Below, one piece after another: positions 1-64,000 of a DNA stretch of 64,000 bases (the first letter of the stretch is position 1; each line of letters begins with the position of its first letter). The DNA comes from Paenisporosarcina cavernae. GTDB taxonomy: Bacteria; Bacillota; Bacilli; Bacillales_A; Planococcaceae. The stretch is taken from assembly GCF_003595195.1 (NCBI RefSeq), contig NZ_CP032418.1, positions 322,501-386,500 of the forward strand, written 5' to 3'. The position numbers and the translations under genes were made by a program. A model generated the notes under the pieces. That model saw nothing but the letters and a program-made list of their open reading frames with translations. It searched no databases and was not told the DNA's origin.

Positions 1-1305
1 GATCGAGGTATTGCTTCTATCCCTCGCTGGATGAGTAACTGGAAATTAGAATTTCGTTTGATAGCAACAGTGATACCGATACTCATCGCCTTCTTAGTGC
101 TAGAAGTATTTAAATGGGATACTGAAATTGTATATGAACGATTTGGTGGCTCTCAATTGTCGGAATGGATTCTATATCTTCTTATTGCCATTTTGTTGGC
201 GAGCTTTGGACTAATGAATGGAAGCATCTTCATAAAAGACATAAAAACCGCAAATTTGTCCGCACAATGGGAAAACAGTTTATCGAAAAAATTCTTGAGT
301 GCGATGCGATTGTTTTTTGACAATCGATCCCTTGCATTTAAAGCGATCTTCGCTCTAGTAGCCATCTTTTTAGCTGGTTTTGGATTTATGGTTTCGATGA
401 TGCAAGTTACAGCATTCCTTCTGTATATCCCTTTATTTGTTGTGGTTATTGTTCCAGTGCTTTATATCATCATGAAATCCATTGGGCGGTACAATGCACT
501 TTATGTTGCAACAGAGAAGCTAGCGCAAGGTACATTACATCAAGACGTCAGGATAAAAGGTAAATCAGTATTCGCAATGCATGCGAATCATCTCAATGAA
601 TTGCGCCATCTTGTCAAACATTCGGAGTCCGAACAGGCAAAGAGTGAACGACTAAAAACAGAGCTAATTACGAATGTGAGTCATGATTTACGTACACCTT
701 TAACATCCATTATTACGTATACGGATTTATTGAAAAATGAGAAGTTAACGGAAGTAGAAAGGGCCAATTATTTAGAAGTACTCGAACGGAAGTCGGCTAG
801 AATGAAAACGTTGATAGACGACTTGTTTGAAGTATCAAAAATGACGAGCGGTACCATTACGTTGATGAAGGCGACAGTAGATCTGTCCCAACTTCTTTCA
901 CAAACATTGGCGGAGCAACCCGAAGCGCCGGTGGAATTCCGCTTAAAAGTTCCGACAAGTCCACTATATGCCAAAGTGGATGGTCAGAAAATTTGGCGAG
1001 TGTTTGATAACTTGCTGCAAAATGCGCAGAAATACTCGTTAGAAGGAACGCGTGTATATGTTGAATTACTTCCTACTCCTGCAGGTGTTTCATTCACGAT
1101 CAAAAATGTTACAAAAGAAGAATTAGGTGGCAATGTAGAAGAGTTATTTGAGCGATTTAAAAGAGGGGACTCCTCTCGTAACACCGACGGCTCTGGATTA
1201 GGATTAGCAATCGTCCAATCGATTGTGGAACTCCACGAAGGAAGCATGAAACTGGATGTCGATGGGGATTTGTTCAAAGTATCTATATTCTTACCAAGTG
1301 AATAA
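1..1305 (+). CDS. Sensor histidine kinase, 5' end outside window
   Basis: Membrane histidine kinase of a two-component system. The frame is open from base 1, so the ATG at 31 is probably not the true start and the N-terminus is missing. Counting from that ATG, there are hydrophobic segments near residues 7-27, 44-64 and 103-147. The HisKA motif NVSHDLRTPLTSI has its phospho-acceptor His near residue 218. The catalytic domain has the N-box DNLLQNAQKYS and the G-box DGSGLGLAIVQS. A terminator follows directly. The cognate regulator is probably upstream and not visible. The family is certain; the stimulus is unknown. Confidence 0.88.
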   Translation, partial: DRGIASIPRWMSNWKLEFRLIATVIPILIAFLVLEVFKWDTEIVYERFGGSQLSEWILYLLIAILLASFGLMNGSIFIKDIKTANLSAQWENSLSKKFLSAMRLFFDNRSLAFKAIFALVAIFLAGFGFMVSMMQVTAFLLYIPLFVVVIVPVLYIIMKSIGRYNALYVATEKLAQGTLHQDVRIKGKSVFAMHANHLNELRHLVKHSESEQAKSERLKTELITNVSHDLRTPLTSIITYTDLLKNEKLTEVERANYLEVLERKSARMKTLIDDLFEVSKMTSGTITLMKATVDLSQLLSQTLAEQPEAPVEFRLKVPTSPLYAKVDGQKIWRVFDNLLQNAQKYSLEGTRVYVELLPTPAGVSFTIKNVTKEELGGNVEELFERFKRGDSSRNTDGSGLGLAIVQSIVELHEGSMKLDVDGDLFKVSIFLPSE

Positions 1306-1315
1306 TCGAATAGAA

Positions 1316-1348
1316 ATGTCTGACTCTTTGAGGGTTAGGCATTTTTTT
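1316..1348 (+). terminator. Rho-independent terminator after histidine kinase
   Basis: Imperfect stem ATGTCTGAC / GGTTAGGCAT (with G-T pairs) followed by seven T, just after the kinase stop codon. Confidence 0.7.
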
Positions 1349-1390
1349 AGTGGGTAAAATAGTAGAAATGAAGAAAGGAAACGGTACAGT

Positions 1391-2407
1391 ATGAACACTA
1401 GTAAATGGATGGATATCCGAATTCGTTTTCGTCATATTTTGTTTTCCGTTATTGCACTTGTTATTTTAATTTCCATCGCCACTATCGGGTTTATGAATAT
1501 TGAAGAATTGTCCTTTTTTGATGCCTTTTACTTAACGATTATTTCACTTATGACGGTTGGGTATGGAGACATTGTGCCGGAATCAGAAGCGGGAAAACAA
1601 TTTGCCTTGCTCTTAATTCCCATTGGAGCAGCAATTGTCACGTATGCGTTAGGAGCAGTTGCATCGTATTTTATCGAACATCAACTATCAGTGAAAGTGT
1701 GGAATAAGCGTATGGAACATACTATTCGAAATTTAGAGGATCACATTATTGTGTGTGGACTTGGAAAAGTGGGCACACAAATCTATCACGAGCTTAATGA
1801 GCAAGATACTCCTGTTGTCTATATCCATGAGGATGAAGAAGAGCTTGTTGATGCGTTAGGAGAGCACGCGTTGCGAATTGTTGGAAATCCAACGTGGAAA
1901 TCCGTCTTACAAGAGGCTGGCGTTGAAAATGCGAGAGCAGTGATTGCTGCCATGCCAAATGATTCGGATAATGTTTTTTTGACCATTACAGCAAAAGGAT
2001 TGAACGAGGATGTCCAAGTCGTGGCAAAATCGGAAAGGGAAGAATCAGAAGAAGTGCTGCTCCGTGCTGGTGCAAATAAAGTCGTAAATCCGACCACAAT
2101 AGGCGGCAGAGAGATGGTCATGTCGGTACTAAAGCCAGAAGGAACAGACGTCGTCAATTTTTTAATCGAATCAAAGAACAAAGAATTTACGATTGAAGAA
2201 CTTGAATTATTGGAAGGGTCCCCGTTGATTGGGAAATCAATTGGGGAATCAAAGCTCCGAAATGAACATAAATTGACGATTCTCGCAATCAAACGAGAAG
2301 ATGAGATGATTGCAAACCCTACGTCAGATGAAAAAATGGAAAAAGGAGATAAATTAGTTGTCTTTGGACATCTAGACCGAACTCGAAACTTTCTGAAAAA
2401 ATCATAG
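1391..2407 (+). CDS. TrkA-N (RCK) domain potassium channel, YugO-like
   Basis: Two-helix K+ channel, 338 aa. Hydrophobic helices lie near residues 15-38 and 68-93. Between them is the pore loop with the selectivity filter TVGYGD (residues 55-60). The cytoplasmic part is an RCK/TrkA-N domain with the Rossmann motif GLGKVG near residue 120, followed by a TrkA-C domain (about 265-335). Size and domain order match the B. subtilis YugO type. GAAAGGA upstream serves as ribosome site. It is transcribed singly or with the next gene, which starts about 75 nt downstream. Confidence 0.9.
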   Translation: MNTSKWMDIRIRFRHILFSVIALVILISIATIGFMNIEELSFFDAFYLTIISLMTVGYGDIVPESEAGKQFALLLIPIGAAIVTYALGAVASYFIEHQLSVKVWNKRMEHTIRNLEDHIIVCGLGKVGTQIYHELNEQDTPVVYIHEDEEELVDALGEHALRIVGNPTWKSVLQEAGVENARAVIAAMPNDSDNVFLTITAKGLNEDVQVVAKSEREESEEVLLRAGANKVVNPTTIGGREMVMSVLKPEGTDVVNFLIESKNKEFTIEELELLEGSPLIGKSIGESKLRNEHKLTILAIKREDEMIANPTSDEKMEKGDKLVVFGHLDRTRNFLKKS

Positions 2408-2483
2408 ATGACGTTTCGAAAGCGCCCCTAGGGGTATAGGAGCTATGTATAGGAAAAATATGATAGTAGAGGGAGGAACGTCT

Positions 2484-4292
2484 ATGTTCGATACGATGTA
2501 TTGGCGTACCACGTTTGATTGGTTGCCAGAGTTATTACTAGGTTTACTAGTATTATTAATTGGGTTCTTTATTGCAAAGTTCCTAGAAAACCTAACATAC
2601 AAACTTCTTCGTAAAGGAAAAGTAAATGAAAGACTTGGAAATACGGAGTCTAAGTGGAGCGCTGAGAAGATCATTAGTAAAGTGGTATTTTTCTTAGTAT
2701 TATTATTTTCATTCTTCTTATTCTTCAACATGATGGATTTAGGATCTGTCGCAAGTCCATTCGCAACAATGTTCTCTTCTTTAACTGGAGCATTATTAAA
2801 TATTTTAAAAGCGGCTCTTATTCTATTTGTTGCATGGATTATTGCAACATTAGTGAAAAAAGCTATTCAAACATTTGGGAATAAAGTCAATGTGAATAAG
2901 TTCACTGACAAAGCTGGTGTAGACCCAGAAAAAGTGGATAAAACGAAATGGACAGATACGTTTGCCAATGTAGCGTACTGGTTAATCTTCTTATTATTCA
3001 TTCCAGCAGTATTAAATGCACTTGGAATTGATGGCCTAAGTGGACCGTTCGAAGGAATGCTAGATAAGTTCTTCGCGTTCATTCCGAAATTGGTATCAGC
3101 AGCGATTGTATTCTTCATCGGATACTTTGCAGCGAAATTGGTTCGTAATATCTTAACGAAATTCTTAGAATCAATTGGGACAGATCGTCTTGCTCATAAA
3201 TTAAAAATAGCTTCGTTCTTTGAAGGAACTAGTCTTTCAAGAATTATCGGAATCATTGCATTTGTACTAATCATGATTCCAGTAACAATTACTGCACTTG
3301 AAATTTTAGATTTAAATGGTATCTCAGATCCAGCGATTTCTATGTTAAACGATATCATGGAAATGTTACCGAAGATTGCCATTGCAATTGTTTTAGTTAT
3401 CATCGGTATTGTCGTTGGTAAATGGGTGAAAGAGGTTGTTGAAAACTTATTGAAAAACCTTGGGGTCGATTCTTTATTTAGCAACATGGGATTCAATAAT
3501 GTTTCATCAAGCTCAAATGCAAACAACTTATCGTTCGCGAAAATTTTAGCGATCATTGCTCAAGTTGTTGTTGTTCTTTTATTCGTAGTAGAAGCGCTTC
3601 AAATTCTTGAATTAGAATTTATGGTCACTCTTGCTACAGGAATCTTTGCATACTTACCTGCAGTCATTGCTGCAGTTATTATTCTAGCAGTTGGATTCTG
3701 GTTAGCGTCTCTTGCAGAGCAGTTCGTTGGAAGTGTAATGACGAAAGCTTCAGGCTCGCCTCATGTGTTACGCTATGTAGCAAAATATGCGATTTTAGCA
3801 TTTGCTTTCTTCATGGCGCTTGACCAATTAGGAATTGCCGCATCTATAATTAATGCAGCATTCATTTTAATTTTAGGTGGAGTTGCGCTAGCATTTGGTT
3901 TAGCATTTGGTTTAGGTGGACGTGACCATGCGTCTCGTTACTTAGATCGTATGGAAAAAAGCATTGAAAATGCAGATGTATCGAAAGAAAAATGGGAAGC
4001 TGAAAAGCAATCCATGAAAAACGATATGAAAAACAAAATGGGTCAAGCAAAACAAAACATGGACAACAGTCCTTCTGCCAACCCATTAAAGGATGCTTCT
4101 AATTCATATGAAGCACCATCAACGCCGGCTGCTCCTATTGAGCCAAAACCGGATGGTATTGAGAATGGTACTGCAGATGAAAATTTCCCTTATGATGATG
4201 TAGCACCAAACGAGGGTGATTCGTTTAACAGCGGCGCACATGATGACTGGAATAACACAAAGCCAGGTTCTGATCCGTTCAAACCTGAATAA
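2484..4292 (+). CDS. Multi-pass membrane protein with TM-helix repeats (mechanosensitive-channel related)
   Basis: 602-aa membrane protein with about ten or more hydrophobic helices in repeated units (LLLGLLVLLIGFFIAKFLE-like blocks recur), resembling proteins of the conserved TM-helix repeat family related to MscS channels. The last 110 residues are hydrophilic, rich in N, P, D and E, and probably disordered and cytoplasmic. I place the start at 2484 because GGGAGGAACGTCT precedes that ATG; an in-frame ATG at 2445 lacks a ribosome site. A strong terminator follows. The transport function is inferred from the family only. Confidence 0.8.
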   Translation: MFDTMYWRTTFDWLPELLLGLLVLLIGFFIAKFLENLTYKLLRKGKVNERLGNTESKWSAEKIISKVVFFLVLLFSFFLFFNMMDLGSVASPFATMFSSLTGALLNILKAALILFVAWIIATLVKKAIQTFGNKVNVNKFTDKAGVDPEKVDKTKWTDTFANVAYWLIFLLFIPAVLNALGIDGLSGPFEGMLDKFFAFIPKLVSAAIVFFIGYFAAKLVRNILTKFLESIGTDRLAHKLKIASFFEGTSLSRIIGIIAFVLIMIPVTITALEILDLNGISDPAISMLNDIMEMLPKIAIAIVLVIIGIVVGKWVKEVVENLLKNLGVDSLFSNMGFNNVSSSSNANNLSFAKILAIIAQVVVVLLFVVEALQILELEFMVTLATGIFAYLPAVIAAVIILAVGFWLASLAEQFVGSVMTKASGSPHVLRYVAKYAILAFAFFMALDQLGIAASIINAAFILILGGVALAFGLAFGLGGRDHASRYLDRMEKSIENADVSKEKWEAEKQSMKNDMKNKMGQAKQNMDNSPSANPLKDASNSYEAPSTPAAPIEPKPDGIENGTADENFPYDDVAPNEGDSFNSGAHDDWNNTKPGSDPFKPE

Positions 4293-4304
4293 TTAATTAA
4301 GACT

Positions 4305-4348
4305 AACCGTAAGCCTCGAGAGAAATTCTTGATGCTTACGGTTTTTTT
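4305..4348 (+). terminator. Rho-independent terminator
   Basis: Perfect 10-bp stem AACCGTAAGC / GCTTACGGTT with a run of seven T, 12 nt after the preceding stop codon. Confidence 0.92.
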
Positions 4349-4735
4349 GTTAGGGTTAGATAGTGAGATGAACGATATCGAGAACAGTATAAGTATTAGT
4401 GGATTTCGAAAAAAGACAAGGAAGCGGAAGGGAGATTGAATTTTATACGATAAGTGATGTAATCGCTAAAGAGACTGGAGCGGAATGGGGACGGATATGA
4501 TGATTTAGTTGGCGGCTTTGCGAATGGGTTGTTGTTTTCAATTTCGGGTTATTGTTTATGATTTCCGGTTGTTGTTTACGATTTGCGTTTGCCCATATGA
4601 AAATGCGGTTGTTATTTGAAGTATTGATTGGTAGATACAAAGTCACCATCTTACCTATGGTTCCTTTTATTCTTGGAAGGAATTTCTTTCGTAGATGGGA
4701 TACAATGAACGTTAAGGGAAAGGGGTTGTGTAACG
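4349..4735. other. 387-bp intergenic region, mostly non-coding
   Basis: No convincing gene. The first 160 bp show no recognisable signal. Positions 4508-4627 hold a degenerate 20-nt repeat array, listed separately. The last 100 bp must contain the promoter of the DinB-like gene, but I cannot choose a clear -35/-10 pair. A 71-codon ORF (4552-4767) runs through the repeats and overlaps the next gene; I consider it chance. Confidence 0.6.
4508..4627. repeat. Degenerate 20-nt tandem array, about six units
   Basis: Units start at 4508, 4528, 4548, 4568, 4588 (poor) and 4608. The three central units are clearest: GTTGTTGTTTTCAATTTCGG, GTTATTGTTTATGATTTCCG and GTTGTTGTTTACGATTTGCG. The head GTTgTTgTTT is best conserved and the tail varies. 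The period matches other intergenic arrays in this window although the head motif differs. Confidence 0.7.
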
Positions 4736-5200
4736 ATGGAAGTGGTACGTCAAATGGAGTTTGCTAGATTGTATTCGCTAGGGAAAATAGAACGGATTGA
4801 TGAGAACGAATGGGATGTGATACTAGAAGGAGAACCTAATACAATTCGTTGGAATGCAGGACATATTTTCACGTCGCATGAATCGCTTTTGAAACGGGCT
4901 ATTCCCTCCTATACTGTCGTCCATCCAGAGTGGAAGCAGTTTTTCGAAGGAGGAACACGACCGTCTGAATGGGGAAACAATCCTCCAAGTAAAAGTGAAA
5001 TTATTCACGCACTACAAGAACAAATTGTACGATTTGTCCCAGTGATTGGGGAGGATATGTATACTCCGATTAACGAACCGATCTCATTTGGTTCGATGCA
5101 TTCTATTGAAAGCGTGGCAGGGGTACTTAATTTTATGGTGTGGCATGAAGGAATCCATATTGGTGCTCTATATGCGATGCATCGAGCGATTGCGAAATAA
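4736..5200 (+). CDS. DinB-like family protein
   Basis: 154-aa four-helix protein of the DinB/YfiT-like superfamily, whose members bind a metal through three His and often act as thiol-dependent transferases. Visible candidate ligands are H43 and H48 (WNAGHIFTSHES) and H137/H141 near the C-terminus (WHEGIHIG). AAGGGG lies upstream of the ATG. It stands alone between two terminators. The substrate is unknown. Confidence 0.82.
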   Translation: MEVVRQMEFARLYSLGKIERIDENEWDVILEGEPNTIRWNAGHIFTSHESLLKRAIPSYTVVHPEWKQFFEGGTRPSEWGNNPPSKSEIIHALQEQIVRFVPVIGEDMYTPINEPISFGSMHSIESVAGVLNFMVWHEGIHIGALYAMHRAIAK

Positions 5201-5232
5201 GATTTCCTCACATGATAACTTCCAGATGAAAT

Positions 5233-5267
5233 AAAAGCAGTCTTTCAACTTACGAAAGGCTGCTTTG
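5233..5267. terminator. Bidirectional terminator between DinB-like gene and lia operon
   Basis: Stem AAAGCAGTCTTTC / GAAAGGCTGCTTT (one G-T pair) with loop AACTTAC, between convergent genes. Short A/T tracts on both sides allow use in both directions. Confidence 0.8.
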
Positions 5268-5279
5268 TATGTAGATGGG

Positions 5280-5918
5280 TCATTTTTTCTTCACTAATTC
5301 GTGCTCGTATGCGTACACGACAGCTTGTGTTCGATCCAGTACTTCTAATTTAGATAAGACATTGCTGACATGCGTTTTCACTGTTTTTAGCGCAATGAAT
5401 AAGTCATCTGCGATTTCTTGGTTGGATTTTCCTTTTGCAAGTTCGAGCAAAATTTCCATCTCGCGGTCGGTCAATTCTGTGTGGAGCATTTTCTCCGAGT
5501 TTCCTCGCATTCTTGCCATCATTTTGTTTGTTACTTCAGGTTCTAACACCGCAGTCCCATTATGCGTTTGACGAATGGATTCGGCGATTTTTTGTGCATT
5601 GGATGTTTTCAATAAATAACTGACGGCTCCTGCCTCAAGTGCCGGATATACTTTGTCATCGTCTAAAAAGCTGGTGACAATCATAATTTTTGCGTCTGGC
5701 CATTTTGCGATAATTTCTTTTGTAGCTTCTGCACCTGTCATTCCAGGCATCATCATGTCCATCAAAATAATGTCGGGACGTAACGCTAGAGATAGCTCAA
5801 TAGCATCAAAGCCGTTACCAGCTTCCCCGACGACTTCCATGTCTTTTTGTGATTGCAAGTATGCGGACAAACCTAGTCGCACCATTTCATGATCATCTAC
5901 TAATAGAATTCGAATCAT
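5280..5918 (-). CDS. liaR: LuxR-family response regulator, LiaR/VraR type
   Basis: 212-aa NarL/LuxR response regulator. The receiver domain has the acidic pair D8-D9, phospho-acceptor D54 (ILMDMMMPG) and a conserved Lys near residue 104. A C-terminal HTH (about 148-195) contains LTDREMEILLELAKGKSN. The sequence and its place after a LiaF/LiaS pair identify the LiaR/VraR branch, which activates the lia operon under cell-envelope stress. A perfect AGGAGGAACA precedes the ATG. The start overlaps the end of liaS by 26 nt, so the two are probably translationally coupled. Confidence 0.93.
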   Translation of the reverse strand: MIRILLVDDHEMVRLGLSAYLQSQKDMEVVGEAGNGFDAIELSLALRPDIILMDMMMPGMTGAEATKEIIAKWPDAKIMIVTSFLDDDKVYPALEAGAVSYLLKTSNAQKIAESIRQTHNGTAVLEPEVTNKMMARMRGNSEKMLHTELTDREMEILLELAKGKSNQEIADDLFIALKTVKTHVSNVLSKLEVLDRTQAVVYAYEHELVKKK

Positions 5919-6924
5919 GTTGTTCCTCCTTTTCCATCGGCACTATTACCTCGACAATTGTTCCTTCTCCTGGAACAGAAACGACCTTACTACGTGCACC
6001 AATTTCAACTGCGCGTTCTTCAATGTGATGCAAGCCGTACGAACTCGATTTGTCTTCGTCTTTTGAAAAACCGACTCCATTATCTTGAATGCGTAAAAGA
6101 ACGACTCCATCTCGTTGGATCAAGGTAATATCGACTTCGGTCGCTTTAGAATGACGAAGCGTATTCGACAACGATTCTTGCGCAATTCTAAATAAGTGAT
6201 CCTCGGTTCCTTTGGAGAGCGTGACTTCTTCTAATTTAGTTCGGATGGTAAAATGAACTTTTTGTTTTAATTCTTCTACTAAGTCACGTAAACCTTCCGC
6301 CATTGTTTTATTATGCAAGGCGATTGGACGCAAGTGGAGTAAAAGCGCACGCATTTCAAGCTGTGCTTGCTGGACCATTTTTTCTGCTTGAAGGAGTACG
6401 GGAGTCACTTCTTCCTCGTTCTCTGTTATGGATGACAACAGCATGGAAGAGGCAAAAAGTTGCTGGGAAACGGAATCATGTAATTCACGAGCAAGACGTT
6501 GTCGTTCTTGTATGATTTGTTCTTGAATTCGTTGTTCTTCCCCTTCTGCGCGTTCGTCGGTAAGGCGTTTCAAACTATTTTGCTGCGTTTCGATAAGCGT
6601 TGTTATTTCGACCAGTTGCTTATGGATTTTTTTTGATACTTTTGGGAATGAAGCATTTCCTTTTTCAGAGGTCACTTTTTGTAACGAAGCTTCTACTTTG
6701 CGTTCACGAGAGGAAATCGCAAGTTGACTATTCATCGCGATTAAAAAACTGACGACGAAAATCCCCATTGCATACCATGCAATTAGGGGGATTTCTTCTT
6801 TCACGTTCAATAATACTTCCCATTTGGAGAGATCATTCCATCCCCAAATGCTTACAAGAACTCCCGCTAATCCTACTAGTAGCAAGAAAAATAAAAAGAA
6901 TAGTCGTGAAAAGAACCCGTTCAT
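5893..6924 (-). CDS. liaS: Sensor histidine kinase, LiaS/VraS type
   Basis: 343-aa intramembrane-sensing kinase. Two helices near residues 3-27 and 42-64 enclose a very short outer loop. A coiled-coil linker leads to the H-box RLARELHDSVSQQ with H149, typical of the HisKA_3 family, and a C-terminal HATPase domain. The ATG at 6924 forms an ATGA overlap with the stop of liaF, which fixes the start; the open frame extends 37 codons further upstream without a ribosome site. Known members sense lipid-II-targeting antibiotics together with LiaF. Confidence 0.93.
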   Translation of the reverse strand: MNGFFSRLFFLFFLLLVGLAGVLVSIWGWNDLSKWEVLLNVKEEIPLIAWYAMGIFVVSFLIAMNSQLAISSRERKVEASLQKVTSEKGNASFPKVSKKIHKQLVEITTLIETQQNSLKRLTDERAEGEEQRIQEQIIQERQRLARELHDSVSQQLFASSMLLSSITENEEEVTPVLLQAEKMVQQAQLEMRALLLHLRPIALHNKTMAEGLRDLVEELKQKVHFTIRTKLEEVTLSKGTEDHLFRIAQESLSNTLRHSKATEVDITLIQRDGVVLLRIQDNGVGFSKDEDKSSSYGLHHIEERAVEIGARSKVVSVPGEGTIVEVIVPMEKEEQHDSNSISR

Positions 6925-7616
6925 CCTCGAACCACCTCTACTTCTCCGAAGAGTATAGAAACAGAAATAATGAGTTCTGCCTGGGATAGGGAAACACTGT
7001 CGTAGCCAGAAACGTGGCTGAGTGTTTGATTCCAAAGACGAGCTTTTGGCACTTCAAGTGCACATACATCTCCAATAATACTGGCAATATGAATGCGACA
7101 AGGAATGTCATGAGGGACGACAATTTTCACCTTCCCAAACGTTTGGCGGATGGAGATGAACGATGTTCCTTTCGGTAAAACGGTGTTCGTCGCATCTAGG
7201 ACGATATTTCCATAGACGGATTGCATATGAACGTTTTCCCATTTATACGTTTCACTATGCGAAACAATCGTAAGTAGCGCGTTCCGCTGGACCCCTCTTG
7301 ATGATTCGAACACACCAGAAAATGGCGCGAAAATCTCTTCTGGACCATTTCCTTTCCATAGGCGATACAATACGTACACAACGATTGCTAAAATGAGCAA
7401 CCGTAAACTCCATAGAGACATGACGGCGGCTGCGACAAAGGGCACACCGATCCAAAATAAGACGCGTTTTTTTCGTTTTAATGCAAAGAATATAAATGCT
7501 GTTCCAAAAAGAACAAAGACAATACTGCCATTTTCAAAAAGTACAGACTCCAGCAAGATAAGACAAAACACTGCAAAAAGCCCAAATGTAAGTTGTTGCG
7601 TTGTAAACGTTGGCAA
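6921..7616 (-). CDS. liaF: LiaF/VraT-type membrane inhibitor, TTG start
   Basis: 231-aa protein with about four hydrophobic segments in the first half and a beta-rich soluble C-terminal domain ending FGEVEVVRG, as in LiaF (241 aa in B. subtilis). LiaF keeps LiaS inactive without stress. I choose TTG at 7616 because AGGAGG lies 7 nt upstream of it; the ATG at 7643 would place this ribosome site inside the gene. It overlaps liaS by 4 nt and is separated from liaH by 122 nt holding a hairpin. Confidence 0.88.
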   Translation of the reverse strand: MPTFTTQQLTFGLFAVFCLILLESVLFENGSIVFVLFGTAFIFFALKRKKRVLFWIGVPFVAAAVMSLWSLRLLILAIVVYVLYRLWKGNGPEEIFAPFSGVFESSRGVQRNALLTIVSHSETYKWENVHMQSVYGNIVLDATNTVLPKGTSFISIRQTFGKVKIVVPHDIPCRIHIASIIGDVCALEVPKARLWNQTLSHVSGYDSVSLSQAELIISVSILFGEVEVVRG

Positions 7617-7681
7617 GTCTTTTCCTCCTTTTTCAAACAACAAACGTGCCAGTTATCCGTTGGTGACAGATCATCACGAAC

Positions 7682-7717
7682 AAAACAGACGCCAAACGAA
7701 GAATCGCTAGCGTCCGT
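7682..7717 (-). terminator. Weak internal terminator between liaH and liaF
   Basis: On the minus strand ACGGACGC pairs with GCGTCTGT (one G-T pair), followed by TTTTG. It lies between liaIH and liaFSR and may give more liaIH than liaFSR transcript, as known for the B. subtilis operon. The T run is short. Confidence 0.5.
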
Positions 7718-7738
7718 CTTCCAATTCTATCCTCTAGT

Positions 7739-8386
7739 TTACACAATTTCCTGCTTGTCTTCTTGCTTTTTTTGTAAAGAGTCAAGACGACGCTCCATGG
7801 AAGAGGAGCTATAGCTCGAGTCAACTTTAGTTCCTAATGACACGATGAAATGCTCTAAATCATCAAACGTTTTAATGGTTGTTTCCTTTTTAGAGGAGCT
7901 TCGCTCACCTAGAACGCGGTCCATTTGTGCATGTGCTCTTGTAACATTCTCTTTGCCCATTAAAGAAAGCTGACGTACTTTCATATCTTTCACTTTATGT
8001 TTCATTTCTTCAAACTTTTGTTCTAGCTCGAGTTGTTCACGAAGCGTCCGTTCTAAGCTTTCTTGAAGTGTTACCTTACGCGCTTCATAAGCTGCGACTT
8101 CTTGTTTAGCAAAGACGATTAAATCTTCTTCCCCTGCTAACTCCGCTAATGACAATTGCTCGACTCGCTTTGCTAAAAGTTGCTCGGTATCGTGCAATTC
8201 TTTCTCTAACTTTCCCTTTAGTGCACCTTGTCGTTCCATCCATTTACCCGTTTTTTCGGTTTGTTTCTCTGCTTCTTTGATGTAATGGTTCAATTGATGA
8301 ATAGGATTCTTTTCTTCTTTTTTCTCTAACACGGTTTGAAGATCTGCTTCGATTGCGTATTTAAAACGTTTCCATAAAGTTGTCAT
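7739..8386 (-). CDS. liaH: PspA/IM30-family protein, LiaH type
   Basis: 215-aa, almost wholly alpha-helical, charged coiled-coil protein of the PspA/IM30 family, close in length to B. subtilis LiaH (225 aa). LiaH forms large oligomers that protect the membrane and is recruited by LiaI. The last 35 residues are Ser/Lys/Gln rich and less conserved. Start at 8386 because GGAGGAAAACATC precedes that ATG; an ATG 15 nt upstream lacks a site. It follows liaI by 15 nt. Confidence 0.9.
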   Translation of the reverse strand: MTTLWKRFKYAIEADLQTVLEKKEEKNPIHQLNHYIKEAEKQTEKTGKWMERQGALKGKLEKELHDTEQLLAKRVEQLSLAELAGEEDLIVFAKQEVAAYEARKVTLQESLERTLREQLELEQKFEEMKHKVKDMKVRQLSLMGKENVTRAHAQMDRVLGERSSSKKETTIKTFDDLEHFIVSLGTKVDSSYSSSSMERRLDSLQKKQEDKQEIV

Positions 8387-8401
8387 GATGTTTTCCTCCA
8401 A

Positions 8402-8746
8402 TTATTTTGTGATTTCTTTCCATTGTGACTCGAAATGTTGAAATGGGTCAGCATGATGAAGAGAAGGTGATGATTTTTCTTTTTGCCAAGCACGGTAGAT
8501 GTACAGTACAGCGATAATTGCTGCGATTCCGATAAAGCCTGGAATATTTGCGATTCCAGTGACTAGACCAGAAAGTCCAATCAGTAACAAAACGACTTTT
8601 TTCCACGTTTTTCGTGCACTAGGGTAGTAGTGCATTGCTGCAACAACCATTCCTGCTGAAATTGCGAGCGCAAGTAATGAACCTAAATTTGCGAGGGCAA
8701 TAATTGCTGCAACGATTCCCGCGATGATTAATCCAAATTTTTTCAT
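8402..8746 (-). CDS. liaI: LiaI-like small membrane protein
   Basis: 114-aa membrane protein with three hydrophobic segments (about residues 4-18, 22-42 and 52-84) and a hydrophilic C-terminal tail. Its position as first gene before a PspA-type protein, and its size (LiaI of B. subtilis is 126 aa), identify it as the membrane anchor for LiaH. GGGAG precedes the ATG. No liaG homologue lies in the operon, unlike in B. subtilis. Confidence 0.82.
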   Translation of the reverse strand: MKKFGLIIAGIVAAIIALANLGSLLALAISAGMVVAAMHYYPSARKTWKKVVLLLIGLSGLVTGIANIPGFIGIAAIIAVLYIYRAWQKEKSSPSLHHADPFQHFESQWKEITK

Positions 8747-8774
8747 GAGTGTAACTCCCTTCGGTTGATAGTTT

Positions 8775-8815
8775 TATCTTACGGCGTAGCAGAGTTTTAC
8801 CGAACGGTCTCGGTA
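8775..8815 (-). promoter_or_regulatory. Candidate LiaR-dependent promoter and operator
   Basis: A perfect inverted repeat TACCGA-N6-TCGGTA lies at 8798-8815. Read on the minus strand its right half supplies a poor -35 (TTCGGT), followed after 17 nt by TAAGAT as -10, about 33 nt before the liaI start. A weak -35 covered by a palindrome suits an activator-dependent promoter. That the activator is LiaR is inferred from the operon. Confidence 0.55.
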
Positions 8816-9041
8816 TTGATTTTAGACTAGGTCTTGAGGCGTAGAGAACGTAAGTCTTGAACTATTGGACATCGTAACGCATGGTTGGAATAGAACTACG
8901 TGAGCCGCCAGTATAGAGAAGTAGCGAGCTTATTACCGTTGGAATGAAGATGCGGCGTATTGATTAAATAAAGAAGCGGAAAGGCAACGTAACTCGGAAC
9001 CATTTCCCTTCCAAGAATTCACCTTTTCTTTTGTAAGAGTA
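8816..9041. other. Spacer between divergent lia and thiolase promoters
   Basis: About 225 bp without an ORF, terminator or clear repeat. I see nothing I can name here. Confidence 0.5.
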
Positions 9042-9072
9042 TGGTAAACTGAAAGAAATGAATAGTCATTCA
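9042..9072 (+). promoter_or_regulatory. Extended -10 promoter with FadR-like operator
   Basis: TGGTAAACT at 9042-9050 is an extended -10 (TG-N-TAAACT); no good -35 is seen. Right after it, 9055-9072 contains ATGA-N4-TCATTCA, matching the core and right arm of the Bacillus FadR consensus TGAATGA-N4-TCATTCA; the left outer arm is poor. A site over the transcription start suits repression relieved by long-chain acyl-CoA. Confidence 0.6.
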
Positions 9073-9095
9073 ATTCTGAATTTAGAGGTGGAAAA

Positions 9096-10244
9096 ATGAG
9101 AGAAGTCGTCATTGTGGATGCAGCTAGAACTGCTATTGGAAAACGAAAAGGAATGTTAAAAGAGTATCGCCCCGATGAATTGCTTGGAAATTTACTCGAT
9201 CAATTGGTAACACGTGTTGGAATGGAGAAAGGGCTGGTAGAAGACGTCATTATTGGTTCCGTTACCCAGACAGCAGAACAAGCTGGAAATATTGCTCGGA
9301 CGGCATTACTAATTGGAGGATTTCCTGTGTCCGTTCCAGGGGTAACCATCGATCGTCAATGTGGATCAAGCCAACAAGCGGTGCATTTTGCATCACAAGC
9401 AATCCTGGCTGGAGATATGGACGTGGTAATTGCAGGTGGTGTAGAAAGCATGTCGAGAGTTACAATGTTTTCAAACGTCGGTGACACAAAACCAAGTGAT
9501 AAATTGACAGCAGCATATGAAATCATTCACCAAGGAGTGTCAGCAGAACGAATTGCGGAAAAGTGGAACATTTCACGCGAAGAATTAGATAAATTTGCGC
9601 TAGCAAGTCATCAAAAAGCGTTATATGCAATTCAAAATGGACGTTTTGAACGAGAAATAATTCCCGTGGATGTATTTACGGAAGAAGGAACATACCGAAA
9701 ATTTGATACAGACGAAGGACCACGTGTCGATGCTTCCATCGAAAAGTTAGCAGAACTAAAAACAGTCTTCCAAGAAGACGGAAGAATTACAGCTGGCAAT
9801 GCCAGTCAAATGAGCGATGGAGCTTCAGCAGTGATCTTAGCGGAAAAAGCTTACGCAGAAAAAATGGGCTGGCCGATTCGAGCGAAAATCATTGCGCGAA
9901 CAGTTGTAGGATCAGACCCAACGCTTATGCTGACTGGTCCAATTGATGCGACGAAAAAAGTGCTTGCTAAAGCAGGAATGACGTTAGATCAATTGGATCT
10001 GTATGAAGTGAATGAAGCATTTGCGTCTGTTCCGCTTGCGTGGCAAAAAGAATTGTCTGCCGACCCATCGAAGTTAAATGTCAACGGTGGCGCGATTGCA
10101 TTAGGTCATCCGCTTGGCGCAACGGGTACGAAACTACTTAGCACCCTACTTCATGAATTAGAACGAACAAATAAAACGTACGGATTGCTTGCTATTTGTG
10201 AAGGAATGGGAATGGCAAACGCCACGATTATTGAGAGAGTTTAA
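9096..10244 (+). CDS. Acetyl-CoA C-acyltransferase (thiolase)
   Basis: 382-aa thiolase: acyl-CoA + acetyl-CoA exchange, the last step of beta-oxidation or the first of acetoacetyl-CoA synthesis. The nucleophile is C89 (DRQCGSSQQA). The C-terminal half has NEAFASVPL, the His motif GGAIALGHPLGATG and the second Cys in ICEGMGMANA. Length is normal and TTAGAGGTGG precedes the ATG. The FadR-like box upstream and the dehydrogenases at 12.5-14.5 kb favour a degradative role. Confidence 0.92.
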   Translation: MREVVIVDAARTAIGKRKGMLKEYRPDELLGNLLDQLVTRVGMEKGLVEDVIIGSVTQTAEQAGNIARTALLIGGFPVSVPGVTIDRQCGSSQQAVHFASQAILAGDMDVVIAGGVESMSRVTMFSNVGDTKPSDKLTAAYEIIHQGVSAERIAEKWNISREELDKFALASHQKALYAIQNGRFEREIIPVDVFTEEGTYRKFDTDEGPRVDASIEKLAELKTVFQEDGRITAGNASQMSDGASAVILAEKAYAEKMGWPIRAKIIARTVVGSDPTLMLTGPIDATKKVLAKAGMTLDQLDLYEVNEAFASVPLAWQKELSADPSKLNVNGGAIALGHPLGATGTKLLSTLLHELERTNKTYGLLAICEGMGMANATIIERV

Positions 10245-10361
10245 GTAAAATGCTTCGTTTAGTAATAAGTTACTTTGAACTTATTGCAGGGCTAGCAAAA
10301 GAAATAGTGAAAACAAGAAGTAAAATGGATTTCTTACGTTTCTTTGAATAGGAGGAGGAGA

Positions 10362-10913
10362 ATGACTTCTAATGTTGAAAATGACCAAACGATTCCAAAA
10401 TGGGCTTATGAAAAAATAAAAATAGTGAGTCCAAATCCTTTCTGGGAAAAACAAGCAATTGAATGGAAAGATGAAGTAAGAAAACTGCTAATGCCTTTAG
10501 GAATTGAACAAGTCGAACATATCGGTAGTACTTCCATTCCAGGGCTACCCGCAAAACCAATAATTGATTTAATGGCACGTGTTCCTAATTTAGAAATGAC
10601 AAACGAGCTGATAACGAATCTTGAAAAACATGATTGGCATTACGTTCCACCTGAATTAGATATGCGAAATTGGAGAAGATTCTTTGTGAAAGTCAAAGAG
10701 AATAGAAGGGTTGCCCATTTACACATCATGCAATCCAATGAAAAAAGATGGGAAGAGCATCTCGTATTTCGGGATACTTTGAAAGAAAATCGAGATCTTC
10801 TGAATGAATACGCCATACTAAAAAGTACATTAGCAATGCAATTCAAAGATGACAGGGAGCAGTATACGACTGCAAAATCACACTTTATCGAAAATGTACT
10901 ACGAAATTCTTAG
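10362..10913 (+). CDS. GrpB/UPF0157 family protein
   Basis: 183-aa protein with the family hallmark VEHIGSTSIPGLPAKPIIDL, related to the nucleotidyltransferase fold. No function is established for most members; some are fused to dephospho-CoA kinase. Start at the ATG at 10362, six codons inside the longest frame, because AGGAGGAGG lies directly upstream of it. It is the only gene between the thiolase and the IS element. Confidence 0.88.
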   Translation: MTSNVENDQTIPKWAYEKIKIVSPNPFWEKQAIEWKDEVRKLLMPLGIEQVEHIGSTSIPGLPAKPIIDLMARVPNLEMTNELITNLEKHDWHYVPPELDMRNWRRFFVKVKENRRVAHLHIMQSNEKRWEEHLVFRDTLKENRDLLNEYAILKSTLAMQFKDDREQYTTAKSHFIENVLRNS

Positions 10914-11199
10914 TGCGTAAGTAGGGAAGGGTTTCGTCAACGAAAGCCCACCATTTCATCATTTAAAGGAAAGTTTTCGCGGATGCGAAAACAACTGCAT
11001 TGGAACTCGGGTTATTGGAGAGATTTCTACTATCAATAGGACGAATTAGACTAAGGCGCCGTTTAAATAGAAGTTCTTAAGATGGAATGATGTGCGGTTC
11101 ACGCAGAAATGGTGCGATACATAAGGGTGACCTACTACCTGTCAAGTAGACAAGTAGTCCGCTCAAATTCCGCTCATTTCCGCCCTAGGCATTTTCTAC

Positions 11200-12072
11200 T
11201 TAAGAAGCCATTTCTAGTAAAAGCTCTTTAGGAGTCTTCTTTGATTTTAATTGCGGTCGAACATTGTTATAATAAGAGATGTAATTTTCAACTGCCTTTA
11301 TCATTTCTTCATCTGTTTTAGGGATTATAAAACATGGCATTTCTACTTTAAGCTTCCCAAAAAAGCTTTCGATGCATGCATTATCCCAACAGTTTCCTCT
11401 ACGCGACATAGAGGGAGTTATGGAGTTTTGGTAAAGGTAATTTAAATATCTTGCACTAGTAAATTGCGATCCCTGATCACTATGTAGAATCGCATTCTTT
11501 TCCATAAGACCTTTCTCCAACAATTGATCAACTGCTTGTAAAACCATCGATGTCGTCATCGTATCGCTGATCGAGTAGGCGACTACCTCTCCATGGCACA
11601 AATCTTTAATGGCACATAGATATAAAAAATGTCTATAAGGTCTCTCGACCTCTAGATAAGTAATGTCAATACATAGTTTAATTCCTGGACGTTTAGCTTT
11701 AAAGTTACGGTTTAAAAGATTTCCGATTATCGCGTGTGGTTTTGATTTTTGTTTCCAATTATGACTTGTTTTTAATGGCATATGATAATCTCTTCGCATT
11801 CTCGCAATTCGCTTTACACTGACCTTAATTCCAGCCTTTTCTAATTCATTTTTCATTCGTTCATTCCCTAATGTACCTGCATGAGTATTGTAGATACTCA
11901 ACATCTTGTTAAGAAGTGTTTTATCCTTTTCTGCTTTTCTTTCTTTATGGGAATTTTTCATCCACTTGTAATAACCGGATCGGGAGATCCCGACCATTAA
12001 ACAAAGCTCTACAATGGACAAGAAACCTTTATAGTTCGTTACATACAAGCACTTTTCTTCGTAATATTTCAC
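11200..12072 (-). CDS. IS3-family transposase OrfB (DDE integrase)
   Basis: 290-aa DDE transposase. An HTH_21-like segment (HAGTLGNERMKNELEKAGI) precedes the rve integrase core. The DDE triad is visible as D in CIDITYLEV, D in LHSDQGSQFTS and E in CIESFFGKLK. It starts with GTG overlapping the orfA stop (GTGA) with GGGGAGG just upstream, so it may be made by translational coupling rather than only by the -1 frameshift of many IS3 elements. The frame is intact. Confidence 0.95.
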   Translation of the reverse strand: MKYYEEKCLYVTNYKGFLSIVELCLMVGISRSGYYKWMKNSHKERKAEKDKTLLNKMLSIYNTHAGTLGNERMKNELEKAGIKVSVKRIARMRRDYHMPLKTSHNWKQKSKPHAIIGNLLNRNFKAKRPGIKLCIDITYLEVERPYRHFLYLCAIKDLCHGEVVAYSISDTMTTSMVLQAVDQLLEKGLMEKNAILHSDQGSQFTSARYLNYLYQNSITPSMSRRGNCWDNACIESFFGKLKVEMPCFIIPKTDEEMIKAVENYISYYNNVRPQLKSKKTPKELLLEMAS

Positions 12073-12359
12073 CTCCCCACTGAATCCATTCTCTTTTTTA
12101 AAACTGCTATCTCTCTTTTCAATTTCTCAATTTCAAGTACATATAATTTCTCTCGCTGTGTTTTTGGTTTTTTTCCTTGTTTACCGTGTAATACTTCAAA
12201 GCTTCCCGCTGTACGAACTAATTCAGCCCAATCCTGAACTCTTCTTCTGTTACTTATTTCTAACTCGACTGCAACACTTTGAGCAGACTCACCAGATAAA
12301 TACCGCTCCACTGCAATCTTTTTTGTCGTAAAATCATATCGTTTGTAATTTGTAGACAT
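12069..12359 (-). CDS. IS3-family OrfA, helix-turn-helix subunit
   Basis: About 96-aa DNA-binding protein of the IS element. It has an N-terminal HTH (FTTKKIAVERYLSGESAQSV) and a C-terminal leucine-zipper-like coil (YVLEIEKLKREIAVLKKRM). The start is ambiguous: in-frame GTG at 12368 and 12362 and ATG at 12359 all lie downstream of AGGAG; I give the ATG. It overlaps orfB by 4 nt. Confidence 0.88.
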   Translation of the reverse strand: MSTNYKRYDFTTKKIAVERYLSGESAQSVAVELEISNRRRVQDWAELVRTAGSFEVLHGKQGKKPKTQREKLYVLEIEKLKREIAVLKKRMDSVGR

Positions 12360-12525
12360 CACTTTCACCGCTCCTATGCTTATAATATAGTTAAAGAATA
12401 ACAGTTGAGCGGAATTAAACTGTCTACTTTAGGTTCATAGTACAGGGTTACCGTGCGATTCTTACGAAATATGTGCAATTTTTGAAGGAAGAGTATTAGA
12501 AATTGAACGTGGGGGCGATGGCTGT

Positions 12526-13296
12526 ATGCAAATGTCTGGAAAAGTGGCGGTTATTACTGGGGGAGCTTCCGGTTTAGGGGAAGCAACGCTTCGCATGCTA
12601 GTGGATGAAGGTGCACAGGTTGCGATTTTTGATGTGAACGAAGCGCGAGGGAAGTTATTGGTCGAAGAGTTCGGAGAAAGTGTCGTCTTTTATTCCCCAA
12701 CAGATGTGACGAATGCGGCGCAGGTAGAGCAAAACGTGGCTAGCGTGGTACAAAAATTCGGACGAATAGATGTGCTGGTTAGCTGTGCGGGGATTGCACC
12801 GCCGGCGAAGGTGCTTGGAAAAGATGGACCGATGGCTTTAGAAAAGTTTGCGACGATTGTGCAGGTGAATTTGATCGGGACGTTTAATGTGCTTCGCGTG
12901 GTCGCTCGTGTGATGCAGGAAAATGCACCAAATGAAGATGGCGAGCGTGGTGTAATTGTGAATACGGCTTCGGTTGCGGCGTTTGAAGGGCAAATTGGGC
13001 AAGCGGCGTATGCTGCGTCAAAGGCAGGAGTCGTTGGCATGACGTTACCAATTGCTCGTGAGTTTGCGCGGGACGGTATTCGCATGATGGCAATTGCACC
13101 AGGGCTTGTGGAGACGCCGATGTTTAATGGACTACCGGATGCTGCAAAAGCGACTTTGGCAAGTTCTGTGCCGTTTCCGAATCGTCTTGGAAAGCCGTCA
13201 GAGTATGCCCAGCTCGTGAAGAGTATTGTGGAGAATCCGATGTTGAATGGGGAAGTTATTCGATTAGATGGTGCGATTCGTATGGCACCGAAGTGA
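12526..13296 (+). CDS. SDR-family 3-hydroxyacyl-CoA dehydrogenase (HSD10-like)
   Basis: 256-aa NAD-dependent short-chain dehydrogenase. The nucleotide motif is TGGASGLG (residues 11-18) with D60-V61 as adenine pocket. The catalytic set is S149, Y162 and K166 (YAASK). The long insert around residues 91-108 and the similarity to type II / 2-methyl-3-hydroxybutyryl-CoA dehydrogenase suggest oxidation of 3-hydroxyacyl-CoA. Its stop overlaps the region just before the acyl-CoA dehydrogenase, so the two form an operon. ATG at 12532 is an alternative start. Confidence 0.85.
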   Translation: MQMSGKVAVITGGASGLGEATLRMLVDEGAQVAIFDVNEARGKLLVEEFGESVVFYSPTDVTNAAQVEQNVASVVQKFGRIDVLVSCAGIAPPAKVLGKDGPMALEKFATIVQVNLIGTFNVLRVVARVMQENAPNEDGERGVIVNTASVAAFEGQIGQAAYAASKAGVVGMTLPIAREFARDGIRMMAIAPGLVETPMFNGLPDAAKATLASSVPFPNRLGKPSEYAQLVKSIVENPMLNGEVIRLDGAIRMAPK

Positions 13297-13307
13297 GGGG
13301 ATTAAAA

Positions 13308-14453
13308 ATGAGTAGATATCGGTTTGAAGAAGCAGAACATGTAGCGTTTCGTAAGTCGCTCCGGAAGTTTTTGGAGAAGGAAGCGGTGCCACACTATGAC
13401 GAGTGGGAAAAGGAACGTCTGATTCCGAAAAGCTTTTGGAAAAAGCTTGGGGAGATGGGGTATTTAGCACCTCAATTACCTGAGGAATATGGAGGGCTAG
13501 AGACGGATTTCCGTTATGCGGTCATTATCGGAGAGGAAATGGAACGAGTTGGTGCGAGTTTAACAGGGGTCGGATTGCATAATGATATTGTGCTGCCTTA
13601 TTTGGAGTCGTATGCGACAGAAGATCAGAAACGTCGATGGTTTCCAGGCTGTTTAACAGGGGAAACGATCACGGCAATTGCGATGACTGAACCAGGAGCA
13701 GGTTCAGATTTAGCGGGAATTCAGGCGACTGCGGTTCGAGATGGTGACTATTATATTGTAAATGGTTCAAAAACGTTTATTACAAATGGAATTCAAGCCA
13801 ATTTAATCGTGACTGCCGTGAAGACGGACCCTCAAGCAAGACATAAAGGAATTAGTTTATTAGTTATGGAGGAAGGGACACCTGGGTTTAGTCGCGGGCG
13901 AAAGCTAGATAAAGTAGGGATGCACGGGCAAGATACGTCAGAACTCATCTTTGAGGATGCGAAAGTGCCAGTGTCGAATTTACTCGGCGAAGAAAACGCA
14001 GGGTTTTCTTACATGATGACGAAGTTGCAACAAGAACGTCTGATGGTAGCAATTTCTGCGCAAACGGCTGCGGAAGATATGGTGGAGATGACGCTTGCCT
14101 ATGTGAAAAGTAGAACGGCATTTGGGAAGTCCATTGCTTCTTTCCAAAATACACAGTTTCAGTTAGTCGAGATGATGACGGAACTGGAACTAGGAAGAAC
14201 GTTTTTGGAATCGTTAATCGAAGACCATATGGCCGGAAAAGATGTTGTCACCAAAGTGTCGATGGCAAAGTCGTGGATTACCGAAAAAGCAAAAGAGATG
14301 TCTGCGAAATGTATGCAACTTCACGGTGGATATGGTTACATGGAAGAATATAAAATTGCACGTAGGTTCAGAGATATTCCAGTAACGGCGATTTACGCAG
14401 GAACAAATGAGATTATGAAGGTTATAATTGCGAAGAATTTGGGCATACAGTAG
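13308..14453 (+). CDS. Acyl-CoA dehydrogenase, LCAD/IVD-type active site
   Basis: 381-aa FAD-dependent acyl-CoA dehydrogenase. It shows AMTEPGAGSDLAGI and the C-terminal YAGTNEIMK. The usual catalytic Glu position (YEGT) is Ala here, as in long-chain and isovaleryl-CoA dehydrogenases, whose base sits on an earlier helix; a suitable Glu is present in QTAAEDMVEM. Start at 13308 because AGGGG precedes that ATG; GTG at 13293 extends the frame without need. It lies 11 nt after the SDR gene and is followed by a terminator. Confidence 0.9.
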   Translation: MSRYRFEEAEHVAFRKSLRKFLEKEAVPHYDEWEKERLIPKSFWKKLGEMGYLAPQLPEEYGGLETDFRYAVIIGEEMERVGASLTGVGLHNDIVLPYLESYATEDQKRRWFPGCLTGETITAIAMTEPGAGSDLAGIQATAVRDGDYYIVNGSKTFITNGIQANLIVTAVKTDPQARHKGISLLVMEEGTPGFSRGRKLDKVGMHGQDTSELIFEDAKVPVSNLLGEENAGFSYMMTKLQQERLMVAISAQTAAEDMVEMTLAYVKSRTAFGKSIASFQNTQFQLVEMMTELELGRTFLESLIEDHMAGKDVVTKVSMAKSWITEKAKEMSAKCMQLHGGYGYMEEYKIARRFRDIPVTAIYAGTNEIMKVIIAKNLGIQ

Positions 14454-14462
14454 TACGGGAAC

Positions 14463-14505
14463 AAAAATCAGACTGAAACGTTCTTTAGACAGGTCTGATT
14501 TTTTT
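14463..14505 (+). terminator. Rho-independent terminator
   Basis: Stem AAATCAGAC / GTCTGATTT followed by TTTT, after the acyl-CoA dehydrogenase. Confidence 0.88.
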
Positions 14506-14549
14506 CGTTAGAATGAAAAGCGGTAAGTGAAATAAGTAGGAGTGAATAT

Positions 14550-15161
14550 ATGGAAAACTGGATTACGGACTTTATGAGTCAGTTTGGATACTTCGGTGTC
14601 TTTTTACTCATTATGTTGGAAAACGTTTTCCCTCCAATCCCGTCAGAAGTTATTTTGACGTTTGGTGGGTTTATGACAACGTATTCGGATATGACGCCTT
14701 TTGGTGTGATTGTTGCATCAACCGCGGGTTCAGTTGCGGGAGCCGTTATTTTATTTGGGATTGGGAAATTGTTAAACGTCGAGCGATTAGAGCGAATTAT
14801 TGAGAAATATGGTCGAGTGTTACGTTTAACGAAGGAAGATGTACATAAAGCGGACGCTTGGTTTGACAGGTATGGTATTTGGACTGTCTTATTTTGTCGT
14901 TTAATTCCATTGATTCGTAGTTTAATTTCGATTCCAGCCGGTATGTCGGATATGCGATTTGGGTTATTTTTATTATTCACCACAATTGGAACCGTCGTTT
15001 GGAATACAATATTAGTATTAGTCGGAGCGGCAGTTGGAGACAACTGGGAATCAATTGTTGGATATATGGATATTTATTCTTCCATCGTGTATGTGATTCT
15101 AGCAGTCATCGGGATTGCGGCAATTGTGTGGTACATGCGTTTTAGAAAAAGTAGAGCATAA
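14550..15161 (+). CDS. DedA-family membrane protein
   Basis: 203-aa DedA/SNARE-associated family protein with about five helices. Hallmarks are ENVFPPIPSEVIL near residue 25 and FCRLIPLIRSLISIPAG in the centre with the conserved Arg residues. Some DedA members (UptA/YngC of B. subtilis) return undecaprenyl phosphate across the membrane. The gene ends 9 nt before uppP, which makes a lipid-carrier role attractive here, though other DedA proteins move other lipids. Confidence 0.88.
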   Translation: MENWITDFMSQFGYFGVFLLIMLENVFPPIPSEVILTFGGFMTTYSDMTPFGVIVASTAGSVAGAVILFGIGKLLNVERLERIIEKYGRVLRLTKEDVHKADAWFDRYGIWTVLFCRLIPLIRSLISIPAGMSDMRFGLFLLFTTIGTVVWNTILVLVGAAVGDNWESIVGYMDIYSSIVYVILAVIGIAAIVWYMRFRKSRA

Positions 15162-15170
15162 GGAGTACGT

Positions 15171-15998
15171 ATGGAAATTATTGAGATTTTAAAAGCGATT
15201 ATTTTAGGCTTTGTAGAAGGTATGACAGAGTTTGCGCCAGTATCTTCTACAGGTCATATGATTATAGTGGATGATTTGTGGTTAAAAACGACGGAGTTTT
15301 TAGATCAGTATTCTGCAAATACATTCAAAGTGGTCATTCAACTCGGTTCTATTTTGGCGGTAGTCGTTGTTTTTTGGAAACGATTATTTAGTTTAGTAGG
15401 ATTGTATAAAATGAAAGATGTTGCACCAGGAGATCAGTTAAAACTGACACATGTCATCGTTGGATTATTGCCTGCAGGAATTTTAGGCGTGCTGTTTGAA
15501 GACTTCATTGATGAGAATTTGTTTTCTGCAGAGACAGTCGTAATCGGACTAGTTATTGGGGCATTTTTAATGATTGCAGCGGATTATTTCGGACCGAAAG
15601 TACCGCCTGTTCAAACACTTGATCAAATAACGTATCGTCAAGCGTTTATGGTGGGTCTGATTCAATGTTTCTCGTTGTGGCCAGGCTTTTCACGTTCAGG
15701 AGCGACGATTTCCGGCGGTGTTTTACTCGGGTTAAATCATCGAACTGCAGCTGACTTTACATTTATTATGGCCGTTCCAATTATGATGGGAGCGAGCTTT
15801 ATTTCCTTGTTAAAAAACTGGGAGTACATCAATGCGGATGATATCGGATTTTATATTGCAGGATTCCTCAGTGCATTTGTTTTTGCGTTAATTTCCATTC
15901 GTTTCTTCTTAAAACTTATTGGAAGAGTTAAACTGACCCCGTTTGCGGTATATCGTATCATCCTCGCAATCGTAGTCGCAGCGATTCTTTATCTTTAA
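15171..15998 (+). CDS. uppP: Undecaprenyl-diphosphatase UppP/BacA
   Basis: 275-aa membrane phosphatase that converts undecaprenyl diphosphate to the monophosphate carrier and gives bacitracin tolerance. The family motifs are present: EGMTEFAPVSSTGH near residue 16 and PGFSRSGATISGG in the C-terminal half. About eight helices are predicted. It lies in an operon with the DedA gene and is followed by a terminator. Confidence 0.95.
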   Translation: MEIIEILKAIILGFVEGMTEFAPVSSTGHMIIVDDLWLKTTEFLDQYSANTFKVVIQLGSILAVVVVFWKRLFSLVGLYKMKDVAPGDQLKLTHVIVGLLPAGILGVLFEDFIDENLFSAETVVIGLVIGAFLMIAADYFGPKVPPVQTLDQITYRQAFMVGLIQCFSLWPGFSRSGATISGGVLLGLNHRTAADFTFIMAVPIMMGASFISLLKNWEYINADDIGFYIAGFLSAFVFALISIRFFLKLIGRVKLTPFAVYRIILAIVVAAILYL

Positions 15999-16009
15999 GT
16001 TTTTTAAGG

Positions 16010-16045
16010 TAGCACTTCTCAAAGTGGAGAGGTGCTATTTTAATT
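16010..16045 (+). terminator. Rho-independent terminator after uppP
   Basis: Stem TAGCACTTCTC / GAGAGGTGCTA followed by TTTTAATTT. Confidence 0.85.
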
Positions 16046-16068
16046 TGTAACGGCAAAAAATAGTTCTT

Positions 16069-16094
16069 CAAAACTAGTACTTACGTACCGATAT
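16069..16094 (+). promoter_or_regulatory. Candidate SigD-type promoter of the GGDEF gene
   Basis: CAAA-N14-ACCGATAT resembles the motility sigma factor consensus TAAA-N15-GCCGATAT (7 of 8 in the -10). It ends 46 nt before the ATG. A sigma-A type TATACT at 16099 without a good -35 is the alternative. Confidence 0.4.
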
Positions 16095-16140
16095 AGATTA
16101 TACTAGAATTAATATTCTGATAATTTGAAGGGGTGATGGT

Positions 16141-17709
16141 ATGCAATTAAGCAACTTTCTTATTTATTTTTTTGCATATATCTTGCCCGCTTCGTTAATG
16201 TTAGCCTTTTCGTTCATCATTATTGCGAGAAATAGAGCAAGTGTCGAACATTGGCTAGGATTTTTACTTATGAACGCCTATACAGTTCTGTATATGGGAG
16301 AGTTCATTCGGCATATTTTACCCTCTGCGAGTAGTGGATACATTCAAACGTATATTACGACTCCTTGTGGCATCTTTATTCTATCTCTCGGTCTTCATTT
16401 CTTTGCGAAAATGTCGAATTTTAATGAAGTATTGAAACGTCCACTGTATCCATTCGCATTTTATGTGCCCGCAGTATTAGTCGTGCTTTCGGCGTTTTTG
16501 TCGAATCCTCACGAGAACGTGGATCAATATATTCGCAACGGCCCGTGGATTTACATTTTTTACGATCGTACGTACTTCATTACCATGATTGCAAGTGCGT
16601 TACTTGTCATCCCATATTATTTCATGCTTCGCTCGGGAAAAAACCGTGTACACTCTTTACGAGATGAGCGGTTAATGGTGTTTATGTCTCGCATCGTGAT
16701 TGCGGTGTTTTTCCTCACGTTAGCGTTAGGATTACCATTTTTAGATGGCATACTTCCTCCAAAACCGTTTTATTATGTCGGAATCCTTTTTGGTATCGGT
16801 ATTATGTACAGTATGTACCGATTTGATTTTTTGACGAATAACAATGATCAATATGAAACTATTTTCGAGCTTACCCCTTCTATAGCGCTTATTTTTAATG
16901 GTGACTGGCGGGTAGATGAATGGAATGTAGCAGCGGAAAGTTACCAATTATATCAAGACATGAGTTTTGATACGATTCTGGAAATGTACGGTGCGACGAG
17001 ATATAAATCGAAACTTGTAACGATGTTTGAATCAGGGGAATTAATACGTGATTTCCCAGTTGATGTTCAAATGCCTGCAACTGAAGAGCTCCGATATTTT
17101 CTCGTGGATGGGAAACGATTTTTGAAAAATCGTAAATTTGCCTATTTCTTTTTGGTGCGAGATGTCACGGAAGAGAGAGAAGCGAGAGAAAAATTAAAGT
17201 TTATCGCCTTTCATGATCAGCTAACAGGAGTTGCCAACCGTGGTGCTTTTGTGAAGTTGTCAGAGACATTCATTCACGATAATCCGACGAGGCCAGCGTA
17301 TTTTGGATTGCTCGATTTAGATTTTTTTAAAGCGATTAATGATTTCTATGGACACCAAATGGGCGATGAAGTGTTAAAGAAAACAGCAAAACTTTTGGAG
17401 GAGTTTGTTGGAAGTTTTGGAAGAGTAGGACGATTAGGTGGGGATGAGTTTGTGTTTGCCATTTTGGATAATGAAACATTTCCAACGATTGCATCAATTG
17501 AAAATAGATTAATCGCTTACTTTCAAGTAAACGCGCTCGTAGTAGAAGATGATGTTATTCCAATTGTTCCGAGTATCGGTATTAGTCGTTACCCGGATGA
17601 AGGTAGAACATATGATGACTTATATAGCCTGGCCGATCTACGGATGTACAAAGTGAAAAACGAGCGAAAAATTCGTCGCCAAAACCGACAGGAGAACGCG
17701 ACCCGATAA
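16141..17709 (+). CDS. Membrane diguanylate cyclase (7TM-PAS-GGDEF)
   Basis: 522-aa protein that makes cyclic di-GMP. Residues 1-225 form about seven helices like the histidine-kinase N-terminal 7TM region. A PAS-like segment (about 240-335) precedes the GGDEF domain, with the intact motif GGDEF at residues 433-437 and the substrate motif LDLDFFKAIND. No RxxD inhibitory site is seen five residues before GGDEF. AAGGGGTGATGG precedes the ATG. The sensed signal is unknown. Confidence 0.9.
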   Translation: MQLSNFLIYFFAYILPASLMLAFSFIIIARNRASVEHWLGFLLMNAYTVLYMGEFIRHILPSASSGYIQTYITTPCGIFILSLGLHFFAKMSNFNEVLKRPLYPFAFYVPAVLVVLSAFLSNPHENVDQYIRNGPWIYIFYDRTYFITMIASALLVIPYYFMLRSGKNRVHSLRDERLMVFMSRIVIAVFFLTLALGLPFLDGILPPKPFYYVGILFGIGIMYSMYRFDFLTNNNDQYETIFELTPSIALIFNGDWRVDEWNVAAESYQLYQDMSFDTILEMYGATRYKSKLVTMFESGELIRDFPVDVQMPATEELRYFLVDGKRFLKNRKFAYFFLVRDVTEEREAREKLKFIAFHDQLTGVANRGAFVKLSETFIHDNPTRPAYFGLLDLDFFKAINDFYGHQMGDEVLKKTAKLLEEFVGSFGRVGRLGGDEFVFAILDNETFPTIASIENRLIAYFQVNALVVEDDVIPIVPSIGISRYPDEGRTYDDLYSLADLRMYKVKNERKIRRQNRQENATR

Positions 17710-17735
17710 CTAATTTGCATAGGATTTATGAAGAT

Positions 17736-17780
17736 GAAACGTCTTGCTACCGACTTCGGATAGTAAAGCGTTTCTTTTTT
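17736..17780 (+). terminator. Two-part terminator after the GGDEF gene
   Basis: Outer stem GAAACG / CGTTTC encloses an inner stem CTACCGA / TCGGATAG and is followed by six T. Confidence 0.8.
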
Positions 17781-17857
17781 AGGTAGAAAATAGTTTCGTG
17801 ACATTCCATAGGAGAAAAGATACACTAAACTATATTTACACAAAGGAGAGAGTTCAT

Positions 17858-17914
17858 ATGAAAAGCTTTCAGAAACAGATAAACACGTATACGGTAGGTT
17901 GTTTTAATCGATAA
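17858..17914 (+). CDS. Leader peptide ORF (18 codons) upstream of MFS exporter
   Basis: An 18-codon ORF, MKSFQKQINTYTVGCFNR, with an excellent ribosome site (AAAGGAGAGAG, 7 nt before ATG). It ends 101 nt before the exporter. Its codons 14-16 lie in GGTTGTTTTA, which can pair with TAAAACAAC at 17944-17952. Position and structure fit leader peptides that control antibiotic-resistance genes by ribosome stalling. That it is translated is inferred. Confidence 0.6.
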   Translation: MKSFQKQINTYTVGCFNR

Positions 17915-17930
17915 AAGAAAACAGTATTTC

Positions 17931-18007
17931 GGTTGTTAAATTGTAAAACAACTAACTGATTTTTTCTCTAAAACACCTCCGTCAAAAAAAAAGAGAAACC
18001 ACGGAGG
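17931..18007 (+). promoter_or_regulatory. Leader RNA with ribosome-site-masking hairpin
   Basis: CCTCCGT at 17976-17982 pairs perfectly with ACGGAGG at 18001-18007, which contains the ribosome site of the exporter. A second stem GGTTGTT (17931-17937) / AACAACT precedes it. TTTCTCT before CCTCCGT can pair with AGAGAAA inside the loop, giving an alternative or pseudoknot fold. The leader segment ACGGTAGG can also pair with CCTCCGT through a 1-nt bulge. Confidence 0.6.
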
Positions 18008-18015
18008 GAATCACA

Positions 18016-19221
18016 TTGACGATTCAACGTTATTATTATGCTTTAACAAGTAGTAGAGCACTACTTATTCAAATGGTTTTTACGTTAAATGCCATTTACT
18101 ATGTATCCAATGCGGGTTTAAATCCATTAGAGCTAGTGCTTATTGGAACGATTATGGAAGTCTCCGTTTTATTGTTTGAAATGCCGACAGGATTGTTTGC
18201 AGATCATTTTGGACGAAAAAAATCACTCGTACTCGGGACACTTATTTTAGGAGTAGCACATGTTGTAGAAGGAAGTACTCCAGAGTTTTGGGCAATTGCT
18301 TTAGCATCTGCGTTGTGGGGTTTTGGTTGGACGTTTATAAGTGGCGCGGAGCAAGCGTGGATTGCGGATGAACTAGATGGAAAAGACTTGGAGAGAACTT
18401 TTTTACGAGGTGCTCAATTTACTTCGTTTGCCCGTTTCCTTGGGATTGGAGTGAGTGTAGGTGTTGCGACTTTGTACTCCCCTCAAGTATCGATTATCGT
18501 AGCGGGAGCCCTTTTAATCGTCGTAGCAGGTATCGCGTTTTGGAAAGTTCCAGAAACAAAATTTGTTCCTGTCGATCGTGAAGCAGGAGACAACGGTTTT
18601 CTTCACATGGTCAAAACCTTGAAAACGGCTGCCAATCAAGTAAAAGGAAACACCGTACTAGCAACCATCGCGTTTGTCACGCTTTTTATCGGACTTGCAA
18701 GTGAAGGATTTGACCGATTGTACGGAGCGCACTTTATTGTGGACTACAACCTTGAGGAAGAAAAAGCGGTTGTCTGGTTTGGCGTTTTGTATGCGGTCGC
18801 ATTTTTACTCAATATGCTTCTGCTGAAAATCGTGGAAGTAAGAGTAAAGCATCGTTTAGGAACTGCTTTAATGCTCATTAATCTACTCATTGTCTTTACG
18901 ATGATTGGATTTGCATGGGTAGGAAATGTTTGGATCGCGGTAGCTTTATACTGGATGACTAGTGCACTTCGAAACGTCAATTATCCACTCATTAGTGTAC
19001 TGACAAATGAACGTTTAGAGTCGAAGGGACGAGCGACTGCCCTGTCGATGATTGGTCAATTGGATGCGTTTGGGCAAATTGCCGGAGGACCACTTGTTGG
19101 ATTACTTGCACTCTACACATCGATTGCGGGAGGAATTACCTCTTCTGCGATTCTCATTTTACCGGTTGTGTATTTTTTATGGAAAATGAATCATGCGATC
19201 AAAACGAGCAAAACGATTTGA
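18016..19221 (+). CDS. MFS transporter, probable drug exporter
   Basis: 401-aa major facilitator with about 12 helices. The loop 2-3 motif is GLFADHFGRKKSLVLG, the standard MFS motif A. The start is TTG with GGAGGG 7-8 nt upstream. No substrate can be read from sequence. The leader peptide and masked ribosome site in front of it are typical of antibiotic-inducible genes, so I infer drug efflux. It is monocistronic and ends before a convergent gene. Confidence 0.85.
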   Translation: MTIQRYYYALTSSRALLIQMVFTLNAIYYVSNAGLNPLELVLIGTIMEVSVLLFEMPTGLFADHFGRKKSLVLGTLILGVAHVVEGSTPEFWAIALASALWGFGWTFISGAEQAWIADELDGKDLERTFLRGAQFTSFARFLGIGVSVGVATLYSPQVSIIVAGALLIVVAGIAFWKVPETKFVPVDREAGDNGFLHMVKTLKTAANQVKGNTVLATIAFVTLFIGLASEGFDRLYGAHFIVDYNLEEEKAVVWFGVLYAVAFLLNMLLLKIVEVRVKHRLGTALMLINLLIVFTMIGFAWVGNVWIAVALYWMTSALRNVNYPLISVLTNERLESKGRATALSMIGQLDAFGQIAGGPLVGLLALYTSIAGGITSSAILILPVVYFLWKMNHAIKTSKTI

Positions 19222-19356
19222 TTCAAGCGTGTCAAAAACGACCGCCATTTTCTAGAAGGTATCAATAACAGCAACACCTTCTCTAAAATTATTGTTCCGT
19301 TTCCATGTCCCGGTTTACAACAATGAATAGTACGTAAAGTTGCAAGATTTTTTTCG

Positions 19357-19417
19357 CCAAAAAAATCCGAATGATGTCGAAACCTCTGTAAGAGACTCGA
19401 ACAATCATTCGGATTTG
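19357..19417. terminator. Bidirectional terminator between MFS and AIM24 genes
   Basis: Stem AATCCGAATGAT / ATCATTCGGATT with a long loop. T-rich tracts follow on the minus strand (TTTTTTT) and weaker ones on the plus strand. Confidence 0.8.
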
Positions 19418-19434
19418 TCTTTTGTCTAAAGGTT

Positions 19435-20232
19435 TTATTTCCCGCCTAACAAGTCAAAAAGACCGCCAGCTAAACTCCCTTCGCCTGGTGAACCTCCACC
19501 TGGTGTTTGAGGTGCTGCCGCAAATACTTTGCTCGCAAGTCGACTAAATGGTAAGGATTGAATCCAGACCGTTCCTGGTCCTCGAAGAGTAGCAAAGAAC
19601 AATCCTTCTCCGCCAAATAAAGCCGTTTTGACGCCACGAACCATTTCAATGTTGTAATCGACTTCACTCGTCATCGCTACTAAACACCCAGTATCAACAC
19701 GTAGAACTTCCCCTGCTTGAAGATCCTTTCGGATAATCGTCCCGCCAGCATGAACAAAAGCTAAGCCGTCACCTTCTAACTTCTGCATAATGAAGCCTTC
19801 GCCACCGAAAAAGCCAGTACCAAGTTTACGCTGAAATTCTACGCCTACGGTTACACCTTTCGCTGCTGCTAAAAACGCATCTTTTTGACAAATAATTTTG
19901 CCACCCATTTCGGATAAATCCATCGGAATAATTTTCCCGGGATAAGGTGATGCAAACGATACATGTTTTTTCCCGTGTTGGACATTCGTAAAGGTGGTCA
20001 TAAATAAGCTTTCACCAGTGATGAGTCGCTTCCCTGCGCCCATTAATTTCCCCATAATTCCAGCACCTTGAGACCCGGATCCATCTCCAAAGATTGTCTC
20101 CATCTCAATGCCATCTTCCATCATCATTAAGCTTCCTGCTTCTGCAATGACCGTTTCTTGCGGATCAAGTTCAACTTCCACAAACTGCATATCATCCCCG
20201 TGGATTTTGTAATCAATTTCGTGGTTATTCAT
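19435..20232 (-). CDS. AIM24 / TIGR00266 family protein
   Basis: 265-aa beta-rich protein of the AIM24/TIGR00266 family ([36 protein letters not shown]), Gly-rich at the C-terminus ([13 protein letters not shown]). Bacterial function is not established. I start at the ATG at 20232 because AGGAGG is 1 nt from the upstream ATG but well spaced from this one. It stands alone; no signal peptide is seen. Confidence 0.85.
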
Positions 20233-20466
20233 GGATTCCATTCCTCCTGACAGTTATCTAATAATGTATACGCGAACGATTGGAAAAGGTTTCATTCAAA
20301 GAACGTCCTTGCAAAATGGACACATCCTCATTAATAGCGTATGGAATGCGGTTGCTTTTTGCGGAATAAAATGAAGAATGTTTACATGAAACGATCAAGT
20401 GCACGGAACAATTCTTTTCTTGTGGAGAAAAAGGATTTTTAAAATGAATTGTCGAACTATTCTTAA

Positions 20467-20480
20467 TGTAAGCGTTTTCA
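20467..20480 (+). promoter_or_regulatory. CcpA catabolite-responsive element (cre)
   Basis: TGTAAGCGTTTTCA fits the cre consensus TGWAANCGNTNWCA at every position. It lies 19 nt before the start of the lysine-catabolic operon, a place that allows repression in rich carbon sources. Confidence 0.8.
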
Positions 20481-20498
20481 AAAGAAAGGGGAAATAAT

Positions 20499-21974
20499 AT
20501 GCAGTTACAAAATTACATCGGGGGAAAATGGCAAAATTATACAGGAGAGTTTGCGGCAGTATTGAATCCTGCAACGGGAGAAGAGCTAGCTCAAGTGCCT
20601 CTTTCGACAAATGAAGAAGTAGAATCTGCAGTAAGTGCTGCAAAAAAAGCGCAAAAAGAATGGGCATTAGTTCCGGCACCAAAACGTGCGGATTATTTAT
20701 ATGAAGTAGCCCGGATTATGAAAGAAAAGAAAGAACATTTAGCTCAAGTATTAACAAAAGAAATGGGCAAAGTGATTGAAGAAGGCAGAGGGGAAGTTCA
20801 AGAAGGAATAGATATGGCCTATTACATGGCAGGAGAAGGTCGTCGCTTATTCGGGGAGACGACACCATCGGAGCTTGCGAATAAATTTGCGATGAGTGTT
20901 CGTGCGCCAATTGGTGTTGTAGGACTGATTACGCCATGGAATTTCCCTGTTGCGATTGCCACGTGGAAATCGTTCCCAGCGATTGTTGCAGGAAATACGT
21001 TCCTGTGGAAGCCAGCAACGGAAACTCCGATGATGGCCTATGAAATGGCAAAAGTATTTGAGGAAGCCGGCTTGCCTCCTGGCGTAGCGAATATTGTTTT
21101 TGGTTCGGGTTCTACAGTTGGTACAGCGATGATCGAACATCCAGACGTTAAAGTGATTTCGTTCACTGGTTCCACAGAGACTGGAAAGTCAGTGGCGGAG
21201 CTGGGGGGAAGACACTTAAAGAAAGTATCGCTTGAAATGGGTGGTAAAAATGCTGTTATCGTCATGGATGATGCGGATTTAGATCTAGCAGTAGAAGGTA
21301 TTTTGTGGAGTGCTTTTGGAACGGCAGGACAACGTTGCACAGCATGTAGCCGAGTGATTGTGCACAAGGACGTGAAAAAAGAGTTAGAACAAAAATTGTT
21401 GACTGCGATGGAAGGGTTAACGATTGGGAATGGGTTGGACGAGTCAGTAAAAATTGGTCCTGTCATTAATGAGAAAGCGATGGAGAAAATCGCATCGTAT
21501 ATAGAAGTTGGAAAGTCCGAAGGTGCAACGCTTCTAGCAGGAGGTACTTCATTAACCGACGGAGAACTTGCGAACGGACAATACTTTGCACCGACGCTCT
21601 TCTCGGATGTGAAATGGGATAGCAGGCTGGCACAAGAGGAGATTTTTGGACCAGTCGTTTCGCTCATAGAAGTAAACTCGCTTGAAGAAGCAATTGAAGT
21701 AAATAATAGCGTGAAATATGGCTTGTCGAGTTCTATATTCTCTCGTGATGTGAATAAAGTATTCCGTGCGGTTCGAGATTTGGACACGGGAATTGTGTAC
21801 GTCAATGCCGGGACAACTGGGGCAGAAATTCACTTACCATTTGGAGGAACAAAAGGTACTGGTAATGGACATCGCGATAGCGGAGTAGCGGCACTCGACG
21901 TTTATACAGAGTGGAAAAGTGTGTACATCGATTACAGCGGCAAGCTGCAACGTGCACAAATCGATACAGAATAA
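20499..21974 (+). CDS. Aldehyde dehydrogenase, probable aminoadipate-semialdehyde dehydrogenase
   Basis: 491-aa NAD(P)-dependent aldehyde dehydrogenase. The general base is E246 (LEMGGKN) and the nucleophile C280 (GQRCTACS). NAD-site motifs include TPWNFPVAIATWK and FTGSTETGK. First gene of an operon with lysine 6-dehydrogenase 18 nt downstream, so the likely substrate is aminoadipate 6-semialdehyde / piperideine-6-carboxylate, giving 2-aminoadipate. This specificity is inferred from context; the family is certain. Confidence 0.88.
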   Translation: MQLQNYIGGKWQNYTGEFAAVLNPATGEELAQVPLSTNEEVESAVSAAKKAQKEWALVPAPKRADYLYEVARIMKEKKEHLAQVLTKEMGKVIEEGRGEVQEGIDMAYYMAGEGRRLFGETTPSELANKFAMSVRAPIGVVGLITPWNFPVAIATWKSFPAIVAGNTFLWKPATETPMMAYEMAKVFEEAGLPPGVANIVFGSGSTVGTAMIEHPDVKVISFTGSTETGKSVAELGGRHLKKVSLEMGGKNAVIVMDDADLDLAVEGILWSAFGTAGQRCTACSRVIVHKDVKKELEQKLLTAMEGLTIGNGLDESVKIGPVINEKAMEKIASYIEVGKSEGATLLAGGTSLTDGELANGQYFAPTLFSDVKWDSRLAQEEIFGPVVSLIEVNSLEEAIEVNNSVKYGLSSSIFSRDVNKVFRAVRDLDTGIVYVNAGTTGAEIHLPFGGTKGTGNGHRDSGVAALDVYTEWKSVYIDYSGKLQRAQIDTE

Positions 21975-21992
21975 CGCAAAGGGGATGGGAGA

Positions 21993-23165
21993 ATGAAAGT
22001 AGTTGTACTAGGTGCAGGTTTGATGGGGAAAGAAGCGGCACGAGATTTGGTACAAAGTGAGCAAGTAGAACACGTTTACTTATGTGACTTGGATGTTGGG
22101 CAGGCAACATTGTTTGCGCAAAACTTAGGGAACGACAAGCTACACATTGAACGATTAGATGCGAATGATGATGCAGATTTGAAACGGGTAATGTCGCTTG
22201 GTGACGTCGTGATTAATGCACTCTTTTATTCATTTAACGAAAAAGTGGCACGCACAGCAATTGAAGTGGGAGTTCACTCCGTTGATTTAGGTGGACATAT
22301 TGGTGGCGCGACGGATGCGGTATTGGAAATGAAAGCTGCAGCGGAACATAAAGGTGTCACACTCATCCCAGATTTAGGGGTAGCTCCAGGGATGATTAAT
22401 ATTTTGGCAGGATACGGGGCGAGCAAACTCGACAATGTAGAACTCATTAAATTGTTTGTTGGCGGAATTCCACTCGATCCAGAAGGGCCATTAAAGTACA
22501 ACATTGTGTTTTCATTAGATGGAGTTATGGATCATTATTCCGATTCATCTCACATGATTCGAGATGGAAAGCTGATGGAAGTAGAGTCATTAACGGAAGT
22601 GGAACCGATCCATTTTGACGGCTTCGGTACGCTTGAAGCATTCCATACTTCCGGCGGGACATCCACGTTAACAAAAACATTTCCACACGTCCAAACAATG
22701 GAATATAAAACAATTCGGTACCCAGGGCATGCCGAAAAGTTTAAATTGCTAGTGGATTTAGGGTTAACGCAAAAAGATCGGATGGTCCATATTAACGGCC
22801 AAGAGATTAACACTCGAGAAGTCCTAAAAGAAGCACTTACTCCGAGATTGTTATTAGGAGACAAACAAGATGCCGTGTTGCTTCGAGTGATTGTTTCAGG
22901 TGAAAAGAACGACGAACGTGTCACATACGAATACGAAATGGTCACGAAAAAAGACACTTCCCACAATGTGACCGCAATGGCCCGTGCGACGGCAAATACT
23001 ATTTCGGTTGTCGCACAAATGATTGGCAAAGGACAAATTGTAAAGCGCGGTGTGTATCCACCAGAACAAATTGTTCCAGGCGATATTTACTTACAAGAAA
23101 TGGCGAAACGAGGCGTCATTATTGAGGAAAGTATCCGTAAGTCAGCACCCATCGTGAAAGGCTAA
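21993..23165 (+). CDS. lysDH: L-lysine 6-dehydrogenase (saccharopine dehydrogenase family)
   Basis: 390-aa Rossmann enzyme starting [19 protein letters not shown] (NAD motif GAGLMG at 7-12). Internal blocks [40 protein letters not shown] and [13 protein letters not shown] match my recollection of Geobacillus stearothermophilus lysine 6-dehydrogenase closely over the full length. The reaction is L-lysine + NAD to piperideine-6-carboxylate + ammonia. The neighbouring aldehyde dehydrogenase would take the product. AAAGGGGATGGG precedes the ATG. Confidence 0.88.
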
Positions 23166-23180
23166 CAGGAGGAACTCATC

Positions 23181-24386
23181 ATGAACTTTGAATTCTCAGA
23201 AGAACAAACACTACTGCGTAAAACGGTGAGAGGCTTTGTGAATGAAGAAATCTTGCCGTATATCAAAGAATGGGATGCAACAGGTGGATTCGATCCAGCG
23301 ATATGGAAACGACTAGCGGAATTAGGTTTAATGGGCGTATGTGTTCCAGAAGCGTATGGCGGAAGCGGAATGGATTATAATGCGTTAGCAATCGTTTGTG
23401 AGGAATTAGAACGAGGTGATACTGCATTTCGAACCGCGGTATCTGTTCATATCGGTTTAAACTCGATGACACTTATGCAATGGGGAACAGAAGAACAGAA
23501 ACAAAAATATTTAGTCCCACAAGCAAAAGGGGAAAAAATTGGGGCATTCGGACTAACCGAACCTGGAGCTGGCTCGGATGTCGCGGGGATGTCGTCAAGC
23601 GCTACTCGTGAAGGTGATTATTATGTCTTAAAAGGGCAAAAAACATGGATTTCCTTATGTGATGTAGCGGATCACTTTATTGTCTTTGCGTACACAGATA
23701 AATCCAAAAAACACCATGGAATTTCCGCCTTTATCGTCGAACGAACGATGGAAGGATTTTCGTCGAAAGCGATTAAAGGCAAATACGGAATTCGGGCAGG
23801 AAATACGGGTGAAATTTTCTTTGATGATATTAAAGTCCCAGTAGAAAATCGATTAGGAGAAGAAGGAGAAGGATTTAAAATAGCGATGGCTGCACTCGAC
23901 AATGGACGATTCACAGTTGCAGCGGGAGCAGCAGGTCTCATTATGGCTTGTCTAGAAGCAAGTGTTTCCTATAGTTTAGATCGGAAAACGTTTGGAAAAG
24001 CCATTGCAGATCATCAATTAGTGCAGCAAATGATTGCGAAAATGGAAGCTGGCCTTCAAATGAGCCGATTACTAGTCTATAAAGTCGGGGAAATGAAAAA
24101 TAAAGGGATTCGGAACACACGCGAAACGTCGATGGCTAAATGGCAAGCATGCGATTTTGCGAATCAAGCCGCAGATGACGCGGTACAAGTACATGGTGCA
24201 TACGGATATTCCGATGAGTACCCAGTAGCAAGATACTTAAGGAATTCTAAAGCACCTGTCATTTATGAAGGAACAAGAGAAATTCACACGATTATGCAAG
24301 CGGAGTATGCTCTTGGTCGACGTAAGGATAAAGCGTTAAACAAAATGTTGCCAAAATGGCCATTTGAAGTGGATCAAAAGATATGA
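23181..24386 (+). CDS. Acyl-CoA dehydrogenase, possible glutaryl-CoA dehydrogenase
   Basis: 401-aa acyl-CoA dehydrogenase. FAD/substrate motifs are GLTEPGAGSDVAGM and RKTFGKAIADHQL. The C-terminal YEGTREIHTI keeps the canonical catalytic Glu, unlike the enzyme at 13308. As third gene of a lysine-catabolic operon it could oxidise glutaryl-CoA made from 2-aminoadipate via 2-oxoadipate. The sequence alone does not prove this, and a butyryl- or isobutyryl-CoA type is possible. AGGAGG precedes the ATG. The promoter of the next unit starts in its last codons. Confidence 0.85.
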   Translation: MNFEFSEEQTLLRKTVRGFVNEEILPYIKEWDATGGFDPAIWKRLAELGLMGVCVPEAYGGSGMDYNALAIVCEELERGDTAFRTAVSVHIGLNSMTLMQWGTEEQKQKYLVPQAKGEKIGAFGLTEPGAGSDVAGMSSSATREGDYYVLKGQKTWISLCDVADHFIVFAYTDKSKKHHGISAFIVERTMEGFSSKAIKGKYGIRAGNTGEIFFDDIKVPVENRLGEEGEGFKIAMAALDNGRFTVAAGAAGLIMACLEASVSYSLDRKTFGKAIADHQLVQQMIAKMEAGLQMSRLLVYKVGEMKNKGIRNTRETSMAKWQACDFANQAADDAVQVHGAYGYSDEYPVARYLRNSKAPVIYEGTREIHTIMQAEYALGRRKDKALNKMLPKWPFEVDQKI

Positions 24387-24392
24387 TAAACT
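24364..24392 (+). promoter_or_regulatory. Promoter of the ABC-F leader
   Basis: TTGAAG, 17-nt spacer, TAAACT with an upstream TGA, at the very end of the acyl-CoA dehydrogenase gene. It would start a transcript about 30 nt before the leader ORF. Confidence 0.5.
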
Positions 24393-24424
24393 ATTGTCAA
24401 AGTTATGAACGGAGGTGAGGAAAG

Positions 24425-24556
24425 ATGATCAAGACGCTGGCTGCACATGTTTATATATTGGAATTTTTGTCCGAGACACGTGCATTTACATTCGATTTTG
24501 CGACCAACGGGACAGGTCTGTCCATTTTTAGCAAATTACATGTAAACTTCAGCTGA
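24425..24556 (+). CDS. Leader ORF (43 codons) upstream of ABC-F gene
   Basis: A 43-codon ORF beginning MIKTLAAHVYILEFLSE and ending SKLHVNFS, with ribosome site GGAGGTGAGGAAAG. I recognise no homologue. It lies between a promoter and a terminator that precede the ABC-F gene. Inside it are inverted repeats (TGCACATGT / ACACGTGCA and GGACA-N4-TGTCC followed by ATTTTT), so the stretch is probably structured RNA. It may serve as an attenuator leader rather than for its product. Confidence 0.5.
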   Translation: MIKTLAAHVYILEFLSETRAFTFDFATNGTGLSIFSKLHVNFS

Positions 24557-24592
24557 AACGGTCCATCTTTCCAATCCAAATTGTTAGGATAT

Positions 24593-24621
24593 AAAGACTG
24601 CTTTTCAGGCAGTCTTTTTTT
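24593..24621 (+). terminator. Terminator / attenuator before ABC-F gene
   Basis: Stem AAAGACTGC / GCAGTCTTT with loop TTTTCAG and seven T. It ends the lysine operon and also interrupts any transcript from the leader promoter. CAGGTCT inside the leader ORF could pair with AGACTG and open it. Confidence 0.85.
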
Positions 24622-24663
24622 GATGTCGTTTTTCGCTGAGATAATCGAAAGGAAGCGAAAAGA

Positions 24664-26525
24664 ATGATATGTACAGTACAAGAAATAAGTAAAATGCTCG
24701 GTGGGAATACCATTTTTGACAATGTGTCGTTGCATATAAAAACAGGAGATAAAGTAGGAATCGTTGGCCGGAATGGATCGGGTAAGACAACTTTGTTCAA
24801 ATTAATTGCGGGAATTGAGTCTCCTGATCAAGGGATTATTTCATTCAAAAAAGGAACGCAAATTGGCTATTTAGCACAAATACCTGCCTATGAAAGCACA
24901 TTATCTGGCCGAAATGTCATGATGCTCGCATTTTCTGAATTACACGAGATGAAGCGTCAAATGGAAGACATGGAGTCCCAAATGACGACAGCATCTCCAG
25001 ATCAATTAGAACGGATTTTAAGTAAATATGGTGACTACAAGAACAGTTTAGTATGCGTGGCGGTTACGAGATGGATGCGGAGCTCGAAAAAATGATAGAA
25101 GGACTTCAATTGCACGGATTTGTCGAGCGAGCGTTTTCAACCATGAGTGGTGGAGAGCAAACGAAAATCATGCTTGGCCAATTGCTGCTAACTCAACCTG
25201 ATTTACTATTGCTAGATGAACCGACGAATCATTTGGACTTGTTTGCAGTAGAATGGCTGGAAAGCTATTTGCGTGACTACAGTGGCACCATTGTCATCGT
25301 CAGTCATGACCGCTATTTTTTAGACGAAGTTGTAACAAAAGTAGTCGATTTAGAAGACGGAGAATTCCATGTCTATCACGGAAACTACTCCTCGTTTCTT
25401 GTGCAAAAAGAAGAGAGACTAATGCGTGAGTTCCAACAATATGAGGAACAACAGAAAAAAATCAAGAAGATGCGGGAAACGATTAAACGATTACGGATTT
25501 GGGCAAATGAAGCGAATCCTCCAAATGCAGGACTGCATCGTCGTGCTTCTAGTATGGAAAAAGCATTAGAGCGAATGGAAAAACTTCGTAAACCAATAAT
25601 TGATCCTAAAAAGATGCAACTAGAATTTGAATCGACCGATCGAAGTGGAAAAGAAGTGCTGATTTTAGAGGATGTCACAAAGCGGTACGAAACGAACGTG
25701 CTTTTTCAACATGTGAATATGGCGGTTCATTGGCAAGATCGAATGGCAATTGTCGGAAGAAACGGCACTGGGAAATCGACTATTTTAAAACTTGCATTAG
25801 AACAAGAACAAGCTAGTGAAGGGATCGTGAAAATTGGTTCGAATGTAAAAGTAGGATTTCTATCCCAACACTTTGTCGTCGAGGATAAAAAAGCGCGATT
25901 AATCGATGTGTTTCGAGACGAAGTCGCCGTTTTCGAAGGAGAAGCGAGACAAATTCTTGCGAAGTTTATGTTTTATGGGCCGGATGTTTTTAAACGTGTA
26001 GGGGATTTAAGTGGTGGAGAAAAAATGCGTTTACGACTAGCGCAGCTGATGCATCAAGACGTCAATTTCTTATTGTTAGACGAACCGACTAATCATTTAG
26101 ATATTGAATCTCGTGAAGTGTTGGAAGATGCATTGGAAGAATTTACTGGGACGATACTTGCTGTTTCACATGATCGTTACTTCTTAAACAAACTTTTTCC
26201 AAGAACTGCGTGGCTTGAAAATCAATCGATTGTGACATTTGAAGGATCCTATGAATATGCACGGAAAAAATGGGATGAAGTGTATCGAGTGGAGCAAGCA
26301 CCGGTTGAAAAGATGCGTCATGACAAACCGGAAAAAAGAAAACCAGAACCACAACGAAATGTGGAGGAAGAAATTGCAGACTTAGAAAGAAAATTGGAAT
26401 CTATAACACAGGCAATGGAAAATGAATCCGATTGGAACGTCTACGAAACACAACAAGAAGAAAAAGTGAAAGTAGAACAGCAATTAGAATCACTTCTAGC
26501 AGAATGGCTCGAAGAGAGTGTATAA
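24664..26525 (+). pseudogene. ABC-F ATPase gene broken by a 1-nt frameshift
   Basis: An ABC-F protein (two ATPase domains, no membrane part; family members act on the ribosome, some giving antibiotic resistance). Part one, 24664-25095, has Walker A GRNGSGKTT and reads out of frame after KYGDY. Part two, 25053-26525, resumes with RGGYEMDAELEK, signature MSGGEQ, Walker B LLLLDEPTNHLD, a basic linker, and a full second domain (GRNGTGKST, LSGGEKMR, LLLDEPTNHLD). One base, probably C, is missing at about 25038-25039 (TAC-AA-GAA). The rest is intact, so the lesion is recent or a sequencing error. Confidence 0.85.
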
Positions 26526-26568
26526 GAAAAGACATCGTCTCCCGTTGACAGAGACGATGTCTTTTTTG
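26526..26568. terminator. Bidirectional terminator
   Basis: Stem AAGACATCGTCTC / GAGACGATGTCTT with T tracts on both strands, between ABC-F and the convergent AtoE gene. Confidence 0.92.
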
Positions 26569-26582
26569 GTGCTACTAGGTGT

Positions 26583-27896
26583 TTAGAAGAAATAAAGTCC
26601 TAAACTAATGACGATTCCGCTTAATATCAAAACAAATACACAATAACCCATGATGTCTTTTGCGCGAAGACCAGCGATTGCTAATGCCGGAAGTGCCCAG
26701 AAAGGCTGAATCATATTCGTCCACGCATCTCCCCAAGCGATAGCCATCGCTGTTTTTGAATAGCTGACACCAAGAGAGTTCGCAGCATCGAGCATAATAG
26801 GTGCTTGTACTGCCCATTGACCACCACCGGAAGGTACGAAGAAATTCACAATTCCTGCTGCATAAAATGTAAAGAGCGGGAAGGTGTGTTCATTCGAAAT
26901 GCTAACGAAAGCTTCGGACACGACACCTGCAAGGCCAGAAGTTACCATCATTCCCATGATTCCTGCATAGAATGGGAACTGGATGATAATTCCGCCAGCT
27001 GTTTTGACCGCATTTGCAACCGCAGCCAAATAATTTCTCGGTGTCCCGTGGAAAATGATACCTAAAATGACAAACAAGAAATTGACAATGTTAATGTTTA
27101 AGTCAAAGCCACGGGTGGCGAAGTGCCACACTAAATAGATGACCCCAATGAGTCCTATTAACATCGAAAGAATATAACTATCTTCTAATCGTGAAGCAGG
27201 AGTAATCGTTTCTGGCTTCTCGATAATCGGCTCATCCTGTAACAAAGCAGGGTCAATCATGAACGTGTCTTCTTTTTTCGGCATCATCCAGCGATTCAAT
27301 AATGGAATCGTGATGATTAATACGATGACGATTAGTAAGTTATACGTCGAAAAGATAGTTTCAGTTGTTGGAACAATCCCCATTATATCTTGATATGGAT
27401 GATCTTTTGTCGCAATCGAAAGAGGAATGGAACCAGCTAATCCCCCGTGCCAAATTACAAATCCCGAATAAGCACTTGCGATCAATAATCGATAGTCTAC
27501 TGTCGGAACTTTTTTTGCTATTTCCTTTGCAAATAAAGCACCGATCACAAGTCCGAATCCCCAATTAATCCAACAAGCGATTAGGGAAACGAATGTCACA
27601 AGTAAAATAGCTGACCCAGGTGACTTTGCACCATTGGCCATTCCAGAAAGCAATCGCTTAAATAGTGGGCTACTAGCCAAAACATGTCCTGCTACTAGAA
27701 CAATAACCATTTGCATCGTGAATGCAAGTAACCCCCAGAATCCATCTCCCCAGTATGTCACCATATCAAGTGGACCTGAGTCTGTTAACCCAATACCGAG
27801 AAGGAAAACAAGTAGCGTTAAGATAGCAACAAATATGTATGGATCAGGTAAATATCGCTCCATGAGAGCATTAGAAAAACGAGTAATACTTTTCAT
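26583..27896 (-). CDS. Short-chain fatty acid transporter, AtoE family
   Basis: 437-aa permease of the TIGR00366/AtoE family with about 11 helices. Family-like segments are WINWGFGLVIGALFAKEI, FVIWHGGLAGSIPLS and FFVPSGGGQWAVQAP. It is expected to take up short-chain fatty acids such as acetoacetate or butyrate. Start at 27896 because AAGGAGGATTCG precedes that ATG; a GTG 15 nt upstream is too close to it. It fits the acyl-CoA oxidation genes in this window but is not in one operon with them. Confidence 0.88.
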   Translation of the reverse strand: MKSITRFSNALMERYLPDPYIFVAILTLLVFLLGIGLTDSGPLDMVTYWGDGFWGLLAFTMQMVIVLVAGHVLASSPLFKRLLSGMANGAKSPGSAILLVTFVSLIACWINWGFGLVIGALFAKEIAKKVPTVDYRLLIASAYSGFVIWHGGLAGSIPLSIATKDHPYQDIMGIVPTTETIFSTYNLLIVIVLIITIPLLNRWMMPKKEDTFMIDPALLQDEPIIEKPETITPASRLEDSYILSMLIGLIGVIYLVWHFATRGFDLNINIVNFLFVILGIIFHGTPRNYLAAVANAVKTAGGIIIQFPFYAGIMGMMVTSGLAGVVSEAFVSISNEHTFPLFTFYAAGIVNFFVPSGGGQWAVQAPIMLDAANSLGVSYSKTAMAIAWGDAWTNMIQPFWALPALAIAGLRAKDIMGYCVFVLILSGIVISLGLYFF

Positions 27897-28091
27897 CGAA
27901 TCCTCCTTCACATGATGTATTTCCTTTTTATTATAGGATACAATCGGAATTTTCGCTATACGAAATATTAGCTGGTCCTATTAGAAGGTGTAACATCTCG
28001 AGAAATAAGCAACGAGATTTTCAGAATGCCTGTAACTTTTTCCAATGTTTCCAGTCTAATGGGTTAGAGAATAGAAAAGGAGCGGATCAAG

Positions 28092-30248
28092 GTGAGAAAA
28101 CAAACAAAATGGATTATTGTATCGGCAATGATTATCTCTCTCGTGTTGTTATTTGCCATGAATATTGATCGTGTGAATGTTAACGCGTCTACAGTTGCCT
28201 TAGAGGAAAATGGTTGGAGTGCGGTATTTTCAAAGCCATTAAAGAAATCAGCGATTAAAGATGGGAAAGTATATGTGATTGACCAGCGGGGAGAGAAGAT
28301 TTCTGCTGACATTCGGTTGTCTATGTCAGGGAAACAAGTCGTGGTTTCCAATTTGGAACCGGGTAGTTATGCATTGTTTGTCGATCATTCCGCTGTAAGT
28401 GGAGGATTTCTTCAATCCATGACAACATCAAGAATCGAATTTTCCGTATATCAAGAATTGCCAACTGTAAAATCCACTTCCGAGATTCGCGAATATTTCG
28501 TGCGAATTAAAAAAATATTGAAACGAAACAATTCCGCATCCGGGGGAATTGTATATGAAAGTGGAGACAGTACGAGTTCTAATGAGTCTGCTAGTGCAGA
28601 AAAAGGAGATTACTCCACCACAAATAACCAAGTGGATGGGGTGGATGAAGGCGATATCGTAAAAACGGACGGGAACGTTTTATACAGTTTAGAAGAAAAC
28701 AGGGTACACATTTCGGATATTACGAACCCAACTGCAATGAAGAAATTGCACACAATTAAAATGGATCAATACACCTATCCAAGTCATTTGTTTTTAGAAG
28801 GTCAAACATTAATCATTTTAGCGAATAAATCTACTTGGATGAATAATGAAGAGGAAGGTGCAGCTAGGAAAGAAAATCCAATGATCATGCCAATGAGAAG
28901 TGCGACAACAGCCATGATTTATGACGTGTCCACACCTAGTAATCCAAACCTAGTACGAGAGTTTTCGACAGAAGGTTATTTACAAGGTGCGAGATTAGCT
29001 GACAATACGTTCTATTTTATCACGAGTGTCACCCCGAACTTCTGGGCAATGGAAGATGATACAGAACTTCGTCCGATGACGACAGATTCCAAACTAGGAT
29101 CAAATCCGTCTCCAATGGAAACGAACGATTTATCCATTTTACCAGGCTCCATTGAGCCGTCTTACACGGTCATTACTTCCTTTGATCTAACAAAGCCAGT
29201 TGAAAATGTGGTGGAGACAAAAGGATATTTAGGAGGTAGCCAATCCCTCTATATGTCGAAACAAAACTTGTATTTAACTGCCTCGATTTATGAGGATACA
29301 GCTTCCACACAAGGGGGTCCCGCGATAGAAATTTGGAATCCATCGGAAAGTGATACGGAAATCTTTAAGTTTACACTCGATGGATCTGCAGTGAAGTTCA
29401 TGGCTTCAGCTCGAGTCGACGGCATGTTATTAAATCAGTTTTCCATGGATGAATATAACGACCACTTCCGAGTCGTGACAACAGAAGGCTTTGCTTGGAA
29501 TGAAGAAAAACCTTCGAAAAACAATTTATTCATTTTAGATGGTGGGCTCAAACAAGTAGGTTCGATCGAGGGATTAGCGGATGGAGAAAGAATCTATTCA
29601 GCTAGATTTATGGGGGATAAAGCGTATATGGTGACATTTAAACAAACGGATCCACTTTTTGTGTTTGATGTCTCCAATCCCGTAGCACCGAAAGTGTTAG
29701 GAGAACTTAAAATTCCTGGATTTAGCAACTATATACATCCTTTAGACGACACCCATTTAATCGGATTTGGCTTTGAGACGGAAATGGTCGATACCGATTG
29801 GTCGGATGAACCGATGCTAATGACTGGAGGAATGAAAATCTCGTTATTTGACGTAACGGATCTTGAAAATCCAAAAGAGCAAGATACCGAAATAATTGGT
29901 GGACCAGGAACTTACAGTCAACTACAACATGACCACAAAGCATTGTTCCAACATCAAGAAAGAGGATTGTACGGATTCCCAGTATCACTATATGAAGGGG
30001 AGATGGGCGGAAACAGTACCTTCAAAGGAGAGGGTGCACTCGTTTATCAAATTGATGTGTCATCTGGCATCACCAAAAAAGCGGATTTAATTCGACCTCT
30101 GAATAATGGACAGCAATACGAGGATTGGCAAAAATCAGTGCAACGTATGATTTATAGCAAAGACACGTTATATACCGTCTCTATGAGTGAAGTGAAGAGC
30201 TATGATTTAGATACGTTTCAACCAATTAGTCAATTAAACTTGAAGTGA
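28092..30248 (+). CDS. Secreted beta-propeller domain protein
   Basis: 718-aa protein with GTG start and AAAAGGAGCGG ribosome site. An N-terminal hydrophobic segment (residues 8-24) is a signal or anchor with no lipobox Cys. A Ser-rich linker (about 155-175) precedes NNQVDGVDEGDIVKTDG, the hallmark of the COG4880 family of secreted proteins with a C-terminal beta-propeller, and several propeller blades follow (HISDITNP, FDVSNPVAPK, FDVTDLENPK). The function is unknown; the domain suggests surface protein interaction. Confidence 0.85.
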   Translation: MRKQTKWIIVSAMIISLVLLFAMNIDRVNVNASTVALEENGWSAVFSKPLKKSAIKDGKVYVIDQRGEKISADIRLSMSGKQVVVSNLEPGSYALFVDHSAVSGGFLQSMTTSRIEFSVYQELPTVKSTSEIREYFVRIKKILKRNNSASGGIVYESGDSTSSNESASAEKGDYSTTNNQVDGVDEGDIVKTDGNVLYSLEENRVHISDITNPTAMKKLHTIKMDQYTYPSHLFLEGQTLIILANKSTWMNNEEEGAARKENPMIMPMRSATTAMIYDVSTPSNPNLVREFSTEGYLQGARLADNTFYFITSVTPNFWAMEDDTELRPMTTDSKLGSNPSPMETNDLSILPGSIEPSYTVITSFDLTKPVENVVETKGYLGGSQSLYMSKQNLYLTASIYEDTASTQGGPAIEIWNPSESDTEIFKFTLDGSAVKFMASARVDGMLLNQFSMDEYNDHFRVVTTEGFAWNEEKPSKNNLFILDGGLKQVGSIEGLADGERIYSARFMGDKAYMVTFKQTDPLFVFDVSNPVAPKVLGELKIPGFSNYIHPLDDTHLIGFGFETEMVDTDWSDEPMLMTGGMKISLFDVTDLENPKEQDTEIIGGPGTYSQLQHDHKALFQHQERGLYGFPVSLYEGEMGGNSTFKGEGALVYQIDVSSGITKKADLIRPLNNGQQYEDWQKSVQRMIYSKDTLYTVSMSEVKSYDLDTFQPISQLNLK

Positions 30249-30254
30249 AAAAGG

Positions 30255-30290
30255 GCGTATGACGAGTGACTACTCGTTATACGTTTTTTT
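30255..30290 (+). terminator. Rho-independent terminator
   Basis: Stem CGTATGACGAGT / ACTCGTTATACG with loop GACT and seven T. Confidence 0.92.
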
Positions 30291-30550
30291 ATTGTCAGCA
30301 ACAAACAGGGGCCGTTTTTTGATGACAAATCTAGGAGTTCATTTAACAAAATAAGGTAGAACGCTTGGGATACGGTGTAGAAATTCATCACGATACCATT
30401 TATTGTAGAATGAGATTTTGTTTTCGAGCTTCCAACTCACATTTTCCTTCTTCATTGTTTGACAGCCTATCTTTTTCCTGCATATTCTTTTGACCTAGGG
30501 GAATAGATTAGATACGATGAATGAAAGAAATGTGGATTGGGGTGAGGCAA

Positions 30551-31312
30551 GTGGATAAAGATCAAATGGAGTTGGCGGTAGATAGTTGTCTACTTGCTGG
30601 AAGGTTAATGATAGAGAGTGGTGCGGAAACGTACCGAGTAGAAGATACGATGTCTCGAATGGCGATTGCACAAGGACTAATTGGTACGCAAAGTTTTGTG
30701 ACGCCTACTGGAATCATGTTCTCGCTCGGAAAAGATGGATCCACTCGCTTAATGACGATTCGGGAACGGATTACGGATTTAGAAAAAATAGCGCTCGTGA
30801 ATCAAGTGTCTCGAAAGCTGGCTAATGCCGAATTGACGATTGAAGAATCATACGAGGAATTACAACGAATTGCATCCGCGCATTTACTTTTTCCGATTTG
30901 GATGCAGTTTATTGCCGCAGCAATAGCAAGCGGAAGTTTTTTAATTTTGTTCGATGGCTATTGGCAGGATGTTCCCGCAGGAGTTCTCGCCGGTGGAATC
31001 GGATTTTTAGTTGTGACGTATATTCATGACCTTACCCGCGTGAAATTTTTCGCTGAATTTGTGGCTGCTTTATCTGTTGGAATTGTCGGATTTTTAGCCG
31101 TCATTTTACATCTTGGAATTGATTTGAATACGATTATTATTGGAGGCGTCATGCCCTTAGTGCCAGGATTATTAATTACCAATGCCGTTCGAGATATGAT
31201 GGCTGGTCATTTTGTTTCTGGCGTCTCGAAAGGGGCGGAGGCATTTTTGACTGCCTTTGCCATTGGGGCAGGAATTGCCTTTATCTTGTCATTTTCAGGG
31301 GGGCTATTCTGA
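30551..31312 (+). CDS. Threonine/serine exporter family protein, N-terminal half (YjjP-like)
   Basis: 253-aa membrane protein of the ThrE/DUF1212 family. A cytoplasmic N-terminal domain of about 120 residues (IESGAETYRVEDTM) is followed by about five helices with the motif GGVMPLVPGLLITNAVRDM. I choose GTG at 30551, preceded by GGGGTGAGG; an ATG at 30521 is the alternative. It overlaps the next gene by 1 nt (TGATG), and together the two make the ten-helix exporter found as one chain in other bacteria. Confidence 0.85.
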   Translation: MDKDQMELAVDSCLLAGRLMIESGAETYRVEDTMSRMAIAQGLIGTQSFVTPTGIMFSLGKDGSTRLMTIRERITDLEKIALVNQVSRKLANAELTIEESYEELQRIASAHLLFPIWMQFIAAAIASGSFLILFDGYWQDVPAGVLAGGIGFLVVTYIHDLTRVKFFAEFVAALSVGIVGFLAVILHLGIDLNTIIIGGVMPLVPGLLITNAVRDMMAGHFVSGVSKGAEAFLTAFAIGAGIAFILSFSGGLF

Positions 31313-31770
31313 TGGTTTGGTTAATTCAAGCGGTTTTTAGTTTTATCGCAGCTGCTGCGTTTGGGGTGATTTTCAATGCACCTCGCAAAATGATTATTCA
31401 TTGTGGATATGTTGGCATGTTTGGATGGCTTCTATATTTTTTATTCGAATCAAATTGGACGGATACAGCGCAGGCATCTTTCGTGGGAGCATTTGTCGTT
31501 GCGCTTTTAGCACATATTTTGGCCAAAAGATTCCGTGTACCTATGATTGTTTTCAGTGTCTCGGGAATCATTCCCTTAGTTCCAGGGGGCAGTGCATATA
31601 ACGCAATGCGAAATGTCGTGGAAAATAATTTTAATGAAGCAATCTTTTTTGCGACACGTGCGTTTATGACCTCTGGCGCAATTGCGATGGGTCTTGTGTT
31701 TGCGGAAGTAATGATGCAATTAGTTTTCCGGTTTCTTCGTCGCAAACGAATCCAAGAAATCGTGGAATAA
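31312..31770 (+). CDS. Threonine/serine exporter family protein, C-terminal half (YjjB-like)
   Basis: 152-aa membrane protein with about four helices and the motif SGIIPLVPGGSAYNAMRN, the counterpart of the PLVPG motif in its upstream partner. It is the second subunit of a split ThrE-type exporter for amino or dicarboxylic acids. The start codon overlaps the preceding stop. Confidence 0.85.
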   Translation: MVWLIQAVFSFIAAAAFGVIFNAPRKMIIHCGYVGMFGWLLYFLFESNWTDTAQASFVGAFVVALLAHILAKRFRVPMIVFSVSGIIPLVPGGSAYNAMRNVVENNFNEAIFFATRAFMTSGAIAMGLVFAEVMMQLVFRFLRRKRIQEIVE

Positions 31771-31850
31771 AAAAGACTGGTGTAGCGAAACTATCTAGTA
31801 AACTTTTGACAGTTACGACGATAGAAACGATCTACAGCAGTCTTTTTTCT
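31771..31850. terminator. Bidirectional terminator
   Basis: AAAAAAGACTG-TGTAG pairs with CTACAG-CAGTCTTTTTT across a loop of about 45 nt, between convergent genes. Confidence 0.75.
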
Positions 31851-31855
31851 TTTTC

Positions 31856-33847
31856 TTAAATTTCGACAGGTTTTCCGATTAAATATCCTTGAACAAAGTC
31901 GCATTTCATTTCCGCAAGCAAATCGTATTGATCACTTGTTTCCACACCTTCAGCAACGACTTCGATTTCCATTGATTTCCCTAATTGGACCATTCCTTTA
32001 ACTAATTGAAGTGATTTTTCGTTCGTCGCAATGGTGGAGATGAACGAACGGTCAATTTTCAATTGTTTAATAGGAAGTAATTGTAGATAACGGAAAGAAC
32101 CATATCCTTTTCCGAAATCATCTAATACAAACTGAACACCTTGCTCTTCTAATAAACTCATTTGTGAACTGATCGACTTTTCCGTCTCAGCTTCTAACGC
32201 AAACGATTCATTAATTTCAATTTGTAATAAGTTAGCAGGACAATTCGTCGTCTCTAACACCATATTAATTTTCTTTGCCATGTTTTTATCTTTAAATTCA
32301 TGGATGGAGGTGTTGACTGCAACGCGATAATTTTTGCCTTCATTTTGCCACTTAACAGCTTGCTTACATGCTTGATCTAACACAAACAGGCCGATGTCAT
32401 GAATCATGCCGGTTTCTTCGGCAATTGGGATTAACTCCTCAGGAGAAATCGTTCCTAACTGCTGATCTTCCCAACGTACAAAGGTTTCATACACTTCTAT
32501 TTTTCCTAAAGAGAGATTCTTCTGTGGCTGGAATACGACATGTAAGTCTTCGTGTTTAAGCGCTTCGATTAAACGTTTTTCGATTTTCGCTTTTCGACTT
32601 AACGCAATATGATCGGATTTGGACAACGTTACGATGTTGCCGCCACCTTCTCGTTTTACTTTTAAAAGCGTCATATGAGAAGCTTTCATCAAATTTTGAA
32701 ACGTCGTTTGATCTTCCGGGAACCGTGCAATTCCTCCGCTGATAGAAATCGGAATGGATTTGTTTTGTAAATAAATCGGATTTTGATTTAAATACGGAAG
32801 AAAACCTTGTGTAAACCAATCACTCAGTGGCGTAAGTACGACAAATTCATCAATTCCAACGCGGGCAATGACACTATCTTGGAAATAACGTTTCACGCGT
32901 TTCACGAATTCATTTAATAAGGAAGCATCTGCTTCCACATCGTGTAAAGACTTGAGTGCATGGTAGTTATCAATATCAATATAGACGAGTGAGAAATGTT
33001 TTCCTTCTTCTATTTGTTGATCAACAACAGATTCCAAGCGGTACCGATTCATTAACCCTGTTTCTGGGTCAATATATGCAATTTGCTCGAGGTGCGTTTG
33101 TAGCTTCTGTTTATCCGTAATATCTCGTTCTAAGATTGCATAATACAGTGGCTCGTGTGAGTTAGACAGAACAGGAATTGCTGTCATATCCACCCAGTAA
33201 GTTTCTCCATCTTTCGTTTTCTTCTCAACAGCACCTTGGTACACTTTCTGTTTGCTCAATTCATACCAAATGGAATTGGCAACCGATTCTCCATTTTTGT
33301 CCGGGAACATTTGCCAAAAGGACTTTCCAAGAACGCGTTTTGGTGTCCATTTGCTTTTCTTTAAAAACTGCTCATTAGCATAAATGAGAAATCCTTCTGC
33401 ATCAATGTGCGTCAGCATAAATGTTTCATCTATTCCTTGCTTATAACTAAATAACTCTTGCGTAGAAAAAGCCTCATCTGCATGTACAAAATTGCCCGTG
33501 TCAAATAGAAAGAACACATACCGTTCATGTTCAAATGTTAAAGCTTTCAAAACAAGGGAGACAGAAATAGATTCTCCATCTTTTTTCTTTAAGCTTAAAT
33601 GCTCAATTCGAATAGGATCCACGCTATGAAGGACTTGATCCCAGGTGGACTTATATAAACTCGATTGAGACTCTCCTATGAATGGATAAAAATTGTCTGT
33701 CACTTCTGCGGCACGAAAACCAAAGATTTTCTCCGCTTCACGACTCCACCATTTTATAATACCTTCGCGAGTAGTCATCATCATTGGAAAAGGAACGTGA
33801 TTAAATACTTCTTGACCATGGTCAAGTATTTCTTGCAAACGATTCAT
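31856..33847 (-). CDS. PAS-GGDEF-EAL protein, probable c-di-GMP phosphodiesterase
   Basis: 663-aa cytoplasmic protein. Two or three PAS domains fill residues 1-275. The GGDEF domain is degenerate: the motif reads RVGIDEF. The EAL domain reads YETFVRW in place of EALxRW but keeps the Glu, plus VNTS, LQIEINES, LDDFGKGYGSF, LKIDRSF, VVAEGVET and QGYLIGKP, so hydrolysis of cyclic di-GMP is plausible while synthesis is not. The start at 33847 has AAGGAG upstream; the frame extends further without a ribosome site. Confidence 0.87.
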   Translation of the reverse strand: MNRLQEILDHGQEVFNHVPFPMMMTTREGIIKWWSREAEKIFGFRAAEVTDNFYPFIGESQSSLYKSTWDQVLHSVDPIRIEHLSLKKKDGESISVSLVLKALTFEHERYVFFLFDTGNFVHADEAFSTQELFSYKQGIDETFMLTHIDAEGFLIYANEQFLKKSKWTPKRVLGKSFWQMFPDKNGESVANSIWYELSKQKVYQGAVEKKTKDGETYWVDMTAIPVLSNSHEPLYYAILERDITDKQKLQTHLEQIAYIDPETGLMNRYRLESVVDQQIEEGKHFSLVYIDIDNYHALKSLHDVEADASLLNEFVKRVKRYFQDSVIARVGIDEFVVLTPLSDWFTQGFLPYLNQNPIYLQNKSIPISISGGIARFPEDQTTFQNLMKASHMTLLKVKREGGGNIVTLSKSDHIALSRKAKIEKRLIEALKHEDLHVVFQPQKNLSLGKIEVYETFVRWEDQQLGTISPEELIPIAEETGMIHDIGLFVLDQACKQAVKWQNEGKNYRVAVNTSIHEFKDKNMAKKINMVLETTNCPANLLQIEINESFALEAETEKSISSQMSLLEEQGVQFVLDDFGKGYGSFRYLQLLPIKQLKIDRSFISTIATNEKSLQLVKGMVQLGKSMEIEVVAEGVETSDQYDLLAEMKCDFVQGYLIGKPVEI

Positions 33848-34119
33848 GTATGAAATACTCCTTATATGCTTACTTCTTCCTATTATAGAGAAGTCTTTAC
33901 ACCAAGTCATTAGTTAAAGAGCGTTTATTCAGAAAAATTTAGTAAATGGAAACATTTGCTGTTTTTGCATAATAATTTTGAAGAAAATAAAATAATGATA
34001 AAAATTACAGTAATGATAGTATATAATAAGGGGTAGAATAGTGCTTTTATTAGTACTATCGGTTTAATTTTAGAAATAAAATTGTATTTTCACTCTTTTT
34101 AGTTAAAAAGTAGTACAGT
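33848..34119. other. AT-rich intergenic region
   Basis: About 270 bp, very AT-rich, between a leftward and a rightward gene. It must hold the promoter of the PAS-GGDEF-EAL gene on the minus strand. I see no ORF and no repeat. Confidence 0.5.
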
Positions 34120-34145
34120 GAAAATATTGAAAAATGTGTCGATAA
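34120..34145 (+). promoter_or_regulatory. Candidate SigD-type promoter of chemotaxis receptor
   Basis: GAAA-N14-GTCGATAA resembles TAAA-N15-GCCGATAA, the motility sigma consensus (7 of 8 in the -10), ending 35 nt before the ATG. Chemoreceptor genes of Bacillus commonly use SigD. Confidence 0.5.
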
Positions 34146-34180
34146 GAAGAAGAGAAAAAGAGAAAAATGGGGGCTAGGAG

Positions 34181-36028
34181 ATGAATAATTGGAAGTCGAA
34201 GATGCCGAAATTACCTAAACGGAAAAAAACGGCTCTACCAAAAGGACCAAAAAGTCCAAAGGTAAAAGGAAACAAAAAATTAGGAAATTATTCAAGAAAG
34301 TTAAAGTCTTTTGGTGACAATGCCACGGCTAAAATGAGTATTCGAAAAAAATTACTGCTAGCATTTTCTCTTATTATTTTACTTTTCCTTATTGTCAGCG
34401 GGATAGCAATTTACAGTTCTTTAATGTTGAATCAAAGCACACAAGAACTAAACAATAAAATTATTCCTCGAATAGACGCAGTAAAATCACTGAACTATGA
34501 AATGGAAAACGTTGTCGCGTTGACCCAACGTCACGTATTATCTACTGATATTAATGCAAAGCGTGACACACAAGATCGCATTAATGAACGAGTGAAACAT
34601 GTAAATGAATTATTAGATACATACGGAAAATTGTTATCTGATCCTATGGCAGTGAATCTTCATGAAGATATTGTCCGTAAATGGGAAGATTACATAGCGA
34701 ATAATGAAGCTGTACTAGTTGCTAGTACCGCTGACAATCAAAAACTCGCAGTTCAAAAAACCTATACTGGAAATGTTCAATATGATTCTATACAACGCAC
34801 ACTTGATGAATTAGTTTATATTGATTTTGCAGAAGCAGAAAAATTACAAAAACAATCTAGTGCGACATTTGCCTCTGTCATTGTGGCGCTTAGTATCGGA
34901 ATAATTCTTGCGATTTTAGCAACTGTTGGTATTGCACTATTTATTGTCCGTCTTATTCGCAAACCAGTAAGTTTACTAAGCGATCGATTTAAAGCAATGG
35001 CTACAGGAGATTTAACAGTAGATGAAATTACGATTAAAAATAAAGATGAGTTTGGTGATTTAGCCGGTCATTTCAACACCATGCTTGGCACGCTTCAACA
35101 ACTTGTCCGAGATTTGCAATCCTCGATATCTACGGTTGCCATGTCCGCAGAACAAGTGTCTGTAAGTGCAGCTGAAACAAGCCGTGCAACGGAACAAATT
35201 ACAGAATCGATGGCGGATGTTTCAGAAGGAGCAGAAGTCCAAGCAGAATCGGTTCGACACGTTCGAGAATCTATTGGAGAAATGTCTATCGGAATGGAAC
35301 AAGCTTCAGCTGCAGTATCCAATGTTTCCGATAAGGCTGTATCTACAACAGAGCTAACGACATCTGGACTTGAAGTAATGGATGAAACTCGTAAGAAAAT
35401 GAATGAAATTCGAACGGTATCAGAAGAATCAGCGAAAGTAGTTCAAGGACTTGGAACGAAATCGGATGAAATTGGTCAAATTGTCGATGTGATCAAAGCA
35501 ATTGCGGAACAAACAAACCTACTTGCCTTGAATGCAGCAATTGAAGCAGCACGTGCTGGGGAACATGGTAAAGGTTTTGCGGTTGTTGCAGACGAAGTTC
35601 GTAAATTAGCTGAGCAATCAGCGAATGCGGCAAAAGACATTCACTCTCGCATAGCTTCGATTCAAAAAGAAGTAAAAGAAGCGATCCACTCGATGGAAGG
35701 ATCTTCGAAAGAAGTTGCGCTAGGGATAGGACTTGCGGAAAAATCAAGCCAAAGTTATGATGACATCGCAAAAATGATTTCGGACGTTTCCGCGCAAACA
35801 GAAGAAATCACCGCGATTATTCAAGAGATGAACGCCTCAGCACAACAAATGGAAACACGCGTAAAAGACGTCGAAACGTTATCTGCCGAAGCATCTGAAC
35901 GTGCACAAACAGTAGCAGCCGCTGCAGAAGAACAAAATGCATCCATGGAAGAGATAACTTCTTCTTCCGACGTTTTAAGTAATCTATCGTCTGATCTTCA
36001 AAAACTCGTTCAACAATTTAAAATCTAA
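34181..36028 (+). CDS. Methyl-accepting chemotaxis protein
   Basis: 615-aa chemoreceptor. An unusual Lys/Pro-rich stretch fills residues 1-57 ([19 protein letters not shown]). TM1 is near 58-80, then comes a four-helix-bundle sensor (80-225), TM2 near 230-255, HAMP, and a long signalling coiled coil with the CheA/CheW hairpin tip ([19 protein letters not shown]). GGGGGCTAGGAG precedes the ATG; an internal ATG (residue 52) that would remove the basic stretch has no ribosome site. The ligand is unknown. Confidence 0.93.
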
Positions 36029-36034
36029 CTAATC

Positions 36035-36078
36035 AAAACCGTAGTTACACTAGCTTCACGTGTAGCTACGGTTTTTTT
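36035..36078 (+). terminator. Rho-independent terminator after chemoreceptor
   Basis: Stem AACCGTAGTTACAC / GTGTAGCTACGGTT with loop TAGCTTCAC and seven T. Confidence 0.93.
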
Positions 36079-36188
36079 ATGTTGAACAAATGCTTAGCAG
36101 CCATAATCTCGATTTCCGTAAGGGAACAGAAGTGAATTCTTATTTATCGGCACACATTTGATAATATTGTCTCCTTTTCCGAGTAGAT

Positions 36189-36210
36189 GATTTTCGGCTA
36201 GCCGAAAATC
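36189..36210. repeat. 22-bp perfect palindrome
   Basis: GATTTTCGGCT/AGCCGAAAATC. GTAGA on the left and TCTAC on the right can lengthen the stem past a 2-nt bulge. No T run follows, so it is not a standard terminator. Confidence 0.75.
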
Positions 36211-36267
36211 TACCTATTAGAAAGAAAAGAACTACAATATATAGAGAGAATCCTCATTCAGGAGCAA

Positions 36268-36434
36268 AGTGTCCTAATGTTTCGGCAGAGTGTCCTAATG
36301 TTTGGAGAGAGTGTCCCAATGTTTCGGCAAAGTGTCCCAATGTTTCGGCAGAGTGTCCCAATGGCATTCGAAAGTGTCTTAATCCCAACGCCGAGTGACC
36401 TAATCTCACAAAAATTGTCTCAATCCCAAAATAT
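36268..36434. repeat. 21-nt tandem array, eight units
   Basis: Units start at 36268, 36289, 36310, 36331, 36352, 36373, 36394 and 36414/5. The head AGTGTCCYAATG is nearly constant in the first five units, with TTTCGGCA in most tails; the last three decay. Exact 21-nt spacing keeps one reading frame open, which explains the repetitive ORF here. The units touch directly, with no unique spacers. Confidence 0.88.
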
Positions 36435-36518
36435 AACCTTCTTCCCTACACTCTATTCAGCACCATAATCCCTCTCAACTTCAGCCTATTGTACATATCC
36501 AGTTGCGCGAACTTTCTG

Positions 36519-36547
36519 TATAATAAAAGAATAATTCGTTTAACGAA
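36519..36547 (+). promoter_or_regulatory. Promoter -10 and palindromic operator before ABC exporter
   Basis: TATAAT at 36519-36524 is a perfect -10; a good -35 is not evident. TTCGTT-T-AACGAA at 36535-36547 is a perfect palindrome near the transcription start, a likely repressor site 17 nt before the ATG. Confidence 0.5.
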
Positions 36548-36564
36548 AGATTGGTGTTTGCTGG

Positions 36565-38289
36565 ATGAAAACTGTTTTTTCTTACATAAAGCCATATAAA
36601 TTCCCGATTATTGTGGCGTTAGTGTTGATGTTGATTGAGTTATCAGTTGAGTTGTTACAACCATTGTTTATCGCTAAGATTATCGATGATGGAATTTTGA
36701 ATGAGGATGCAAATGTCATTTGGACATGGGGTGCGGCCATGATGGGTATGGCGATTCTGGCATTTTTGTCTGGTGCGACGAATTCGTTTTTTGCTTCGCA
36801 TGCTTCTCAAAGTTTTGCGTATGATCTTCGAAATGCGCTTTTTACGCAAGTGCAGAAGTTTTCAATGGAGACATTTAGTCGCTTTCCCGCTGCGGGGCTG
36901 ATTACTCGATTAACGAGTGATGTTACGATGGTGCAAAATGTTCTGTTTATGAGTCTTCGCATTATGTTACGGGCTCCACTTCTTGTCGTGGGAAGTATTG
37001 TGATGGCGTTTGTTGTTGATCCATATATGGCGATGTTTTTAGTAATTGGCGCGCCATTTCTTGCTATTTTTCTTTATTTTATGGTGAAAAAAGGTGTGTC
37101 TTATTTTAGTCTTGTACAGGTTCGCTTAGATCGAGTGAATCGCGTCATCCAAGAAAATCTTCAAGCGGTACGGTTGATTAAGGCATATCTTCGAGGAGCG
37201 TATGAAGCGAGCCGATTTGAGCAAGTGGCAAGTGTGTTGAGAAATGATACAACGAAGGCGCTCCGTATAATGGAGTGGATTTTGCCTGTTCTTTTATTTG
37301 TGATGAATATGAGTCTCCTTGCAGTAATTGCATTTGGTGCAGAGGAAATTCGCACGAGCAACGCTGAAATTGGTGACTTAGTTGCTATCGTCAATTACGC
37401 GATGCGGATGACAGGTGCATTTTCCATGTTTGCTTTTATTATTATGGCGTATTCTCGTGCCAAAGCTTCTGCAGAGCGGATGGAAGAAGTGCTTTTGGTG
37501 AATGAAGGACTTGAACGCGAAGTGACAACGGGGAAATTCGAACCGATTAAATACGGGGAGATTACGTTTGAAAATGTATCGTTTCGATATGGGAATAAAG
37601 GGCAACCAGTCCTGCGGGAAATTTCATTCCATGTGAAAAGCGGCCAGAAGCTTGCGATTATGGGTGCGACTGGCTCGGGAAAAACAACGCTATTAAATTT
37701 AATCCCTCGTTTCTACGAAGCTACATCCGGCAGTGTCAAGGTCGATGGGCAAGATGTAAAAGAATGGTCACTTGAGAGTTTGCGCCAAGCGATTGGGCTA
37801 GTCCCTCAAGTTTCTCTACTATTTACAGGAAGTATTCACGAAAATTTAGGGTGGGGGAAAGAAGAGGCAACAAAGGAAGAAGTACAAGCGGCCGCAATTC
37901 AAGCACAAATCCATCAATCGGTGGAAGGATTTGCGCAAGGATACGATACGTTAGTTGGACAAAAAGGTGTGAATTTGTCTGGTGGACAAAAGCAACGATT
38001 ATCGATTGCACGTGCCCTCGTTCGGAAACCTGAAATTTTGTTATTAGATGACAGTACAAGTGCACTAGATGTGAAAACAGAAGCATCACTTTGGGAAGCA
38101 TTGGAGAAAGAAAAAGCGACGATGCTTGTGGTGACACAGAAAATTAGAACGGCTAAAGGAGCAGACGCGATTCTACTTCTGCACCACGGGAAAGTGGTAG
38201 GGTATGGATCACATGTCGAGTTGCTCGAGCAATCTCAATTGTATCGGGAAATCGTCGCGTCACAGGAAGGGGGGCAAGAAAATGCGTAA
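36565..38289 (+). CDS. ABC exporter half, degenerate catalytic site (heterodimer subunit 1)
   Basis: 574-aa membrane-plus-ATPase half-transporter with six helices in the first 310 residues. The ATPase has Walker A GATGSGKTT, signature LSGGQKQR and Walker B LLLDDSTSALD. The catalytic Glu after Walker B is Asp, as in the inactive site of heterodimeric exporters. It overlaps its partner gene by 8 nt. Sizes of the pair (574 and 616 aa) are close to YfiB/YfiC and BmrC/BmrD of B. subtilis. The ribosome site is weak. Confidence 0.9.
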   Translation: MKTVFSYIKPYKFPIIVALVLMLIELSVELLQPLFIAKIIDDGILNEDANVIWTWGAAMMGMAILAFLSGATNSFFASHASQSFAYDLRNALFTQVQKFSMETFSRFPAAGLITRLTSDVTMVQNVLFMSLRIMLRAPLLVVGSIVMAFVVDPYMAMFLVIGAPFLAIFLYFMVKKGVSYFSLVQVRLDRVNRVIQENLQAVRLIKAYLRGAYEASRFEQVASVLRNDTTKALRIMEWILPVLLFVMNMSLLAVIAFGAEEIRTSNAEIGDLVAIVNYAMRMTGAFSMFAFIIMAYSRAKASAERMEEVLLVNEGLEREVTTGKFEPIKYGEITFENVSFRYGNKGQPVLREISFHVKSGQKLAIMGATGSGKTTLLNLIPRFYEATSGSVKVDGQDVKEWSLESLRQAIGLVPQVSLLFTGSIHENLGWGKEEATKEEVQAAAIQAQIHQSVEGFAQGYDTLVGQKGVNLSGGQKQRLSIARALVRKPEILLLDDSTSALDVKTEASLWEALEKEKATMLVVTQKIRTAKGADAILLLHHGKVVGYGSHVELLEQSQLYREIVASQEGGQENA

Positions 38290-40132
38290 TACGTGGAAAC
38301 AGCCTTTTGGATACGCCCCTATCCTCTCAAAAAAGGATCTTCAGCCAGTGAAAAAGAAGAAACAAGAACGTGCAAATGATTGGCAAAACGTCTTAAAACG
38401 AATTTGGAAATTAGTTGATGAACAACGCGGTCTCCTCATCATCGTTCTTGCGTTAGTCGTAATTAGTTCTGCTTTATCTTTGCTCGGCCCTTATTTAATC
38501 GGCCATATTATTGATACGTATGTTGTTCCAATGAAAACCGATGGAATAATTCCAATGATTGTCTGGTTAGTGTTGATTTATCTGTTTTTATCCATCAGTT
38601 TGTTTTTACAAAACATTTGGATGATTGGAATTGCCCAACAGACGATTTACCGGATGCGAACGACTATTTTTGCGCATTTCCAAAAGCTGTCCGTAAGCTT
38701 TTTTGATAAACGCAAACACGGTGAGTTGATGTCACGCGTAACGAATGACATTGAAAATGTCAGCTCCACGTTAAATAGTTCCTTTATTCAAGTGTTCTCC
38801 AGTATTTTAACGTTAACTGGAACGGTAGTTGTGATGCTATCGTTAAGCCCTTTGTTAACGTTGCTTACTATGTTGATTATTCCAGTGATGTATATCGCGA
38901 TGCGCTGGATTACGAGAAGAACGGGCAAGTTATTTAAAGAGCAACAAGCTGCGATTGGTGAGTTAAATGGGATGGTCGAAGAAACGATCTCGGGTCAACG
39001 CATCGTAAAGGCTTTCTCTCAGGAAAACCGTGTGATGGAGGAGTTCATTGAAAAGAATTCGCGACTTCGAGTTACCGGCTTCTGGGCATTAACCTACTCG
39101 GGTTTTATTCCTAAAGTAATGAATATGCTGAACAATGCAAGTTTTGCCATTGTAGCGGGTGTCGGTGGTATTCTTGCGCTCAATGGGCATGTGAGTATAG
39201 GTACCATCGTGATTTTCTCGGAATATGCGAGACAATTTACGCGTCCTTTAAACGATTTGGCGAATCAATTTAATACCGTTTTATCAGCGATTGCTGGTGC
39301 GGAGCGAGTATTTGCTATTGTGGACGAACCCGAAGAAATCGATGAAGCAAAGGGAAATGAAGTAACACTAAATGGGAATGTAACATTCGAAAATGTGTAC
39401 TTTAAATATGAGTTAGCGGAGCAAGAGTGGACGATTCAAGATGTTTCATTCCAAGTAGAAGCTGGCAAAACCGTGGCATTAGTTGGTGCAACGGGAGCAG
39501 GGAAAACAACGATTATGCAGCTGCTCGCAAGGTTTTACGATGCGAAAAAAGGTCAGATTCTGTTAGATGACAGACCAATTGCGACCATTTCTCGAGCTTC
39601 GTTGCGTAGTCAAATGGCATTCGTTTTGCAAGATCCGTTTCTGTTTGAGGCTTCAGTAAAAGAGAATATCCGATACGGAAAACTACATGCTACGGATGAA
39701 GAGATTCGACAAGCGGCCATGGAAGCAAATGCACACGAATTTATCGAACAATTACCGGAAGGATACGACACCATCTTGTCAGCGGATGGCGGAGAAATTA
39801 GCCAAGGCCAGAAGCAACTATTATCCATTGCTCGTGCGCTCATTGCAGACCCTGTCATTCTTCTGCTGGACGAAGCGACGAGTAGCATTGATACCGTCAC
39901 CGAAATGAAAATACAGGAAGCATTGGAACGACTAATGGCTGGACGCACGAGTTTTGTCATTGCGCATCGATTGAATACGGTGAAAAAAGCAGATCTTATC
40001 TTTGTAATGGAAAATGGAAAAATTGTAGAAGCTGGCGCTCGGCCTGAGTTATTGGAGAAAAAAGGTCGCTTTTACCAAATGCTACAGTCAAATGAAAACG
40101 ATGTGAACGCTGCATCACTCAAAACACCATAA
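38282..40132 (+). CDS. ABC exporter half, canonical catalytic site (heterodimer subunit 2)
   Basis: 616-aa half-transporter with a 50-residue basic N-terminal tail (VKKKKQERANDW), six helices and a canonical ATPase: GATGAGKTT, Walker B LLLDEATSSID. The signature is ISQGQKQ instead of LSGGQ, the mirror of the partner's defect, so only one composite site should hydrolyse ATP. The start at 38282 follows GGGGGGCAAGAA and overlaps the partner gene; the longer frame from 38204 is not needed. Probable multidrug or peptide exporter. Confidence 0.9.
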   Translation: MRNTWKQPFGYAPILSKKDLQPVKKKKQERANDWQNVLKRIWKLVDEQRGLLIIVLALVVISSALSLLGPYLIGHIIDTYVVPMKTDGIIPMIVWLVLIYLFLSISLFLQNIWMIGIAQQTIYRMRTTIFAHFQKLSVSFFDKRKHGELMSRVTNDIENVSSTLNSSFIQVFSSILTLTGTVVVMLSLSPLLTLLTMLIIPVMYIAMRWITRRTGKLFKEQQAAIGELNGMVEETISGQRIVKAFSQENRVMEEFIEKNSRLRVTGFWALTYSGFIPKVMNMLNNASFAIVAGVGGILALNGHVSIGTIVIFSEYARQFTRPLNDLANQFNTVLSAIAGAERVFAIVDEPEEIDEAKGNEVTLNGNVTFENVYFKYELAEQEWTIQDVSFQVEAGKTVALVGATGAGKTTIMQLLARFYDAKKGQILLDDRPIATISRASLRSQMAFVLQDPFLFEASVKENIRYGKLHATDEEIRQAAMEANAHEFIEQLPEGYDTILSADGGEISQGQKQLLSIARALIADPVILLLDEATSSIDTVTEMKIQEALERLMAGRTSFVIAHRLNTVKKADLIFVMENGKIVEAGARPELLEKKGRFYQMLQSNENDVNAASLKTP

Positions 40133-40138
40133 ATAGAA

Positions 40139-40171
40139 GAAAACCCGGGCGTTTAAAAGTCCGGGTTTTTG
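40139..40171. terminator. Bidirectional terminator
   Basis: Stem AACCCGG / CCGGGTT with loop GCGTTTAAAAGT and five T on the plus strand; A-rich flank serves the other strand. Confidence 0.8.
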
Positions 40172-40183
40172 TGTTATCTTGCA

Positions 40184-41248
40184 TTAAATTGGTAATGGTT
40201 GGCGATCTTTTTTCGGTTTTCGACCTCTGAATCCTCCAAGTAGAAGTTTTCCATAAGGTACTAATTTTGAAATCACAATTGATGCACCAATTGGAATGAG
40301 CAATCCAGCTGCTGTAAAGCCGATTAATCCGTAACGGAAATAATCATTCAACACGATATCAGTAAAGATGTGTAAGTACATGATAGAAATCGAGTGTTTT
40401 TCAATTCGTTGTAACACGGTTAATGGCATTCGTTGGGTGATACGCTGAAAAACACCAACAATAATTGTTGTAAAAGCTAATGGAACAAGCAAATCCAAAA
40501 CAGCATGTTCGTATCGTAAAAACTTCATGCTTAAATGATAATCAATCACTTTATTCCAATCTAAAGTCACTACGATACTTGCCGCAATAATGGCGTAAGC
40601 AAGTGCGCGATTTGATATAGCCATCCAAAAATCTTTCCAATAGAATCCGATCGCAAAATAGACGAGAGCCATAAAAGCAACGTCTATATTCCAAATCATT
40701 GGAATTGTTTGGGACGCTTTATCGGGAGCTCCTCCAATAATTTGCATAGCATAAATACTCTCTAAATGCGCTAACACGTATAGAGCGATTAGTAGAACAA
40801 ATTGCTTTGCTCGAGATAAATATTTCGTCATGACAATGAAAAATAAGTACGCAAAAAATAAGGTAGTTACAAACCAGAAGACGCCGTATGCTCCTCTTGC
40901 GAAGCGTCCTCCAATTACTAATGTCCATAAATCATGCAAATACCACGAAAGATCGGTATTTCCTGCTCCTATTTCCATGCCATATCGAATGACGGTTATC
41001 ATTACAAGGAAAAATAAATATGGTACGATCAATTGCATAAACCGTTTATATATTGCTTCTTTCGTTTTTCCTTTTTCTAAAATAGGTTTGAAGAACATAC
41101 CGCTAAGTAAAAAGAAAGCAGGCATATGAAACCAATAAATATATTTACCAAGTGGAAAGTCAAGATGACCAGGATAGTGTCCGATGACAACTAGAATCAT
41201 TAGCAACCCTTTTGTCACATCCACCCAAGTTAGACGCGTGTTTTTCAT
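40184..41248 (-). CDS. Membrane acyltransferase, fucose-4-O-acetylase-like
   Basis: 354-aa integral membrane acyltransferase (acyltransferase-3 / COG3594 type) with about ten helices. The N-terminus RLTWVDVTKGLLMILVVIGH carries the conserved His after helix 1, and FHMPAFFLLSGMFF follows. Such proteins O-acetylate cell-surface sugars or polymers. No extracytoplasmic SGNH domain is attached. It stands alone; the acceptor is unknown. Confidence 0.85.
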   Translation of the reverse strand: MKNTRLTWVDVTKGLLMILVVIGHYPGHLDFPLGKYIYWFHMPAFFLLSGMFFKPILEKGKTKEAIYKRFMQLIVPYLFFLVMITVIRYGMEIGAGNTDLSWYLHDLWTLVIGGRFARGAYGVFWFVTTLFFAYLFFIVMTKYLSRAKQFVLLIALYVLAHLESIYAMQIIGGAPDKASQTIPMIWNIDVAFMALVYFAIGFYWKDFWMAISNRALAYAIIAASIVVTLDWNKVIDYHLSMKFLRYEHAVLDLLVPLAFTTIIVGVFQRITQRMPLTVLQRIEKHSISIMYLHIFTDIVLNDYFRYGLIGFTAAGLLIPIGASIVISKLVPYGKLLLGGFRGRKPKKDRQPLPI

Positions 41249-41334
41249 GATGTAGAATCTCCTTCAAAACGCAAGTGTTGGTATTATATAGCCGTTTTTA
41301 AGGATTTCAAAACTATTCTATTGGAGGTTTCGAA

Positions 41335-42195
41335 ATGACAATTGATTTGATGACAATATCCATACCCATTGATACGGATACTGCGGAGGAAGTCACCGAG
41401 TTTCTACAATACGCCATTCAAGAAGATACGTTAAATTACGAACTATTACTCAATATGGATGTATTAGTCGATGTTTCTGCTCGCGGATTTTTATGTGCCG
41501 CTTATAAAGGGGACGAATTAGTGGGTGTGGCATCTGCGTTCGATATGATTGGCTTACATGTGTATGAATGGAGCATGGTCGTTCATCCAGACTATCGTGG
41601 TGAAAAGATTGGCATGCGTCTCTATGCAGAAGTGCAAAAACAATTAGAATTGCGTGATGCTAACGAAGACACAGCATTAACATTTGATGCAAGGGAAGTG
41701 CCAAGAAAGTTTTTGGCATCAGTTGGCTATCACTTACAATTTTCAGAGGCAACGATGCAAGCATCTTCTGCAATTGGAAATGAAAAGAATTTTACGCTCA
41801 TTCGACTAGTTGAATCGAATCACCCTGACTTAAAAAAAGTGCTCATGCAAGCGTTCGGAGATACCGAAGCGGAAGCAGAAGCACTCATTGATTGGAACTT
41901 AGAACATCCGAAATGTCATATGTTCGAATATAGGGAAAAAGACAAAACCATTGCGACAGTTACGGCAGTCGAAAGTGATCATGCACTATGGGTAACCGCA
42001 CTGGCTACGTTGCCGATGCATCAAGGAAAAGGAATCGGCACTACTTTACTAGCGTTTGTGAAACATCTTGCCGCTCAAATGGAAAAAGCCTTTGTGCTAC
42101 TGGATGTAGAACTGGAAAATGAAGAGGCATTAAAGCTGTATGAACGAGCTGCATTCACGAAACAACATCAAGTAGATTTTTATCAGAAATCATAG
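41335..42195 (+). CDS. Tandem GNAT N-acetyltransferase
   Basis: 286-aa protein with two GNAT domains. The first (residues 1-130) has VVHPDYRGEKIGMRLY as acetyl-CoA loop; the second (about 150-286) has TLPMHQGKGIGTTLL. GGAGG precedes the ATG. Its 3' end overlaps the convergent HelD gene by 41 nt. The acceptor is unknown. Confidence 0.85.
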   Translation: MTIDLMTISIPIDTDTAEEVTEFLQYAIQEDTLNYELLLNMDVLVDVSARGFLCAAYKGDELVGVASAFDMIGLHVYEWSMVVHPDYRGEKIGMRLYAEVQKQLELRDANEDTALTFDAREVPRKFLASVGYHLQFSEATMQASSAIGNEKNFTLIRLVESNHPDLKKVLMQAFGDTEAEAEALIDWNLEHPKCHMFEYREKDKTIATVTAVESDHALWVTALATLPMHQGKGIGTTLLAFVKHLAAQMEKAFVLLDVELENEEALKLYERAAFTKQHQVDFYQKS

Positions 42196-44410
42196 ATTCG
42201 GTGAAAAGAAAATGAGAGATACTTGGAGCAACTAAATGTAACTCATGCATCGGTCGCGTCATCGCCACATACAATAATTTACGGTCAATTGGGTGATCAC
42301 GGTACACACTATCTAATGCAGTTACAATGACAGCGTCAAATTCAAGACCCTTTGCTAAATGACTTGGAACAATTAAGGTACACGAAGGATCAATTTCTTC
42401 GCCTTCTTGTAAAAGTTGAACAGCGAGGGTCTTTTTTAATTGCCCATAAAGACGTTTTGCTTCCACAGCCGTTTTCGTAATGATAGCGATTGACCGGTGT
42501 CCACTGGCTTTAATTTTATCTAGTAACACTTTCACATAGTCCGGTGTGAGAGAATCGGCAGGATGGAATTGAGGTAAGATTCCATGTCTCACAACTGGTT
42601 CGACTAGTGGCAAATTCTCTTCCATTTGCTCGAGTAATTGATTGGCAACAGTCATAATTTCAATGGTTGTACGGTAGCTCTTTTGTAATGTTTGGAAGTT
42701 CGCTCTTGGGAATAAATCCAGTACCCCATCCCAGTTCGTAAGGGAACGGTAGCTGTGTATTCCTTGCGCGAGATCGCCAACCATTGTGAACATATCCGTT
42801 TCCAGGCCCTCTTTTAACGCTGCAAGTTGAAATTCACTATAATCCTGGACTTCATCGATAAAGACGACCCGCATTTTGTGCTCCTCCGAAATCCCTTTCC
42901 ACTTAGCTTGCATATAAAACAGACTAGCTAAATCCTCATTTTCCCATTCAATCGATGATTGGTACGTTAAAAACGAAGCTGTTTGGGCTTCTGTCCAATT
43001 CGCTAAGCTAGGCACTGCTAAATAAAATGATTGGACAAGATCTTTCGTTTTATGCTTTGTAAATCGCTTCATATAGGAAGAAACGAGCGTTTTCGATTGT
43101 TTTTCAATGATAGGTAAACGGTGATCGCGTTCATCAATTAGCCTTGTCGTTTGTTCTTTTCGTTTGTCAGCATCTCGCAACCCAAACAAAGCTTTATCGA
43201 GCGCTTCATCATATTTTTTTGCTAATAAATGAAGAAGTTCTTTCTTTTTTTGTCGAACGTGCGATTGTAATACCGTTTTAATACGTGCTAATCGTTTTTC
43301 AACAGGCATGTAAGCAAATTCGGTTAGAAACAATTGCTGCAATCGTTCTTTACGCATAATGCGATATTTCTCTAAATAAATATCATCAAACAAATGCGTA
43401 ATATCCTTTTCAAGCTCAGCCAAGTACTGATCTATTAATGATTTACAAACAAGCGATCCTTTCCATCTAGAAATCCAAGCAGTTTGTTCATCGAGCGCTT
43501 CTTTTTCCATCAGCATGGCAAGCTTTTCATTGGCATCACGCAATTTCAACTTACTAGAGGTTGCAGCTTGGACATAATCACTGAAGGTGGTTTGTTGGAT
43601 TTTCCCAACGCCAAGTTCTGGAAGTACATCCGCAATGTACCCCATAAATAACTGGGAAGGAGCTAAAATCATTAATTTTTCGGCAGGGAAGTGTTCGCCC
43701 ATCGTATAAAGAAAGTACGAGATTCGGTGAAGCGCAATCGTTGTTTTACCGCTTCCTGCTGCACCTTGCACAATAATCGGCTGCTTTAAGTGAGCGCGAA
43801 TGATTTCATTTTGTTCGGCTTGAATTGTCGAGACAATCTCTGTTAGTCGCACGTCTGCCTTTCCAGACAACGCTTCTTGTAACAGTTCGTCATTAGTCGT
43901 TAAATCAATGTCTCGTACGTCTAATAATTCTCCATCTTCAATTGTATACTGACGCTTCGAAAAGAGATGTCCATGATTTCGTTCGCCTCGCACGTCATAC
44001 TCAATATCTCCGAGCCGTCCATCATAATAGACATTTGCAACAGGGGAGCGCCAGTCCACAATAATTGGCTCCTGTGTATCTCGATGGAAAAGAGAAGTCT
44101 TTCCTATGTAAAGTTCTTCCGCCTCTTCTCCATCTTTTTGGAAATGGATCCGCGCAAAATAAGGCTTTTGACGAATAGCCTCTAATCCTTCTCGCTGAGA
44201 ACGTGCCATTTCAAAAAACCTTGCATTGGTTAAGATATTCAAATAACTCAAACTGGAATCTAAATAATCGAGGTCGGCCATGGATTGTCGAATGTTCTCT
44301 TGTGCGGATTGAACATCTCGTTGCGACTCTACTAGAAGTTGCTCCATGTAATCTTTTGTGTAGGCTAAGCGGTGTCGTTCTTTTTCAAAATCCGGATGTT
44401 TCTGTGTCAT
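42155..44410 (-). CDS. HelD-like UvrD-family ATPase (RNA polymerase recycling)
   Basis: 751-aa superfamily 1 helicase-like protein. A long N-terminal coiled coil (residues 1-65) precedes Walker A GAAGSGKTT near 215-223. Later motifs are VVFIDEVQDYSEFQ (Walker B), QKSYRTT and YVAMTRPMHELHL. This order is that of HelD, which removes stalled RNA polymerase from DNA; other UvrD-like enzymes lack the N-terminal coil. Its last 41 nt overlap the GNAT gene tail to tail. Confidence 0.85.
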   Translation of the reverse strand: MTQKHPDFEKERHRLAYTKDYMEQLLVESQRDVQSAQENIRQSMADLDYLDSSLSYLNILTNARFFEMARSQREGLEAIRQKPYFARIHFQKDGEEAEELYIGKTSLFHRDTQEPIIVDWRSPVANVYYDGRLGDIEYDVRGERNHGHLFSKRQYTIEDGELLDVRDIDLTTNDELLQEALSGKADVRLTEIVSTIQAEQNEIIRAHLKQPIIVQGAAGSGKTTIALHRISYFLYTMGEHFPAEKLMILAPSQLFMGYIADVLPELGVGKIQQTTFSDYVQAATSSKLKLRDANEKLAMLMEKEALDEQTAWISRWKGSLVCKSLIDQYLAELEKDITHLFDDIYLEKYRIMRKERLQQLFLTEFAYMPVEKRLARIKTVLQSHVRQKKKELLHLLAKKYDEALDKALFGLRDADKRKEQTTRLIDERDHRLPIIEKQSKTLVSSYMKRFTKHKTKDLVQSFYLAVPSLANWTEAQTASFLTYQSSIEWENEDLASLFYMQAKWKGISEEHKMRVVFIDEVQDYSEFQLAALKEGLETDMFTMVGDLAQGIHSYRSLTNWDGVLDLFPRANFQTLQKSYRTTIEIMTVANQLLEQMEENLPLVEPVVRHGILPQFHPADSLTPDYVKVLLDKIKASGHRSIAIITKTAVEAKRLYGQLKKTLAVQLLQEGEEIDPSCTLIVPSHLAKGLEFDAVIVTALDSVYRDHPIDRKLLYVAMTRPMHELHLVAPSISHFLFTESMISDKNLLDVVS

Positions 44411-44561
44411 ACAGTTCCCCCTTCATATAGAAAAAACAGAATTGAATCGTACCATACTTTGGAAATAAAATGCAATCTATTTTTTGCTCTATTTTGACTA
44501 TTCAAAGTGTAATCATGGAGGAGCGCGACAAGATTTTATCCCCCCGCAATAAAACGAGGCT

Positions 44562-44589
44562 TTGATGTTTCTTTCATCCATGTCATAAT
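44562..44589 (+). promoter_or_regulatory. Promoter of tryptophan 2,3-dioxygenase gene
   Basis: TTGATG, 16-nt spacer, CATAAT: each hexamer matches the sigma-A consensus at five of six positions. Confidence 0.65.
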
Positions 44590-44634
44590 CGAAGTAGTTG
44601 AGATAAAGGTGAGCAGAGTGGAAGGAGTTTTCAG

Positions 44635-45495
44635 ATGTCCACGAAACGATATGAAAATGGTCAAAATGTAGCTGCAAGTGAAGAAAAGGCAATTCGGACT
44701 GACTTTAAGGAAAGCATGACGTACGGAGAGTACTTGCATTTAGATCAACTATTAACTGCTCAAGATGGGTTAAGTGACCATCATGATGAACACTTATTTA
44801 TTATCATTCATCAAGTGTCAGAGCTTTGGATGAAGTTAATTTTACACGAAATGCAAGCAGCGATTACGAATATAGAAAACGACCAACTGCAACCAGCATT
44901 TAAACAACTTGCGAGAGTTTCACGAATTCAAACTCAAATTATTCAAGCATGGGATGTGTTAGCAACACTAACTCCTGCAGAATACATGGAATTTCGTCAT
45001 ATGCTTGGAAATGCGAGTGGGTTTCAATCGTATCAATATCGCATGATCGAATTTGCACTTGGCTATAAAACGAGTCATGTATTAAAAATTTACGAGAAAG
45101 ATCCTGTCCTACTTGAAGCTTTGACGAAGAGTTATCATTCGCCCGGGTTATACGATGTCGCTATTTCGAAACTAGCAAAAGCAGGATTACCGATAGACCA
45201 AGCTGTGTTAAATCGCGCTCCGTCGGAACCTTATGAGGAAAATGAAAGTGTGTTAGCTGCTTGGAAGACCGTTTATTCTAATGTGGATGAATACTGGGAA
45301 TTGTATCAACTTGGTGAAAAATTAGTCGATATCGAGGATAGTCTTCAACAGTGGCGTTTCCGTCACATGAAAACAGTGGAACGCATCATTGGATTTAAAC
45401 AAGGAACTGGTGGCTCTTCAGGAGTTCATTATTTAAAACGAGTATTGGATCATTATTTCTTCCCAGAATTGTGGAAAGTGCGGACGGAAATATAG
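44635..45495 (+). CDS. kynA: Tryptophan 2,3-dioxygenase
   Basis: 286-aa haem enzyme that opens the indole ring of L-tryptophan to N-formylkynurenine. The distal His is in [13 protein letters not shown]; the proximal haem ligand is in [20 protein letters not shown], and [11 protein letters not shown] closes the active site. AAGGAG precedes the ATG. Usual partners kynB and kynU are not adjacent; the next gene is a phosphodiesterase 12 nt away. Confidence 0.95.
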
Positions 45496-45506
45496 GAGGA
45501 ATTGTC

Positions 45507-46226
45507 ATGAAAATCATTGCGCATCGAGGTTCATCGGGTACGTACCCAGAAAATACGCTCGCTGCATTTCAAGCAGCTGCGAACTTGCGAGTAGATGGGG
45601 TGGAGTTTGACGTACACATGACAAAAGACGGAGAGCTCGTTGTTATTCATGACGAAACGATTGATCGCACGACAAACGGGGGCGGGTATATCAAAGATTT
45701 CACTTATAAAGAACTCCGTCAATATGATGCAGGGTCCTGGTTCTCTCCTACATTTGCGAATGAAAAAATTCCTGCGCTTGAAGAAGTACTGTCGATATTT
45801 AAAGAAACCAACATGACGGTGAATGTTGAATTAAAATCGGACATCGTTCCTTATGAAGGCATGACCGAAAGAGTACTTCGCATGGTGCATGACTTTGACA
45901 TGGAAGAACAAGTGATCATCTCGTCTTTTGACCATGAAGCGCTAGAACAAGCTAAGCAACTAGCACCGCATGTTCAGACCGCACTTCTTACAATGGAAGT
46001 AATGGTAGACGTGGCAGACTACGCTCACCTACTAAAAGCGGAAGCCATTCACATTGCATTGCCCGCTGCTTACCGGAAAATGACGAAAGTGGCGCTATCA
46101 AAAGGTGCGATCATACGCGTGTTTACCGTAAACGATGTCGTACAAGCAACCGAACTTCTCGAAATTGGCGTCCATGCTATTTTCACGGACTACCCTGAGA
46201 AAATGGTCGATTTAGTCAACGAATAA
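45507..46226 (+). CDS. Glycerophosphodiester phosphodiesterase
   Basis: 239-aa cytoplasmic GDPD (no signal peptide). Catalytic motifs: IIAHRGSSGTYPENT with H6/R7, VEFDVHMTKDGELVVIHDE, and VNVELKSD for metal binding. It hydrolyses glycerophosphodiesters to glycerol-3-phosphate and an alcohol. The start at 45507 follows TAGGAGGAATTGTC; the frame extends 12 codons upstream into kynA. Confidence 0.93.
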   Translation: MKIIAHRGSSGTYPENTLAAFQAAANLRVDGVEFDVHMTKDGELVVIHDETIDRTTNGGGYIKDFTYKELRQYDAGSWFSPTFANEKIPALEEVLSIFKETNMTVNVELKSDIVPYEGMTERVLRMVHDFDMEEQVIISSFDHEALEQAKQLAPHVQTALLTMEVMVDVADYAHLLKAEAIHIALPAAYRKMTKVALSKGAIIRVFTVNDVVQATELLEIGVHAIFTDYPEKMVDLVNE

Positions 46227-46240
46227 TAATTTTTAAATAG

Positions 46241-46280
46241 AAACGTCATGAGCTTATCACTTGTGGCGTTTTATTATTTT
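46241..46280 (+). terminator. Rho-independent terminator
   Basis: Stem AAACGTCATGAG / CTTGTGGCGTTT (G-T pairs and mismatches) followed by TTATTATTTT. Confidence 0.6.
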
Positions 46281-46386
46281 AGAGAATGGGGGGCTGAATT
46301 TTGGGGATTTTTTCTACGAAAAGTATGGTACAAGGCATGAAATTCTTATGGTGAATGTATTTTCTAGTTAATCATACATATTGAAG

Positions 46387-46428
46387 GTGCGGTTTGTGGA
46401 GTATTTGGTGCGATTTATTGCGCTGAAC
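46387..46428. repeat. Two-unit 21-nt repeat with head GTGCG
   Basis: Units GTGCGGTTTGTGGAGTATTT-G and GTGCGATTTATTGCGCTGAA-C, each 21 nt. Head motif and order (GTGCGGTT then GTGCGAT) match the array around the IS element at 11-12.5 kb. Confidence 0.55.
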
Positions 46429-46452
46429 GGTTGGATGTATAGATTACACCAT

Positions 46453-46479
46453 GAAAAAAACTTCCCCAGGGGGAAGTTT
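46453..46479 (-). terminator. Rho-independent terminator of DUF2804 gene
   Basis: Minus-strand stem AAACTTCCCC / GGGGAAGTTT with a 2-nt centre and a T run of seven. Confidence 0.9.
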
Positions 46480-46485
46480 AGGAAT

Positions 46486-47517
46486 TTACCATTTAGCGAC
46501 GTGTTCTTCCACACTACCTAAAAACTCGGTTAATTGAATCGTTTTTCCATCGCCATCCGTCATTGTACCGTTGAAATAACCGATCAGTTGGTGAACAGTT
46601 GAAACGATTACTTTCGCGTTTGTTTGCGCTACTCGTTCGAAGAAAGGAGTAAACGTCAATTGAACGTCGGATGAAAATTTCGTGTGAATCTTCCATGGGT
46701 CCATAAATTGTTTTGGGTTGTAGGTGAAAATAACATCCTCTGAAAGCTTCGTCATTTTCCCGTCCACAAAAATAGCATTTTCGGTCATTCCAGTTCCGTC
46801 TGTCCACTTGCCACCGAAATTTATCCCGATGCGTTGACCGCGAACTCGTTGAGAACCCATCGCCCAGTTCCATGTCACAGAGCGGGGCCAGACACCTCGA
46901 CCGTAATCTAAAACCGCAAATGACTCTTCCGGACGGAATCGATAATTTCGATCTCCGAGCTTCACAAAACCTCTTGTCGGCAAGGAATGATGTTTTGCGG
47001 TATGTTGAAATGTTTGTCGGTTCCAAGGAATCACTACATTTAGCGACTCGTCATCTGCTGGGTGTTCAATGTGCAGATCGGCATGAAGAAAGTCACTATC
47101 AAAATCGCTAATGGTCACCGTAAGATGTGTTTCTCCCTGTAAATGCACGAGCTGAATGCTCATTTCATTGGAAGAAAAAGAAACCGTTTCTAAAACGTTG
47201 GATGGTAATGAAACACCTCTTCCAACAGGAATGGTAATGGTTTTTTCGAAAAATCGTTGCGTTTCATAGTCAAGAAAATACACAAAACACACGGCAGCAT
47301 AGTCTAAGTGACTAATAGTAGCGGAAAAGAGAATTTCTTCACCAAAAATGCACCAATAATTCCATTTTTTCTTGCGTAAAAAGTGGCCTTTTAAGTTGCT
47401 ATGTATAATAGGTTTTCTGGCAAACCCGATTGCAGCTGGATTTAAGTCCCCTTTTGTATCACAAAGAGAGACAGCGGAGGTAATTTCACGTTCTGCGTGC
47501 TGTGTTAGTTTTTTCAT
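46486..47517 (-). CDS. DUF2804 domain protein
   Basis: 343-aa soluble, beta-rich protein that spans the DUF2804 family (FLRKKKWNYWCIFGEE, SFAVLDYGRGVWPRSVTWNW, GINFGGKWTDGTGMTENA). No enzymatic role is established. It lies alone between a terminator and a tRNA gene on the opposite strand. Confidence 0.8.
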   Translation of the reverse strand: MKKLTQHAEREITSAVSLCDTKGDLNPAAIGFARKPIIHSNLKGHFLRKKKWNYWCIFGEEILFSATISHLDYAAVCFVYFLDYETQRFFEKTITIPVGRGVSLPSNVLETVSFSSNEMSIQLVHLQGETHLTVTISDFDSDFLHADLHIEHPADDESLNVVIPWNRQTFQHTAKHHSLPTRGFVKLGDRNYRFRPEESFAVLDYGRGVWPRSVTWNWAMGSQRVRGQRIGINFGGKWTDGTGMTENAIFVDGKMTKLSEDVIFTYNPKQFMDPWKIHTKFSSDVQLTFTPFFERVAQTNAKVIVSTVHQLIGYFNGTMTDGDGKTIQLTEFLGSVEEHVAKW

Positions 47518-47539
47518 AGCTGATTGCCCCTCTCGCTTC

Positions 47540-47568
47540 TTGTCAATTTTACGTATGAATCATATACT
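47540..47568 (+). promoter_or_regulatory. tRNA-Ala promoter
   Basis: TTGTCA, 17-nt spacer, TATACT; 40 nt before the tRNA. Confidence 0.8.
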
Positions 47569-47608
47569 GAGTATTGTATCAAAAAGTTTCAAATTTTGCG
47601 TGTATTTA

Positions 47609-47681
47609 GGGGGCTTAGCTCAGTTGGGAGAGCGTCACACTGGCAGTGTGAAGGTCGTCGGTTCGAACCCGATAGTCTCCA
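47609..47681 (+). tRNA. tRNA-Ala (anticodon GGC)
   Basis: 73 nt folding as a full cloverleaf. Acceptor stem GGGGGCT / AGTCTCC contains the alanine identity pair G3-U70. D stem is GCTC / GAGC. Anticodon arm is TCACA-CTGGCAG-TGTGA with anticodon GGC. T arm is GTCGG-TTCGAAC-CCGAT. The discriminator is A73. No CCA is encoded (TTA follows). Prophage genes begin right after, so its 3' part is the likely attachment site. Confidence 0.93.
47658..47681. other. Probable left attachment site (attL core)
   Basis: The T-arm and 3' acceptor strand of tRNA-Ala, next to a tyrosine integrase gene. Tyrosine integrases commonly use this part of a tRNA. The exact core needs the right junction, which is beyond the window. 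Confidence 0.55.
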
Positions 47682-47775
47682 TTAGAAATTTATCTATTTA
47701 ACGCCTAGAGAGGAAAGGGTTTAGGGGTAAATGATTTTTGGAAAGTATGATTTGCTTATTCGATTTTTCATCAAC

Positions 47776-47793
47776 TAGTGACCAATTAGTGAC
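47776..47793. repeat. Direct repeat TAGTGAC next to integrase gene
   Basis: TAGTGAC occurs at 47776-47782 and 47787-47793, between attL and the integrase stop. Short direct repeats here may be integrase arm-binding sites. Confidence 0.4.
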
Positions 47794-47809
47794 TAAAAAA
47801 TATAAATGA

Positions 47810-48940
47810 TTACAAAAGGTTTTTAAACACATTGCTAGCTTTCTCATCATCTTCTAGTGTTGCATGAGCATATATATTCATCGTTGTTTTTATATTTTTA
47901 TGGCCAAGTCTATTTTGGATAACTTTCATATTAACTCCTTCACTTAATAAAAGGGAGGCAGAAGAATGGCGAAGATCATGAAAGGATATCTTTTTTAAGC
48001 CGTACTTTTTAACAATACGTCCCCAGAACTGTGTTACACTGTCGGGTCTAAAAGGAACACCATATTCATTTGAAAATATCATAAACAGATCATCTCCTTC
48101 TGGCCCCTTAAAACCATTCCAAAGATTTCCCATTGCCATGCGTTCATTTAACTTTTTTATATAAAATTCTTTTAATTCCTGCATAAAATCTTCAGGAAAA
48201 GTGACAGTTCTTTCTTCTCCGTTTTTTGTTTTCTTTAATTCAAGTCCATGTTCCTTAGTGTATACAAGTGCTCTTTTAATTAATATTTGATTGTTTGCAT
48301 AGTCAACTACATCTGTGGCAATTCCTAATATCTCTTCTCGTCGTAAAGCTCCGATTAAAGCTGCTTTTATTATTAGTTTTTGATAGGTATTCAGTTGATC
48401 CAATATCCTTAAATGATTTTGTATTTCTTTCTTATTGTAAAACTCTCTTTTTTTCACTTTTGGTTTAGGCTTTTCTATACCGTCCATGGGATTGGTTTTT
48501 AAAACATTCCACTCGACTGCTTTTTTGAAAACACTTTTAAGTACTTCATATTTTTTAACGAGCGATTTCCCACCTCTATCACTTTCATCTTTGAAATATT
48601 GTACTAAATGTAGAGTTTTTATGTTTTGAATATACATCGATTCTAAGTAGGGTGAAATTTGATTTAAGATGAACATGTTTTTTTCATAAGTAGTAGAAGC
48701 CCAGTTACGTTTAGCAAAAGACGTTTTCCATATTTCAGCGAAAGCCAAAAAGCTCATTTTTTCTACTTCTAAATGTTGGGAGTTATAAACCTCTTGTTCA
48801 AAAGCAGAAAGCAATTTTTTTACCTCACGTGCACCGGCTTCCACTGTCTTTGTTTTTCTTATTCTCTTTCCTTTAGCATCATAGCCGAGTTCTACATATA
48901 ACTTGTACTTTCCAGGAGAAACTTCTTTGTAAGAAGCCAC
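47810..48940 (-). CDS. Phage tyrosine integrase
   Basis: 376-aa tyrosine recombinase. An AP2-like arm-binding segment (residues 1-60) and SAM-like core-binding domain (about 65-165) precede the catalytic domain with Arg in ALRREEILG, HDLRHSSAS, GHKNIKTTMNIY with His and the nucleophile Tyr. It lies at the prophage end beside the tRNA and reads toward it, the usual layout for site-specific integration. Confidence 0.95.
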   Translation of the reverse strand: MASYKEVSPGKYKLYVELGYDAKGKRIRKTKTVEAGAREVKKLLSAFEQEVYNSQHLEVEKMSFLAFAEIWKTSFAKRNWASTTYEKNMFILNQISPYLESMYIQNIKTLHLVQYFKDESDRGGKSLVKKYEVLKSVFKKAVEWNVLKTNPMDGIEKPKPKVKKREFYNKKEIQNHLRILDQLNTYQKLIIKAALIGALRREEILGIATDVVDYANNQILIKRALVYTKEHGLELKKTKNGEERTVTFPEDFMQELKEFYIKKLNERMAMGNLWNGFKGPEGDDLFMIFSNEYGVPFRPDSVTQFWGRIVKKYGLKKISFHDLRHSSASLLLSEGVNMKVIQNRLGHKNIKTTMNIYAHATLEDDEKASNVFKNLL

Positions 48941-48968
48941 TTAAATTCAACTCCGATCATTAATTTAT

Positions 48969-49571
48969 TTAGAATGTCAATACAACTTTTTTCAATTTAC
49001 CTATAACTGCTATATTTTTATCCGTTTTCGGGTTATAAGAGATAGGTGCGAACTCGGGGTTCTCGGATTGTAAAATTAAAGAGTTTCCATTTTTAAATAC
49101 TCGTTTCAAAAGCACTTCATCATCTACAGCTATGGCTGCGATTTCACCATTCTCAACCTCAGCTTGTTTGCGAATTAGTAATAAGTCTCCTTCGTGAATT
49201 CTAGCACCAATCATGCTATTCCCTTTAGCTTTCAAATAGAAATAGTCCCCTCCGTTGAGCCAATCTTTAGGAGTTGTTTCATACGACTCAATCGTTTCAT
49301 ACACTACGGATCCTTTTCCGCAACTAATATTGCCATACACTGGCAATAATACTGTTTCAACTGTCGCTCCAATGTCCTCTGTACCAAAAAAATGGCTAAT
49401 AGGAACATTAAACATTTCAGAAATAATAGAAATCTTGTCCATTAATGGCCGGTTTTTATTTCGTTCCCAAGCAGAAACAGCAGTTGGAGCTACATTAAGT
49501 TTTTTTGCTAAATCCTCTTGAGTCATTCGATACTCTTTTCTTAGTTCTTTAATTTTATCTCCTACAGTCAC
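48969..49571 (-). CDS. Phage repressor, HTH plus S24 peptidase (CI/LexA-like)
   Basis: 200-aa lysogeny repressor. HTH_3 at residues 5-60 (MTQEDLAKKLNVAPTAVSAWE). The S24 domain has the likely self-cleavage site Cys-Gly in NISCGKG, the nucleophile Ser in KGNSMIGARIHEGD and the Lys in VLLKRVF, so it should self-cleave with RecA after DNA damage. GTG start, with AAGGGGAAG upstream. It is divergent from the early genes across an operator region. Confidence 0.92.
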   Translation of the reverse strand: MTVGDKIKELRKEYRMTQEDLAKKLNVAPTAVSAWERNKNRPLMDKISIISEMFNVPISHFFGTEDIGATVETVLLPVYGNISCGKGSVVYETIESYETTPKDWLNGGDYFYLKAKGNSMIGARIHEGDLLLIRKQAEVENGEIAAIAVDDEVLLKRVFKNGNSLILQSENPEFAPISYNPKTDKNIAVIGKLKKVVLTF

Positions 49572-49603
49572 TTTGCAACTTCCCCTTTCATTTAATAGTT
49601 ATT

Positions 49604-49712
49604 CTACATTTTATCTGTAGTTTTGTACAGTGTTTCTGTATATATTATTCTAAAAATATTATTTTATACAGAAATTCTTCTTTTTATACTTGCAACTACA
49701 GATTTTCTGTAG
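49604..49712. promoter_or_regulatory. Lysis-lysogeny operator region, four sites
   Basis: Dyad consensus CTACAG-N5-CTGTAG. Sites: 49604-49620 (CTACA-TTTTAT-CTGTAG), 49625-49641 (TACAG-TGTTT-CTGTA inside), 49667-49683 (half site TACAGAAATTC) and 49696-49712 (CTACAGATTTTCTGTAG). They lie between the divergent repressor and Cro-like genes. Confidence 0.8.
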
Positions 49713-49718
49713 TAAAGT
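49690..49718 (+). promoter_or_regulatory. Early rightward prophage promoter
   Basis: TTGCAA, 17-nt spacer, TAAAGT. The spacer is exactly the perfect operator dyad 49696-49712, so repressor binding would exclude RNA polymerase. Confidence 0.72.
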
Positions 49719-49741
49719 TCTTAATACAAGGAGGTGATTTG

Positions 49742-49957
49742 ATGAAGTACACATTGGAACAAGCAAGAATTCTAGGAGGATTCACTCAAGTTGAAATTGC
49801 GCAAAAGCTTGGTATGTCTGAAAAAACTTATATTCAATATGAGAAGTATCGGAAGGTCTTTCGAATGGATGTAGCACATAAATTTTCAACTCTTGTAAAG
49901 GTAAACATTTCAGATATTATTTTTTTTGAAAATAAACTAAAGAAAATCTGTAGTTAG
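49742..49957 (+). CDS. Cro/C1-type HTH regulator
   Basis: 71-aa helix-turn-helix protein (YTLEQARILGGFTQVEIAQKLGMSEKTYIQYEKY). AAGGAGGTGATTTG precedes the ATG; a TTG one codon upstream is not needed. First gene of the early operon, divergent from the repressor, hence a likely Cro-like protein. Confidence 0.85.
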   Translation: MKYTLEQARILGGFTQVEIAQKLGMSEKTYIQYEKYRKVFRMDVAHKFSTLVKVNISDIIFFENKLKKICS

Positions 49958-49986
49958 AAAATATATCTTAAAGGAGGTGCAGACCA

Positions 49987-50178
49987 ATGAGGAAAGTACG
50001 GGGAGTGAAACAGTTAATTAGTTATCTCGAATCTATTCATTGTCCCATGAGTGAAGCGACTTTATATCGATTGGTGAAGATAAAAGCTATACCTTTCAGT
50101 AGACCGAGTCCTGGGATTTTAATCTTTGATTTGGATTGTATTGATAAATGGTTAGATACAGATGTAATAGCACAGTGA
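49987..50178 (+). CDS. Small HTH protein, excisionase-like
   Basis: 63-aa winged HTH-like protein (MSEATLYRLVKIKAIPFSRPSPGILIFDLDCIDKWL), the pattern of HTH_17 / excisionase proteins. AAAGGAGGTGCAGACCA precedes the ATG. It may direct excision with the integrase or act as regulator. Confidence 0.72.
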   Translation: MRKVRGVKQLISYLESIHCPMSEATLYRLVKIKAIPFSRPSPGILIFDLDCIDKWLDTDVIAQ

Positions 50179-50257
50179 ATCCATATCTTTAACACTAGCT
50201 GGGTTGTTGGACAAATATATCTTTCACTTATTTAAAGAAGATTAGGAGGATGGAATA

Positions 50258-50926
50258 ATGAGTCAATTAAAAGTGGTTTCAATTGATGGTCAACTTGTAA
50301 CAGATAGTCGAGATGTAGCGGAGATGGTAGGTAGATCGCATAACGAACTAATGAAAAGCATTAGAACCTATATTGAGTATTTAGGACAGGGGGAAATCGC
50401 CCACTCCGATTTTTTCATTGAAAGCACCTATCAAAATTCGCAAAACAAAACACAACCATGTTTTTTAATCACTTAAAAAGGTTGCGACATGGTTGCAAAC
50501 AAAATGACTGGTGAAAAAGGTGTGTTGTTCACCGCAGCTTATGTCACTCGATTTGAAGAAATGGAAAAACAAATTCATCAGCCACGAGTGCTTTCTGAAA
50601 AAGATCAACTAAAAGCTTCTATGAGACTATCACTAGAAACTTCTGAAGAAGTAGAGGTTTTGAAAGTGGAAGTAAATGAGTTGAAAGAAAAAGTGGAGAA
50701 CCAAATCACATTGGACCATGGTGAACAACGTCGTTTACAACGTCTAATCAGTTCAAAAGTGTTCGAACACGCAGAAACAGATGAACACAAGCGACTGTTA
50801 TATCCCGAACTGCATCGGGAAATCAAGGATCGCTTTGGAGTTGCTTCTTATAAAGATGTGAAGCGACATGAATTGCAAACAGTAATTCGCTATGTGGAGT
50901 CGTGGGTTCCTAGAAAAGTATCTTAA
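50258..50926 (+). pseudogene. Rha-family antirepressor with in-frame stop
   Basis: Reads in one frame for 222 codons with a single TAA at 50474-50476. The N-terminal Rha domain (LVTDSRDVAEMVGRSHNELMKSI) runs to CFLIT, then stop, then KGCDMVANKMTGEKGVLFTA, which is the normal continuation; the C-terminal half is an ORF6C-like domain. A change of AAA to TAA explains it. An internal ATG at 50489 could still give a 145-aa C-terminal product, but it has no clear ribosome site. Confidence 0.82.
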
Positions 50927-50962
50927 GTCAACAAATACGAAAATCTTGGAGGATAAAGAATC

Positions 50963-51103
50963 ATGATGAAACGAATTGAAGACTATTTCTTCGATGCTCC
51001 ACTTAACTCAAGCGAAAAACTATTTCTAGGTGCAAGTGCACCGTTTGTTGCTCTGATTGTGTTAAGCCAAATCTTTATATTTATCACAAATTTAGGGGAG
51101 TAA
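50963..51103 (+). CDS. Small membrane protein, prophage
   Basis: 46-aa protein beginning MMKRIEDYFFDAP with one hydrophobic helix (residues 22-43: FLGASAPFVALIVLSQIFIF). CTTGGAGGATAAAGAATC precedes the ATG. It ends 2 nt before the next gene. Function unknown. Confidence 0.65.
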   Translation: MMKRIEDYFFDAPLNSSEKLFLGASAPFVALIVLSQIFIFITNLGE

Positions 51104-51105
51104 TA

Positions 51106-51345
51106 ATGTCGGAAAAAACTGTCCGTATTACACCAATAAAGAAATTATCAAACGAAGAATACATCGTTCTCTTCCAGAGATATTTTGAGCCTGTTGTCGG
51201 TGAATTGGAACTTCGATTAACGCAGCAGGAATTAAAAGAAATGCTCGATTTTCAACGTGGGTATTGCAAGCACTGGGGTTATCGTCTTGTGGTTGATTTT
51301 ACTCAGTTAGAGGACGTATCGAAACAAAACATTGAAAGGGGGTGA
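51106..51345 (+). CDS. Hypothetical prophage protein
   Basis: 79-aa soluble protein. I do not recognise it. It contains LTQQELKEMLDFQRGYCKHWGYRLVVDF. GGGGAG upstream serves as ribosome site, and the gene is tightly packed between two others. Confidence 0.7.
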   Translation: MSEKTVRITPIKKLSNEEYIVLFQRYFEPVVGELELRLTQQELKEMLDFQRGYCKHWGYRLVVDFTQLEDVSKQNIERG

Positions 51346-51349
51346 AAAA

Positions 51350-51538
51350 GTGGAACAGGAGTACTACTTATGGGAAGCGCACTTTGAAGATGGATTTAAC
51401 AAAACAGTCGAGCGAATCGACACGAAAGATACAAGTTTGGCATCTGTTGTAGAAGTAATGGACGAGCGTTTGGCGGAAGGTTACGAAGTGAAAGAACTCA
51501 TTTTTAAGGGACTGACAGAGCTATATGTACAAAAATAG
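51350..51538 (+). CDS. Hypothetical prophage protein
   Basis: 62-aa acidic protein (YYLWEAHFEDGFNKTVERID). Unrecognised. Start GTG at 51350 with AAAGGGGG upstream; a longer frame from TTG at 51332 would put the ribosome site inside the gene. Confidence 0.68.
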   Translation: MEQEYYLWEAHFEDGFNKTVERIDTKDTSLASVVEVMDERLAEGYEVKELIFKGLTELYVQK

Positions 51539-51576
51539 CCCACTGCTACCAACAGTGGACCCAAAACTTAAGAAGT

Positions 51577-51609
51577 CCCCTATAGAATACAACATTCTTT
51601 CATAAGGGG
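51577..51609 (+). promoter_or_regulatory. Hairpin just before the SbcC-like gene
   Basis: CCCCTAT-AGAAT pairs with ATTCT-..-ATAAGGGG; it ends 1-2 nt before the ribosome site AAGGAGG. With no T run it is not a terminator. A role in translation or mRNA stability is possible. Confidence 0.5.
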
Positions 51610-51624
51610 CAAGGAGGCAGTCAA

Positions 51625-53583
51625 TTGAAAACGATTAAATTGCTCTCAATGGAGTTAGAGAACTTCAAAGGGATTAAAAATTTTTCGCTAGTTCTAAATG
51701 GTAATTCAGTCAATGTTTACGGTGATAATGCCGTTGGTAAATCCACGTTATTCGACGGCTTTGTGTGGTTGCTTTTCGATAAGGATTCGCATAACGTCAA
51801 GGATTTTTCTATTAAGACACTAAATGCTAACGGTAACGAGCTACACAACTTAAATCACTCTGTTCAAGGGTTATTCGAGATTGATGGTACCGAAGTGGAA
51901 TTAAAGAAAGTCTACAAGGAAGTGTGGACTCGAAAACGCGGATCTACCGAATCTACTTTCACTGGACATGAAACGGATTACTACATCGATGGTGTGCCAA
52001 AGAAGAAAAAGGAATACACCGAATTTGTCGATTCCATTGTGAAAGAGGATTTGTTCAAGCTGATTACTAGTCCCACATTTTTCAACGAGCAACTGAAATG
52101 GAAAGATCGTCGTGACATTCTCCTGACGATCAGTGGTGATGTGACAGATGAAGAAGTATATGCCACAAACAAAGAACTAGCTGCACTACCTATTTTGTTA
52201 AAAGGACGCACGATTGATGATCATCGAAAAGTGATTGCCGAACGTCGCAAGAAAATTAACGAAGAACTATTGACGATTCCAGTGAGGATTGATGAAATCA
52301 CGAAATCTATTCCGGAAAGCAATGAAAACCTAGAAGAATTGAAAGGTGAAGTTGCTGGGATTCAGTTACAAATTGACCAAGCGAACAATCAAATTAATAA
52401 CATTCGTAATGGTAATTCTGTGAAAGAAAAAGAACTGCAAATAACGGAACTAACACAAACATTAAGAACGTTCGAACAAGAATTTTCGAATGAAGAAACA
52501 AAAGAATTACGCGAAAAACAAGCAAAATGGCAAGAAGCAAGACAAAACGTTCAATTCGCCAAACGTGAAGTCGAGAAATACGAGCAGGAAATCAAGTGGT
52601 CCAATGACTCTATTGAAAACATTGAACGTCAGCTGGTGGAATTACGGAATAGATGGAACTCGATTGATCAAGAACGTTTTGAGTTTCATGGAAATACTGA
52701 GTGTCCAACATGCGGACAAGCTCTTCAAGGAGAAAGAGTTGAAGAGGTTAAACAAAAAGCACTTGAGGCATTCAATTTAAATAAATCAAATCGTTTACTG
52801 GCAATTTCAGAAGAAGGCAAACGAATCACAGAACGTAAATTACCAATCGAAGAGGGATTGCAAAATCACACTGAAAATCTAGCAAAGTCACAGCAGATTC
52901 TAGCCGATTTAGTAGATTCTGAACAAAACCTTGCAAATGAATTAGAATCACTTAAATCGAACGTGAGGGATGTAAAAGAAGAACCCGAATACAAAAATCT
53001 GCAAATTCAAATTGATGAATTGAAAGCTTCTACCCAATCGGAAAAAGAAGAATTGGAAGAAGTTGTTCAAGGCATTGAATCGGAAATTGGAGATCTGCGA
53101 AGTGAAATGCGTGAGAAGAATGCAGTCATCGCAGCGCAAGCTAATGTCGAGAACTTAAAAGCGCGAATTCAGGACTTAACCGATAACGAATCGCTACTAG
53201 CTGCAGAGTTTCAGAAGCTTGATCATGAATTGCACTTAACCGAGGAATTCATTCGAGCGAAAGTGGATCTCTTAACCGACAAGATCAACGGCAAATTCAA
53301 ACTAGCAAACTTTAAATTGTTTGAAAACCAAATCAATGGTGGTCTGCAAGAAGTGTGCGAAACAACCTATAACGGAGTCGGTTACAGCTCGTTGAACAAT
53401 GCGATGCGAATCAATGCTGGGCTAGATATTATCCAAACGCTATCAGAGCATTATGGCATTTATGCACCTATATTCGTGGATAACGCAGAGGCAGTTACGA
53501 AGCTAAATGCAATCGATACACAAATCGTTTCCCTGATCGTGAGCGAGCAGGACAAAACATTACGAGTGGAGGAAGCGCAATGA
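51625..53583 (+). CDS. SbcC/Rad50-like ATPase, prophage recombination
   Basis: 652-aa SMC-like ATPase with TTG start and AAGGAGG upstream. Walker A is GDNAVGKST (residues 33-41). A long coiled coil is broken by a zinc hook CPTCG near residues 360-364. The C-terminal lobe has a signature-like SSLNNAMRINAG and Walker B PIFVDNAEAV. It is much shorter than bacterial SbcC (about 1000 aa) but complete. It heads a tight run with RecT and an MBL-fold protein, each gene overlapping the next by 1-4 nt. Confidence 0.88.
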   Translation: MKTIKLLSMELENFKGIKNFSLVLNGNSVNVYGDNAVGKSTLFDGFVWLLFDKDSHNVKDFSIKTLNANGNELHNLNHSVQGLFEIDGTEVELKKVYKEVWTRKRGSTESTFTGHETDYYIDGVPKKKKEYTEFVDSIVKEDLFKLITSPTFFNEQLKWKDRRDILLTISGDVTDEEVYATNKELAALPILLKGRTIDDHRKVIAERRKKINEELLTIPVRIDEITKSIPESNENLEELKGEVAGIQLQIDQANNQINNIRNGNSVKEKELQITELTQTLRTFEQEFSNEETKELREKQAKWQEARQNVQFAKREVEKYEQEIKWSNDSIENIERQLVELRNRWNSIDQERFEFHGNTECPTCGQALQGERVEEVKQKALEAFNLNKSNRLLAISEEGKRITERKLPIEEGLQNHTENLAKSQQILADLVDSEQNLANELESLKSNVRDVKEEPEYKNLQIQIDELKASTQSEKEELEEVVQGIESEIGDLRSEMREKNAVIAAQANVENLKARIQDLTDNESLLAAEFQKLDHELHLTEEFIRAKVDLLTDKINGKFKLANFKLFENQINGGLQEVCETTYNGVGYSSLNNAMRINAGLDIIQTLSEHYGIYAPIFVDNAEAVTKLNAIDTQIVSLIVSEQDKTLRVEEAQ

Positions 53584-53768
53584 ATAAATGCGATGGTCAT
53601 GTTAGGGAATTAATTGAGAAGGATTTATCAAAATTAGATTCGCAAATAAATGATGCAAATGATTTTATTAAAAATTGCGCAGATGAAATTGAAAGACAAA
53701 AGGAACGGTTGAAACACCTACGAGAAAAAAGAAACCAATACATTTCGTATTTGGAGGAATCAGAATGA
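53580..53768 (+). CDS. Small coiled-coil protein, prophage
   Basis: 62-aa charged helical protein (LIEKDLSKLDSQINDANDFI, ERQKERLKHLREKRNQYISY). Start overlaps the SbcC-like stop (ATGA). No homologue recognised; probably an accessory of the recombination module. Confidence 0.7.
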   Translation: MNKCDGHVRELIEKDLSKLDSQINDANDFIKNCADEIERQKERLKHLREKRNQYISYLEESE

Positions 53769-54217
53769 GACAAATTAAATTTCGTGTTTGGGATAGGGAT
53801 TGTAAAAGCATGCATGTATGCGGAACGGTTGTGCATGACGCAATTTCCTTTGATGGCGATAATCTAGCCTACTATTACAACCTTCAGAATGGTGAAGGAA
53901 GCTCTCCTGATGGTACGGGTACCTATGCACTCATGCAGTACACAGGACTAAAGGATAAGAACGGTGTGGAGATTTATGAAGGGGATATTGTTAGTTTTAT
54001 GGATTTCGACACAACTGGCGGACATAGAGTTGATAAATATTTTGTCGGAGTAGTCAAATATCAAAGTGGCATTTATGAAATTTGGAATAATTACGACTCG
54101 GAGTTTTACGGATCAAATGGTGCGTTTATTCTGAAATACGTTTGGTTGCAAGATGATGAATTTGAAGTCATCGGCAATATCTACAGAAATAAAAACTTAC
54201 TGGAGGAATCACAATGA
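53765..54217 (+). CDS. YopX-family phage protein
   Basis: 150-aa YopX protein: KFRVWDRDCKSM at the N-terminus, LMQYTGLKDKNGVEIYEGDIV in the centre and DEFEVIGNIYRN at the end are the family hallmarks. Function unknown. TTGGAGGAATCAGA precedes the ATG; both ends overlap neighbours by 4 nt. Confidence 0.9.
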   Translation: MRQIKFRVWDRDCKSMHVCGTVVHDAISFDGDNLAYYYNLQNGEGSSPDGTGTYALMQYTGLKDKNGVEIYEGDIVSFMDFDTTGGHRVDKYFVGVVKYQSGIYEIWNNYDSEFYGSNGAFILKYVWLQDDEFEVIGNIYRNKNLLEESQ

Positions 54218-55098
54218 GCGAATTAGCACTAATCAAGAAAGATACGGTTGATATAGTCGCAAACAAAGTGAAGGAATTTCAGGAGGCTGGGGAATTACAC
54301 TTTCCTGCAGACTATAGTCCGGAGAATGCCATGAAATCTGCATGGCTAACTCTACAGGAAACTAAAGATAAGAACGGAAAGCCAGCGTTGCAAGCATGCA
54401 CGAAAGATAGTATCGCAAATAGCTTGCTGGACATGGTGGTTCAAGGTTTGAACCCAGCGAAAAAACAAGGTTATTTTATCCCTTATGGTTCTACATTATC
54501 GTTCCAACGGTCTTACTTCGGCACGATGGCAGTAACTAAACGTGTGACTGGTGCTAAGAGCATCGATGCCCAAGTTATTTACGAAGGTGACGAAGTTGAT
54601 TATGAAATGGTCAATGGACGAGTTTGCAATCTCGTACACAAACAAAAGTTTGGAAGCCAGAACAACAAAATCATAGGGGCGTATTGCACGATTATCGAAA
54701 AAGATGGGTCAGAATTTAACGAGATTATGACCATCGAAGAAATCGAAAAATCTTGGGGACAATCGAAAATGAATCCAAAATCTGATTCGTCGACTCACAA
54801 GAAGTTTCCACAAGAGATGGCCAAACGGACAGTAATCAACCGAGCATGTAAAAAACTAATGAACACATCGGATGATAATTCGCTTGTGATGACACATTTC
54901 CAAAAATCCGATGAGGCATCTCAAGATGCAGAGATACAAGAAGAAATTGAATCCAATGCAAATAAAGAAGTCCTCGATATGGATGATTACGTGAACAAGG
55001 AAAAAGGTGAAATTACAGAACCTTTTGAGGAGCAAATTGAAGATGGGACGGAACCTGAACCTGTTTTTGAATCAGAATCAAACGGACCAGGTTTCTAA
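54214..55098 (+). CDS. recT: RecT single-strand annealing protein
   Basis: 294-aa RecT-family recombinase (Redbeta superfamily). Conserved parts are CTKDSIANSLLDMVVQGLNPAKKQGYF, FQRSYFGTMAVTKRV and KRTVINRACKKLMN. An acidic, disordered tail (residues 235-294) follows. It anneals resected DNA ends. CTGGAGGAATCACA precedes the ATG. The usual partner exonuclease (YqaJ/RecE type) is not next to it. Confidence 0.93.
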   Translation: MSELALIKKDTVDIVANKVKEFQEAGELHFPADYSPENAMKSAWLTLQETKDKNGKPALQACTKDSIANSLLDMVVQGLNPAKKQGYFIPYGSTLSFQRSYFGTMAVTKRVTGAKSIDAQVIYEGDEVDYEMVNGRVCNLVHKQKFGSQNNKIIGAYCTIIEKDGSEFNEIMTIEEIEKSWGQSKMNPKSDSSTHKKFPQEMAKRTVINRACKKLMNTSDDNSLVMTHFQKSDEASQDAEIQEEIESNANKEVLDMDDYVNKEKGEITEPFEEQIEDGTEPEPVFESESNGPGF

Positions 55099-55799
55099 TG
55101 ATTGAGATCAAGACAATCGCCACTGGGAGCAAAGGTAACTGTTATTACGTAACAGACGGTCACACGCCATTGCTCCTAGAAGCTGGCGTTTCATTCAAGC
55201 AAGTACAAAAAGCATTAAACTTTCAGTCGACAGATATAAAAGGCTGCTTAATCACGCATGAACATAAAGATCATGTAGGAGGTTTAAAGAGTTTTTTGAA
55301 AGCTGGTATTGATTGTTATATGAGTCCAGGAACGGCAAAATCAATCGACTTACAACATCACCGAATTCATGAACAAAAAGCTAAACACCTATTCAAAATC
55401 GGCACATGGACGATTTTAGGATTTGATGTGCAGCACGATGTTTCTGAGCCATTTGGATTTATATTGATGAACGAAAAGAAAGAAAAGTTGTTGTTCGCCA
55501 CCGATACTTTTTACATCAAGTATCAGTTCAGAGGTATTACGCATTTAATGCTTGAGTGTAACTATTGTCAGTCTGTGTTAGACGAGAATAACCAATCAGG
55601 ACGATTACCAAAAGGCTTACGAAATCGCATCATGAAGTCGCATTTTAGCTTAGAGAATGTGCTCGATTTTTTAAGGGCGAATGATTTATCGGTCTTGAAA
55701 GAAATTTGGTTATTGCATCTTTCCGATAGTAATTCAGATGAGCAATTAATACGAGAAGAGGTAGCAAAAGTCACAGGCAAGATGATTCATATACCTTGA
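55098..55799 (+). CDS. MBL-fold metallohydrolase, prophage
   Basis: 233-aa metallo-beta-lactamase fold with metal motif THEHKDH (near residue 55), ATDTFY and a late His. Such proteins often follow RecT in phages and resemble YycJ/WalJ-like 5'-3' exonucleases. It starts on the last base of recT. A nuclease function is inferred. Confidence 0.88.
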   Translation: MIEIKTIATGSKGNCYYVTDGHTPLLLEAGVSFKQVQKALNFQSTDIKGCLITHEHKDHVGGLKSFLKAGIDCYMSPGTAKSIDLQHHRIHEQKAKHLFKIGTWTILGFDVQHDVSEPFGFILMNEKKEKLLFATDTFYIKYQFRGITHLMLECNYCQSVLDENNQSGRLPKGLRNRIMKSHFSLENVLDFLRANDLSVLKEIWLLHLSDSNSDEQLIREEVAKVTGKMIHIP

Positions 55800-55829
55800 T
55801 GTCCTGCCTGAGGAAGGAAGCGATAAGGC

Positions 55830-56612
55830 ATGGCAGGGTGGATTAGTTTACACAGAAAGATTCAAGAGCACCCTTTTTTTCAAGAAAAACGTTCATTTTC
55901 AAAGTTCGAAGCCTGGGTCGATTTATTGCTCATGGCCAATCATAAAGAAAGTAAAGTTCTTCTCGGAAATGAAATGATAAAGATTGAGAGAGGCAGTTTT
56001 ATAACCTCTGAATTAAAACTTATGGATCGTTGGTCATGGTCAAAAACAAAGGTGAGGTCATTTTTAAAATTATTAGAAGATGATGAAATGATTATAAAAA
56101 ATACTGACAAGAAAAAAACCACCATAACCATATGTAATTACACTGATTATCAGAAAAACGAAACCACAAAAGAACCACAAACAAACCATTATGAAACCAC
56201 AGAAAAACCACAAAAAGACACAAACAATAATGTTAATAACATTAATAATTTTAATAAAGAGATAGATAAAGAGACTTCTCGTAAAAACGCTTTTCAAATT
56301 TTTGAGTCAGAAGGATTTGGAACAATCAGCTCATTCATTGCTGAGATGTTAGGTTCACTAATTGATGATTTTGGAGAAGAGCGGGTTATCCAAGCAATGA
56401 AGGAAACACGTGTGAATGGATCTACCTCTCTAAATTACACTAAATCCATCTTAATCAACCAAAACAAGAAACGAGGGATGAACAATGCTTCAAACAGTAG
56501 GACAAGCTCTGGAATCTCTCCTGAAGAGTCGGCCAGAATTAGCGAAACGAATGAAAGACGCAAACGCCTTGCTGGAATCGAATCCGGTCGAAATTCTCAC
56601 TATTCCTTCTGA
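55830..56612 (+). CDS. DnaD-like replication initiation protein
   Basis: 260-aa protein. N-terminal winged-helix domain (GWISLHRKIQEHPFFQ, DRWSWSKTKVRSFLKLLEDDEMI), an Asn/Thr-rich linker (about 118-150, NNNVNNINNFN) and a DnaD C-terminal domain (FESEGFGTISSFIAEMLGSLIDDFG). It is expected to remodel the phage origin and load helicase with the DnaC-like protein. Its last 128 nt overlap that gene in another frame. Confidence 0.87.
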   Translation: MAGWISLHRKIQEHPFFQEKRSFSKFEAWVDLLLMANHKESKVLLGNEMIKIERGSFITSELKLMDRWSWSKTKVRSFLKLLEDDEMIIKNTDKKKTTITICNYTDYQKNETTKEPQTNHYETTEKPQKDTNNNVNNINNFNKEIDKETSRKNAFQIFESEGFGTISSFIAEMLGSLIDDFGEERVIQAMKETRVNGSTSLNYTKSILINQNKKRGMNNASNSRTSSGISPEESARISETNERRKRLAGIESGRNSHYSF

Positions 56613-57414
56613 CAAGTGTCCACATCGTTCCTGTGATGGTTCGGGATGGATTTGGAAAAAAGATTGGTCGAAACGAACACCTGAATTTCGAGAAGAATCG
56701 GATGAATGGCATGAGCCCTGTGCTTGTTATGAACAGCGCAAAAAACAAAACGAGATTTCACGAAAGATTGATCTATCAGGAATCCCTTTTATTTTTCGTG
56801 AAGCGACTGTCCGTTCGTTTAATCCTTTACTTTATAAATCTCAAAAGAGTATTGATACGGCAACAATTGCGAAACAAGCTGCCGTTAAATTTATCGAAAA
56901 CTTTGAAGAGATGAAAAAAGCAGGGAAAGGATTGTATCTATTTAGTGAAAAGAAGGGTTCCGGAAAAACGAGACTGGCATCAAGCATTGCTAATGCACTT
57001 GTTAAAGTGCATGGAGTAGATATCGCTTTTCTAAAGGCGAACGATTTACTCTCACAAATTAAAAAAACATTTAGCAATGAAATCTCCACATCGGAGATTG
57101 ATATTATTCAAGTCTTTCGAAAAGTGGAGGTACTTGTTATTGATGACATTGCGATTGAAAAACCTAGTGAGTTTGCAGAGCGAGTTTTCTTCGACATCGT
57201 GGATTATCGACTGGAAAATAAGAAAGTCACTTTCTTTACATCAAACAAAACTATTGAAAATCTGGCGAAGATTTACAAAGAAGGACGTGTTCATTCTCGC
57301 ATTAATAAGATGTGTTTAGAACTGTATCTGCCAGAAGAGTCTATTCGTGACGATGAAGCAGAAAAAGAGAATGCTGACATCGAGAAAATCTTATTCGGAC
57401 AGGCAGGAGATTGA
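56485..57414 (+). CDS. DnaC/DnaI-like helicase loader
   Basis: 309-aa AAA+ loader. N-terminal Cys-rich motif (CPHRSCDGSGW ... CACYEQRKK) suggests a zinc finger. Walker A is SEKKGSGKTRLA (Ser before K-T in family form), Walker B VLVIDDIAIE, and a sensor TSNKTIENL follows. GAGGGATGAACA precedes the ATG at 56485, which lies inside the DnaD gene. Confidence 0.9.
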   Translation: MLQTVGQALESLLKSRPELAKRMKDANALLESNPVEILTIPSDKCPHRSCDGSGWIWKKDWSKRTPEFREESDEWHEPCACYEQRKKQNEISRKIDLSGIPFIFREATVRSFNPLLYKSQKSIDTATIAKQAAVKFIENFEEMKKAGKGLYLFSEKKGSGKTRLASSIANALVKVHGVDIAFLKANDLLSQIKKTFSNEISTSEIDIIQVFRKVEVLVIDDIAIEKPSEFAERVFFDIVDYRLENKKVTFFTSNKTIENLAKIYKEGRVHSRINKMCLELYLPEESIRDDEAEKENADIEKILFGQAGD

Positions 57415-57624
57415 ATGAATGCATTACTCAATCAAATGATTCTAGCAGCTGGAATGTGGAAAGAGCACAAGAAAGAAATATTCCAAGAACAATTCGAAAA
57501 TCATTTAACAAACTTTTGCTTTACATATGGCTTCAGTCGAGAAAAAGCAGAAGAAATATTACTCAACTATATCGAAGAGGGGGAAATAGCATGCGCAACC
57601 GACGGAACATTAGTGGGAACTTGA
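57415..57624 (+). CDS. Hypothetical prophage protein
   Basis: 69-aa helical protein (FQEQFENHLTNFCFTYGFSREKAEEILLNYIEEG). Starts directly after the DnaC stop (TGAATG). Unrecognised. I prefer this frame over a longer overlapping one because its composition is protein-like. Confidence 0.65.
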   Translation: MNALLNQMILAAGMWKEHKKEIFQEQFENHLTNFCFTYGFSREKAEEILLNYIEEGEIACATDGTLVGT

Positions 57625-57812
57625 AAACAATTCAAGGAAATCAACGAGATTTTTTTATACAAGAGTTACGTTCCATGGGCATCACAGAAACTCCTGAAGG
57701 TCGTCCCATTGGCAGCATGCCTTATCACGAACTTTTGCATATAACCACTATCGAGCGCATTAAACGAGATTATGAGCAGGAGAACGAGGTGCCAAATGAA
57801 CAGGTACTCTGA
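57591..57812 (+). CDS. Hypothetical prophage protein
   Basis: 73-aa protein starting MRNRRNISGNLKTIQ, with ITETPEGRPIGSMPYHELLH, a pattern common in small phage replication-region proteins of Firmicutes. GAGGGGGAAATAGC precedes the ATG. It overlaps both neighbours by 17-34 nt. Confidence 0.68.
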   Translation: MRNRRNISGNLKTIQGNQRDFFIQELRSMGITETPEGRPIGSMPYHELLHITTIERIKRDYEQENEVPNEQVL

Positions 57813-58131
57813 GGACTATCGCAACACCGGTTCGAAAGAAATGGCAGAGATTGAGAAAGAGGCTTATCTAGTTAGCCAATTTTCTTCGACATTTATAAAC
57901 GACCAAGGAAAATTAATCCGCCATTCATTTGTCTTTGTGGTTAATCGCGCACGAGGATTTGGTGATTACAAAGCTGTTCGACGACAAACGACAGATGGGG
58001 ATGAGATCAAACGAATCCCACGAATCTTAAAAAAGAAAATGGCAGTGGAGCCAAGCGAAGAGTTAGCAAAACGACTAGCGCATGCCCAATACATCGAAAG
58101 TTTGTATGACTCATGCTTCAAAAACTGGTAG
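57796..58131 (+). CDS. Hypothetical prophage protein
   Basis: 111-aa soluble protein beginning MNRYSEDYRNTGSKEM. Unrecognised. Start at 57796 because ACGAGGTGCCAA precedes that ATG; the frame extends eight codons further. Confidence 0.65.
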   Translation: MNRYSEDYRNTGSKEMAEIEKEAYLVSQFSSTFINDQGKLIRHSFVFVVNRARGFGDYKAVRRQTTDGDEIKRIPRILKKKMAVEPSEELAKRLAHAQYIESLYDSCFKNW

Positions 58132-58142
58132 GAGGTGCAGGT

Positions 58143-58316
58143 ATGGAATCGAAAAAGAAAAATGGTGTTATTACCCGGTTAATTATGGCGGATACCTTAG
58201 CGAAGTTTCGAGCAGACCATGAACGGCTTATCGATTCGGGATGGATAGATAATGGCGAGAAATTTACGAAGAATGGCTATATCTGTATGGATATGAAATT
58301 CGTAGGTCGGAACTAA
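58143..58316 (+). CDS. Hypothetical prophage protein
   Basis: 57-aa protein starting MESKKKNGVITRLIMADTLA. GTAGGAGGTGCAGGT precedes the ATG. Unrecognised. Confidence 0.65.
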   Translation: MESKKKNGVITRLIMADTLAKFRADHERLIDSGWIDNGEKFTKNGYICMDMKFVGRN

Positions 58317-58346
58317 TACCAAATTTAAAATCTAGGAGTGAACTAT

Positions 58347-58514
58347 ATGGCACAATGCAATCGTTGTAATCGAGTATTAAAAACTGCAAGGTCCATTGAG
58401 GATGGTTATGGTCCAGTTTGCAAACGCAAGCAAGCAGAAGCAGATGCGGAGTTCGAAAAACGTCAAGTAACGATTGACGAAGTTCTCTCCTACGAGGCGA
58501 AGTTACGCAAATGA
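58347..58514 (+). CDS. Small zinc-ribbon protein, DUF6011-like
   Basis: 55-aa protein starting MAQCNRCNRVLKTARSIEDG, then YGPVCKRK. The pattern CxxC ... GYGPVC is that of the DUF6011 zinc-binding phage proteins. TAGGAGTGAACTAT precedes the ATG. It overlaps rusA by 4 nt (ATGA). Confidence 0.75.
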   Translation: MAQCNRCNRVLKTARSIEDGYGPVCKRKQAEADAEFEKRQVTIDEVLSYEAKLRK

Positions 58515-58936
58515 AGTCCATTTTGTTTGAAATAGTGGGCGAGCCAGTAGCTCAAGGCCGCCCAAGAGCTGGAAAAACCGCAAAAGGGAAAACGGTGTTA
58601 TACGATCCACTCAAGTCGCGAGATTTTAAACAGTATGTTCAACTGGTAGCTAGTCAACATGCACCAAGCAATTTGATTGAAGGGCCAATTGTTTTGCACG
58701 TAGATATTTACAAATCAATCCCGAAAGCCCTGCAGACAAAGCCCAAGCAAAAGCTGATTGAAGCTGGGCAACTACGGCCAATCACAAAGCCGGATGTAGA
58801 CAACTATGTAAAAGGAGTAAAAGACGGGATGAACAAAATTATCTGGAATGACGACAGCCAAGTTGTGGAATTAACTGTTCGCAAATTTTACAGCAACAAT
58901 CCTAAAGTGGTTGTTTGTGTGAAATATGACGAGTGA
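58511..58936 (+). CDS. rusA: RusA-family Holliday junction resolvase
   Basis: 141-aa endonuclease. GEPVAQGRPRAGK at the start and the acidic active site KPDVDNYVKGVKDGMNKIIW with WNDDSQVVEL identify RusA, which resolves recombination junctions in phage DNA before packaging. Confidence 0.93.
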   Translation: MKSILFEIVGEPVAQGRPRAGKTAKGKTVLYDPLKSRDFKQYVQLVASQHAPSNLIEGPIVLHVDIYKSIPKALQTKPKQKLIEAGQLRPITKPDVDNYVKGVKDGMNKIIWNDDSQVVELTVRKFYSNNPKVVVCVKYDE

Positions 58937-58983
58937 TTCAGACGTTCCAGACTAATAAAATGCAGCATTAAGAGGTGAAAAGT

Positions 58984-59979
58984 TTGATAAAAATTCTTGA
59001 ATTGTTCGGTGGAATTGGTGCTCCAAGAAAAGCCTTAATCAATCTTGGCATCGAACATAAATCAATTGATTATGTAGAGTGGAATGAGAAAGCAGTCAGC
59101 ACTTACAATGCTATGTTCGATAATCGCTACAAGTCGGAAAGTGTAGTCGGTTATTCCTTGCAACCAGATATCCTTGTTCATGGATCACCTTGTCAGGATT
59201 TTTCAATTGCTGGAAAACAATATGGTGGAAATATAGAGGACGGCACCAGAAGTTCTCTATTGTTTGAAACACTTAAAATTATTGAAAATCTGGGCGTATG
59301 GAAACCAAAAGTTGTAATTTGGGAAAATGTAAAAAATGTACTGTCAAAAAAGTTGGTACCTGCTTTCAATCACTACTTGAGAGATATGGAATCGTTAGGG
59401 TATACCAATTCTTATCAAGTGCTAGATGCAAGGGACTTTGGAATACCGCAAGCAAGAGAAAGAATTTTTACAGTTTCGATATTAGGTAATCATAACTTTG
59501 ATTTTAACAAGTTACGAAAATGTCCAATGCGATCTATAGAGGAGTTTCTAGAATCGGAAGTTGATGAAAGGTACGTCATAAGGCAACCTAGCATGATTAA
59601 GAAGTTGCCTGGAAAACCGGTTGTTCCTGGAACCTTTGGCGGTCGAATGCTAGACGAAGTGAAAAATTACGTAAATACAATCACCACAAAGCAAATGAGG
59701 TGTCCTAACAGCGGAGTAGTGAGGATTGAAGGTGAGATTTTCCGATATCTCACAGAGCGTGAATGTTGGAGATTGATGGGATTCGATGATGAAGACTTTG
59801 AAGCTGCTCTAAAAGAACATCCGTCAAGGGAAGGTTGTTTAAACGGAACACTTTACCATCAAGCAGGAAATAGCATTGTAGTACAAGTACTTGAAGCAAT
59901 ATTTGAAGTGCTGTTAAAAGAAGATTTTGCAACTGAATTTATAAGAGAATCAAATGGTCAGTTGCGGTTAAGCTGCTGA
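58984..59979 (+). CDS. C5 cytosine DNA methyltransferase, solitary
   Basis: 331-aa methyltransferase. Motif I LELFGGIGAPRKAL, catalytic Cys in HGSPCQDFS (motif IV), ENVKNVL (VI), QARERIF (VIII) and QAGNSIVV (X) are all present in order. TTG at 58984 with AGAGGTG upstream is preferred; GTG at 58975 is an alternative. No restriction enzyme gene is adjacent, so it probably protects phage DNA or marks it. The target sequence is unknown. Confidence 0.92.
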   Translation: MIKILELFGGIGAPRKALINLGIEHKSIDYVEWNEKAVSTYNAMFDNRYKSESVVGYSLQPDILVHGSPCQDFSIAGKQYGGNIEDGTRSSLLFETLKIIENLGVWKPKVVIWENVKNVLSKKLVPAFNHYLRDMESLGYTNSYQVLDARDFGIPQARERIFTVSILGNHNFDFNKLRKCPMRSIEEFLESEVDERYVIRQPSMIKKLPGKPVVPGTFGGRMLDEVKNYVNTITTKQMRCPNSGVVRIEGEIFRYLTERECWRLMGFDDEDFEAALKEHPSREGCLNGTLYHQAGNSIVVQVLEAIFEVLLKEDFATEFIRESNGQLRLSC

Positions 59980-60016
59980 ACTTTCCGTCCATTAAACAAC
60001 AAAAAGGAGAATAACA

Positions 60017-60232
60017 ATGAAGCAGAATAATACCTTTTGGCAAGGGCTTAACCGCCAACCGAACGAATTGAAATTAGGAGATATCGTCATAGATGAACGT
60101 GGTATTCCTATAGCTATTTCAGAACATTCGATTGATGAAATTAAGGAATTGGCTAGTAGTGGCCATTTTAAAGAATTTATACCTGTAGAAGCTAGAAAGG
60201 CTTTTCCGAACTTTGATAAGAATAATCATTAA
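60017..60232 (+). CDS. Hypothetical prophage protein
   Basis: 71-aa soluble protein starting MKQNNTFWQGLNRQPNELKL. AAAAAGGAGAATAACA precedes the ATG. Unrecognised. Confidence 0.68.
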   Translation: MKQNNTFWQGLNRQPNELKLGDIVIDERGIPIAISEHSIDEIKELASSGHFKEFIPVEARKAFPNFDKNNH

Positions 60233-60253
60233 TTTTAGATGTACAAAGTAAAT

Positions 60254-60436
60254 TTATACATTTTTCACTTCATCAACTTTCCAATGTTTATCTTTAGATA
60301 GTAACCGATTTAACCTTTCGCATAATTCGTTCGCGTCATCAATTGATTTGAATGTTTTGAAAAAGTCACTATTGGATTTATTCAGGACTTCTGTATTTTC
60401 TTTGTATTTTCTGATTAATATGTACAAGCTTCTCAC
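60254..60436 (-). CDS. Hypothetical small protein, inverted cassette
   Basis: 60-aa protein (SLYILIRKYKENTEVLNKSN), GTG start with GGAAGTGA close upstream. Reads against all surrounding prophage genes. Unrecognised; the shape resembles small phage proteins of about 60 residues. Confidence 0.55.
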   Translation of the reverse strand: MRSLYILIRKYKENTEVLNKSNSDFFKTFKSIDDANELCERLNRLLSKDKHWKVDEVKNV

Positions 60437-60504
60437 TCACTTCCAACATTATTTGATTAGATTCATTATGTCTTTAAGGGAAGTGTTAATCAATAACCAA
60501 TATG

Positions 60505-60738
60505 TTAATTAAAATAATTTTTGAATACATCATAAAAACCCATTTGCATTGGGATTGCCCATAAGTAAAATCCAAATAAACAAACTGGACCGAAGAAAAA
60601 GTCAAATACCTTTGGTGGCAAGATTTTTCCTAAAAGTATTTTATATACTGATGCGGCAATTACCATGGTGATAATTAGTACAACTAACGGACCAATGATC
60701 TGTTCAGTTGGGAAATCGACATTTTCAAATAAATTCAT
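60505..60738 (-). CDS. Hypothetical membrane protein, inverted cassette
   Basis: 77-aa protein with two helices (about 13-36 and 45-65: IIGPLVVLIITMVIAASVY, FFGPVCLFGFYLWAIP). ATGAGGAGCAATATC precedes the ATG at 60738. 27 nt downstream of the next membrane gene, so they form one minus-strand operon. Confidence 0.65.
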   Translation of the reverse strand: MNLFENVDFPTEQIIGPLVVLIITMVIAASVYKILLGKILPPKVFDFFFGPVCLFGFYLWAIPMQMGFYDVFKNYFN

Positions 60739-60765
60739 GATATTGCTCCTCATATTTGATTTTGA

Positions 60766-61113
60766 TTAAAAAGTATTCAAGTTTTTGATTAAATCTAATA
60801 ACTTTCTACTGTTATTTACAAAAATTATTGTGATTCCAGTTACAACAAAAATTGCTGCTTTTTGAAAATCTCTAGTAATTTCAAAAAATCCAATTGATAA
60901 AGAGGTTATGTTTTTTTGATTTTCTAGTAAAAATTCTTCTGTATGTAAATGTTCTTTTGTACCGAAGCTTCTGCTTTCTGTAAATGGAGTTAAAGCAAAA
61001 TCGTACGACTCACTGTATTGTTTTATTAGATTGGTGCTCGGTTCAACATAGTAAAATTTAAATCCAATAAAAATTATTAACAACCCTAATAAATTAAATG
61101 TCAGTTTATTCAT
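60766..61113 (-). CDS. Hypothetical membrane protein, inverted cassette
   Basis: 115-aa protein with an N-terminal helix (about 5-22), an exposed charged middle (residues 25-75) and a second helix (about 83-102: AAIFVVTGITIIFVNN). AAGGAGATGTCCG precedes the ATG. First gene of the cassette. No homologue recognised; size and topology would suit a superinfection-exclusion or lysogenic-conversion protein, but this is a guess. Confidence 0.65.
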   Translation of the reverse strand: MNKLTFNLLGLLIIFIGFKFYYVEPSTNLIKQYSESYDFALTPFTESRSFGTKEHLHTEEFLLENQKNITSLSIGFFEITRDFQKAAIFVVTGITIIFVNNSRKLLDLIKNLNTF

Positions 61114-61200
61114 CGGACATCTCCTTAAAATTTATTAATAATAATTGATACGTTTTATGCTTTGATAAGTTTCAAAATCTCTCAGAAAAGAAGGGATGGT

Positions 61201-61386
61201 ATGAAAAAGCAAGAGTACTACCCGTTGCTAGTCTCTTGTGATAACTGTGGTCTTTGGCAACCGCTAGGAGATCTCGAATATGTTCTTGATTATGCTTCCT
61301 TTATCCAGTGTGGTAATTGTGACCATCGGCATAGAAACCTTGAGGAGTTGCGTGCGTATGCAAAACAAACACGGAATTACGATTGA
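61201..61386 (+). CDS. Small zinc-ribbon protein, prophage
   Basis: 61-aa protein with CDNCGLW and CGNCDHRHRN (two CxxC pairs). Start at 61201 because AAGGGATGGT precedes it; the frame extends 13 codons upstream. Confidence 0.7.
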   Translation: MKKQEYYPLLVSCDNCGLWQPLGDLEYVLDYASFIQCGNCDHRHRNLEELRAYAKQTRNYD

Positions 61387-61552
61387 GGTGGAACGTCCCC
61401 AAAAGGTGCATTGTATGAAGATGATACGTAAAGGTAGTTGGTTCTTGCTCAAGCTAGACGATGGAATACGAGAACATTGGCTTTACGACCGGTTCGAAGG
61501 TAAAGAGCTCAGAGCACTTAAAAAAGAAGGATGGAAAGTCGTAACGAAATGA
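61358..61552 (+). CDS. Hypothetical prophage protein
   Basis: 64-aa protein (MQNKHGITIEVERPQKVH, then LLKLDDGIREHWLYDRFEGK). GAGGAG lies 10 nt before the ATG. It overlaps the preceding gene by 29 nt. Unrecognised. Confidence 0.6.
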   Translation: MQNKHGITIEVERPQKVHCMKMIRKGSWFLLKLDDGIREHWLYDRFEGKELRALKKEGWKVVTK

Positions 61553-61561
61553 GGTGGAAAC

Positions 61562-61729
61562 ATGGAACTGTTTTGGCTACTCATGATGGTATTATTCGGA
61601 TTTGTTGCAGGAATGTTCATCGGCAAAGTCGATGGAGAAACAAAAGGACATGCTAGAGGGTGGCGAGAAGGTCACACAGAAGGGTTTGCTCGTGCCAGTA
61701 AGAAGGAATGGTTGCGTAACAAGCGATGA
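61562..61729 (+). CDS. Small membrane-anchored protein, prophage
   Basis: 55-aa protein starting MELFWLLMMVLFGFVAGMFI, one N-terminal helix and a basic, Gly/His-rich tail. GAGGTGGAAAC precedes the ATG. Overlaps the next gene by 4 nt. Confidence 0.68.
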   Translation: MELFWLLMMVLFGFVAGMFIGKVDGETKGHARGWREGHTEGFARASKKEWLRNKR

Positions 61730-61938
61730 AGTATTTTGCTCTGGATCAGATTGATATAGATTTAGGATTTACTGAACAAGAAATCAAGGAATTTATTGAG
61801 ATGTGGCAGAGTGAAATATCTCTGCTTAACATCTCGAAAAAGATGAAGCGAAAGAAAATTGAACTTGCAATACTCGTAATCGATTTAGCAGAACGCAAGA
61901 AAATCAAACAGAGAAAACAAGGGTTAGATGGTTTATAA
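61726..61938 (+). CDS. Hypothetical prophage protein
   Basis: 70-aa helical, Lys-rich protein (IDIDLGFTEQEIKEFIEMWQ, SKKMKRKKIELAILVIDL). ATG overlaps the preceding stop. Near the late regulator; unrecognised. Confidence 0.68.
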   Translation: MKYFALDQIDIDLGFTEQEIKEFIEMWQSEISLLNISKKMKRKKIELAILVIDLAERKKIKQRKQGLDGL

Positions 61939-61957
61939 ATAAAGGGGGTCGGTTTAA

Positions 61958-62386
61958 GTGAAAATGTTGGCTAACTATTTGGATTTGTGTGCAACACTTG
62001 AAACAATCGAACTGGACCTAGAACGAGTCAATGCAGATATGGATTATTGGTTCGGAAAGGGCAGCTATATGTTGGGTAGCATAGGCTCAACGAAATTCGG
62101 TTCGAAGGAAGCAATTGAGCGAATAGATCACCTCCATTCACGCAAACATGAAATTCTGCAGCGTAAAGTGCACTACGAAGAAATGAAGAGGGATTACGAG
62201 AAAGCGTTAGGGAAATTAACGAGCAATGAATATACAATCATGAAAAAAGTAATCGTTGATCGCAAGTCCTTAAAAGAGATATCCGACGAATTAAATTTGT
62301 CATATGGGTATGTTCGAAATGTTTCTTCGAAATGTGACAAAATATTACACACGTACTTGACGACTAGTGTGTTACTCTATAAATAA
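61958..62386 (+). CDS. ArpU-like late transcription regulator
   Basis: 142-aa protein with a sigma-70 region 4-like HTH at the C-terminus (LTSNEYTIMKKVIVDRKSLK, LNLSYGYVRNVSSKCDKIL) and a helical N-terminal half. Position just before the terminase genes is that of ArpU/RinA-type activators of late genes. GTG start with GGGGGT upstream; ATG two codons later is possible. Confidence 0.75.
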   Translation: MKMLANYLDLCATLETIELDLERVNADMDYWFGKGSYMLGSIGSTKFGSKEAIERIDHLHSRKHEILQRKVHYEEMKRDYEKALGKLTSNEYTIMKKVIVDRKSLKEISDELNLSYGYVRNVSSKCDKILHTYLTTSVLLYK

Positions 62387-62456
62387 GCAGTATTGAATCT
62401 ACGCAGCCAGTGCATGTGTAGGGGATATACTAAGTTAGTAAAACTAAATAAGAATT

Positions 62457-62491
62457 TAAAGCGCCTTTCCGAAAATGGAGTGGCGTTTTTT
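62457..62491 (+). terminator. Terminator after ArpU-like gene
   Basis: Stem AAGCGCC-TTTCC / GGAGTGGCGTT (one bulged base) followed by six T, ending the early transcript before late genes. Confidence 0.7.
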
Positions 62492-62550
62492 GATGGGAAA
62501 AGAAGGAAATACCTTTTATTTGGCGAATTGTGTAAATAGGAGGTGTAAAT

Positions 62551-62769
62551 ATGGAACTTTACAAAGAAGCGAGGCTTGAAGGTGATTCTGAAGGTTTTGA
62601 TGGCGAGACTATCTTCGAATTGACGAATGGCGAAAGGTGGGAACAGGTAGAATATTATTATAGATATAGATACAAATATAGACCAACAGTTAAAATTTAT
62701 AAGGATAGTATGAGCTATTACCTTGAATTAGAGGGCATTGAAAGAAAAGTTAGGGTTAGAAGAATATAA
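62551..62769 (+). CDS. Hypothetical Tyr/Arg-rich prophage protein
   Basis: 72-aa protein with the striking stretch YYYRYRYKYRPTVKIYK. ATAGGAGGTGTAAAT precedes the ATG. It lies alone between two terminators. Unrecognised. Confidence 0.7.
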   Translation: MELYKEARLEGDSEGFDGETIFELTNGERWEQVEYYYRYRYKYRPTVKIYKDSMSYYLELEGIERKVRVRRI

Positions 62770-62782
62770 TAAATAGGTTTTT

Positions 62783-62807
62783 AAGCATCCCATGTGGTGC
62801 TTTTTTT
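62783..62807 (+). terminator. Rho-independent terminator
   Basis: Stem AAGCATC / GGTGCTT followed by seven T. Confidence 0.8.
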
Positions 62808-62845
62808 ATATCTAAAAAAGCGAATAGCGTGAAAGTGGGTGAGAG

Positions 62846-63280
62846 ATGGTGAAACTGAATGAGAGACAGACAAGATTTGCCGATGAGTATATTCGTTTAG
62901 GTGAAGTAACTAAAGCTGCAATTAATGCTGGGTATAGTCCAAAGACCGCATATGCGATAGGCAAAGAAAACCTCGAAAAACCTAGTATTAAAGCATATAT
63001 CGAGAAACGATTGCAGGATTTGCGAAAACAGTCAATTGCTGAGCAAGATGAAGTTTTGAAATATCTTACTTCTGTTATGCGAGGTGAGTTGAAAGATGAG
63101 ATGCTTTTAGTGGTCGGGGATGAAACAGGTGCAGCTGTAGAGACGCATGAAAAACGTTCTGATACGATGGCAAGAACTAAAGCAGCCGAACTTCTTGGTA
63201 AGCGCTATGCAATGTGGACAGACAAGCAACAGATTGAGGGAGTCCAACAGGTAGTGATTCAAAATGACCTTGAAGACTAA
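62846..63280 (+). CDS. Terminase small subunit
   Basis: 144-aa Terminase_2-type protein: [40 protein letters not shown] (HTH that binds packaging DNA) and a helical C-terminus. It overlaps the large subunit by 17 nt. Confidence 0.93.
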
Positions 63281-64000
63281 TGTCAGTCTAAAAAAAGTAG
63301 TCGGTAAAGGCTATAAAGAGTTCTGGAATTACAAAGGTCGGTACAGAGTTGTAAAAGGTGGCCGTGGTTCTAAGAAATCAACTACAACTGCCTTGAACAT
63401 TATCACTCGAATGATGGAATATCCACTTGCTAATACACTTGTGGTACGTAAAGTATTCAAAGACCATAAAGATTCAACATACACTCAGCTAAAATGGGCA
63501 ACTAAACGTTTGCAAGTTGATCACTTATGGGAGTTTCGTTTAAGTCCTTTAGAAATTATTTATAAGCCTACAGGGCAGAAGATTCTTTTTAGAGGATTAG
63601 ACAATCCAATGAGTATCACGTCCATAACCGTGGAAGTAGGGTTTCTCTGTTGGGCTTGGTTTGAGGAAGCATACCAAATCGTGAATGAAGATGACTTCGA
63701 CAAAGTAGATATGTCCATTCGTGGAGAATTACCAGATGGATATTTCAAACAAATAACGCTTACCTTTAACCCGTGGAATGAACGCCATTGGTTGAAGAAG
63801 CGTTTTTTTGATGCCGTGAGTGCGAATGTATTAGCGATTACAACGAATTATTTATGCAATGAATTCCTTGGTCAAGACGACATCGAACTATTTGAGTGGA
63901 TGAAAGAGCATAACCCGAGACGATACAAAATCGAAGGTCTTGGCGAATGGGGTATCTCTGAAGGTGCAATCTTCACTAACTGGTATGTAAATGCTTTTGA
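63264..64000 (+). CDS. Terminase large subunit, 3' end outside window
   Basis: First 245 codons of a PBSX-type large terminase, the ATP-driven DNA packaging motor. [14 protein letters not shown] is the Walker A region (Lys replaces the usual Gly before K-S). [13 protein letters not shown] carries Walker B and the catalytic Glu, and [17 protein letters not shown] is the coupling motif. ATG at 63264 lies inside the small subunit gene. The frame is open to the window end. Confidence 0.93.

Follow-up and report, generated by a model that had tools for sequence, protein, structure and literature searches.

A candidate translation-attenuation switch that would read ribosome position on a short leader ORF upstream of a TetA(P)/Tet(40)-like MFS exporter gene

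Leader, masking strand and exporter gene

The window, i.e. the whole stretch of 64,000 nucleotides of Paenisporosarcina cavernae DNA that was analysed, carries a gene for an MFS exporter that is preceded by a short leader ORF with its own ribosome site and by a strand (segment 2) that can pair either with late codons of the leader (segment 1) or with the ribosome site of the exporter (segment 3) (Table 1). Upstream of the leader, positions 14550-17709 hold genes for an undecaprenyl-diphosphate phosphatase, a GGDEF diguanylate cyclase and a membrane protein which we take to be DedA-like. The 18-codon leader ORF with its strong ribosome site is present as stated in an earlier note on this DNA, and the sequence also bears out the exact complementarity, pointed out there, between CCTCCGT (17976-17982, inside segment 2) and the ACGGAGG that holds the ribosome site of the exporter. 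When the stretch from the leader to the ribosome site was shuffled 5000 times with dinucleotides preserved, CCTCCGT arose in 10 cases, and among 14 gene-like starts with a ribosome site, as found in the window by a crude start finder, only that of the exporter had a perfect 7-nt upstream complement. The consensus scan that yielded the probable promoter gave four promoter-like matches in the region, compared to 3.6 in shuffles.

Table 1 Features of the leader region and the exporter gene in the window, and leaders of the methyltransferase loci.
Feature	Position	Strand	Description and basis
Probable promoter, GTGACA - 17 nt - TACACT	17798..17826	+	consensus scan, 9/12
Ribosome site of the leader ORF, AAAGGAG	17842..17848	+	sequence
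Leader ORF, MKSFQKQINTYTVGCFNR	17858..17914	+	18 codons, ATG at 17858, TAA at 17912-17914; read from the sequence
Segment 1, leader codons 12-16, ACGG(U)AGGU(U)GUUUUA	17891..17906	+	imitation of the exporter ribosome site; predicted fold
Segment 1', window-specific, GGTTGTT	17931..17937	+	alternative partner of 17944-17958; predicted fold
Segment 1b, window-specific, TAAAACAACTAACTG	17944..17958	+	rivals segment 2 for segment 1; folds
Segment 2, masking strand, UAAAACACCUCCGU	17969..17982	+	pairs with segment 1 or segment 3; folds
Segment 3, exporter ribosome site, ACGGAGG	18001..18007	+	exact complement of 17976-17982
MFS exporter, TetA(P)/Tet(40)-like	18016..19221	+	401 aa, TTG start; Pfam/NCBIfam profiles
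Methyltransferase leaders (L126, L147, L149-L164, L175, L178-L181)	about 100-130 nt before the gene		16-18 codons

Folding of the leader region resulted in a z-score of -2.12, with equally good folds in 2 of 200 shuffles. The masking stem is present in the minimum-energy fold, in which the U-rich stretch is instead engaged by the AAAGGAG site of the leader itself. A competing pairing of TTTCTCT (17963-17969) with AGAGAAA (17992-17998) had also been proposed in the earlier note; both motifs are there, but the pairing was dropped since it has by eye no counterpart in the ortholog alignment and the U-rich stretch pairs elsewhere. The proposed partner of leader codons 14-16 (17944-17952) does match these codons and is included in segment 1b, but the key pairing, that of codons 12-16 with the masking strand, had been missed. 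Segment 1' has no counterpart in the ortholog alignment. An intrinsic terminator in the leader was rejected, as a scan of the + strand of the window leader revealed no terminator-like site. A known curated RNA family or riboswitch was rejected as well, since Rfam gave no family at the window leader at the gathering score (one tRNA was found elsewhere in the window) and nothing at the leaders of nine ortholog loci at E values up to 1.

The exporter matches Pfam MFS_1 with an E value of 1e-21. Its best NCBIfam models are TetA(P) with 249.9 bits and Tet(40) with 211.4 bits, both under the curated cut-offs of 750 and 800 bits, respectively, and the next model scores 29.2 bits. Identity to the plasmid-borne proteins is 35.6% for TetA(P) and 34.5% for Tet(40). 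Among 15 aligned proteins, TetA(P) has eleven charged residues that do not vary, including E52, E59 and E89, which are presumably glutamates that matter for tetracycline transport. Because of these profile scores, identities and invariant charged residues, tetracycline is the likely substrate of the exporter.

Conservation of the leader and of the competing pairings

An ortholog of the exporter with at least 66% identity was found in seven of the nine genomes of the genus, the window's own included. In 200 genomes of the family, 41 matched the exporter at an E value of 1e-60, 30 of them with at least 54% identity, and the same 30 orthologs were recovered in a search of 261 genomes of the order, of which 60 matched at 1e-55. 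The 398 genomes of the class added six orthologs of 55-61% identity, all in a second family, and a scan of contigs gave only three distant MAG homologs. A putative leader ORF with its own ribosome site (GGGAGAG, AAGGAG or AGGAGTG in the same place of the alignment) was recognized before all 36 orthologs of at least 54% identity in the two families (29 of the 30 first-family loci, the 30th, G038, by eye, and six of six in the second family). The search upstream of orthologous exporters was the check set beforehand by the earlier note, whose reading of the locus as a leader-ORF-controlled switch that masks the ribosome site of the exporter agrees with the result: the leader ORF and the masking pairing are conserved, and leader plus masking strand occur in 36 of 36 orthologs. 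By eye, the three-segment layout was seen neither upstream of 20 homologs of 34-37% identity nor upstream of 19 homologs of 36-41% identity.

A few loci deserve separate mention. At L033/L123 (G038), an insertion of about 190 nt lies between the intact leader MKSKTVTLNIKSEGMLD and the masking hairpin, a natural uncoupling; since it parts the leader from the hairpin, this locus was excluded from the tabulations of 34 or 35 leaders and from the fold calculations. Upstream of MFS homologs of 36-38% identity from another family (L089-L096), there is a similar ORF that has a strong ribosome site and starts with MLKTLFRASKYT or a close variant; by eye, it is different in type from the three-segment leaders. 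A stop codon interrupts one ortholog (G113), and two second-family orthologs contain an in-frame TGA. With such in-frame stops in the exporter copies L073, L074 and L048, the leader of which is kept, the exporter gene may be decaying in some species.

The 35 leaders tabulated have 17 codons in 31 cases, 16 in two, 19 in one and 18 in the window. Their peptides vary widely between groups (e.g. MKRTTLASAYKLEGMLG, MTVFSVQPQPHSEVLY, MQQYDQKLNHQLEGSCA and MRIQTFKTFILPEEVRS). At the nucleotide level, all 35 leaders have a G as the last base of codon 12 and as the first base of codon 14, 33 have GAG as codon 13, and codons 12-14 read (C/T)GGAGG in 33, with TGGGGG in L008 and CGGTAGG in the window. 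Despite these fixed nucleotides, the residues vary at codon 12 (S/L/T/P) and at codon 14 (G/D/V/E). A conserved arrest peptide was therefore dropped, given the differences between groups and the variation of residues 12 and 14 over invariant nucleotides. The distance from the start codon to segment 1 is identical in all 35 leaders. From the leader stop, the masking strand is about 7-18 nt away in the orthologs, as compared to 61 nt in the window (distances to segment 2 were taken by eye for L003, L008, L036 and L046). The gap between the leader stop and the start of the exporter is 36-68 nt in the tabulated set of 34 orthologs and 101 nt in the window.

In order to quantify covariation, we used alignment A2 of 31 orthologs, in which the window (L002), L005, L046 and L077 are left out; alignment A1 leaves out the window and L005, the leader of which is identical to that of L004. 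RNAalifold picked the pairing of segments 1 and 2 (1:2) on A2 unprompted. This pairing holds in 93.2% of cells of the 31 sequences, with 22 double-changed cells and a covariation of 0.318, compared to a shuffle mean of 0.216 and to 0.030-0.084 for slid versions; 0 of 500 shuffles were as high on paired cells, double-changed cells and covariation. Two of the five measures were no better than shuffles, namely how many pairs showed a double change (four; 192 of 500 shuffles as high) and how many further pair types there were (12; 223 of 500). Since the core pairs are nearly invariant, they say little on covariation. The masking pairing (2:3) holds in 89.1% of cells of the same sequences, with a weak covariation of 0.155 (3 of 500 shuffles as high; 0.146 if slid by one). 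Median duplex energies in 34 orthologs were -18.9 kcal/mol for 1:2 and -13.2 kcal/mol for 2:3.

A covariance model, R1, was built from the 31 aligned orthologs. On 261 genomes, 39 had a match at an E value of 0.1, and the 28 below 1e-3, almost all of them training sequences, were all at the exporter. Among ortholog loci outside the training set, near copies aside, R1 found G038 and missed G083 (L046) and G000, the genome of the window, whose leader scored 11.9 bits (E 1.1), with two chance places scoring as high or higher. On inspection, 13 of 15 weaker places looked like ordinary gene starts or chance, and L125 was dropped on reading. On the 398 genomes of the class, 11 matched at an E value of 0.01, four in the window's family, six in the second family and one in another; ten adjoin the exporter, in the two families, and the eleventh, L133 (G433), was dropped as chance. 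As this draw of 398 genomes was probably the same as in the ortholog search, the distant exporter homologs of that search would have given no R1 match.

Predicted effect of ribosome position and rival explanations

For calculation of the cost of opening the exporter ribosome site, the RNA was kept unpaired over an assumed ribosome footprint that reaches from 14 nt upstream of the first P-site base to 16 nt downstream of it. The mean cost in 34 orthologs was 3.0, 2.8, 2.1, 2.0, 1.9, 1.9 and 2.8 kcal/mol for P-site codons 1 to 7, respectively, jumped to 7.3 kcal/mol at codon 8 and ranged between 6.7 and 8.7 kcal/mol over codons 8-18; without any ribosome, it was intermediate (3.9 kcal/mol). With a ribosome at the AUG, opening was cheaper by more than 1 kcal/mol than with one at codon 13 in 32 of the 34 orthologs and than with one at the stop codon in 27, and the reverse was found in none for either comparison. 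In six orthologs (L003-L005, L008, L036 and L046), opening with the ribosome at the leader stop cost just 2.0-3.8 kcal/mol, and therefore a terminal stall could open them, too. With the ribosome at codon 5, the observed opening was within the lowest 10% of synonymous shuffles (60 per leader) in 35 of 35 leaders, the window being at exactly 10%, with a mean z of -2.7; these are not 35 independent tests, because the sequences are related and some are near-identical. The leader nucleotides thus look selected for opening of the site beyond the peptide. Synonymous-codon shuffles and covariation together indicate that the conserved feature is the 1:2 pairing and not the leader peptide. When the RNA stopped short of segment 3 and a ribosome was placed at codon 3, segment 2 was predicted to pair with the leader with a probability of at least 0.8 in 31 of 34 orthologs, and of 0.99 in the window.

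In our view, the locus is probably a translation-attenuation switch that responds to how far ribosomes advance along the short leader ORF. Three mRNA segments would compete in it, i.e. the late leader codons, the masking strand and the exporter ribosome site. On a freely translated leader, ribosomes over codon 8 to the stop would cover segment 1, so that segment 2 would pair with segment 3 and the exporter would be off. A drug that holds ribosomes at the leader start or the first codons would leave segment 1 free to capture segment 2 during transcription, upon which segment 3 would be exposed and the exporter made. Such early stalling requires a constant distance from the start to segment 1, which is matched by all leaders tabulated. 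Calculation and comparison show a conserved layout, covariation of 1:2, nucleotide constraint beyond the peptide and opening that depends on ribosome position; the direction of the switch in cells, its inducer (a compound of the tetracycline class or another one that stalls ribosomes at start codons) and the substrate of the exporter are what we infer. The exporter is probably induced by a ribosome-acting compound, and the switch suits a start-codon-stalling drug such as tetracycline better than an arrest of the erm/cat type. In Escherichia coli, tetracycline is reported to stall ribosomes at start codons across the whole genome, the 3' edges of the ribosomes lying at +16 to +18 (PMC12121999). 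Tetracycline would fit, since such a stall leaves segment 1, which begins at nt +34, uncovered.

The leader of the window is the most diverged copy, with GTA as codon 13. Aligned to 11 orthologs, its promoter-to-ATG stretch gave z values of 1.4 to 8.2 (L007 8.2, L008 6.4) and its leader ORF z values of -1.6 to 4.6, above 2 in four of the 11 (L042 4.6, L037 4.0), and because of these values it is probably homologous to the ortholog leaders though diverged. For the nascent RNA of the window, placing a ribosome at codon 1, 3 or 5 led to a predicted pairing of 17891-17906 with UAAAACACCUCCGU in a helix of 14 pairs with two bulged U's, at a probability of 0.93-0.99 until nt 18002 that fell close to 0 by nt 18010 upon emergence of the exporter site; a ribosome at codon 13 gave a probability of 0 throughout. 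Of 500 synonymous shuffles, 10 equalled this helix, as did 2 of 500 shuffles of the codon order, and its duplex energy alone was reached by 29 of 500 synonymous ones. In the full-length RNA, the masked form is favoured (-33.0 vs -27.1) with the help of the window-specific strand 17944-17958, and equilibrium folding prefers masking in every ribosome state; the equilibrium opening cost is 5.0-5.4 kcal/mol for codons 1-6 and 6.4-8.8 kcal/mol for later codons. Since 1:2 forms in the nascent RNA while the masked form wins at full length, the switch of the window, if active, is predicted to be kinetic, i.e. to act during RNA synthesis only.

Alternatively, the switch could have decayed in this genome, leaving the exporter constitutively weak as the masking stem persists and the 1:2 arm is damaged. 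The deviating codon 13, the failure of R1 to detect this leader and the equilibrium masking in all ribosome states speak for such decay, which we nevertheless consider unlikely in view of the twice-bulged 1:2 helix in the nascent RNA, its rarity in shuffles and the reading frames of leader and exporter, both of which are open. Less probable still is a classical arrest as in ermC, cat or fexA, in which a drug-bound ribosome stalls via its nascent peptide and directly opens the masking stem, a kind of control to which the earlier note had pointed. The general layout of leader plus masking stem is shared with these systems, and the six orthologs that open cheaply with a ribosome at the stop would allow it. 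The AUG stall, however, opens the site more easily than one at codon 13, stalls at codons 8-18 on average deepen the masking, the masking strand lies well past the leader stop, by far the most so in the window, and segment 1 is kept as nucleotides while the peptide is unconserved between groups.

Segment 1 could instead be a real Shine-Dalgarno-like site that pauses the terminating ribosome via the 16S rRNA, its match to the exporter site being a by-product. Such a pause would be in line with the presence of CGGAGG or TGGAGG in 33 of the 35 leaders of exporters; where the leader has 17 codons, the motif lies about 8 nt ahead of the last one. We regard a Shine-Dalgarno-like role as very unlikely, given that covariation of the exporter leaders reaches beyond the core and that segment 1 of the methyltransferase leaders described below, which is GGUGUGGAAGA-like and does not make a strong ribosome site, nevertheless pairs with segment 2 (98.6% of cells, structure-fitted alignment). 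Coupling is another known mode of control, tet(L) being regulated by translational coupling/reinitiation. If ribosomes finishing the leader reinitiated at the exporter, the hairpin would only set the efficiency; the short leader and its nearness to the exporter in the 34 orthologs tabulated would be compatible with this. We give it hardly any credence, as the gap in the window is 101 nt and both the conservation of 1:2 and the synonymous constraint would be left unexplained.

Methyltransferase leaders and comparison with known systems

A weak R1 match, L126 (E 0.0096), precedes a gene for a SAM methyltransferase of 249 residues that matches Pfam Methyltransf_25, all its NCBIfam matches being below cut-off. 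The gene is present in 28 of 32 genomes of the genus of L126, and a leader of 17-18 codons (e.g. MIVSSIFPSNKFKVWKN) was recognized in 18 of its 30 loci there; 11 of the 12 others are loci of at most 60% identity and one is of 86%. In these leaders, the final codons (GGUGUGGAAGA or similar) pair with a strand downstream of the stop codon, which can alternatively pair with CGGAGG of the methyltransferase ribosome site. Opening costs, averaged without the 12 loci lacking a recognized leader, were 1.3-2.5 kcal/mol for codons 1-9, 4.1 kcal/mol for codon 10 and 6.2-7.8 kcal/mol from codon 11 on, and 16 of 18 leaders were in the lowest 10% of synonymous shuffles (40 each), with a mean z of -2.8. RNAalifold again picked 1:2 on the 18 leaders, with no double change. 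The peptides read MxVSS... in most cases and end in V(W/R/L)xx, and the start region of the leader itself forms a conserved hairpin.

A second model, R2, made from the methyltransferase leaders, matched five of the 398 class genomes, four of them in other families, and each match, by eye, directly precedes the same methyltransferase. The device was thereby seen before the methyltransferase at 22 loci in five families. In a structure-fitted alignment of these loci, 98.1% of cells are paired in the two helices of the model and 98.6% in 1:2, with a count of three double changes that 5 of 500 shuffles equalled or exceeded. R1 found 11 of 11 methyltransferase loci tried, of the 22, in register with E values of 8e-5 to 0.1, along with one chance match.

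We tentatively put forward, as a possibility that falls somewhat short of being probable, a general sensor that would work independently of the leader peptide and respond to ribosomes stalled during initiation or on the first codons. It would be built on leaders of about 17 codons, the last of which encode an unmasking strand, and be used in the class before at least two unrelated genes, one for a tetracycline-type exporter and one for a small SAM methyltransferase. Leaders of resistance genes are usually explained by drug-specific arrest peptides, whereas the exporter leader seems to need none. If this is true, ribosome position alone would decide, and an imitation ribosome site within the leader would read it; ordinary parts would make a broad sensor of tetracycline or initiation stalls, and the free variation of the peptide would be explained. 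The layout is a searchable signature for more drug-responsive genes and has already led to the methyltransferase, which, together with other genes behind such leaders, would be an undiscovered resistance or translation-stress gene if the general sensor is true.

In the open literature, which does not extend to subscription journals, we found no description of the exporter leader. TetA(P) and Tet(40) are the nearest named exporters. Their loci differ from that of the window: by eye, two Paraclostridium plasmids have no three-segment switch next to tetA(P), and none was seen in the one tet(40) locus read. Regulation of tet(P) is by transcription attenuation. On the two plasmids (L069 and L071), an 8-codon ORF (MRKEVVFN) with a ribosome site lies about 480-500 nt upstream of tetA(P) and is followed, by eye, by hairpin-like stretches with T-runs.

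Among leaders of other genes, toiL-topAI of E. coli is alike in having a short upstream ORF and translation-level masking of the downstream ribosome site, and tetracycline and retapamulin are reported to stall ribosomes at the upstream start codon (PMC12121999). There, however, the proposal is that the masking of the topAI site is done by the toiL sequence itself and disrupted by the stalled ribosome (PMC12121999), whereas the exporter leader would carry the unmasking segment, which is freed since the ribosome has not reached segment 1; the target gene is unrelated to the exporter as well. The ermC and ermB leaders share the leader ORF, the masked ribosome site and alternative mRNA pairings (PMC8274638, PMC6685928), and the arrest on ermBL is described as amino-acid-dependent and located at codon 10 (PMC8274638); by comparison, the peptide of the exporter leader is unconserved, and ribosomes at late codons are predicted to keep the gene off. 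In vmlR of Bacillus subtilis, start-codon-stalling drugs likewise act through a tiny upstream ORF, and a hairpin sequestering the ribosome site is disrupted in the induced form (PMC9226507). This system differs in using transcription antitermination and a 3-codon ORF on which the stalled ribosome prevents an anti-antiterminator (PMC9226507). The upstream ORF of a DUF1127 gene in Sinorhizobium meliloti also reads leader-ORF translation under tetracycline, but through transcription attenuation that needs C-rich codons at the ORF start, and the abstract does not describe a ribosome-site imitation (PMC12218461). We rate the exporter leader as resembling the toiL-topAI, vmlR and erm leaders in kind, i.e. 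as a variant of translation attenuation.
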